Under the pieces are notes generated by a model, which was not told where the DNA came from, made no database searches, and saw only the letters and a program-made list of their open reading frames with translations. This document shows positions 1 through 29,753 of a DNA stretch of 29,753 nucleotides, piece by piece; the stretch's first letter is position 1; each line of letters opens with the position of its first letter. Position numbers and translations under genes: made by a program. The DNA comes from a virus: the IMG/VR virus record IMGVR_UViG_3300036945_000407, positions 1 through 29,753 of that record, one strand, 5' to 3'.

Positions 1-139
1 AACATACACCACTGGTCAACCTCATTTTTGCTTTCCATTGATATTGATTTTCTTTCTCCCAGATTGTTAGGCAATATAAAATTTGTCCAGTATAAATGTA
101 TGCCTCTTTTTTGGGCCGGAATTAAAGGTGTGTAAAATG
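1..139. repeat. terminal direct repeat, left copy
   Basis: These 139 bases recur at 29615-29753 with one difference (A at 100, C at 29714). The reading frame of the methyltransferase continues correctly through the overlap, so this is a circular-assembly overlap or a true terminal redundancy rather than a dispersed repeat. The unit length is about 29,614 bp. Confidence 0.97.
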
Positions 140-491
140 GGATGACATTTTCAACTACATATTTTCCATTAAAATAATGTTTTAGAAATATGATTTCCTC
201 GTAAAGTTTAAGATCTGGAAAGACTGGCTTGTGATTGCTTGTTTCACTTTTTCTTGCACCAAATGCGGCTCTTGAATGTGATGGGCAAGGTGGCGAACTC
301 CATATGAAATCAAATTCACGATAATGGTCAAGCAAATATTGATGAGCATCTGCAACAATGACTGTGTCGTTTGGGAATCTTTCTTGATACATTTTAGCCA
401 AATATGGGTCTAATTCAATTGCAGTAACATCACAATCTGTCCATTTGTATCTATTGCCTCCAAGACAAGCATATAAATTTAATACTTTCAT
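1..491 (-). CDS. DNA cytosine-5 methyltransferase, N-terminal part (cut by the window end)
   Basis: Transfers a methyl group from SAM to C5 of cytosine in DNA. The ATG is at 491-489 and the frame is open to base 1. Through the terminal overlap it continues at 29614 and stops at 29464, giving 213 residues. Visible motifs are an N-terminal SAM-binding start (MKVLNLYACLGGN), motif IV with the catalytic Cys (SSPPCPSHSR, Cys69), motif VI (ENV, 114-116) and motif VIII (QKRG, 127-130). It is short for the family, with little room for a large target-recognition domain; compact phage enzymes of this kind are known. No restriction partner is present, so it is probably a solitary enzyme protecting phage DNA. 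Residue 131 is Ile here and Arg in the right copy. It follows the SSB-like gene and a GC-rich hairpin and has a CACTAAAAC leader at 498-510. Confidence 0.9.
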   Translation of the reverse strand, partial: MKVLNLYACLGGNRYKWTDCDVTAIELDPYLAKMYQERFPNDTVIVADAHQYLLDHYREFDFIWSSPPCPSHSRAAFGARKSETSNHKPVFPDLKLYEEIIFLKHYFNGKYVVENVIPFYTPLIPAQKRGIHLYWTNFILPNNLGERKSISMESKNEVDQWCM

Positions 492-510
492 AATTTAGTT
501 TTAGTGAATT

Positions 511-533
511 AAAGGCCGGATTTTACACCGGCC
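511..533 (-). terminator. GC-rich hairpin before the methyltransferase gene (attenuator, terminator or operator)
   Basis: GGCCGG at 514-519 and CCGGCC at 528-533 form a perfect 6-bp GC stem with an 8-base loop. Read on the minus strand the stem is followed by only three Ts, so it may be a leaky terminator that lowers methyltransferase expression. The arms contain two of the only three distinct GGCC tetranucleotides seen in the genome, so it could also be a methylation-sensitive operator. Confidence 0.55.
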
Positions 534-541
534 CATTATAT

Positions 542-886
542 TTAAAATGGTAATCCATCATCTTGCAATTCAACTATATTTACTTCCTCACGATCTGGCA
601 TCTGTTGTTGAGCAGTTAATGATGATTCTGCCTTGTCAATTTTCCAGCCATTTATGTTGGCAAAGTATCGACCCTTCCATTCAGCACCTCTTAAATTGAT
701 TCCTATTTTGACAAAGTCACCAATAGTAAAATTGTTTAGTAGCGATGTTTTGTCTTGTGTGAATTCAACTGGGATTGTCTGTGGGTATTGTTCGTCTGTC
801 TGGACAACCACTAATCTTTTTTTGAATTCTTTTGTTCCGACTGATTCTGTTTCGTTTAATACGATGATTTTTCCTTGTACTTCCAT
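542..886 (-). CDS. DUF3127-type single-stranded DNA-binding protein
   Basis: A 114-residue protein resembling the DUF3127 family, OB-fold-like proteins common in Bacteroidetes phages that are thought to replace SSB. The core has alternating beta-type segments (KIIVLNET near 6-13, KRLVVVQT near 23-30, GDFVKIGINLRG near 56-67, and WKGRYFANINGWKI near 70-83). It ends in DDGLPF, an acidic tip like the SSB C-terminal peptide that recruits replication and repair proteins. It sits just downstream of the ERF annealing protein, a pairing typical of phage recombination modules. The start ATG lies one base past the ERF stop. Assignment rests on general resemblance plus the C-terminal tip. Confidence 0.8.
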   Translation of the reverse strand: MEVQGKIIVLNETESVGTKEFKKRLVVVQTDEQYPQTIPVEFTQDKTSLLNNFTIGDFVKIGINLRGAEWKGRYFANINGWKIDKAESSLTAQQQMPDREEVNIVELQDDGLPF

Positions 887-887
887 T

Positions 888-1469
888 TTACTTTTTTGTT
901 AGTGCCTCTTTTACAGATGCAGATAGTTGATATTTAGTTTCGATAGTTGATAATTCACCACCACCAGCAAGATAGTCAATTGCTTTTTTGTAAGCATCTG
1001 TTCCCTCAACCAAGAATGGTTTTGTTTTTGGCTCATTTGAGTGATTGTTTGTTGCATCTGCATCCGCAGTATCGTCAATCAATAAAAGGTTGCCTAATGC
1101 GTATTTCTTTGCGTATGATGATGCAGAACCATATCGTTGTGGCATTGCCATTCCTTTCTGTTCCAAGTCAATTCCGACTACTGATTGACAATCAATGCTG
1201 GTTAAACTATCGCAATCAAATATCGTAGCAACTGATGCCATTATAGGAGGATTTGCATTGATTAAAGTCTCATTTATTGTGAAATAAACATTGTATTTTT
1301 TGTTCATTGGTTTGAGTGCCTCCAGAATATCCTCTGCACTTCTGAATTTGTAATTACCAAATTTATTAAACTTGGATTTTTCTGCTTTAAATTCGATTTG
1401 AATTCTGCTTAACTTTTCCGATAGATGCATCGGTGTTGGCTCATTGATTGCCATAATTGTTTTGCTCAT
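888..1469 (-). CDS. erf: ERF-family single-strand annealing recombinase
   Basis: 193 residues. ERF proteins anneal complementary single strands in phage recombination and in genome circularisation or repair. The family pattern is clear: a helical start, then NKFGNYKFRSAEDILEALKP (about residues 36-55), a beta-strand core, and QRYGSASSYAKKYALGNLL (about 111-129) followed by the acidic IDDTADADA. The region after about residue 145 is a linker plus a short helical tail that probably contacts partners. It is co-transcribed with the SSB-like gene, with a coiled-coil protein immediately upstream (1472-1687). A NinG-like junction nuclease is encoded close by, so the phage carries annealing and resolution functions together. 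Confidence 0.88.
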   Translation of the reverse strand: MSKTIMAINEPTPMHLSEKLSRIQIEFKAEKSKFNKFGNYKFRSAEDILEALKPMNKKYNVYFTINETLINANPPIMASVATIFDCDSLTSIDCQSVVGIDLEQKGMAMPQRYGSASSYAKKYALGNLLLIDDTADADATNNHSNEPKTKPFLVEGTDAYKKAIDYLAGGGELSTIETKYQLSASVKEALTKK

Positions 1470-1471
1470 TT

Positions 1472-1687
1472 TTAAGATTTTTTAAGTGTGTAATTAAAAT
1501 TATTCATAAATTGATAGTAATGTGCCATTCCATTTGAAACAACCTCTGCATCGATAACCTCGATGTTCATCGTTAGTCTTTCATTCTCGTCCATTAGTCT
1601 TGAATTCTCAATTCTTAATGCCTCATTTGACTGGCTTAAATAGTTTACCAGTTCCTTTGTACTCCAGTTTTCATTTTGTCTGCTCAT
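1472..1687 (-). CDS. small coiled-coil protein of unknown function
   Basis: 71 residues. The middle (about 17-45, EALRIENSRLMDENERL and onward) is a strongly charged heptad-like helix suggesting a coiled coil. No enzymatic motif is seen. It lies between a promoter-proximal micropeptide and erf, with stop and next start two bases apart, and has a good CACTAAAACAAAA leader at 1697-1710. It may be an accessory to the recombination operon; this is inferred from position only. Confidence 0.7.
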   Translation of the reverse strand: MSRQNENWSTKELVNYLSQSNEALRIENSRLMDENERLTMNIEVIDAEVVSNGMAHYYQFMNNFNYTLKKS

Positions 1688-1706
1688 TTTGTTTTTGTTT
1701 TAGTGA

Positions 1707-1784
1707 TTAAATATTGATTAAAGTTCGAATGATAAAATAGGATGCTATGATAAGACCTATTTTGATTTGTGTTTTTGCTTTCAT
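1707..1784 (-). CDS. 25-residue single-membrane-segment micropeptide
   Basis: First reading frame after the promoter at 1812-1842. ATG at 1784-1782, TAA at 1709-1707. Residues 1-8 are basic and polar (MKAKTQIK), followed by about 12 hydrophobic residues (IGLIIASYFIIR) and a short tail, a positive-in membrane peptide pattern. It has the same CACTAAAAC leader as longer genes (1791-1805), which is the main argument that it is translated. Function unknown. It might instead be a leader peptide for the operon. Confidence 0.45.
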   Translation of the reverse strand: MKAKTQIKIGLIIASYFIIRTLINI

Positions 1785-1790
1785 TTTAGT

Positions 1791-1805
1791 GTTTTAGTGA
1801 TTAAT
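1791..1805 (-). promoter_or_regulatory. CACTAAAAC leader motif, best-placed copy
   Basis: On the minus strand this reads ATTAATCACTAAAAC. It begins about seven bases after the -7 box at 1812-1819, near the expected transcription start, and lies just before the ATG at 1784. About ten other minus-strand starts have the same motif. Confidence 0.6.
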
Positions 1806-1811
1806 ATTTGA

Positions 1812-1842
1812 CAAAGATATAAACATTTTTTTAATATCAAAA
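1812..1842 (-). promoter_or_regulatory. Bacteroidetes-type promoter for the recombination and replication operon
   Basis: Minus-strand -7 box TATCTTTG (1819-1812), a perfect TAnnTTTG, with TTTTG (1842-1838) as the -33 element 18 bases upstream. This fits the TTG-N17..23-TAnnTTTG consensus known for Flavobacterium. It sits between a terminator and the first gene of the operon. Predicted start of transcription is near 1805. Confidence 0.75.
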
Positions 1843-1861
1843 TAAAAAGTAAATTATTTTT

Positions 1862-1895
1862 AAAAAAAAATTCCCCACCATTACTGATGAGGAAT
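1862..1895 (-). terminator. strong Rho-independent terminator after ninG
   Basis: Ten-pair stem (1870-1879 with 1886-1895, two G-U pairs in the minus-strand RNA), six-base loop, then an uninterrupted T tract on the minus strand (1870-1862). It ends the ninG operon just before the promoter at 1812-1842. Confidence 0.85.
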
Positions 1896-1937
1896 CCAAG
1901 TTCACTAAAACTTAACCAATTATGAAACTATTAATCA

Positions 1938-2501
1938 TTACAAAGATAGTTTATTTATTTCTTTTATTTTAATATCATACTGTATTTTTTTTGCAATTAG
2001 TTCCTCCTTTGTGAATTTATGGTTTCTCTTTTCGTTGCTTTCGCTTTCTAACTTGTCAACAAATTCAATTCCATATCTTGAAATAAGACCGGATCTATAT
2101 TGTAATTCATTACCATTCAAAAAACGATTGCATTTTCTGCATTGTTTGTGACAATTTCTCTCATCGAATATCAATCCAGAAAATAATTCGGCTTTAAAGT
2201 AATGACCACCGTCAAACAAATCTGTTTCTTTCACACCACAACTGATGCAAGGTTGTTTATCGTCACGCATTCTAACCCACTTTTGAAAAGATTTCTTTGC
2301 ATATGCCTCATATTGTCCCAAAGTTTTTAAATTGTCTCTTAAAATGGCTTTTTCTGCTTTCCATTCTTTTGCCTCTTTCTCTTTTTGTTTGTCTTTTGAA
2401 AGTTGGATGGCACACTTATAATCACAAGTTTGCTGATTGAATCTCTCCAGTACAAACTTTTGTGTGCAGACCTTACATTTTTTTAGTTTAATTTCTTTCA
2501 T
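1938..2501 (-). CDS. ninG: NinG/Rap-like recombination nuclease
   Basis: 187 residues matching the lambda NinG (Rap) family, a structure-specific endonuclease that acts on recombination branch points and promotes phage crossover. An N-terminal zinc finger has C9-C12 and C26-C30. A lysine- and glutamate-rich helix spans about 35-60. The C-terminal HNH-like module has C85-C88 (CISCG), GGHYF with H100, then H118, C121, C124 and N130 (CHKQCRKCNRFLNG). A helical tail follows. It is the last gene of a three-gene set (2885, 2703, 2501) with overlapping ends, followed by a strong terminator. It complements the ERF and SSB-like proteins of the next operon. A free-standing homing HNH nuclease is less likely because the whole NinG layout is present. 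Confidence 0.87.
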   Translation of the reverse strand: MKEIKLKKCKVCTQKFVLERFNQQTCDYKCAIQLSKDKQKEKEAKEWKAEKAILRDNLKTLGQYEAYAKKSFQKWVRMRDDKQPCISCGVKETDLFDGGHYFKAELFSGLIFDERNCHKQCRKCNRFLNGNELQYRSGLISRYGIEFVDKLESESNEKRNHKFTKEELIAKKIQYDIKIKEINKLSL

Positions 2502-2703
2502 CTGACATATGTGGGTTTGGAATTAATCCGATGTAATCATTTTTTAATAATTCATAATAGTAAATCGGAATCCCTTTGTATTCGTGAATTCCATTGTTCC
2601 ATAATTGGGAACAACAAAAAGCATATTTATCCAAACTATATTTAGCACCTTGCTTTACTAATATTTTATCCAATTGCTTTATAAATTCTTTGTTATCTTT
2701 CAT
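2488..2703 (-). CDS. small hypothetical protein
   Basis: 71 residues, unrecognised. Lysine-rich N-terminal helix, a pair of cysteines (FCCSQ near 29-33) and a tyrosine-rich centre (IPIYYYELL). Its ATG overlaps the stop of the upstream gene (ATGA) and its end overlaps the ninG start by 14 bases, so translation is probably coupled across the trio. Being sandwiched with ninG suggests a DNA-metabolism accessory, an inference from context. Confidence 0.65.
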   Translation of the reverse strand: MKDNKEFIKQLDKILVKQGAKYSLDKYAFCCSQLWNNGIHEYKGIPIYYYELLKNDYIGLIPNPHMSDERN

Positions 2704-2885
2704 TTTAATTCAGATTTTAATTTTTCCAAATACAAACAGAAATCCATTGCCTCTTGTTGTGCGTGATTTATCCATTCTAATGCACTCAAATCATCTCTGT
2801 CTAATGTAACACCGTATTTTTTAATACCTACTTCAGAACGTTCTAAAAATTGATTTATTAAACTTTCAACAATACTATCTTTCAT
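2700..2885 (-). CDS. small helical protein, possibly MazG-related
   Basis: 61 residues. The segment from RSEVGIKKYGVTLDRDDLSA through EWINHAQQEAMDFCLYLEKL is a pattern I know from many phage proteins of 60-100 residues. The E-x(2-4)-E-x3-D arrangement in the last helix recalls all-alpha NTP pyrophosphohydrolases of the MazG group, but the protein is too short for a complete fold unless it oligomerises, and activity is not shown. It is the first gene after the 440-bp island. No clear TAnnTTTG promoter lies directly upstream, so it may be transcribed from within or across the island. Confidence 0.65.
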   Translation of the reverse strand: MKDSIVESLINQFLERSEVGIKKYGVTLDRDDLSALEWINHAQQEAMDFCLYLEKLKSELK

Positions 2886-2909
2886 ATACTTATTTATTAC
2901 TATATTATT

Positions 2910-3035
2910 ATTCTACTTTGAAGATTAGAGTTGGTGAGTAAGCAGAGGAAGCCTAATGGAAAGACTGTTTTCACGTCAATCCAGAAATGATAATTTTTCA
3001 ATCATTCCTTTCTTTCTCTGCTTGATTCTACTTTG
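2910..3035. ncRNA. candidate three-way-junction RNA flanked by 11-bp direct repeats
   Basis: A closing stem pairs 2940-2950 with 3013-3023 (11 pairs in a plus-strand RNA including one G-U; 8 perfect pairs on either strand). Inside are two hairpins: 2957-2965 with 2975-2983 (4 pairs, 2x2 internal loop, 3 pairs) and 2983-2991 with 3001-3009. The element is bracketed by direct repeats ATTCTACTTTG at 2910-2920 and 3025-3035. The strand transcribed is uncertain. It does not match tRNA, tmRNA or RNase P features that I can recognise. Confidence 0.4.
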
Positions 3036-3162
3036 TGAGACCATCGTAGTTTCGTTTCGCAGTTGTACCAATAGAAGCCCATTTTAGTACTTTAAACACA
3101 AGCCAAATTGTTGTATTGCCCTCTTAAATTCTCGTGTCGATTGCTTTATAGGTAAAACAAGA

Positions 3163-3254
3163 AACCCTTAATCAAAGAGGCTGAACAATCTTTGTTAAGG
3201 GTTATATTTCGACATTCAAAATGGCTAACCTATTTCATCAATAGGTGTTCAGCC
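3163..3254. ncRNA. candidate pseudoknotted RNA element
   Basis: A long hairpin pairs 3163-3171 with 3195-3203 (9 bp) and 3173-3178 with 3089+100 to 3194 (that is 3189-3194; 6 bp), with one bulged base. Its 10-base loop contains GGCTGAAC (3179-3186), perfectly complementary to GTTCAGCC at 3247-3254. That second segment flanks another hairpin (3228-3234 with 3240-3246, 5-base loop) and can alternatively close it through GGCT 3223-3226 with AGCC 3251-3254. The 8-bp loop-to-flank match predicts a pseudoknot or a two-state switch. Both strands can form it. Confidence 0.45.
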
Positions 3255-3291
3255 AAATTGATATGCCAAAATTAAATAGTATTATTAGAAT

Positions 3292-3315
3292 AAAAAAACT
3301 ATTTCTGAATTAGTT
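3292..3315 (-). terminator. weak terminator after the metallophosphoesterase gene
   Basis: AT-only 5-pair stem (3297-3301 with 3311-3315), 9-base loop, followed on the minus strand by a seven-T run. It sits just past the end of the long late operon, but the stem is weak. Confidence 0.4.
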
Positions 3316-3325
3316 ATTTAAAATT

Positions 3326-4171
3326 TTATAATAACATTGGAATGACCATTGGCAATGTACCTTTGTTGAGCAATACGCCACAACCTATTGCTGGTTTTTT
3401 AAAGTTCTTTCCGTATTCCATTGCATACGTTTTATGGTCTATTCCACAACCAACTTGCATTCCAAAGATTCGAAAGTTCTTTCCAACAATATACTCAACG
3501 TAAAAGTCTGAATGCAAATGACCTTGAATCTGGCTCTGTAATTCTTTTTTCATTTTGGCTCTTGCAGTTCCTCCCTCACCGTGATTGATATTGATGTCAA
3601 ATATTTCCACATTTTCAACGAAATTCCAATTCGGTGTACCAAGAACATCCTTGTATTCTTTTATCCAACGCTTTGAAACACCTCCAGAGAATGCTTTTCT
3701 ATAAACCAACCTATCGTGATTTCCAATTATAACATCTGCCTCTGGGAATACTTTGTAATATTTTTGGATTTCATTTATAGCCAAGTCTAATTCGTCACCA
3801 GCACTCAAACCATCTGGGTCACTTTCGTGATATGACGAGAAATGATTGTCAACCAAATCCCCAATAAAGATAACCCGACCACATTTGAACTTCTCTTGCT
3901 GAATTCTACAAAATAAAAGATATTCTTTCAGATTGAATGGTGTATGCAAATCGCCTATTATAAGCACGTTGTTTGCATCGCCATCCAAATAAGGTGTTAT
4001 GACATCATCCAAGTCATTTTCGTGCTTTAATCGACTGATATGCTTTCGAAGACTTTCAATGTCTATTGCATCATAATCATCTGAAATAAGTCTTGCAATT
4101 TTGGTTGGTGAATTATGATTTCCAAAATGCTTAACTATGTCGAACTTTAAAAAATCATATTTGCCAGACAT
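3326..4171 (-). CDS. calcineurin-like metallophosphoesterase
   Basis: 281 residues. All metal-binding motifs of the family are present in order: GDLH (D74, H76), GD (105), GNHD (150-153), NHGEG (H197) and GHLH (217-220). The enzyme should be a two-metal phosphatase or nuclease. About 60 residues precede the catalytic domain and include an HTH-like stretch (SPTKIARLI and ESLRKHISRLK), which could bind DNA or a partner. Phage relatives include lambda-type protein phosphatase and SbcD/Mre11-like nucleases; the substrate cannot be told from sequence. It lies at the end of the lysis cluster, abutting the gene at 4172, and is followed by a weak terminator and the structured island. Confidence 0.88.
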   Translation of the reverse strand: MSGKYDFLKFDIVKHFGNHNSPTKIARLISDDYDAIDIESLRKHISRLKHENDLDDVITPYLDGDANNVLIIGDLHTPFNLKEYLLFCRIQQEKFKCGRVIFIGDLVDNHFSSYHESDPDGLSAGDELDLAINEIQKYYKVFPEADVIIGNHDRLVYRKAFSGGVSKRWIKEYKDVLGTPNWNFVENVEIFDININHGEGGTARAKMKKELQSQIQGHLHSDFYVEYIVGKNFRIFGMQVGCGIDHKTYAMEYGKNFKKPAIGCGVLLNKGTLPMVIPMLL

Positions 4172-4429
4172 TTATTTTGTCAATTTATGAGCAAACATTT
4201 TGATGATTGTCGATGGCTTTAAAAATCGACTGATAAATCTTAATATACGACCAGCATTTGTGGTTGCATTACTGTCCGAGTAAGCAGTTGCTCCAGCATC
4301 TAACAATTCAACAATCGGTGCTGGTATTTTTTCCAAACCTTTTAAATTTGAAGCACTTTCTTTTAAATCATTAATTGAACTCGTTACTGTGTTTAAATCT
4401 GCCATTTTTATTTTATTTAAAATTTTCAT
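4172..4429 (-). CDS. small helical protein in the lysis cluster
   Basis: 85 residues from the first ATG, which overlaps the endolysin end by 17 bases. An internal ATG at 4405 (MADLN) is an equally good start and gives 77 residues. Predicted helical, with a low-complexity Ala/Ser middle and a basic C-terminus (RFISRFLKPSTIIKMFAHKL) that could be amphipathic. Position next to the peptidase suggests a membrane-active or spanin-like lysis accessory, but there is no clear transmembrane segment. Confidence 0.6.
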   Translation of the reverse strand: MKILNKIKMADLNTVTSSINDLKESASNLKGLEKIPAPIVELLDAGATAYSDSNATTNAGRILRFISRFLKPSTIIKMFAHKLTK

Positions 4430-4880
4430 AAACTGTTTTGTTTGATTTGTTTTTTCTTGCTTTTAAAACTTGCCCTCTGTTTTTAGTTGATGAATAGGAA
4501 ACGTGAACCCAAGCCGGATTTTTGTCTGTTCCAAACTCATAAATTAACTGGTCAAATTTTAAATTCTTTTTGATGTACTGAAAAACCTCAAAATTGCTTG
4601 GTTTTCCTTTGTCACCCATATCAATGTCCATTGCTTGACCAGCACAATGCTGACTTGTAATTGAGCCTTTAATGGCATTATTCAATACAAGACCTCTGTA
4701 CATACTGCTCACATAAATTGGTGCGTTAAAATGCTCACGAATAGGCTCAAAAACCTTTTCTGCCAATAGTTTCATATTTTCTACAACTGACTGATTAGGA
4801 TTGTTGTTTACTATTCCTAATTTGTCTGCAGTATCGGAATGGGTACACTCCTCAAATGTTAAATGTTTACTTATTTGCAT
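4413..4880 (-). CDS. endolysin, M15-family D,D-peptidase
   Basis: 155 residues. Zinc ligands of peptidase M15 are visible: H78 and D85 in SQHCAGQAMDID, and H126 in WVHVSYS, with E115 (IYEFG) as a likely catalytic residue. It should cleave cross-links in peptidoglycan stems to lyse the host. There is no signal peptide, so release would depend on a holin; the 55-residue membrane protein encoded immediately upstream (overlap of 14 bases) is the candidate. Whole length is covered by the catalytic domain, with no separate wall-binding module. Confidence 0.88.
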   Translation of the reverse strand: MQISKHLTFEECTHSDTADKLGIVNNNPNQSVVENMKLLAEKVFEPIREHFNAPIYVSSMYRGLVLNNAIKGSITSQHCAGQAMDIDMGDKGKPSNFEVFQYIKKNLKFDQLIYEFGTDKNPAWVHVSYSSTKNRGQVLKARKNKSNKTVYENFK

Positions 4881-5034
4881 CCTCTTTTTTTGTTAAAATT
4901 TTATAAATCATTATTCCCGTATACACTATTGACATTGCCAAAAGCAAAAGTTTCATTGTACTTTCAATGCTCGTGAATGAAAGACCAAAAATCGCCCCAT
5001 TTACTGCATATACTTCTATATTTTTACTGCTCAT
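4867..5034 (-). CDS. small membrane protein, candidate holin
   Basis: 55 residues. One clear membrane helix (about 28-46, KLLLLAMSIVYTGIMIYKI) follows a semi-hydrophobic N-terminal stretch (about 12-22), and the C-terminus is charged (KKEDANK). This layout and the overlap with the endolysin gene make it the best holin candidate. ATG at 5034-5032, TAA at 4869-4867. Sequence alone cannot prove holin function. Confidence 0.65.
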   Translation of the reverse strand: MSSKNIEVYAVNGAIFGLSFTSIESTMKLLLLAMSIVYTGIMIYKILTKKEDANK

Positions 5035-5155
5035 TGCTATTCTGTTTATTTAAGTATTCAAGCATCTTTTGGATGTTTACATCTTTGACCTTATAGATTG
5101 ACGATGTCTTTACCTTTTTAGGCTCTTTTGCTTTGATTTGCTTGTTTATTTTCAT
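5024..5155 (-). CDS. small basic protein before the lysis genes
   Basis: 43 residues, about a quarter lysine, no recognisable domain. It overlaps the candidate holin start by 11 bases, the spacing style of this genome, and has an A-rich leader. It could bind nucleic acid, or be a regulator or head-completion peptide, but nothing decides. Confidence 0.45.
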   Translation of the reverse strand: MKINKQIKAKEPKKVKTSSIYKVKDVNIQKMLEYLNKQNSNEQ

Positions 5156-5207
5156 TGTCTGGTATATTCTTATTTCTTATTCAAAATAATGCCATAAAAA
5201 GCCTTAT

Positions 5208-5711
5208 TTAAAGCACCCAACCAATTGGGTTTGGATTAGTATCTGGGAACATATTGTCATTTGCATTCTGAAAATACTCTGGAAATTTACTCGATGCAAA
5301 TATTCCCATATAATCCACGAATCTTTTGGCATAAAAGTCTGCAAATGTTCGGTGTTTCTGTACCAATATATCAAGTTCCTCTTTTGAAACATTTTCAGAG
5401 TTCTCACTTCGATGTTTGAAGACTCCTCCATTACGGATCTGGTAATTCGCAAACGGTAAATAGTCAATAAGAGAAAAATGTATGAGCATAGGTTGCACGT
5501 AATCTGTAACCAAATCCAAATAATCACCGGTCAAAGTCGATGTATTTATTTTGGTAGTAATAGCATCATATAATTTTGTACCAAGATAATTCTGCACGTG
5601 CATCTGCTGGGCAATCTTGATAAAATTAATAAACAAATCTGTGTCCACATTCCCATTGAGGATTGAATTCGATTTTAAATCTTTCGGTGTTATGAATAAT
5701 GTTGTTGCCAT
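5208..5711 (-). CDS. probable head-tail connector (DUF6712-like)
   Basis: 167 residues, mainly helical. The N-terminal pattern (LFITPKDLKSNSILNGNVD, then AQQMHVQNYLGTKLYDAI) is typical of gp6-like connector/adaptor proteins in Bacteroidetes phages, and PFANYQIRNGGVF near 86-98 fits the same group. It directly follows the portal gene, the usual place of the adaptor that docks under the portal ring. Family assignment is from memory of the pattern. Confidence 0.7.
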   Translation of the reverse strand: MATTLFITPKDLKSNSILNGNVDTDLFINFIKIAQQMHVQNYLGTKLYDAITTKINTSTLTGDYLDLVTDYVQPMLIHFSLIDYLPFANYQIRNGGVFKHRSENSENVSKEELDILVQKHRTFADFYAKRFVDYMGIFASSKFPEYFQNANDNMFPDTNPNPIGWVL

Positions 5712-5714
5712 ATC

Positions 5715-7610
5715 TTATTTTCTGTAATTTGGATGGTGACCACTATCTGGCATATCTGCTGGAGCAATTTGTGCATTGTCCCATCCTTTTGGTGATGGAT
5801 TATATCCGGCAATTGAACTCACTTCCTCGCTTGATGCCAACGATTTGTCTGCATATGGTGTGCCATCTGTTTTTGTCTTTAATCTGTAAAGATTCTCATT
5901 CCAGTAATGACCACAATTGACACCGCCCTTAAATTCGAACAAAGAATAATTCTGACCTTTATGACCAAATGAGTTGTTTACACCAGCAAAAGATGCTTGG
6001 TCAATATCCTCTTTGCGATATACAACACCTTTTGATGTTCTATTCATCATATTAACGCAGAAATTTCTTGAGTTGCCACTATTGTACTTTTCAGAGTATT
6101 CGTATCGCACTTTGTAGGTGTCTTTGTCCAAAGAACTTTCTGCACTTGGGTTTGATGTGATAAACTCTTTCAGATTGAATCCTTTTTTTGGTTTGATGTG
6201 AATCTTTGCCCATTCGTCAATCGATGAATTCTCGGCATTGTATTCTCTTTTATCCACAAGTTCCCATTCGTCACTCACAACCTCCCCATCAAAAGAATCA
6301 ATGTCAAAATGCTCGTGTTCCTCACTCAATGTTTGTGTGATTGTATCAACTGGCTCAATTTGTGGAATAGTTGCTTTCAATCCAACCAAAGAACGAATCT
6401 CATCGGCAGTCATCGATTCCAAAACTTTGTTTGCAACAAGTGGCGAAAGTGAATTAATACCATCAATGATTGAATTTGATTTCTCTGTAACTGTCAATTC
6501 ATTGTTTGCATCCAATGGTTGAAGAGTTTTGAAATAAAGATTCAAACTTATGTTGTTGACTGCTAAAATTTCATTGAAATATTTGATTAGTAGATTCTGG
6601 AATGGTCTTATAACTGTATTTTCCATAAGTATGGATGCAGTTAGTAATTCGTCTGCATTGTTTCCAAAACCAGAGTTGTCTTTAATTCCCAAAAGCATAG
6701 GCGAAATGATACGATGTCCAACCATAATTTTTCGCATCGTTTCATCTGCCAAAAATTGGTATTGATTATGAGCATCACTCAACTGAACTGGGTCTATTGT
6801 AGCACCATAGTTGTTTGAGTCATTAAATGATAGGATAAACCGACCGGCGTTCGATGTCCCGCTAAATTTGTTTTGTATATTTCGTTCAATATCTCTCTGC
6901 TCGGATTCGGTCGGTGTCCCATTATTGAAATTTATTAACATCGAAGGCGACATACCTTGTAAAATGTTGTTTAGATGGTAGTTAGACACCTCTTCCTCGA
7001 TTTCACAGTACTGCAAACAACCTTGAAAATCTACTGGACTATAATAGTAAAACCCAGTTTTGTAAGGCTTAATGTAAAGAATTTCCTCGCCTCCATTTCC
7101 ATATCCAAATGCTGGAATTTCAGTAGGTTTATTTGAGCGATTTATCTTTGTCCAATCATCTGCATAAAAATACACCTCAATTTCGCCATCCTCATTGCAT
7201 TTTCCAGACCTTAATGTTTCAACCGGAAAGTGATTGCACTCAACTATTCTTGATTTGTCGATTGAGTAAACAAGTTGTACTGCACATTGACCCATTGCTT
7301 TTAAATCGTAGCATAGTCTTTCAGTTGTATCGTTGTCAAACAACAACATTGCTTGTGCATAGTCTTCTGGTTTAAGTGCTTTGTCACTTGCATCAAGACC
7401 TTTACCGAATATCATCTGACTGATTCCGTTTACAATTGCATTGTTCGTTGGTGATCCATTAATTCTGTCTTGTAAGTAACCGAAATAGTTGTTGTCTTCA
7501 CCGTATGAAACCCACTCTTGATTCTTTACTTCGACAATCTTTGGCGATGTATAAGTTGCAAGATTTATGACTCCTATGCTTCCAGTATTATTCTTTTTCT
7601 TTTGTGTCAT
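5715..7610 (-). CDS. portal protein with C-terminal extension
   Basis: 631 residues. Residues about 1-400 look like a portal: SYGEDNNYFGYLQDRI near the start, a central beta/helix region with VECNHFPVETLR, then a long helical part (DETMRKIMVGHRIISPMLLG, ASILMENTVIRPFQNLLIKY) typical of portal stems. The last about 200 residues are an extra domain containing RYEYSEKYNSGNSRNFCVNM, YRKEDIDQASF and FEFKGGVNCGHYW, a His/Cys-bearing module that resembles C-terminal pieces of phage minor head proteins. The portal is the dodecameric gate for DNA. The gene starts four bases inside the preceding one and is followed by the connector gene. Confidence 0.78.
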   Translation of the reverse strand: MTQKKKNNTGSIGVINLATYTSPKIVEVKNQEWVSYGEDNNYFGYLQDRINGSPTNNAIVNGISQMIFGKGLDASDKALKPEDYAQAMLLFDNDTTERLCYDLKAMGQCAVQLVYSIDKSRIVECNHFPVETLRSGKCNEDGEIEVYFYADDWTKINRSNKPTEIPAFGYGNGGEEILYIKPYKTGFYYYSPVDFQGCLQYCEIEEEVSNYHLNNILQGMSPSMLINFNNGTPTESEQRDIERNIQNKFSGTSNAGRFILSFNDSNNYGATIDPVQLSDAHNQYQFLADETMRKIMVGHRIISPMLLGIKDNSGFGNNADELLTASILMENTVIRPFQNLLIKYFNEILAVNNISLNLYFKTLQPLDANNELTVTEKSNSIIDGINSLSPLVANKVLESMTADEIRSLVGLKATIPQIEPVDTITQTLSEEHEHFDIDSFDGEVVSDEWELVDKREYNAENSSIDEWAKIHIKPKKGFNLKEFITSNPSAESSLDKDTYKVRYEYSEKYNSGNSRNFCVNMMNRTSKGVVYRKEDIDQASFAGVNNSFGHKGQNYSLFEFKGGVNCGHYWNENLYRLKTKTDGTPYADKSLASSEEVSSIAGYNPSPKGWDNAQIAPADMPDSGHHPNYRK

Positions 7611-7963
7611 ATTGTTATGTATGAATTATTATCAATCGATGTGGATGTGTATTGACCATTATTGATTGAATAACTGCTTTGTGATTGATTTGTGACAAAA
7701 ACTCTGTCTTTGTATATTACTACATTACTCACGTTAAAATAAGCCTTTAAAACGTAGAAAGTGTTTTCTTTTAAGAATGACAAATCTGTACTTCCTACTG
7801 TATAAATGTCATTTGTTGATGTTCTTGTAGTTGCAGTTTTAGTTGTTACTTCCTTTGTTGTTTCATTTGTAAATTCCAAACGAATACTGTTTCCACTCAA
7901 ATCAACTTGACTGATTGGAATGATAGGAAATGTTTGTGATGCAGATGTCGTTAATATAATCAT
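7607..7963 (-). CDS. small structural protein upstream of portal
   Basis: 118 residues from the ATG at 7963. A longer frame exists upstream only with a TTG that falls inside the terminator stem, so the ATG is chosen; the late motif at 7969-7993 also precedes it. Rich in Thr/Ser with beta-type alternation (DLSFLKENTFYVLKAYF, VVIYKDRVFVTNQ) and ends in NNGQYTSTSIDNNSYITI. Similar short beta proteins occur beside portal genes in Bacteroidetes phages. Probably a minor virion component; role unknown. Confidence 0.7.
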   Translation of the reverse strand: MIILTTSASQTFPIIPISQVDLSGNSIRLEFTNETTKEVTTKTATTRTSTNDIYTVGSTDLSFLKENTFYVLKAYFNVSNVVIYKDRVFVTNQSQSSYSINNGQYTSTSIDNNSYITI

Positions 7964-7968
7964 AACAA

Positions 7969-7993
7969 TATAACGAGTATTTATATTTTTTTG
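7969..7993 (-). promoter_or_regulatory. late-gene upstream motif, copy before the 7963 start
   Basis: Minus strand: CAAAAAAA (7993-7986), ten bases, CGTTATA (7975-7969), then five bases to the ATG. Spacing is identical to the copies at 10211-10235 and 12970-12994. It begins exactly where the terminator at 7994-8024 ends. Confidence 0.6.
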
Positions 7994-8024
7994 TAAAAAA
8001 AAAGCACCCAACGAATTGAGTGCT
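7994..8024 (-). terminator. Rho-independent terminator
   Basis: Nine-pair stem (8003-8011 with 8016-8024, one G-U) around a TTCG loop on the minus strand, then a T tract (8003-7995). It ends the transcript of the 8070-8606 gene. Confidence 0.85.
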
Positions 8025-8069
8025 TAATTTGACCGAGTAATTTCTCAATCCCTTTTTTTCAACGCATCC

Positions 8070-8606
8070 CTACGCTGGTGTTATCTGTGTTGGAGTTGCA
8101 CCTCCAGCAATTTTAGTTGTAACCAAAGTAGAAGTCACGAACTGTGCCATTAAAGGCTCTTCGGCAGTAATGGTTAAACTGTAACCATTCAAATCTCCAA
8201 GTGCCACTCCAGTTGAAATTGTTCCATTGGTAGTCGTTCCTCTTGTCATACCTACTGCAAGGTAGTTTCCGTTATTGTCTTGTACAAAAACGTGAGGACG
8301 AGTTGCAATTAGTTTTGCAAGTTCTGCTTGTGTTGGTGCATCAAGTTTGGTCAATACCAAAGTCAATGATTGAGCAAAAAATGTTGTTCCATTGTCATCA
8401 CTTGATGTGATTGTTTGTTCTAATCCAGATGCACTTTTTACATCATATTGATAAAGAGTGTAAGTTGTTCCACTAAATGCAGTTACTATCCCCGCAGTTA
8501 TAGTTGCAGTTCCAAGTGTACCGTAGTCTGCAAAGAATACTTTTTGAATTCCTCCAACTGCATCCTTACACGCTAATTTTCGACCAGTAGTCATTAAACA
8601 AGCCAT
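8070..8606 (-). CDS. probable major tail tube protein
   Basis: 178 residues, beta-rich and Thr/Gly-rich, starting MACLMTTGRKLACKDAVGG, a pattern I associate with abundant structural proteins in Bacteroidetes phages. LEQTITSSDDNGTTFFAQSL and TRPHVFVQDNNGNYLAVG recur in that group, and GYSLTITAEEPL near the end fits a tube-like beta sandwich. It is bounded by terminators on both sides, directly after the capsid gene, implying a separately tuned high-level transcript. Tail tube is favoured over a head decoration protein, but placement away from the tape measure leaves doubt. Confidence 0.6.
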   Translation of the reverse strand: MACLMTTGRKLACKDAVGGIQKVFFADYGTLGTATITAGIVTAFSGTTYTLYQYDVKSASGLEQTITSSDDNGTTFFAQSLTLVLTKLDAPTQAELAKLIATRPHVFVQDNNGNYLAVGMTRGTTTNGTISTGVALGDLNGYSLTITAEEPLMAQFVTSTLVTTKIAGGATPTQITPA

Positions 8607-8629
8607 ATGTATATATTTTTAAAGTTAAT

Positions 8630-8654
8630 AAAAAAAAGGGGTTGTTACACCCCT
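8630..8654 (-). terminator. Rho-independent terminator after the major capsid gene
   Basis: Six-pair GC-rich stem AGGGGT (8637-8642) with ACCCCT (8649-8654), six-base loop, and an eight-T tract on the minus strand (8637-8630). Confidence 0.85.
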
Positions 8655-8661
8655 CTTAAAT

Positions 8662-9576
8662 TTAGGCGATACCGTAAGTTACAGAATCAGCACCGATTCC
8701 AACTTGAAGACCTCTTGTAAAACGTGCAATAAATCTTACATTTTTACTTCCGTCAATGTCAGCCATATCAATAGTTTGAACTAAATTTTGGTCATCTTGT
8801 AAACCAAACCCAACGAATAAGTTAGAAATAGTAGTTGCTACCATTGTGTTAGCTGGTAAACCATTTGCAACGAATATTTGAACACCATCAAAATTCAATG
8901 CAGTTCCGTTTTGATACCATTGGTTACCTTGTGCATTAACACCGTTTCCACCTAATCCAGATGAACCAAATCCACCCAAAAATCTTACGTATGCTTTTGC
9001 TACGTTTTGAGAAACAAATATTCTCAAATCTTCAGCACCATATAAAGCAGATGGTATTGCATCAACAACACGACCCATTTCAGTTTGTACGTTTGATGAA
9101 GTAATTGTTAACGGTGTAGTGATTACAGATGAACCATCAGTTTTCAATAATTTTCCAAGACCAGTTGTAGCATTCCACAAGAAATTTTCTGTGTCCAAAG
9201 CGATGTCTTTTAATACTTTTGCAATAAAGAAATCAGAGAAAGATGCTGGAAGCACATCAAATGAACTATACCCCATCTCTAAAGCAGACCAGTCGCTTTC
9301 AAATGGTGTTTTGCATAATTGTAAGTTAACTTGTTTTTCTGCTACTGTTAGAACTTTGTCAGACAAAGTAACAACTCCAGTATCAGTGAAATCGCAAGTT
9401 GCATCTGTTACTAATCCAGAAATAACTGCTTTCTTTAAAGTTGTTTTGTATTTTACGTTAGGAATTACAGTAACTCCATTGTTTGCAATTGTGTTTGCAC
9501 TTAATACTGCGGCTGCGATATATTTACCAGCACTTTCTCCAGCATAATTTGTTGTGATTGTAGGTTGATTTGCCAT
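8662..9576 (-). CDS. major capsid protein
   Basis: 304 residues, near the usual size of a mature HK97-fold subunit. Segments expected of such a subunit are seen: an N-terminal arm (MANQPTITTNYAGESAGKY), a long alpha/beta core, a helix around ESDWSALEMGYSSFDVLP, a surface loop rich in Gly/Asn (GGFGSSGLGGNGVNAQGNQW) and a closing beta region with FIARFTRGLQVGI. It follows the scaffold gene and precedes a strong terminator, the standard arrangement for the most abundant virion protein. The 31-base gap before the ATG is almost purely A/T with no late motif. Confidence 0.85.
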   Translation of the reverse strand: MANQPTITTNYAGESAGKYIAAAVLSANTIANNGVTVIPNVKYKTTLKKAVISGLVTDATCDFTDTGVVTLSDKVLTVAEKQVNLQLCKTPFESDWSALEMGYSSFDVLPASFSDFFIAKVLKDIALDTENFLWNATTGLGKLLKTDGSSVITTPLTITSSNVQTEMGRVVDAIPSALYGAEDLRIFVSQNVAKAYVRFLGGFGSSGLGGNGVNAQGNQWYQNGTALNFDGVQIFVANGLPANTMVATTISNLFVGFGLQDDQNLVQTIDMADIDGSKNVRFIARFTRGLQVGIGADSVTYGIA

Positions 9577-9607
9577 TGTTTTTTAATTTTTATTTTTTAA
9601 TTTATAT

Positions 9608-10183
9608 TTAGTTTCCAGATAACATTGCAAAAACTCTTGCTTGTGTTGCTGACGTGTTTGGAGCAACTTTTACCTCGCTCATTTTTACTTTCTCTCTTGG
9701 TTTGTGAATTGTTGGTTTGGTTGCTGAAACGCTTGAAAGAGTTTCTTTCATTTCAGTTTGACCACCAGCCAATAAATCAATCATTGCTTGTAATTCATCA
9801 ATCTTTGGTTGTACTGCCTCCATTACTTTGGCAATTACTTCCTCAATTGTTGGAGGAACTTCTGCTAACTCTTCAACGATTGTTTCTGTTGGAGTTTCTT
9901 CAACTACTTCAGTTGATAATTCCTCTTCAACTATTTCAGTTGATGCACTTGCCAATTCGCCAATGACTCCGATTTCTGTCACATATAATTTTGTGCCATC
10001 TGCCATCACATATTCGCCAACTTCAAGTGGTGTTTTGTTGTCGCCATCAATTGCAAAAATTGGCTCACCAACTGCAAATGAATCTGCCTCAACTACTGTT
10101 CCGTTTTCAAGTGTTTGTTGTTCCAATTCTATTTTTTTGGAAAGCAACGCATTGATTCTGGAAAGAATGTCTGTGTTTTTCAT
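9608..10183 (-). CDS. probable capsid scaffold protein
   Basis: 191 residues from the ATG at 10183. An upstream in-frame ATG at 10207 lies only three bases past the CGTTATA box and would be lost if that is a promoter, so the inner start is preferred. The protein is very acidic in the middle (long Glu/Thr/Val run near 85-120), has a predicted coiled helix near 120-150 (VMEAVQPKIDELQAMIDLLAGG) and a basic C-terminus, features of scaffold proteins whose tail binds the capsid subunit. A small beta domain (TLENGTVVEADSFAVGEPIF, DGTKLYVTEIGVIGE) sits in the N-terminal half and recurs in Bacteroidetes phage proteins beside the capsid gene. Confidence 0.7.
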   Translation of the reverse strand: MKNTDILSRINALLSKKIELEQQTLENGTVVEADSFAVGEPIFAIDGDNKTPLEVGEYVMADGTKLYVTEIGVIGELASASTEIVEEELSTEVVEETPTETIVEELAEVPPTIEEVIAKVMEAVQPKIDELQAMIDLLAGGQTEMKETLSSVSATKPTIHKPREKVKMSEVKVAPNTSATQARVFAMLSGN

Positions 10184-10210
10184 ATTATTAATTTTTTTTG
10201 AATTCATTAT

Positions 10211-10235
10211 TATAACGAAATGTTATATTTTTTTG
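10211..10235 (-). promoter_or_regulatory. late-gene upstream motif, copy before the scaffold gene
   Basis: Minus strand: CAAAAAAA (10235-10228), ten bases, CGTTATA (10217-10211). The bases between the two blocks (TATAACATTT) also resemble the 7969-7993 copy. It lies 28 bases before the preferred scaffold ATG. Confidence 0.6.
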
Positions 10236-10245
10236 TATTTTTCAA

Positions 10246-10419
10246 TTATTCAAAATGTACATATTGCACATATTCTGGAATCTCATCCTCTGAAATTTCA
10301 AATAAATCTGAATGATTTACTATTGAGGGATGGTCTTCTAACTCTCCAACATAATTGTCTAAATTTACTATTGTGTAGCTATTTGTTCCTACTGAATTGA
10401 TTTGTCTTATATGTCTCAT
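10246..10419 (-). CDS. small acidic hypothetical protein
   Basis: 57 residues. ATG at 10419-10417 overlaps the stop of the fibre-like gene by one base (TAATG), arguing for coupled translation; TAA at 10248-10246. Acidic C-terminal half (SEDEIPEYVQYVHFE), no known domain. It is the last gene before the scaffold/capsid transcript. Confidence 0.6.
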   Translation of the reverse strand: MRHIRQINSVGTNSYTIVNLDNYVGELEDHPSIVNHSDLFEISEDEIPEYVQYVHFE

Positions 10420-12125
10420 TATGTAAAATATTGTAAGGTTAAATGTACCGCTCTTGCACCAATTGCAGATGAGTATGCTATTACAAACTCATATCCAGTA
10501 TTTGCAGAATTTCTTCTTAAGAATGTAACCCTCGCTAAACTCGCAACCGCTACTGTTGTTGTATTAAACATACCAGTACCATAATAAAGAATATCTAATG
10601 CTCCAGTAAATCCAGTTGGACTCAATGGAGTTGGCATATCAGTTGGCAATGAAATAGTAACTTGTGTAATACTTCCAGCAGTAACGTAACTTAAATTTAC
10701 TCTTACAGTTACCAAACTACCGACTTGATTCCATTTATATGTATTTGCAACGATGCTTGTCGGTGCAGTAGTTGTCCAGATTAATGTTCCACTATATGTT
10801 TGCTCTGCCACATCTCTGTAAACTTGTGCAGTTGGTATTGCACTTGCATTTGTGTTATTTGCTAATATTGAATATGAAGATTGAACCGCACTCCCTATCA
10901 CTAAATCACCAGCACCAACCAAAGTATTTCCGTTAATAGATTTGATGTTTACAGTACTCACAAGTGTGTCTTGTTTTGATGTCGCTAATCCACTGTATTG
11001 AGTGTTTGTGGCATTGTCACCAGTATTGTTTCCGCTTAAAGTTGTGATACCTAACTTTGATTTTATTAATGTATCTGTTAATGCTTTATTTTTCCAAAGT
11101 TGTGTAGCACTTTCATATTGCAAAAAATCTTCATTTGCTTCTGCATTTATATATACATTATGAAGTTCATCCAATTCCCAACCATTCATTACTTTCACAT
11201 AAATTTTACCGTGAATTGAATGTGAATATTCAACATATCCAATAACAACTATGTGACCGTTTGAACCGTTTGGTTTTACATTGGTTACTCTTCCAGCTAC
11301 ACTTGGACTCAAATATAATACATCGCCATCATTCCAAGTTTCTCCTTGCAAACTTCCGCTTGTATTTATTTCTTCTATTTGACCCATCGTTATAATGAAT
11401 CCCTCTTGATTTGGTGCTATTGATTCAGCAACCAATCCAATTGTATCTGCACTATTTGCATCATTATTGGCTCGTGCTAATTCCACAGATAGCCTTTGAC
11501 CAGTTGCACCGCTTATTCTAACTGCTTGATAATTTGCTTTTGTTAAGGTAGTGTTTGGACTTACTTTATTTACAATTCGAGCAACTAAATCACTTCCGTT
11601 TTTTATAATTACATTCCCTCCTTTTAAAGTAGTTTGCGAAAGACCAGCAGTATCATTCCATTGAGTTGTAGCAATTGTAGGAACTTGCGTCGGCGTTGTG
11701 TCTAATGTTATTTGACTCGCACTAATTCCATATTCACCCATATTCAGATTGGCAGTAGCACCAACATAAGGAATGAAATTTTCTGGTGATAAAATAGTGG
11801 GTTTATTTAAAATTAAAGCATCTCCAGTTGTAGCATTCCAATCTGCATTTACGTTCACTTCTGCTCCAGTTGCAATTCCATTTAACTTGCTCTTTTCTAC
11901 TGGCGAAAATAAACCCGCATTTACGGAATCCGATAATGGTATTGTTGCAGAAGTTCCATTGTCGCTTACAACTTGTCCGCTTGAAATTGCTGGAGCATAG
12001 CTTAAATTAGTGACTACTAATTGCGATATTTTTACTTTTTTAGTACTTCCTTGATTTACGATAGGTAATACATCGTTAACATCTAACGTACTGACTAAAT
12101 CTAATTCACTTATTTTCTTATCCAT
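10419..12125 (-). CDS. fibre-like structural protein, likely receptor-binding
   Basis: 568 residues. The start (KISELDLVSTLDVNDVLPIV through STKKVKISQL) is a short domain common at the N-terminus of fibre and appendage proteins in Bacteroidetes phages, probably a virion anchor. Then come typical fibre spacers: SKLNGIATGAEVNVNADWNA with LILNKPTI, IPYVGATANLNMG, and LSGNNTGDNATNTQYSGLA with VKSINGNTLVGAGDLVIG-like text. The C-terminal about 130 residues (after ANNTNASAIPTAQVYRD) form a Thr/Val-rich beta domain that may be the receptor-binding tip. Low Cys, high Asn/Thr/Ser and repeated short motifs fit a trimeric fibre. Its place between protease and scaffold genes leaves open a head fibre rather than a tail fibre. 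Confidence 0.75.
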   Translation of the reverse strand: MDKKISELDLVSTLDVNDVLPIVNQGSTKKVKISQLVVTNLSYAPAISSGQVVSDNGTSATIPLSDSVNAGLFSPVEKSKLNGIATGAEVNVNADWNATTGDALILNKPTILSPENFIPYVGATANLNMGEYGISASQITLDTTPTQVPTIATTQWNDTAGLSQTTLKGGNVIIKNGSDLVARIVNKVSPNTTLTKANYQAVRISGATGQRLSVELARANNDANSADTIGLVAESIAPNQEGFIITMGQIEEINTSGSLQGETWNDGDVLYLSPSVAGRVTNVKPNGSNGHIVVIGYVEYSHSIHGKIYVKVMNGWELDELHNVYINAEANEDFLQYESATQLWKNKALTDTLIKSKLGITTLSGNNTGDNATNTQYSGLATSKQDTLVSTVNIKSINGNTLVGAGDLVIGSAVQSSYSILANNTNASAIPTAQVYRDVAEQTYSGTLIWTTTAPTSIVANTYKWNQVGSLVTVRVNLSYVTAGSITQVTISLPTDMPTPLSPTGFTGALDILYYGTGMFNTTTVAVASLARVTFLRRNSANTGYEFVIAYSSAIGARAVHLTLQYFT

Positions 12126-12357
12126 TTAATATAATTTTGTCGTTGTTTTCTTGTAGGATGTAATCACCGTTTTCTTGTTTCAAATAATAATCAACTGCAA
12201 CAAATGGAACGTATTGAATCACTCCGATTCCTTGTGCTTGTAGTGAACCATCGCAACACTTTCGACTGTATGTACCATCTTCACACAAACAACCTCTATT
12301 GCCTCCTTTTGGACTTGTCCAACTTGGCGTCTTGAATGCTTTACTTCTATTTGCCAT
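12118..12357 (-). CDS. small cysteine-rich protein
   Basis: 79 residues from the ATG at 12357; the in-frame codon at 12366 is TTG and less likely. The N-terminal half is conserved-looking (KTPSWTSPKGGNRGCLCEDG, then YSRKCCDG), with a CxC and a CC pair that could bind metal or form a knot. The C-terminal half ends in two similar acidic strands (YYLKQENGDYILQENNDKI). Such proteins sit beside protease or fibre genes in Bacteroidetes phages; role unknown. It overlaps both neighbours by a few bases. Confidence 0.7.
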   Translation of the reverse strand: MANRSKAFKTPSWTSPKGGNRGCLCEDGTYSRKCCDGSLQAQGIGVIQYVPFVAVDYYLKQENGDYILQENNDKIILNG

Positions 12358-12964
12358 AATTATCAAACAATGATTTGATTTCTAACAATTGCAAACCAGC
12401 CTCAATTTCTGAATCTGTATCATCAACTTTTGACAATGGTAATTTGGCTTTGTCTGCGAAATATCCTTCAATCGAAAATCCTTTCACTTTTTTAGTCTTG
12501 ATAAATTCATTCCAGATGACATCATTTTCAACTTTGATTGTTCCCATCCAAGTTCCAACTGGAACATTCAAATTGTATAGATTAGATTTGTCCTTTTCTG
12601 TACTTTCTACTATCCAAGATTCAACCATTGTCAATCCAGTGATTGCCTCTTTATGTTCAAATGTTGCATTGCCTTGATTTCCATTTTGGAAAAACATTTC
12701 CATACATTTCCGGATCGTGTCTTGTGAAAAATAAATGTAATACTCTCCATTTTCCTCGTCTCTTCTATATATCGGTTTATCTGGCACAAGCATTGCACCC
12801 ATTATGATTCTTTTTTCCTTGCTTACTTCTGCAAAGTGATATTCTTTTTGCTCTGTTTTTAAGGCAATGAAATCCTCTTCGATAGCTGGTGACTCAACAA
12901 TTGAAATTGCATCAATTCCACTCAACTCCATTTGTTCGTCTATGATAAGTTCGATAATTTTCAT
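12347..12964 (-). CDS. XkdF-like prohead serine protease
   Basis: 205 residues matching the XkdF/S78-type phage protease pattern. It opens with IELIIDEQMELSGIDAISIV and ESPAIEEDFIAL, then has IIMGAMLVPDKPIYR, the likely catalytic His in FEHKE (H104) followed by VESWIVE, and the likely catalytic Ser in KGFSIEGYF (S164). Such enzymes trim scaffold and capsid N-termini during maturation. The late motif lies five bases before the ATG. The protease opens a transcript that runs into the fibre gene, with the scaffold and capsid genes about 2.1 kb further on. Confidence 0.85.
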   Translation of the reverse strand: MKIIELIIDEQMELSGIDAISIVESPAIEEDFIALKTEQKEYHFAEVSKEKRIIMGAMLVPDKPIYRRDEENGEYYIYFSQDTIRKCMEMFFQNGNQGNATFEHKEAITGLTMVESWIVESTEKDKSNLYNLNVPVGTWMGTIKVENDVIWNEFIKTKKVKGFSIEGYFADKAKLPLSKVDDTDSEIEAGLQLLEIKSLFDNYGK

Positions 12965-12969
12965 AATAT

Positions 12970-12994
12970 TATAACGGTTTTATTATTTTTTTTG
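12970..12994 (-). promoter_or_regulatory. late-gene upstream motif, copy before the protease gene
   Basis: Minus strand: CAAAAAAA (12994-12987), ten bases, CGTTATA (12976-12970), five bases to the ATG. It contains TATAAT, so it could act as a -10 element. Confidence 0.6.
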
Positions 12995-12995
12995 G

Positions 12996-15011
12996 TTATC
13001 CTAATGTAGCACTCGAAACGATGTTTCTGTCCAAGCCTTGTTGAGTGGTTACATCGTTAGCCACGACATAAGTTCTGATGGGTTTTTGACCTTGTTGTGC
13101 TATTGTTTGAGCAATTGCATTTGTGCTTGATGCTCCTACTACATTGATTGATGGTTGAATTGATTGAGGTGTTGAAATCGATGGTGTTGATATTGCACCA
13201 GATGGAACAGATGGTGTTGAACCACCTCCAGATGGTGTCTTTACTGCGAGAATACTTTTCACTGCTTTAAATCCAGTTACACTTGCAGCAATAACCGCTG
13301 GAATTGCCATTGGATAACCCAATTTTACACCCGCAGTAATACCTTGATAAGTATTCATTAAAGCACTTGCAACTGCCATAGTTTTTCCTACTGCGGTGTT
13401 TTTACCAATTACATCGGATGCCAAATCAAGACTATCTGAAACTGCTTTCATAAGTTCCATTTTGCCTTTTTGTTGTTCCTCATCTATTTTAGTTTCGGCA
13501 TCAACTGCATCCTTATGGATTTTTACTTTTTGACTTTCAGTTAGATTCTTGTCAGACAATAAAAGTGCTTCACGTTCTAATATTAATGCTTTTTTATTTT
13601 CAAAGGAAATCGTTTCATTTTCCAAATCCAATTCAATCATCGCGATTCTTTCCTCGTCTGCTTTTTCTTTTTTTGCAGTTTCCAATTCGGCATTTTGCAA
13701 ATCAAATGTTTCTTTCAGATTTTTCCTTGCCAGTTCCTTTTCAGTTTCAGTTGCAAAAATAGTTGCCAAATCAAGTTCCAATTGTCTACTGGCATTCTCT
13801 TGTGATAGGGCAAGTTTTTCCTCATCAGTAATTGCCAACAATGCCTTTTGCTCATCGTCAAATTTGGTGTTTAATTCCAAAAGTTTTTGAGCGTGAGCAG
13901 TTGCCATTGCCTCCTCCTTAAGTTGGAAATCTTTAAGCAATAATGCTTTGGCTTTTGCCTTTTCTTTTTCGCTTAAATTGACCGCATCTAATTCTTTTAA
14001 TGCTCTCTCTTTTTCAAGTTTTAATTTTTCAGCATCTGTCTTTGCACCTATGTCAAGGATGTCATTCGCATACTTATCCTCGAGTGCTTTTAAGGCATCC
14101 AATTGTTGTTTCCTTGCCTCTCTTGCTTTTTCCCTTAATGCCTCCGCTTTTTCATTTGCTTTTTCTTGTGCCTCTCTCCTTTTTTCAAGTGCCTCTTTTT
14201 CTGAATCTGTCAATTGCTTTTCACCCTCTCCAAAGGCTTTCATACTTTTTTTGTATGTGTCTCCAGCCTTATCAAATGACCCAGTCACTTTGTCTAATCC
14301 AGCAGAAATTGCATCGCCATCAAGTGTAAATACACCTTTCAATATTTGCATCGCACCGCCTCCAGCCTCTTTCAAAAAAGTAAAGTATGCCATCATTCCA
14401 GAATACACCATACTAACTGCCTCCGAAACATAAGGCAAGGCTTTCATAGCCAGATCCATAAAAATATCGACTAATGGCTCGACTGCTCTAAATATTCCAA
14501 ATGTGATTTTTTTCAATCCATCAAACAATGGTTGAATTTTTTTCATTGCACTTTCATTGCCTTGAAATGCAGAAACTAATCCGCCAAGCAATCCGACAAG
14601 CAAACCAATTCCAGTTGCTTTTAATGCACCGCTGAAAGTTTGTGTTGAAACTTTTACTTTATTGATTGCACCCCCAAGCATTCCAAGACCACCACCAGCA
14701 CCCTCAAGACTATCGACCCAGTCGGATGATGTTTTTTTGGCTGACTTAAGTTTGTCCTCCAAGTCATCAATATCGTTGTAAAGTTTTTTGAATTCCTCAC
14801 TTCCGACTGCGACATTTTTTAATTCACGTTTCAGTTGTTTTAATCCAGCAATTGACTGCTCAACTTGTACACCATTTCCAGCCTTTGAAAATGATTTCTG
14901 TGCCTCTTGTGCGTCTTTTGCAGTATTGTCAAACGCATCGCCTAATTTATTGACATCGGTTACTGCTTGACCAGTACTTACTTTTATTTTAACCTCTACT
15001 TCTTGCGACAT
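12996..15011 (-). CDS. tape measure protein
   Basis: 671 residues. Family layout: an N-terminal helical segment (residues 1-100), a Gly-rich hydrophobic stretch (about 128-150, GALKATGIGLLVGLLGG), a second hydrophobic region (165-210), a very long charged coiled coil (about 265-520, rich in EKEALEKRREAQEKANEKAE-like text) and a second Ala/Gly hydrophobic region (about 540-590). The C-terminus is Ser/Pro-rich. At about 1.5 angstrom per residue it predicts a tail near 100 nm, fitting a siphovirus. It sets tail length and is thought to enter the host membrane during DNA delivery. It follows the 51-residue gene with a 23-base overlap. Confidence 0.88.
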   Translation of the reverse strand: MSQEVEVKIKVSTGQAVTDVNKLGDAFDNTAKDAQEAQKSFSKAGNGVQVEQSIAGLKQLKRELKNVAVGSEEFKKLYNDIDDLEDKLKSAKKTSSDWVDSLEGAGGGLGMLGGAINKVKVSTQTFSGALKATGIGLLVGLLGGLVSAFQGNESAMKKIQPLFDGLKKITFGIFRAVEPLVDIFMDLAMKALPYVSEAVSMVYSGMMAYFTFLKEAGGGAMQILKGVFTLDGDAISAGLDKVTGSFDKAGDTYKKSMKAFGEGEKQLTDSEKEALEKRREAQEKANEKAEALREKAREARKQQLDALKALEDKYANDILDIGAKTDAEKLKLEKERALKELDAVNLSEKEKAKAKALLLKDFQLKEEAMATAHAQKLLELNTKFDDEQKALLAITDEEKLALSQENASRQLELDLATIFATETEKELARKNLKETFDLQNAELETAKKEKADEERIAMIELDLENETISFENKKALILEREALLLSDKNLTESQKVKIHKDAVDAETKIDEEQQKGKMELMKAVSDSLDLASDVIGKNTAVGKTMAVASALMNTYQGITAGVKLGYPMAIPAVIAASVTGFKAVKSILAVKTPSGGGSTPSVPSGAISTPSISTPQSIQPSINVVGASSTNAIAQTIAQQGQKPIRTYVVANDVTTQQGLDRNIVSSATLG

Positions 15012-15144
15012 TTTTATACTTTTTTATGTGTTTGAATGCCTCTGAAAATGTTTCTGGCAATTTGTTTTTCCCCTTTGCAATTGAAATCAACTCACTATCG
15101 TGTTTGAAATCTAATTTTAGGCAATCTAATATCTGTTTTATCAT
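14989..15144 (-). CDS. small protein before the tape measure
   Basis: 51 residues, basic, helical (FSEAFKHIKKYKN near 33-45). ATG at 15144, TAA at 14991-14989, overlapping the tape-measure start by 23 bases and starting six bases after the neighbouring gene's stop. The tight fit supports it; function unknown. Confidence 0.5.
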   Translation of the reverse strand: MIKQILDCLKLDFKHDSELISIAKGKNKLPETFSEAFKHIKKYKNVARSRG

Positions 15145-15149
15145 TTTTT

Positions 15150-17744
15150 TTAGTCTTTAATTAATCTTACTGCAAGTCCAAAATACAATTCTTTCCAAGT
15201 TTCAACACAAGTTAGGGTTGAATTAAACATAACATTATCATACGCATTTTCAGAATCTTTTTGTGTAGAAGTCCAAAAATAAGCATCATAACCTACTCGA
15301 TTAAAATCATTGTTTAAACTATTTGGCAATCCATAACGAAGACCAGAAGGATTTGCACTAAAAAGACTTGAATTATTTGCGTTATTTGGAGCAAACCAAT
15401 ACCCATCATTACCCTCAAGCGTTCCAGTAGATTTGAGTTTTCCTCCAGAAAGTGAACTGCCTCCTAATGTCGTTCTTAAAGTCTCCCATTCTGTTCTCGT
15501 AGGTATGTGATAACCTACTGGTGCCAAACCTCTTGAATCATTTACTGCATACCAATTGTATAATCTTCCGTAAATAGGCTCGGTGGCTGGGTCATTATTT
15601 ACATAACACCAAGCACCAGTTTCTAATAATCGCCATTCTTCTGGGTCAGAAACATAAGGTATTGTCACACCGTCTGCGTAAGTTGTAACAGATAAATTTT
15701 GAGTAGTCCAAATTTGTTCACCTATTAAAATTTCAGTAATAACATTTATTTGTTCTAACAATCCAATGTCTGTCAGTAGTTCAAATTGTACCAGTCCAGT
15801 TGTCAAATCTGTTGTGAATGTATTGATTTTATATTTAGCATCACGTATAATGATACTATCGTTCAATTTAAGCGATGTTAATATGCTTGTCGGTAGTATG
15901 GCACTCAACTTAATTAATCGTGATTTATAATTGAAAATATTACTCAAATAATTTTCGTAATATTGTTTGTACAATCCATTTACAACTGTTTCATTATTTA
16001 AAGTAGACACTTGAGTAGGAAAATTCAAACCATAAATAGTCCCATTATCAAATAAAACTTCTTGTCCAAATGCTTTATATGTAAAATTTATACCTCCAAT
16101 ATAAAATTGAGGCACAGTTTGTGTTCCAGAATATTGGTAGTCAAATAAAATTGTAGGTTTTGGAATATATGATTTAAAATCTGTTTTTAAAGAATATCCA
16201 ACTTGTAATTTTTCAATTAAATTATTAAAATTTAGATTTTCAAATGGTAATTTAATTGAATATTCCTCTCCGTCATTTCCAGTATTGTAAAGTAAAGAAC
16301 CATATTCAATTCCATTTTGTGAATTAAAAGCTACATTTATAAATGACTGCGACTTCTCATATTGAAAGTTTATTCTTTTGTATGTTTTTACTCGATTTAA
16401 ATCTTTTTTGTCTTGTAATACGTACTTTGTTATTTCTACATTATTTCCAGCATCGTAATAGCTTTGTAATTGCTCAATTGTGTAATTTATTCCATCTTCT
16501 GAAAAGCAAGTTAAATTAAACATTTTTAATATTCCAGAAAAGAAATCCTCAATTTTTATTTCTGGCATATATGAATTTAATGGTAATTTAGGAACTATTG
16601 TAGTTTGTGCTTGTGGGGATTTGCTCATCTCCATATAATTATTGTTCCCACTATAAGTAACTTGTAATTGATTATTTGCTTCAAATGTAATAGGTTGCTC
16701 GGATGATATATAAAAATTATATACATCATTTGGATTTACATTATTAATTGAAATTAACAAATCAAAAATTACTGTCGTACCTCCAGCCGTAGCATTTCTT
16801 GAATTTATTTCTCTGCCATTTTTATATAGACTTACTTTGTAAGGAAATCCATATCCGCTGGTAACTAAAACATTACATTTTGCACTATAATAATGAGTTG
16901 CTGAACCTATTAAAAATCTAAAACTGTAAGTTTCTATACTGCTGGAAAAAAAAACAGTTGATGATGGCGGATATGTAATAACTTGATTGAAAGTTATTTT
17001 TTGTGGTACTGAATAATAGCTAAATGTTTCCGCATTTTTTAACCACAAATAAGCATCCCTAAATCTCGTATCAGTTAAAAATGCTCCATCAAAATTGATT
17101 AAAAATTTAGTTTCAATCATATTAAATAAAGCCGATATTCTTATGGCTGGGAATAATTCATTATGTCTTATGCCATAAGTAGCAGATGCACCTATGTTGT
17201 TAGTGACTCCGTTTGAATCATCATAACTCCATAATCTGCTTGACGATATAAGAGGGAACATTACATCACGACTTGCAACATTATCAACTACTCGTGAATA
17301 TACATTATTTGAAGTATAATCAATATCATAGTATGATGTGTTCAAATCTTTTAAATACAATCCATCAAATGTATCTTTTAAATTACCTAATATTCCTATA
17401 AAAGTAATTGAATAATTTTGTGCTTGACCATCGACTAAATTCGCACTTTCAAGTTGAATTTTTCCTTTTCGAAATGTGATAGTGTCTATTTCAATATAAG
17501 CATCTGACTTAACTAATGTACTGAATGGAGCATCATTTGAGTTGTCGTACCAATGACGAAATATTTTATTGTTTTGTACTGATGCTGGGACTGTAAATGT
17601 CTGACTGAAATCAGTAAAGGTTTTACTTATATCGTTGATGTTTTGAATAGAACTTGTTACAGATATTTTTTCATCGTCAAATAAATCAATTCGGTTGTAT
17701 TCGTTTGTATCAACATCTTTTATATATATGGCTACTGTAAGCAT
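15150..17744 (-). CDS. large tail protein with C-terminal Fib_succ_major (C-type-lectin-like) domain
   Basis: 864 residues. Residues 1 to about 670 form a beta-rich tail protein that starts LTVAIYIKDVDTNEYNRIDL and contains FTDFSQTFTVPAS, a pattern I know from Bacteroidetes phage tail genes. The last 191 residues (674-864) match the Fibrobacter succinogenes major paralogous domain: IGEQIWTTQNLSVTTYADG, GRLYNWYAVNDSRGLAPVGY, HIPTRTEWETL, FWTSTQ, and the closing GLAVRLIKD. This domain has a formylglycine-generating-enzyme/C-type-lectin-like fold, the same general fold used for hypervariable ligand binding in other phages. It is probably displayed at the tail tip for host recognition. It sits between a 374-residue tail protein (abutting) and the tape measure. 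Confidence 0.8.
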   Translation of the reverse strand: MLTVAIYIKDVDTNEYNRIDLFDDEKISVTSSIQNINDISKTFTDFSQTFTVPASVQNNKIFRHWYDNSNDAPFSTLVKSDAYIEIDTITFRKGKIQLESANLVDGQAQNYSITFIGILGNLKDTFDGLYLKDLNTSYYDIDYTSNNVYSRVVDNVASRDVMFPLISSSRLWSYDDSNGVTNNIGASATYGIRHNELFPAIRISALFNMIETKFLINFDGAFLTDTRFRDAYLWLKNAETFSYYSVPQKITFNQVITYPPSSTVFFSSSIETYSFRFLIGSATHYYSAKCNVLVTSGYGFPYKVSLYKNGREINSRNATAGGTTVIFDLLISINNVNPNDVYNFYISSEQPITFEANNQLQVTYSGNNNYMEMSKSPQAQTTIVPKLPLNSYMPEIKIEDFFSGILKMFNLTCFSEDGINYTIEQLQSYYDAGNNVEITKYVLQDKKDLNRVKTYKRINFQYEKSQSFINVAFNSQNGIEYGSLLYNTGNDGEEYSIKLPFENLNFNNLIEKLQVGYSLKTDFKSYIPKPTILFDYQYSGTQTVPQFYIGGINFTYKAFGQEVLFDNGTIYGLNFPTQVSTLNNETVVNGLYKQYYENYLSNIFNYKSRLIKLSAILPTSILTSLKLNDSIIIRDAKYKINTFTTDLTTGLVQFELLTDIGLLEQINVITEILIGEQIWTTQNLSVTTYADGVTIPYVSDPEEWRLLETGAWCYVNNDPATEPIYGRLYNWYAVNDSRGLAPVGYHIPTRTEWETLRTTLGGSSLSGGKLKSTGTLEGNDGYWFAPNNANNSSLFSANPSGLRYGLPNSLNNDFNRVGYDAYFWTSTQKDSENAYDNVMFNSTLTCVETWKELYFGLAVRLIKD

Positions 17745-18869
17745 TTAAATTGCGTCATTTATAAGATTAAAGGCATATTCGAACTCTATTTCATAATTTA
17801 TGTTTTTGTCCTTTAAAGTGGTCTTTAAATCGCTTGACTGACTTTTAACTGTTACTGGTTTACCATCTAATAAAACAGTTTCAGATAAAAGTAAATCTGT
17901 TATCAATTCTGAATAGTTCTCATCAACAAAACCAGTATTCAATTTTATTGTCTGTTTTCCATTTGTATTAAAAGTTTTGAACTGACCGATTGCAGTATTG
18001 TAATTGATTGCACTTTGTGTTAATTTATAATCTGTTCCTTTTACTGAAATGGAATTGCTTTGTGCTTTGAAAAATGTAATAGTTTGCCATCCACCATAAC
18101 GGTTTACAAAATCACAAAGTACTGGGCTATATTTGCATTCTTCAATTGGATAGGTAAAAAATGACGGTAAAATTGTAGGACTTCCAGATGCTGGAGTGTA
18201 TGTAATTGTAACTTTGCATCCATTTACAAATTGATTATACGATTTTATAGGACTTATTGGTTGAGCTAAATTATATATTCCAGAAAATCCAACTGACAAA
18301 CTATTTGTGTAATTATAAACAGTGCCATCTATTGTCTCATATTTCACATCAATAGTCGTGGTTGTAAATGTAGGTTTATCAATTAATAAATTAAAATATT
18401 GAATGTTTACATTTGGATATGAAGATTGAGAATAGTAATAATTATTAATATTTGTATTTGCTAAAAGTAAAATTTTTGTTTCAGTTGGATTTTGATAACC
18501 ATCTGAATAATTTAAAAAACCATTTACCCCTACATAATCAGTACTACTACCCACTTGCGTATAAGTACTTCCGACTAATTTATATCTTTTAATTTGAAAA
18601 AATACCCATTCATTATTTTGCTCAACTGCTCCATAAAATGGCACATAAGTAGCTTTTATATTATCTATATATTCCTTTACATAATTAGACACATTGTAAA
18701 CTGTACTTAATTGTGTTGTACTTGGATTTGATTTTGATAATGTATATGTTTTTAATGGTGAAGATGAACTACCTCCATATTGCCAAATTAATATATCAAT
18801 CTTACTTCCTATTGAACCGCTCTCATTTACTTCAACAATAAATGGACTTCTAACTTTTACTACTTTCAT
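17745..18869 (-). CDS. tail-associated structural protein, unknown function
   Basis: 374 residues, rich in Tyr, Thr, Ser and Asn and apparently all beta. It opens KVVKVRSPFIVEVNESGSIG and contains LCDFVNRYGGWQTITFFKAQ near the C-terminal third, text I associate with a protein that always precedes the large tail protein in related phages. It abuts the next gene with no gap. Candidate distal tail or baseplate-like protein; not certain. Confidence 0.65.
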   Translation of the reverse strand: MKVVKVRSPFIVEVNESGSIGSKIDILIWQYGGSSSSPLKTYTLSKSNPSTTQLSTVYNVSNYVKEYIDNIKATYVPFYGAVEQNNEWVFFQIKRYKLVGSTYTQVGSSTDYVGVNGFLNYSDGYQNPTETKILLLANTNINNYYYSQSSYPNVNIQYFNLLIDKPTFTTTTIDVKYETIDGTVYNYTNSLSVGFSGIYNLAQPISPIKSYNQFVNGCKVTITYTPASGSPTILPSFFTYPIEECKYSPVLCDFVNRYGGWQTITFFKAQSNSISVKGTDYKLTQSAINYNTAIGQFKTFNTNGKQTIKLNTGFVDENYSELITDLLLSETVLLDGKPVTVKSQSSDLKTTLKDKNINYEIEFEYAFNLINDAI

Positions 18870-19027
18870 AATGTGTGATGTATTGTGTCAATCAAATTTT
18901 CATCGATATATATTTCCTCTTTGCAAGTCCAAAGATTTACATATTGCGTTGAATTTATTTCTGTTTCGCTTTCAATTATAAAAGTTGGAATTTCATCTGC
19001 ACCTTTGTATATTTTGACTATGTTCAT
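18866..19027 (-). CDS. small tail-cluster protein
   Basis: 53 residues. ATG at 19027 overlaps the previous stop in the ATGA style (previous gene ends at 19024), and its TGA (18868-18866) overlaps the next ATG. Acidic, with alternating beta-type residues (EIPTFIIESETEINSTQYVN). No known domain; the double overlap supports translation. Confidence 0.65.
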   Translation of the reverse strand: MNIVKIYKGADEIPTFIIESETEINSTQYVNLWTCKEEIYIDENLIDTIHHTL

Positions 19028-19572
19028 TTTGTATTGAAATTTGATTTGATTAAAAAATTAACTGTGGATTGTACATCCAAAGCAAAAGCATCTTGAATAA
19101 CATTTGACAATGACTTCATATTTGACTCAACTGCATTCGATAGGAAATGGTTTGGTGCAATACCTTGATGATAAACTGCCTCACGTACCGCATAAGGACT
19201 CAATCCTCTTTTCTGACTCCATTCTATGAAATGCTTTACTGATGGCTTTACACCCTCTTTAAATGAGTAAGGACTCTTGCCTCCTTTTTGCTTCCACAAC
19301 TTTCCTCTGTTGTTTGTTCTTTTGAATGCAGATGTTGTTTTTCTTACACCTCCAACACCTCTCACACCCTTGTCAACAAATGCACCATAAGGCATCATTT
19401 TTATTCCAATCTCAATTGAGTTTTTTGACACCTTTGCACCTAAATTAGTCAATGTGTCTTTCAACTTTCCAGAATCAACTTTGCCACTACTTATAAGATT
19501 AGCTTTTGCGTCTGCAACTATCTTGTCGCTGAAATCATCAAGTGCCTCTTTTAAGTTGTCAATCTTTAACAT
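19024..19572 (-). CDS. HK97 gp10-like tail/neck component
   Basis: 182 residues. A helical start is followed by the motif MMPYGAFVDKGVRGVGG (about 58-74), characteristic of the HK97 gp10 group, which acts at the head-tail joint or in tail completion. A basic glycine-rich stretch follows, then a second motif near IAPNHFLSNAVESN. It lies in the usual pair with the next upstream 158-residue protein and overlaps its end by seven bases. Confidence 0.72.
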   Translation of the reverse strand: MLKIDNLKEALDDFSDKIVADAKANLISSGKVDSGKLKDTLTNLGAKVSKNSIEIGIKMMPYGAFVDKGVRGVGGVRKTTSAFKRTNNRGKLWKQKGGKSPYSFKEGVKPSVKHFIEWSQKRGLSPYAVREAVYHQGIAPNHFLSNAVESNMKSLSNVIQDAFALDVQSTVNFLIKSNFNTK

Positions 19573-20042
19573 TTGCTTATGTCATTTGGAACAGTCACAT
19601 TGAATGTCGTTGAATATCCAGCCAACATTCCCTCCATTTCTTTATTGATAAAGTCAGATTGAATGTCTCCATCCAATTGCCAAATGTATTCATTGATGCT
19701 TCCCTCTCTCAATCTTGCAACCAATCGATTGATAACATACAACTGATTTGTCCAAATGTAGATTAGATTGTCATTTCCATAAATGTTGTCTGCTGGTAAA
19801 TCTTTTGAAATATCAACGATGTCCACATTCACAACTGTAATCTGGAATGTCAATGAGTTTTCAGAATGGGTCACATTATCCATTGTGATATTTGCCAAAG
19901 GAAACATCGTTTGTTTCGCCAGATCCACTTCTGTCATTTCTCCAAGAGTAACTTTGTTACAGAATGGGTTTGAATCCAGTTCAGTTTTTATTGCATCAAT
20001 CACTCTATAAATTGCCTCAACTCCTCTTAAATTATCTGCCAT
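19566..20042 (-). CDS. probable tail completion/terminator protein
   Basis: 158 residues. A helical start (GVEAIYRVIDAIKTELDSNP) followed by FCNKVTLGEMTEVDL and PLANITMDNVTHSENSLTF, with a beta core, fits the alpha/beta tail-terminator or head-completion group found in Bacteroidetes phages. It sits between the tail assembly chaperone and the gp10-like gene, a standard location. Assignment is by context and general shape. Confidence 0.6.
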   Translation of the reverse strand: MADNLRGVEAIYRVIDAIKTELDSNPFCNKVTLGEMTEVDLAKQTMFPLANITMDNVTHSENSLTFQITVVNVDIVDISKDLPADNIYGNDNLIYIWTNQLYVINRLVARLREGSINEYIWQLDGDIQSDFINKEMEGMLAGYSTTFNVTVPNDISKC

Positions 20043-20783
20043 TTTTTCTTTGTATTTTTGTCAATTCCTCTGCCTCTTTTTTTCTCTTGTCTATTTTGTA
20101 GCAAAGATTATTCAAACAAGTGTGGATGTTTAGTTGTTCGATAGCCTCATATTTGGTAATGTCTCCTCCAGCCAATTCGTCAATTGTGCTATACCAATTC
20201 CAGTTAGTTTCAAATTCGGATGGCTCTGAAACTCCTTCTCCATCTCCGAAGAATTGAGGATATATTTCACACAATCCAAGCCTAAATTCCAAAAAAAAAC
20301 CATCGCTCCGATTACTGCACTCAATGGCATCTTTCTAATGTACTGGTGATATTTGTCACCCTCGTACTTTTCAATGTTGTACAACCCATTTGATTCATTC
20401 TTGATTGGTCTGTACAAAACACCCATTGCAATATGCATTGCACTCCAGTCTGAAATATTACCATTCAAATCTAATAGTTCAGCATAAGTCATTTTGTCAA
20501 GATCCGGCATCCATCCAAATTGGATTCCATTCACTTCAAATCTCTCAACTCTTTCTGGTTGCTTTTCAAGAATATTGTCCAAGATGTCAGATATGTTTTC
20601 AACTGAATCGTATTCCATATTCATTATCTGCTCTCTGGATAACTTACAGAATATTTCAATCTTTTTTATCTTAAGATATTCCTCTGCATCTGGGAGTTTC
20701 TTTCTGCTTTCAATCTCTTGGTTGTATTCTTGATACTGAATCAATGTGATGTCATTTAGACTGCTTGGGATGACTAACTTCAT
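20032..20783 (-). CDS. tail assembly chaperone, -1 frameshift fusion product (G-T type)
   Basis: The 217-residue frame from 20783 and an 86-codon frame ending at 20032 overlap by 163 bases, offset by -1. The second frame has no ATG near its beginning (only TTG at 20292), but it is open across a run of nine Ts. Slippage after Phe164 joins them into a 250-residue product. Its extension carries a helical, lysine-rich tail (CYKIDKRKKEAEELTKIQRK). In lambda and many other phages a low-frequency -1 shift gives the G-T fusion that recruits tail tube protein to the tape measure. The extension ends 11 bases inside the next gene. A homopolymer sequencing error is the alternative. Confidence 0.65.
20130..20783 (-). 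CDS. tail assembly chaperone, unshifted product (G type)
   Basis: 217 residues ending in NWLEETLPNMRLSNN. The text from KLVIPSSLNDITLIQYQEYN through YLKIKKIEIFCKLSREQI is a common opening of chaperone-like tail proteins in Bacteroidetes phages, and QFGWMPDLDKMTYAELLDL (about 88-106) continues the family pattern. It is the first gene after the terminator at 20844-20871 and therefore probably opens the tail transcript. The weak late motif at 20803-20826 precedes it. Confidence 0.72.
   Translation of the reverse strand: MKLVIPSSLNDITLIQYQEYNQEIESRKKLPDAEEYLKIKKIEIFCKLSREQIMNMEYDSVENISDILDNILEKQPERVERFEVNGIQFGWMPDLDKMTYAELLDLNGNISDWSAMHIAMGVLYRPIKNESNGLYNIEKYEGDKYHQYIRKMPLSAVIGAMVFFWNLGLDCVKYILNSSEMEKEFQSHPNLKLTGIGIAQLTNWLEETLPNMRLSNN
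20292..20298 (-). other. candidate slippery heptamer for -1 frameshift
   Basis: The minus strand reads GTT TTT TTT TGG in the zero frame, giving T TTT TTT, an ideal X XXY YYZ heptamer within a nine-T run (20299-20291). A slip of one base changes the next codon from TGG to TTG and enters the downstream frame. Confidence 0.6.
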
Positions 20784-20802
20784 ATTGCTTGTTTATTTAA
20801 GA

Positions 20803-20826
20803 TATAACGCATTTATTAATAATTTG
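20803..20826 (-). promoter_or_regulatory. late-gene upstream motif, weak copy before the tail operon
   Basis: CGTTATA is present on the minus strand (20809-20803), but the upstream block is only CAAATTA and is one base closer. The ATG is 20 bases downstream. Its position between a terminator and the first tail gene makes it the only visible start signal for that transcript. Confidence 0.4.
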
Positions 20827-20843
20827 AGAGGAAATGTATGAGC

Positions 20844-20871
20844 AAAAAAAAACACCCCATCTGGAGTGCTT
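20844..20871 (-). terminator. Rho-independent terminator before the tail operon
   Basis: Hairpin 20851-20858 with 20863-20870 (wobbles at two positions), four-base loop, and a nine-T tract on the minus strand (20852-20844). It separates the small-gene operon from the structural genes. Confidence 0.8.
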
Positions 20872-20890
20872 AAAATGCTTTGTGTATTTT

Positions 20891-21103
20891 TTATTTGTTG
20901 AAGCAGTCGAGTAAATTTACAATGTCTAAATTTGTTTTGTTGTATTGGCAAATTACGCTTGATGTATTTACTGTCAAATACAATGGACTGATTACTTCCT
21001 CTTCTAATTCTCTTTTTAACTTTGCAATTAGACTTGGATATAAATGCTCTTCTGCTTCCATTGCTTGTAATACTTCTGGTTTTAATCTTTGTAGTAAGTT
21101 CAT
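20891..21103 (-). CDS. small hypothetical protein
   Basis: 70 residues beginning MNLLQRLKPEVLQAMEAEE, an opening seen in several small Bacteroidetes phage proteins. The first 35 residues are an acidic amphipathic helix; the rest may be a short strand-helix unit. It has a CACTAAAAC-type leader (ACTAAAACA, 21111-21125) and is followed by a terminator. Function unknown. Confidence 0.65.
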   Translation of the reverse strand: MNLLQRLKPEVLQAMEAEEHLYPSLIAKLKRELEEEVISPLYLTVNTSSVICQYNKTNLDIVNLLDCFNK

Positions 21104-21121
21104 AATATTTTGTTTTAGTAA

Positions 21122-21319
21122 TTAATTTAATTTTGCTTTTTTTAATCTTTCAATTACTTCGTCATAAGTTAAATTTATTACTTCAGATAATTTTGTGTCT
21201 GAAAAAAAATATAATTTGCACGTATAATTATTTTGTTCGGTAATACATCTAATATCATTTATGTCTATTAAAATTCTTTGTTTGCTTTCATAAGCAGTAA
21301 ATTCAATAAAATTTTTCAT
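21122..21319 (-). CDS. small FlbD-like beta protein
   Basis: 65 residues with the pattern MKNFIEFTAYESKQRILIDI followed by NDIRCITE and LTYDEVIERL. This resembles the short FlbD-like group, single-sheet proteins often found in phages and believed to mediate protein or DNA contacts. No catalytic residues. It sits two bases after the preceding gene's stop, in the three-gene transcript between the promoter at 21554-21586 and the terminator at 20844-20871. Confidence 0.6.
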   Translation of the reverse strand: MKNFIEFTAYESKQRILIDINDIRCITEQNNYTCKLYFFSDTKLSEVINLTYDEVIERLKKAKLN

Positions 21320-21320
21320 A

Positions 21321-21518
21321 TTAATTTAATAAGTGAATTAAACCATAAACATTTTTACAAATCTGATTTTTTGCTTTTATGCTTCTTTCTGTTCTTTGTT
21401 CTAACATTTCTGTTATTAATTTATTTTCTTCAATTATTGCTAACTTAACTGCTTCCATTGCATCTACTCCTTGAATCATTAAGTTAATTGCTCTTTCTTC
21501 GATTGATTTTGATAACAT
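21321..21518 (-). CDS. small helical hypothetical protein
   Basis: 65 residues, entirely helical by composition (ERAINLMIQGVDAMEAVKLA, then EENKLITEMLEQRTERSIKA), recalling a dimerising regulator or adaptor but with no clear HTH. It is first in the transcript from the promoter at 21554-21586 and carries a CACTAAAACAAA leader at 21523-21537. The strong regulated-looking promoter suggests an early or controlled gene. Confidence 0.65.
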   Translation of the reverse strand: MLSKSIEERAINLMIQGVDAMEAVKLAIIEENKLITEMLEQRTERSIKAKNQICKNVYGLIHLLN

Positions 21519-21553
21519 AATATTTGTTTTAGTGTTTCGCTTTATTGCTGGTA

Positions 21554-21586
21554 CAAATATACAACTAAATAAATGTTATAAACAAA
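21554..21586 (-). promoter_or_regulatory. Bacteroidetes-type promoter for the 21518 operon
   Basis: Minus strand -33 TTTG (21586-21583), 21 bases, -7 TATATTTG (21561-21554). The same spacing and flanking sequence occur at 26170-26202. Confidence 0.78.
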
Positions 21587-21605
21587 TTTTTTATAACTTA
21601 TTTTT
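21572..21605. repeat. promoter/operator repeat, copy 1
   Basis: 33 of 34 bases match 26188-26221. It contains the inverted repeat TTATAAA-N7-TTTATAA (21576-21596), centred on the -33 element, the layout expected of a repressor operator. Confidence 0.75.
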
Positions 21606-21637
21606 AATCTTTTTTAAAATAATTTCTAACTGCTTGA

Positions 21638-22834
21638 TTATCTGACTGAATATGTCCCACGATTTTTCAATTCTTTTATTGCTTGAATTGCCAATGCAAG
21701 TGATATGACACTATCATCGTGGATTCCTTGTGGTGCTGAATACTGAACATTTCGTGTTGTCTGGTTGTATATGTATGTGAATGCCTCCAGTTCATCAATC
21801 ATCCAACTGGTGTTGAGAATCTGAATATCTTTCTGCTCAAATAAGACTGCCAAGTCTTCAATCATTATCGGCTTGGTTTTGCTTGATGTCACGAATGGAT
21901 ATATCTTTTGCCCACAGAGTTTCTTAAGCATCTCGAAAAAGACATCACCTTGATTGTTTACTTCGACATACACCTTTGCATTGTATTCATTTATCTTGAT
22001 TGCTACCTTGTCAATTATTCGTGTCCATTCATCGTGTCTCCATCTTTCTGTGAATACGATTTGCTTGTGTTCGTTTATAATAGTCAAAACGGTGTAGTCA
22101 TCTGCTCGACCTATGTCAAGACCTCCAAAGTATTTTGATGACTGTAATGGCTCACCAATGCACTCTCTGACATTGGCAAACAATCCACTCGAATTGTCGA
22201 GAAACTCGGCAAGGTATTCTTGTCTGAATATGTGATTTGGTAGTGACCTCTTTCGCTCTTCCAGATCCAGCTCATTGATGAATGGTGTGTCGTATGATGT
22301 GAAATGAAAGTATTTGTATCTGTCATCATAGTTTGGCTGGAGTGATAGTCTGTGAAAGTGATTCTTTCCTTTGGGTGTGCTTATGAATATCACCTTTTTG
22401 CCTTTGACCAATACGGTTGCAGAAAGCACCTCGCTCCAAAGTTCTTCTCTAGTGAAAGCAACCTCATCAATGATAAGATAATCGAATGTATTTCCTCGAA
22501 TGTTGTCTGGTCTCTCTCCAGAGAAAAACGATATTGTACTGCCGAATCCTTTTACTGTCAATTCAGATTGGTTGAAATCAAAAAAGCCACTCGTTCTGGT
22601 AGCTTTTTCTAATTCTGAAAACACTTTCTTTCCTTGCTTGTATACTGGAGTCACCCAAGCGATATTGCAACCACGATGATTGATTGCCCAATACAACATC
22701 TGATTGATTGCCAACATCGTTTTCCCGAACTGTCTGCCAATATTCAGCACATAGTATTTGTATGGCTCATTATTGATTGAGTTGTGAATCAGTCTTTGGT
22801 TTGGATGTGGTTTATATCCCTTGATGCTATTCAT
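21638..22834 (-). CDS. terL: terminase large subunit
   Basis: 398 residues from the ATG at 22834; the in-frame codon at 22843 is TTG and lies inside the small-subunit gene. The N-terminal packaging ATPase has Walker A GRQFGKT (33-39), Walker B DYLIIDEV (118-125) and the coupling motif STP (152-154). The C-terminal RNase H-like nuclease has D240 in GLDIGRADD, E291 in VYVEVNNQG and the paired D373-D374 in HDDSV. The enzyme drives DNA into proheads and cuts concatemers. It overlaps the small subunit by eight bases. No terminator is seen after it before the next promoter. Confidence 0.95.
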   Translation of the reverse strand: MNSIKGYKPHPNQRLIHNSINNEPYKYYVLNIGRQFGKTMLAINQMLYWAINHRGCNIAWVTPVYKQGKKVFSELEKATRTSGFFDFNQSELTVKGFGSTISFFSGERPDNIRGNTFDYLIIDEVAFTREELWSEVLSATVLVKGKKVIFISTPKGKNHFHRLSLQPNYDDRYKYFHFTSYDTPFINELDLEERKRSLPNHIFRQEYLAEFLDNSSGLFANVRECIGEPLQSSKYFGGLDIGRADDYTVLTIINEHKQIVFTERWRHDEWTRIIDKVAIKINEYNAKVYVEVNNQGDVFFEMLKKLCGQKIYPFVTSSKTKPIMIEDLAVLFEQKDIQILNTSWMIDELEAFTYIYNQTTRNVQYSAPQGIHDDSVISLALAIQAIKELKNRGTYSVR

Positions 22835-23231
22835 CAAATTCAAACTTGGTGATGTTCACTTCGGTCTGTGTCTTTTCAACCAACCCATTCAATCTTTGTG
22901 TGATGCTTGGATTATACATTCCCGCCATTCCTCCCTCGATCTGGTCTTGTCTTACTGCTTTTTTTACACGTGAACAGATAGTCGAATAGTCAGAGTATTT
23001 ATTATTACTATTTGCGAAATAATCGCTTAAATGCTCTATAATGTCTTGGTCTGCCAACCAGCATTCGAATCCCTCAATTGTGAGTGGTCTTTCTTTTTCT
23101 CTGAATACATCGAGAGCATCTTTCCCTACCCAATCTTTGACAAGGAATGGTCTGCTCTTTGTGTGTGTTTTGTATAGTTCAAAGTATTCCCAGAGTTTTT
23201 CTGGTGTCTCTATGTATTTGCTCTTTCCCAT
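22827..23231 (-). CDS. terS: terminase small subunit
   Basis: 134 residues. The pattern LWEYFELYKTHTKSRPFLVK, a middle helical region, and the closing QIEGGMAGMYNPSITQRLNG is typical of gp3-like small terminases. It recognises the packaging site and regulates TerL. Its end overlaps the TerL start by eight bases, and it follows the DnaA-C-like gene by 11 bases. Confidence 0.85.
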   Translation of the reverse strand: MGKSKYIETPEKLWEYFELYKTHTKSRPFLVKDWVGKDALDVFREKERPLTIEGFECWLADQDIIEHLSDYFANSNNKYSDYSTICSRVKKAVRQDQIEGGMAGMYNPSITQRLNGLVEKTQTEVNITKFEFDE

Positions 23232-23242
23232 CTTTGTTTTTT

Positions 23243-23614
23243 TTAGTTGCTATTTACGCAATTGGTTATCTGTTCTATTTTTGATATGTCTTCAATGCTT
23301 TCAATCATTTTCATCAATAAGTACTTTGGGTCTATTGTTCCCATTACTGTGTCTCTTACATCGTTTAAATGTGGTTTGCGTCTTCGCACCTCTTCAAACA
23401 TTCTCACGTTGTATAATACTGTGCAATGAGTCAATTTCTTTCCTTTTGAATTGAAATGGTCTTTCACTTTATGTAACGTAAATTTCAAATCTTTGTGTAG
23501 GATGTAACAAGCCATTGAGCGAATGTCAACCAGATCTTGTGTTCTTTTGTTTTCGTATATGTTCACACCACAAATTTGATTGATTGATTCACATATGTAT
23601 TTTTCTTTATTCAT
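23243..23614 (-). CDS. DnaA C-terminal-domain-like DNA-binding protein
   Basis: 123 residues. The middle (about 25-75) follows the DnaA domain IV pattern: DLVDIRSMACYILHKDLKFT, then KVKDHFNSKG and the signature-like LTHCTVLYNVRMFEE in place of the HSTVLYA segment. The AAA+ ATPase part of DnaA is absent. It might bind phage origins, host DnaA boxes, or act as a transcription or packaging regulator; its place just before the terminase genes is compatible with a packaging-site role. It abuts the exonuclease gene with no gap. Confidence 0.75.
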   Translation of the reverse strand: MNKEKYICESINQICGVNIYENKRTQDLVDIRSMACYILHKDLKFTLHKVKDHFNSKGKKLTHCTVLYNVRMFEEVRRRKPHLNDVRDTVMGTIDPKYLLMKMIESIEDISKIEQITNCVNSN

Positions 23615-24325
23615 TTATTCTGTTTTTAGTTTTAGTAATCTGTGGCACTGGATAAACATCTCACGAGCCTTGCTTTTGTATAATTTTTTATATAGTTCAA
23701 ATACTGCTCTGATATAGGAATAATCGCTTAAACAGTCTGCAAATGCTTTCTTGCAGTATGCGTCACCATAACCCTTGCAGAAATTTACATTGTCTGCTGA
23801 ATCACCCACAATCATTTGAGTATAAAAGTTTCTCTTTGCCTCTGCTTCTGTTATAGTATAAAAGCACTGGTGCTTGGAGTGATAGTTGTACATCAAACAA
23901 GGAAGTTGCTTGTAATCTTTGTCAATCGAAACTATCACGACTTTGTCTCTTCCCATTATTTCTGTTAGATTGCTCCAGTAGGTTGCAACCAAGTCATCTG
24001 TCTCAACTCCTTTTCCTTGTTTACTATCATAAGCATATATGACATAGTTGTGTAATTCTGAAAGGATTTCCGGTATGTCTCTTTTTACTCTGTTGGCTTT
24101 GTATGTCTTCGATATTTGCTTTCTGAAATTACCGATGGCATTGCTGAATGTGATGACTCTGTCAATTTCGTGTGTCTCCTCAATCCTATTGATGATTTGC
24201 ATATACACCTCATCAAATTTTAGTTTGGCATCATTTAGGGAATTTAATCCATCGTCTTCTGGATGCTCTTTTTGGCGATAGCAACTCGACCAAACAAGAC
24301 TGTCTGCATCTACAAGCACTATCAT
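23615..24325 (-). CDS. 5'-3' exonuclease (FEN/RNase H type)
   Basis: 236 residues with the acidic clusters of the T4 RNase H/T5 exonuclease family in order: D6 and D8 in VDADSLVW, YKANR (75-79), E108-D110-D111 in ETDDLVATY, D135 and D137 in SIDKDYKQLP, then GDSADNV (174-180) leading into the helix-three-turn-helix region (CKGYGDAYCKK). It should remove RNA primers and flaps during phage replication. The four-base ATGA overlap with the upstream gene suggests coupled translation. Confidence 0.92.
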   Translation of the reverse strand: MIVLVDADSLVWSSCYRQKEHPEDDGLNSLNDAKLKFDEVYMQIINRIEETHEIDRVITFSNAIGNFRKQISKTYKANRVKRDIPEILSELHNYVIYAYDSKQGKGVETDDLVATYWSNLTEIMGRDKVVIVSIDKDYKQLPCLMYNYHSKHQCFYTITEAEAKRNFYTQMIVGDSADNVNFCKGYGDAYCKKAFADCLSDYSYIRAVFELYKKLYKSKAREMFIQCHRLLKLKTE

Positions 24326-24669
24326 ATCGTTATAAGTCTTGTGATTTCCTCAATCTGTTCTTTTACTCTTTTGTCTGTTTCTATTCTTGCCTTGTAAACC
24401 ATCTCAACTATGTGTGGCAAGTCTGTGAATAATGTTTCGCAGTTCCAAACCAATTGACCAAAATCTCCGTCAGCATATAATTCTCCATTTGAACAACTCA
24501 ATGTGTGAGTTTCTGCTATGTACATTTGTGTTTCTGCTATGTACATTTGTGTTTCTTTCTCTTGCCATTCTACTTCAATACCGTTGAAATATTTTTCAAT
24601 TGCTTCTGTGATTGGGTGTCTTCTGAATCCAGTTTCCTCTTCGATAAATTTGATTAATTCCTCTTTCAT
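24322..24669 (-). CDS. small protein with a 7-residue tandem repeat
   Basis: 115 residues. Helical ends (EELIKFIEEETGF; DKRVKEQIEEITRLI) enclose a middle with two copies of QMYIAET encoded by a 21-bp tandem repeat. No known domain. It is coupled to the exonuclease gene by an ATGA overlap and preceded by a CACTAAAACACA leader at 24676-24688. Confidence 0.7.
   Translation of the reverse strand: MKEELIKFIEEETGFRRHPITEAIEKYFNGIEVEWQEKETQMYIAETQMYIAETHTLSCSNGELYADGDFGQLVWNCETLFTDLPHIVEMVYKARIETDKRVKEQIEEITRLITI
24509..24556. repeat. 21-bp tandem repeat, 2.3 copies
   Basis: Each base from 24509 to 24535 equals the base 21 positions later. The repeat keeps frame, duplicating seven residues in the 115-residue protein. 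Confidence 0.9.
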
Positions 24670-24685
24670 TTTTTGTGTTTTAGTG

Positions 24686-24865
24686 TTAGTTTAGTATTTC
24701 TGAATATTCATAGTATGCATCGTAAAATAAAGTATATGATAAATGTGGAAATTTCATCATCATTTTCTGTCTGTATGCTTCTGCCTCATCTTTCGTGAGT
24801 TGTAAGGTGTGAGGATATGTTTCCTCCAGCAACACCCATTGTCTGTCTTCTGAATCAGTCTTCAT
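24686..24865 (-). CDS. small hypothetical protein
   Basis: 59 residues. ATG at 24865-24863, TAA at 24688-24686, overlapping the preceding gene's end by 11 bases. Helical middle (LTKDEAEAYRQKMMMKFPHL), acidic and aromatic C-terminus (YDAYYEYSE). Unrecognised; supported by the overlap and consistent spacing. Confidence 0.6.
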   Translation of the reverse strand: MKTDSEDRQWVLLEETYPHTLQLTKDEAEAYRQKMMMKFPHLSYTLFYDAYYEYSEILN

Positions 24866-25040
24866 ATTTTAAATATAATTCATAAACCATTTGGGAATCG
24901 TGATTCAGTTCGTCAAGTTGGTCGCCATCCATTGGCAAACCATCATAGTCTGCTGAAACCACATACATATCTGAAAAGTCTTGTGCATCCTCCCAGACTA
25001 TTCCTCCAAATTCTATATTGTCAATTAGTTCAAATTTCAT
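24855..25040 (-). CDS. small acidic hypothetical protein
   Basis: 61 residues, strongly acidic (about 15 Asp/Glu), with a beta-like start (MKFELIDNIEFGGIVWEDAQ) and a helical end. Highly acidic tiny proteins in phages can be DNA mimics, but there is no specific evidence for that here. Overlaps neighbours by about 11 bases on both sides. Confidence 0.6.
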   Translation of the reverse strand: MKFELIDNIEFGGIVWEDAQDFSDMYVVSADYDGLPMDGDQLDELNHDSQMVYELYLKYED

Positions 25041-25191
25041 CTTTAAAAGTTTTTATGTTTATTCTGGCTCTTTTAGGCTCTTGTTTTACTTTCTGAATGT
25101 GAAATGTAATGTCGATGTGAGTTAGTTCTTTGTCTCTTAAAAATAAGGCTTTCATTTGCCAGTATATTTCTTTTAAATCTTGCTCACTCAT
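25030..25191 (-). CDS. small hypothetical protein
   Basis: 53 residues. ATG at 25191, TGA at 25032-25030. Overlaps the upstream gene by 8 bases and the downstream gene by 11, filling what would otherwise be a 143-base gap. N-terminal helix (SEQDLKEIYWQMKALFLRDK) then a basic strand (QEPKRARINIKTF). Function unknown. Confidence 0.6.
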   Translation of the reverse strand: MSEQDLKEIYWQMKALFLRDKELTHIDITFHIQKVKQEPKRARINIKTFKDEI

Positions 25192-25405
25192 AATATGATT
25201 TTATGCTTTTTATTGCCTCATCAATGAAATCATCATACATAGGGTGTATTAAATCCTCTGCATCAATATCATTCAATGTGATGTTGTAAATTTCAAACTC
25301 TTCTCTCTCTTCTGGGTCTTGCCAAGTTGCCGGTCTGCCCGATGTGTAATTGTATTTAAAATCAAAGTCAAATCCTCGATAATTAAATGAATGCTCTTGT
25401 GTCAT
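25184..25405 (-). CDS. small conserved-looking phage protein
   Basis: 73 residues, acidic. The motif FDFDFKYNYTSGRPATWQDP followed by EEREEFEIYNITLNDIDAED is one I recognise from many small phage proteins of unknown function. The end is helical (FIDEAIKSIKSYYE). Preceded by a CACTAAAACAAA leader at 25411-25425. Confidence 0.65.
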   Translation of the reverse strand: MTQEHSFNYRGFDFDFKYNYTSGRPATWQDPEEREEFEIYNITLNDIDAEDLIHPMYDDFIDEAIKSIKSYYE

Positions 25406-25423
25406 AATTTTTGTTTTAGTGAT

Positions 25424-25648
25424 TTATATTTTAAATGTTTCTTTATAGTATTGTTCTTTATCAAGTGGATTAGAAAAAAAAGCATTATTATATCCTTGTT
25501 GATATGAATCAATAATCTGTTGTTTTTCTAATTCAAAAAACTGATAATAATCATTTATAAATTGTCTGCCCTCTAATGTGTTTGTGTTGAATAAATTTGG
25601 ATGCTCAATTTCTAATTTGCTAAATAATTCTTGAATTGGTGTTTTCAT
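25424..25648 (-). CDS. small helical phage protein
   Basis: 74 residues, Gln/Glu-rich and helical. The segment ELEKQQIIDSYQQGYNNAFF (about 39-58) is a pattern common to short proteins in Flavobacterium phages and prophages. Function unknown. It has a CACTAAAACAAA leader at 25651-25670. Confidence 0.65.
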   Translation of the reverse strand: MKTPIQELFSKLEIEHPNLFNTNTLEGRQFINDYYQFFELEKQQIIDSYQQGYNNAFFSNPLDKEQYYKETFKI

Positions 25649-25669
25649 TTGTTTTAGTGTTTTGATTAA

Positions 25670-26131
25670 TTATACTGCTCCTCTAAATCTAATGTCAATT
25701 GTTGAACATTTCCAAACAACATCGTTATATCTTAATTTTCCATTCCATTGATAATAAACTCCCTCTTCGTCATTGCATTCAGTTAAGTAACCAAGTTTTT
25801 TTGCTTGTATGAATGCTTTTAATCTTATACCATCAACCATATTTTCATTATCATTCACGCAAATAATTCTCCAAAGCCTCCCACATTCAGTAATCAATTT
25901 CGGCTCTAATACGATTGGTGTATTATATGAAAATGTTCTTTTTTTACCTTGCAAACATTCGTCAAAATTATCAGTACCAGCCTTTATTTTAGCCTCGCTC
26001 AAGTCTTTTGACAAATTTTTGTAGTAAGTAGCAGTTATTCTATTGTAAGATGCACCAATGCCCAAGTTAATTAAATCGCTTTCTATATCCCAAAGTGTGT
26101 AAAATGTACCTCCAAATCCAATTGTTTTCAT
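25670..26131 (-). CDS. hypothetical protein, first gene of the exonuclease-terminase operon
   Basis: 153 residues, mixed alpha/beta, no recognised domain. It starts MKTIGFGGTFYTLWDIES. Near the end VYYQWNGKLRYNDVVWK looks like a strand pair. Four Cys are spread without a metal-site spacing. It follows the regulated-looking promoter at 26170-26202 with a CACTAAAAT leader (26141-26154), so it may be an early protein. Confidence 0.65.
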   Translation of the reverse strand: MKTIGFGGTFYTLWDIESDLINLGIGASYNRITATYYKNLSKDLSEAKIKAGTDNFDECLQGKKRTFSYNTPIVLEPKLITECGRLWRIICVNDNENMVDGIRLKAFIQAKKLGYLTECNDEEGVYYQWNGKLRYNDVVWKCSTIDIRFRGAV

Positions 26132-26169
26132 AATGTTTAAATTTTAGTGATTGATTTTTTAATTTTCAC

Positions 26170-26202
26170 CAAAGATAAACTAAAACTAATGTTATAAACA
26201 AA
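26170..26202 (-). promoter_or_regulatory. Bacteroidetes-type promoter for the exonuclease-terminase operon
   Basis: Minus strand -33 TTTG (26202-26199), 21 bases, -7 TATCTTTG (26177-26170), with the same spacing as the promoter at 21554-21586. Confidence 0.78.
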
Positions 26203-26221
26203 TTTTTTATAAGTTATTTTT
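26188..26221. repeat. promoter/operator repeat, copy 2
   Basis: 33 of 34 bases match 21572-21605, including the TTATAAA-N7-TTTATAA inverted repeat (26192-26212). The last base touches the stop of the upstream gene. Confidence 0.75.
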
Positions 26222-26649
26222 CAATTATTTTCTAACTCACTGTATCTGTTGATTATAGATGCTTGGCTTTCTGAAATAAAGTAAACATTTTTGTTTATTA
26301 TATCAGTCCTATTAAATTTTTCTGTGGTCTTGCAACTAACAAAATCAAGTTTTTGGAGTTTCAAAGTATCTAAATGATAAAGATAGTTTCCTTTGCAGTC
26401 AAACACATAATAAAACTTCATACATTTTTCCCTCATTAGAGCATCGTATTTAAACTGTTCCAAAATTTTGGTCTGGTAGTATGCGTGACGCAATTTAAAC
26501 TCAACAACGCAGTCAAATCCTTTCGGTGTCTTTCCCTTTGCATCGTAATGCTCCATTCCTCCTCCGCACCATTCTAATTCCCAACCATCCAGATTCATCA
26601 ATTGAATTATTCCTTGCTCCCATTTGTGGTGTGATGTTTCATTGCTCAT
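26221..26649 (-). CDS. possible PD-(D/E)XK-type nuclease
   Basis: 142 residues. The stretch KGFDCVVEFKLRHAYYQTKI (about 43-62) carries a D-x3-E-x-K core (FDCVVEFK) on what looks like adjacent strands, followed by a helix with QFKYDAL, as in holliday-junction-resolvase and VRR-type nucleases. Basic C-terminal half. If real, it would be a small structure-specific nuclease. The evidence is one motif, so a non-enzymatic role is possible. It is the last gene of its transcript before the promoter at 26170-26202 and overlaps the upstream Cys-rich gene by 11 bases. Confidence 0.5.
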   Translation of the reverse strand: MSNETSHHKWEQGIIQLMNLDGWELEWCGGGMEHYDAKGKTPKGFDCVVEFKLRHAYYQTKILEQFKYDALMREKCMKFYYVFDCKGNYLYHLDTLKLQKLDFVSCKTTEKFNRTDIINKNVYFISESQASIINRYSELENN

Positions 26650-26809
26650 CGTCTTCTGTTTTTACTTCCCAGTAGTATTCACATTTGCCATCTTTAATCG
26701 GTGGCTTTAAAAAATAAGATTGATAGTGCGGAGTTGGTATTGCTTTGTACCGATAGCAAGTCTGTACTAACTCGCAATAGTTTCCATTGCACATTGTAAT
26801 GTCTGGCAT
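26639..26809 (-). CDS. small cysteine-cluster protein
   Basis: 56 residues. ATG at 26809, TGA at 26641-26639. DITMCNGNYCELVQTCYRYK (C7, C12, C18) and QSYFLKPP followed by C43 form a pattern I recognise from many small Bacteroidetes phage proteins; four cysteines could hold one zinc. The partner is unknown, but abundance of the family suggests a useful early function. Confidence 0.7.
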   Translation of the reverse strand: MPDITMCNGNYCELVQTCYRYKAIPTPHYQSYFLKPPIKDGKCEYYWEVKTEDDEQ

Positions 26810-26862
26810 AGTGTTCGTTATTTAAGTGTTTTTACTTTGTTTTGTTTGAAATATCATTCATT

Positions 26863-26895
26863 GCGGTGATTATCGCCTTTATTCACCGCTTTTTT
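26863..26895 (+). terminator. plus-strand terminator-like hairpin
   Basis: GCGGTGA (26863-26869) and TCACCGC (26883-26889) form a perfect 7-bp stem with a 13-base loop, followed on the plus strand by six Ts (26890-26895). No gene on the plus strand precedes it. On the minus strand there is no T tract, and the stem overlaps the end of the 53-residue gene. Confidence 0.5.
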
Positions 26896-27044
26896 AAACT
26901 CATTAGTATTTTTGCTCTGTGCTTGGATTCACATTTGTCATCGCAATATAGGGAATCGGTGAATCCAATATTTATAATCTTGCTACAAAGATGACAAAGT
27001 GTTGCTCCATTTCCGTTGTTGAATTTGTGGATTGGTTTTATCAT
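26883..27044 (-). CDS. small zinc-ribbon-like protein
   Basis: 53 residues. ATG at 27044 overlaps the upstream stop (ATGA), TGA at 26885-26883. Contains CHLC (17-20) and CDDKC (34-38), a treble-clef-like CxxC...CxxxC spacing, with basic ends. Probably metal- and nucleic-acid-binding. Confidence 0.65.
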   Translation of the reverse strand: MIKPIHKFNNGNGATLCHLCSKIINIGFTDSLYCDDKCESKHRAKILMSLKKR

Positions 27045-27283
27045 TCGATTAATTTGTCAATGTTAATGTTATGCTGGTCGAGTATTTCATTTATTCTTTT
27101 TGCATAAGCATCTATTCCATCAAATACATCATTATTAGTGTTGTGTGAATTTTCAAATATACGTTCTAAACTCTTACGCAATTGCAATATATCAAACAAA
27201 GCACAAGCCATATCTAATGACTGATTTGCTCTATTAAACTCCATTTGTTCATCGGGTAAATTAAATATTAATCTTGCTTCCAT
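27041..27283 (-). CDS. small hypothetical phage protein
   Basis: 80 residues. The opening MEARLIFNLPDEQMEFNRAN followed by QSLDMACALFDILQLRKSL is a pattern I know from short proteins in many phages, helical and dimer-like, function unknown. Preceded by an A-rich leader and coupled downstream by ATGA. Confidence 0.65.
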   Translation of the reverse strand: MEARLIFNLPDEQMEFNRANQSLDMACALFDILQLRKSLERIFENSHNTNNDVFDGIDAYAKRINEILDQHNINIDKLIE

Positions 27284-27372
27284 TCTGTTCCTTTTTTAAT
27301 TAAATAATACCATAGCCAAATAAATTTTGGTCTTATGAACTCATAAGCCATCCAGATCATTAACCATTTCAT
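27268..27372 (-). CDS. 34-residue Trp-rich microprotein
   Basis: ATG at 27372-27370 overlaps the upstream stop in the ATGA style; TAA at 27270-27268 falls 16 bases inside the next gene. Six Trp and many Tyr/Phe/Ile (KWLMIWMAYEF; KFIWLWYYL) suggest a membrane-interface peptide. Coupling is the main evidence for translation. Confidence 0.45.
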   Translation of the reverse strand: MKWLMIWMAYEFIRPKFIWLWYYLIKKGTEWKQD

Positions 27373-27566
27373 AACTGTTCAAATTTAGCATTTAACTCAT
27401 CAATGAACTGCTGGATTCGTGTCGGGTTGCATTTACATACATAGTCAACCTTGTGATTGAATTCTCTTGCGTGAATCTCACACACCATTCTATATTCATC
27501 ATTCTCTAAATAGGGTCTGTTTTTCTCTCTAAAATTTGCCCACCATAGTTTGTCGTCTTGTGTCAT
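27369..27566 (-). CDS. small hypothetical protein
   Basis: 65 residues. CEIHAREFNHKVDYVCKCNP (C29, H31, H37, C43, C45) is a His/Cys motif found in other short phage proteins and may hold a metal ion; the tail is an amphipathic helix (RIQQFIDELNAKFEQL). Four-base overlap with the upstream gene. Confidence 0.65.
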   Translation of the reverse strand: MTQDDKLWWANFREKNRPYLENDEYRMVCEIHAREFNHKVDYVCKCNPTRIQQFIDELNAKFEQL

Positions 27567-27736
27567 TTTCTTTTAATTTTAATTTCAAATTCATTCAGTT
27601 TGTTTTTTCGGATGTCGCATTTACAATTTGGATTAATCTTTTTTACTACCCACTTGATGCCAGTCTTTGTGAATATCCATTCAAGTCTGTCTCCCCATCC
27701 TAACTCTGCCCAGTATTCTTGAAACTCTTTTTTCAT
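27563..27736 (-). CDS. small basic protein with Cys-x-Cys motif
   Basis: 57 residues from the ATG at 27736, whose ATGA overlaps the preceding micropeptide stop. An in-frame TTG at 27817 would give 84 residues but ignores that coupling. GWGDRLEWIFTKTGIKWVVK and NCKCDIRKNKLNEF resemble the widespread short phage family with a GxGDxxxxxxxxTGI and CxCxxRxxxLN pattern. Function unknown. Confidence 0.6.
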   Translation of the reverse strand: MKKEFQEYWAELGWGDRLEWIFTKTGIKWVVKKINPNCKCDIRKNKLNEFEIKIKRK

Positions 27737-27813
27737 TGTAGTACGTGGTTTATTGCAACAATCAACAAAATTGCAGTCATTAAACAAATACCAACCTCGC
27801 AAATGAATATCAT
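27733..27813 (-). CDS. 26-residue membrane micropeptide
   Basis: ATG at 27813-27811, eight bases after the upstream stop; TGA at 27735-27733 overlaps the next ATG (ATGA). The whole peptide is hydrophobic (GICLMTAILLIVAI in the centre), a single membrane helix. It fills an otherwise empty 84-base gap and gives the next gene an ATG start. Confidence 0.5.
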   Translation of the reverse strand: MIFICEVGICLMTAILLIVAINHVLQ

Positions 27814-27820
27814 CCAATCT

Positions 27821-28009
27821 CTATTTTCCATAAGTTCTGTTTTTAATTTCGATAGCAACATCATTCCAATAGTTGCAATCCTCTGTTTCGTTGTTTTTTC
27901 TCGTTTTATAAATCAATCCATTGACAACATTTTTTACATAGTCAATTGGATATTTGTTCAGCAATAAAATTGCTCTTTCCGGTGCAGTAAATTGATTATT
28001 TAATCTCAT
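27821..28009 (-). CDS. small hypothetical protein
   Basis: 62 residues. Starts within the last 14 bases of the sigma-like gene. Helical N-terminus (APERAILLLNKYPIDYVKNV) and a polar C-terminus (NYWNDVAIEIKNRTYGK). No known motif. Confidence 0.6.
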   Translation of the reverse strand: MRLNNQFTAPERAILLLNKYPIDYVKNVVNGLIYKTRKNNETEDCNYWNDVAIEIKNRTYGK

Positions 28010-28538
28010 TTTTGATTTGGTTTTTTATGATTAATACTGTATTTCTTAAACTCCAGTAGGTGATTCCAACCTCTTGACTCAATTTTGTGACTGACATTTG
28101 CTCAACAAATATCTTGTCAAATATAAACTTGATATAAATTAGATTTGCTTTCTTTCTGTTGTAGTCTTGGATGCTTTCTATTTCTAAATTCAATCTGTCA
28201 ATCCAAATGTTTTTAGCATCGTTTTTAAGGTGATATTCTTTCTCGGTGTATTCTGTCTCATCTTGAATAAAATCATCGCTTAAATCGACTAAAAATTGTT
28301 TTTTGCTTTTCCTCAAATCATCATAGTACATATTTTTCAAAGTGACATAAATGAAATAATAATTTACATCATTTTCGTCATACATTAAATCGTTGTCTTT
28401 TCGCTGACTATAATTGAAAATCTTGATGTACATCTCTTGCACGTAGTCTTCTGCAATATCATCTGGACATCCAAACGATTTAATGTATTTCAACCATTGT
28501 TCGTGCTTTAAGCATAGTACATCAAGAATATTTTTCAT
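27996..28538 (-). CDS. sigma-factor-like protein (ECF type)
   Basis: 180 residues, the size of extracytoplasmic-function sigma factors. Residues 25-42 (PDDIAEDYVQEMYIKIF) resemble region 2.1-2.2, and NYYFIYVTLKNMYYDDLRKS (59-78) resembles regions 2.3-2.4. An acidic linker follows. The end (about 147-180, MSVTKLSQEVGITYWSLRNT) is a helix-turn-helix like region 4. It should bind host RNA polymerase core and redirect it, most plausibly to phage late genes, which carry a non-host motif (CAAAAAAA-N10-CGTTATA). The linkage is inference. It lies one base after the ATPase gene in the replication operon. An alternative is a DNA-binding adaptor with sigma-like folds. Confidence 0.72.
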   Translation of the reverse strand: MKNILDVLCLKHEQWLKYIKSFGCPDDIAEDYVQEMYIKIFNYSQRKDNDLMYDENDVNYYFIYVTLKNMYYDDLRKSKKQFLVDLSDDFIQDETEYTEKEYHLKNDAKNIWIDRLNLEIESIQDYNRKKANLIYIKFIFDKIFVEQMSVTKLSQEVGITYWSLRNTVLIIKNQIKNEIK

Positions 28539-29450
28539 TTAAAGGAAATTTAATTGTGATTCTTTGATTGTTTGGAGGATGCTTTTACCATTTAAAGCAA
28601 AGCCAACATTGTTATGCATCGCAGTCAATAGGATTGGCTCATCGTATGGTGTCGGAATTCCTCCAGTTTCAACCTCTTTGACCTTTCGAATGTGAATCAT
28701 TGTTTGATTCCATAGTGTGCTATGACCTACCAATCGATGAATAACAATAAAGTCATCGGCTCTGTTTACGAACTTGCCACCACCCTCAACATCGTTTGCC
28801 ATTGGTGGTTGTGGGAATCCAGCAAAAGGATGATTCTGACTGTACAACATTCGTAATGCAGTTGTGTTTGCGTGAGTATTCAACCATATTGAGACTTTGT
28901 TTTCTTTACAGAACATTCGCAGTTCAGTACACGCTTGATAATCATATTCGTGACCACCAAGATTTTTCATCATTTCTTGGTCTTTTGCGAGTGAGTTGTA
29001 TGGGTCGAGCAGTATGCCATCATAATTGAAATCCTTTTTGATTTTGCCGAATACTTCTATTGCAGAAATGTATGTGTACATTACTGAATTGTCAATGAAC
29101 TTGAAATGCAAATTGATGAAATCGGTGTGTGTTTTAAAATTAGAATCCGAAACCAAATTGATTGGTGTCTCATCCAAAAACTCGACCAACTTTCTAATCA
29201 AAGAATAGGAATCATTCTCTGTGCTACATATCAACCATTTTTTTCCATTCTTGAGAGAGTATGCTAACATCAAATAAAGAATGGATGTTGTTTTACCTAC
29301 GTTTGCGTGACCCAGAATGATGTTGAAATTTGATGGTTTAAATCGAATGTAATTGTCTATTTCTGGAATTCCTAATCTGTACCCCTCTTTTAATTTTCCG
29401 CTCCTTATATCCTTTAAAATAGATAATTGTTGTTTATAGTCTATTAACAT
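28539..29450 (-). CDS. DnaB/RecA-type replicative helicase ATPase
   Basis: 303 residues, one RecA-like domain. Walker A GHANVGKT (47-54), a catalytic-type Glu in CSTEND (E78), Walker B GILLD (145-149), and NTHANTT (191-197) as the sensor-like strand; the C-terminal part has GGGKFVNRADDFIVIHR, near the DnaB-like arginine-finger region. The N-terminal DnaB domain is missing, as in compact phage replicative helicases. It should load on single-stranded DNA at forks. It follows the methyltransferase gene with a CACTAAAACAAA leader at 29453-29467 and precedes the sigma-like gene. No primase is recognised in the genome, so host primase is likely used. Confidence 0.82.
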   Translation of the reverse strand: MLIDYKQQLSILKDIRSGKLKEGYRLGIPEIDNYIRFKPSNFNIILGHANVGKTTSILYLMLAYSLKNGKKWLICSTENDSYSLIRKLVEFLDETPINLVSDSNFKTHTDFINLHFKFIDNSVMYTYISAIEVFGKIKKDFNYDGILLDPYNSLAKDQEMMKNLGGHEYDYQACTELRMFCKENKVSIWLNTHANTTALRMLYSQNHPFAGFPQPPMANDVEGGGKFVNRADDFIVIHRLVGHSTLWNQTMIHIRKVKEVETGGIPTPYDEPILLTAMHNNVGFALNGKSILQTIKESQLNFL

Positions 29451-29463
29451 TTTGTTTTAGTGA

Positions 29464-29753
29464 TTAAAATAAATTTGTTTGATTAATATTATTTTGTTTT
29501 TCAATTCCTTTTGCAATATTAAAGATAGTTAATCCAGCTTCATAGTCAACAAGATTTCTTGCTATTTTATCGACTCTTTGCTCTCCTTTGTATTGTCTAA
29601 AATCATAATCGTGAAACATACACCACTGGTCAACCTCATTTTTGCTTTCCATTGATATTGATTTTCTTTCTCCCAGATTGTTAGGCAATATAAAATTTGT
29701 CCAGTATAAATGTCTGCCTCTTTTTTGGGCCGGAATTAAAGGTGTGTAAAATG
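29464..29753 (-). CDS. DNA cytosine-5 methyltransferase, C-terminal part (cut by the window end)
   Basis: Same gene as the feature at 1-491. The frame runs in from the window end and stops at 29464. The overlap copy encodes motif VIII as QKRGR (AGA at 29713-29715), the family-typical arginine, where the left copy has Ile. The end (VDYEAGLTIFNIAKGIEKQ) contains the last helix that packs against the catalytic domain in C5 enzymes. An apparent small gene at 29464-29688 is only this C-terminal fragment. Confidence 0.88.
   Translation of the reverse strand, partial: FYTPLIPAQKRGRHLYWTNFILPNNLGERKSISMESKNEVDQWCMFHDYDFRQYKGEQRVDKIARNLVDYEAGLTIFNIAKGIEKQNNINQTNLF
29615..29753. repeat. terminal direct repeat, right copy
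   Basis: Copy of 1-139 with a single change at 29714. It proves that the two window ends are contiguous in the source molecule or terminally redundant. Confidence 0.97.

Follow-up and report, generated by a model that had tools for sequence, protein, structure and literature searches.

What is the function of the two-part motif that recurs shortly before structural genes on the minus strand of this phage genome, and if it is a promoter, which sigma factor reads it? We addressed the question on the whole of the 29,753 nucleotides of record IMGVR_UViG_3300036945_000407, hereafter the window. We propose, with a probability of roughly 80%, that the copies are late promoters read by the host RNA polymerase with a phage-encoded sigma factor, and that many of the resulting mRNAs are leaderless or nearly so. 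The promoter reading itself is strongly supported by comparison of sequences. In the absence of transcript data, the phage sigma factor as the reader, the late timing (from the structural function of the target genes) and the transcription start positions are inferred.

Sites and target genes in the window

The original prediction had described three copies of CAAAAAAA, exactly ten bases and CGTTATA, with a weaker fourth copy, and all four proved to be real. The pattern CAAAAAAA-N10-CGTTATA is matched exactly three times on the minus strand (7969-7993, 10211-10235 and 12970-12994) and nowhere in 300 shuffled versions of the window (first-order Markov), and the fourth copy has CGTTATA at 20803-20809 and CAAA from 20826. 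Furthermore, a position matrix built from other phages, excluding the window contig and its close kin, returned as its top five matches in the window these four sites and a fifth one. The statement that the copies all lie in gaps holds for the four known sites and missed the fifth, which is conserved and sits inside coding sequence.

7969-7993, minus strand: site 1, predicted late promoter; exact match and top matrix match; CAAAA at 7989-7993, CGTTATA at 7969-7975, 5 bases to the ATG at 7963
10211-10235, minus strand: site 2, predicted late promoter before the putative scaffold gene; exact match and matrix match
12970-12994, minus strand: site 3, predicted late promoter, 5 bases 5' of the head maturation protease ATG at 12964; exact match and matrix match
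20803-20826, minus strand: site 4, predicted late promoter, weaker copy; CAAA at 20823-20826, 19 bases from CGTTATA to the ATG at 20783; matrix match
23472-23495, minus strand: site 5, coding-embedded, CAAAG...ACGTTACA, upstream of the terminase genes within a DnaA-like ORF; matrix match, ACG codon
7607-7963, minus strand: target gene 1, encoding a small protein and preceding the portal gene; start conserved among relatives
9608-10207, minus strand: target gene 2, putative scaffold directly before the putative major capsid gene, assigned by position and homologues; a start at 10183 is likelier
12347-12964, minus strand: target gene 3, head maturation protease (Peptidase_S78_2, XkdF-like; Pfam 1.3e-12, PHROGs)
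20130-20783, minus strand: target gene 4, opening the tail-side structural run (PHROGs)
23243-23614, minus strand: DnaA-like helix-turn-helix ORF hosting site 5 (Bac_DnaA_C, E 2.4e-5, below the Pfam gathering score)

The box had not been noticed in other gaps; CGTTATA does occur on the plus strand three times (11388, 24328 and 25723), and no conserved feature was found at those positions. Two copies, those before the genes with starts at 7963 and 12964, stand five bases from the ATG, as had been reported. At site 2, CGTTATA is 3 bases from the first ATG. In most motif-bearing relatives the start is the equivalent of ATGAAAAA, about 22-26 bases from CGTTATA, for which reason the site 2 mRNA probably would have a short leader. 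Leaderlessness is inferred from spacing and, within the window, applies to sites 1 and 3 only, out of five. In Bacteroidota, which lack Shine-Dalgarno sites, only a small minority of mRNAs is leaderless (5.5% in Flavobacterium psychrophilum).

Conservation and transcriptional context

Relatives for the orthologue comparison were picked by protein homology alone and not by the motif. CGTTA was present before the orthologues of gene 1 in 48 of 50 relatives, of gene 4 in 36 of 38, of the protease gene in 65 of 75 and of the putative scaffold gene in 12 of 20, against at most three cases in any one of ten other gene families. Absence of the motif from the orthologous gaps of close relatives would have refuted the original prediction, and the motif is nearly always there. 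Most full-length relatives carry four syntenic sites, and a reversed control pattern gave no match in 29 contigs. The core conserved across relatives is CAAA-N13..15-CGTTATA, with 14 or 15 bases between the boxes at three target genes and 13 at the fourth. Of the long motif first described, CAAA(A) and CGTTATA are conserved while the long A run is not kept. The distance from the motif to the start codon ranges from 3 to about 30 bases and is 5-6 in many orthologues of three genes.

Orthologue conservation, the matrix ranking and the Markov shuffles rule out a chance origin. Shared ancestry without constraint was also ruled out, the boxes being kept while flanks, spacers and terminator arms diverge, and a rare codon being kept at the embedded site. 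In particular, the rare Thr codon ACG is used at this site in 12 of 13 cases, compared with a background of 6.6% (binomial p ~1e-13); on this evidence from codon use, site 5 is fixed in place, with the next gene about 240 bases away. We rejected the idea that the motif is spread among all phages. At least 44 exact-pattern matches occur in viral contigs without homologous structural genes, and they look like chance because few adjoin ORF starts: among the matches listed for such contigs, 6 of 44 have an ORF start no more than 30 bases away, versus 85 of 90 in relatives.

The surroundings of the sites include terminators and, elsewhere in the window, promoters of the host type:

7995-8024, minus strand: intrinsic terminator directly upstream of site 1, AGCACTCAA / TTGGGTGCT with T run
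20843-20867, minus strand: terminator-like hairpin upstream of site 4, CACTCC / GGGGTG with T run
21554-21585, minus strand: host-type TTG-N-TAnnTTTG promoter before non-structural genes, in a gap
about 26170-26201: host-type TTG...TAnnTTTG promoter before non-structural genes, in a gap
about 1812-1840: host-type TTG...TAnnTTTG promoter before non-structural genes, in a gap

One copy had been said to follow a terminator directly, and the hairpin with T run just upstream of site 1 recurs in 44 of 45 relatives, with 25 distinct left arms; for comparison, a terminator precedes the capsid gene in 0 of 67. The hairpin upstream of site 4 is present in 15 of 38 relatives. The Bacteroidota sigma-A promoter (TTTG / TANNTTTG) is found ahead of non-structural genes of these phages and shares no box with the late motif, in agreement with the difference from TAnnTTTG that had been pointed out. 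In gaps of at least 45 bases before the four late target genes, CGTTAWA is found in 53 of 59 and TAHHTTTG in 1 of 59, so that the sigma-A -7 box is not a property of these gaps. Before unnamed, mostly non-structural genes, the corresponding figures are 8 and 63 of 221 gaps of the same minimum length, with the two never together. TAHHTTTG and the late motif are almost totally mutually exclusive, and the motif meets the criterion of a promoter-like element common to the structural operons and distinct from the host consensus.

A phage sigma-like protein and its variation

The candidate reader is encoded in the window itself:

27996-28538, minus strand: phage sigma-like protein, 180 aa, region 2 at 1-85 and region 4 at 98-180; assigned by homologues, Pfam and fold

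A homologue is present in 31 of the 31 contigs examined. The window protein alone gave no Pfam match and only a weak PHROGs sigma match (E 0.06). Sigma70_r2 was matched in 18 of 24 homologues, with matches that are weak to borderline, and the member from the cultured Nonlabens phage P12024S (gp33) exceeds the cut-off (25.2 vs 24 bits). The criterion that the phage encodes a sigma-70-family protein is met through this family and its P12024S member. Among PDB sequences, neither a profile search nor a single-sequence search yielded a useful sigma match, and tblastn of the window protein against isolated phages gave no match. The matches of the predicted fold are ECF sigma factors (best Foldseek E 1.2e-3). 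In the predicted structure, region 2 aligns with RpoE (Z 8.9, rmsd 2.4 A over 79 residues) and region 4 with that of sigma-E (Z 7.4, rmsd 3.7). The 180-aa protein meets the ECF criterion of region 2 joined to region 4 without region 3, with an uncertain domain arrangement (pTM 0.44; full-length alignments with rmsd near 20 A). The neighbouring gene at 28539-29450 is DnaB-like.

It had been proposed to check whether the motif follows the presence of the sigma-like gene. Since the gene is in all contigs, plain presence or absence is uninformative; only co-variation counts, with three or four lineages behind it. The motif does change with the sigma subtype, from CGTTATA to CGTTAATA in P12024S and to TTGTTAAATA in contigs with the third subtype, whereas G029 has the gene and no recognised motif. 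The suspected link with this gene is supported by the protein fold and by this variation; the evidence that the sigma factor directs RNA polymerase to the motif is indirect only and consists of the latter. Of the Nonlabens phages P12024S and P12024L (Inhavirus), P12024S was compared with the window: it has a related capsid (31%), protease (46%) and sigma protein, with CAAA-N-CGTTA at similar spacing before homologous genes. It differs in its variant -10 box and in having more sites: CGTTA, mostly as CGTTAATA and with CAAA at about the same distance, lies 6-7 bases before the ATG of 7 of 45 forward genes, with ~0.07 expected at one fixed position.

Proposed reading, rivals and related systems

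We propose a two-box late promoter, CAAA(A) and CGTTATA, to which the small two-domain phage sigma would bring the host core RNA polymerase, region 2 reading CGTTATA and region 4 reading CAAAA. Transcription of the structural modules, and probably of the terminase genes, would depend on five such promoters, and the other genes would be served by the host sigma-A promoter. For the genes starting at 7963 and 12964, where only five bases separate the box from the ATG, transcription should begin at the ATG or within about two bases of it. We suggest only tentatively, as something that could well turn out otherwise, that sigma factor and promoter have diverged jointly into at least three codes and that the late switch alters the mode of translation too, through promoters fused to start codons and the many leaderless late mRNAs that these would give.

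In T4 (gp55) and SPO1 (gp28 and gp33-34), phage-encoded sigma factors serve late or middle genes. The system proposed here would resemble them in that a sigma-family protein redirects the host RNA polymerase to a short phage motif before structural genes; unlike them, it involves an ECF-like two-domain protein, Bacteroidota hosts, CAAAA/CGTTATA boxes and many leaderless-type sites, and lacks biochemical proof. With ECF sigma factors (E. coli sigma-E, B. subtilis sigma-W, M. tuberculosis SigH/SigL) it shares the fold of regions 2 and 4 and a -10 box beginning with CGT; however, the gene is a phage gene and the -35 box is CAAAA, the usual ECF -35 box being of the AAC type.

A signal for translation initiation or mRNA processing, the alternative admitted in the original prediction, could draw on the frequent five-base distance to the ATG. 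We consider this alternative hardly credible and prefer a promoter, because the motif is not at a constant distance from the start codon, one conserved site lies within coding sequence far from the next gene, and terminators abut the motif, directly upstream at site 1. Enrichment in A near the start codon cannot separate a translation signal, as the motif itself occupies those positions. Two boxes at fixed spacing can also be an operator for a phage activator or repressor acting with the host sigma-A holoenzyme, and the DnaA-like protein is a DNA-binding candidate. This seems improbable, since TAHHTTTG almost never accompanies the motif and sigma-A would therefore be without its -7 box; moreover, the boxes are placed as -10 and -35 elements relative to start codons.

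Somewhat less improbable, though still unlikely, is a promoter recognised by one of the host's own ECF sigma factors, of which the phage takes advantage, with some other role for the sigma-like protein of the phage. Host ECF promoters of F. psychrophilum also have a CGT box at -10 (PMC9723704), which, from the portion of that source available, counts against a phage sigma as the reader. On the other hand, every phage examined has its own sigma homologue, the motif varies with its subtype, and no CAAAA -35 box is given for the host motif in that portion. The SM6 promoter class described there differs in controlling host genes, e.g., type IX secretion components, and within the same portion we found no link to phage genes.

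If the reading by a phage sigma is correct, the orthogonal sigma/promoter pair would offer an expression tool for a phylum in which promoters from E. coli do not work. Late mRNAs without a leader would also allow initiation in the absence of Shine-Dalgarno sites to be put to the test. The late-gene switch is little known in most Bacteroidota phages, and a short, well-defined promoter and a candidate sigma within one 30 kb genome, together with variants of both in a cultured relative, make the proposal directly testable. We found no paper describing the motif or a Bacteroidota phage late promoter, most subscription papers being outside the search. The motif-bearing phages are a group of viruses of Bacteroidota bacteria. 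Searching genome contigs with a single capsid protein for host identification gave no match, and an alignment found four MAG contigs, with the labels Bacteroidia, Flavobacteriaceae, Polaribacter and Bacteroidetes.

Occurrence of the two-box motif in the window and in related phages

The long open reading frames of the 29,753-base virus record lie on the minus strand, where the gene order, from the high-coordinate end, runs from replication-type genes through the terminase, the tail-side genes, the protease, the putative scaffold and capsid, and the portal to genes of the lysis/recombination type. The last part of one tail-side protein (15150-17744) is a Fibrobacter succinogenes major domain (Pfam, 1.6e-36), possibly a receptor-binding or variable domain.

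The original prediction had described three exact copies of a motif and a weaker fourth before structural genes, and re-checking of the sequence found all of them in place (7969-7993, 10211-10235, 12970-12994, and 20803-20826); exact matches in 300 Markov shuffles amounted to 0. Furthermore, when both strands were scanned with a two-box matrix whose training set left out the window contig and its close kin, five window sites occupied ranks 1 to 5, with the fifth scoring 11.2 bits versus 8.3 bits for the next-best match.

Relatives were selected via the capsid protein and the protease, never via the motif, and CGTTA was counted within 70 bases of the orthologue start, with identical upstream regions discarded. 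It precedes 48 of the 50 orthologues of the 7963 gene, 36/38 of the 20783 gene, 65/75 of the protease, and 12/20 of the scaffold; in ten other families (capsid, 8606 gene, portal, tape-measure-like, 12366 gene, Fib_succ tail gene, and four more) it occurs in 0 to 3 of 18 to 75. Read backwards or as its reverse complement, the sequence is essentially absent. In most of the 29 relatives reassembled from record pieces for a whole-genome scan (most of 24 to 34 kb), the four sites lie on the coding strand ahead of the same four genes; no match to a reversed control pattern turned up in any of the 29. The first box in relatives is CAAA(A), at a distance of 14 or 15 from CGTTATA except at the 20783 gene, where it is 13; conservation does not extend to the long A run.

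Separation from host-type promoters and a site embedded upstream of the terminase

In 44/45 relatives the 7963 site is preceded by a hairpin and T run whose left arm takes 25 different forms; none of 67 capsid upstream regions has such a structure. Incoming transcription of the capsid operon would stop at this hairpin, so that the portal operon must have a start of its own. Within gaps of at least 45 bases, CGTTAWA precedes the four late genes in 53/59 cases, and host-type TAHHTTTG does so in 1/59; neither was found before other structural genes (0/64 each), and unnamed, mostly non-structural genes have CGTTAWA in 8/221 cases and TAHHTTTG in 63/221, never both together. Two host-type promoters of the window (26170-26201 and 21554-21585) have in common the stretch TTGTTTATAACATT around the -33 box, possibly a further regulatory element.

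The fifth site (23472-23495) falls inside a coding sequence:

23243-23614, minus strand: DnaA-like helix-turn-helix ORF with the embedded site, conserved immediately ahead of the terminase genes
23231-21638, minus strand: terminase

It coincides with codons Thr-Leu-Tyr/His, most often following CRCAAAG or CACAAAG. In 12/13 representative homologues the Thr is encoded by ACG, although ACG makes up 6.6% of Thr codons, and this column is the most extreme among 23 conserved columns (binomial p ~1e-13, uncorrected for relatedness). Since the site lies about 230 to 250 bases from the ORF end, after which the terminase genes come next in the window, it is not a start-codon signal. The site argues for a function at the level of DNA or transcript start and suggests a promoter for the terminase genes.

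The candidate sigma factor and the proposed mechanism

The candidate reader of the motif has a homologue in 31/31 contigs examined:

27996-28538, minus strand: sigma-like protein of 180 residues

Among its homologues is gp33 of the cultured Nonlabens phage P12024S, for which the depositors annotated sigma-70 region 2 and which matches Pfam Sigma70_r2 above the cut-off; weak matches occur in 18/24 homologues (best 6e-4). The AlphaFold2 model (24 sequences; mean pLDDT 81.7, pTM 0.44) predicts two confident domains in an uncertain arrangement, and its top structural matches are ECF sigma factors. In particular, residues 1 to 85 match region 2 of RpoE (Z 8.9, rmsd 2.4 over 79), and residues 98 to 180 match region 4 of sigma-E in a structure that includes its -35 DNA (Z 7.4, rmsd 3.7 over 67). 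Because helical domains easily reach middling Z scores, the fold match is supporting only and not decisive, and the case for sigma identity rests on fold, domain order, and Pfam all pointing the same way.

In the simplest account, the phage sigma, bound to host core polymerase, would read the motif as a late promoter, late timing and sigma binding being inferred. Late-gene sigma factors encoded by phages are already known as a type of system; the present one, in phages of Bacteroidota and with an ECF-like protein and a promoter family of its own, appears to be an undescribed version. That the host belongs to Bacteroidota is inferred from the host-type promoters, P12024S, and four MAG contigs. 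ECF factors typically have a CGT in the -10 box. A host ECF class of F. psychrophilum has it as well (PMC9723704).

CGTTATA stands 5 to 6 bases from the ATG in most 7963- and 20783-gene orthologues and in more than half of the protease orthologues, and mostly 8 to 22 in the remainder. Where five bases separate the box from the ATG, the predicted start site would fall on the ATG or within about 2 bases of it. At sites with longer distances, A-rich sequence lies 9 to 12 bases before the start; given these sites, the tendency to leaderlessness, inferred from spacing, belongs to particular genes and not to the motif itself. Leaderless-type mRNAs are a minority in flavobacteria, at 5.5% in F. psychrophilum (PMC9723704), and with leaders of >10 bases on 87% of predicted transcripts in F. 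johnsoniae (PMC6847099).

Variation of the motif with sigma subtype

Across these phages motif and sigma change together, binding of one by the other being inferred. In P12024S, whose capsid is 31% identical to that of the window, CGTTA lies 6 to 7 bases ahead of the ATG in 7/45 forward genes (~0.07 expected at one fixed position). Most of these boxes read CGTTAATA and have CAAA at a similar distance, and the sites precede homologous genes (gp01 protease, gp05 before portal), plus others. Two contigs of a sister group of phages, G039 and G037, encode a third, more distant sigma subtype; no CGTTATA was found at their gene starts, and TTGTTAAATA (6 versus 0.36 expected in the G039 locus) precedes the protease, scaffold, 12366-type, and other late genes. 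A further contig, G029, has a related sigma, yet no definable motif; AT-rich TTGTTT..TATATA-like stretches, possibly another promoter variant, lie ahead of its late-gene starts. G037 (62,622 bases) and G040 (62,650 bases), twice the usual size, each carry two sigma-like genes and two late-gene sets of different identity, and resemble a fusion of two related phage genomes, whether made by the assembly or in another way.
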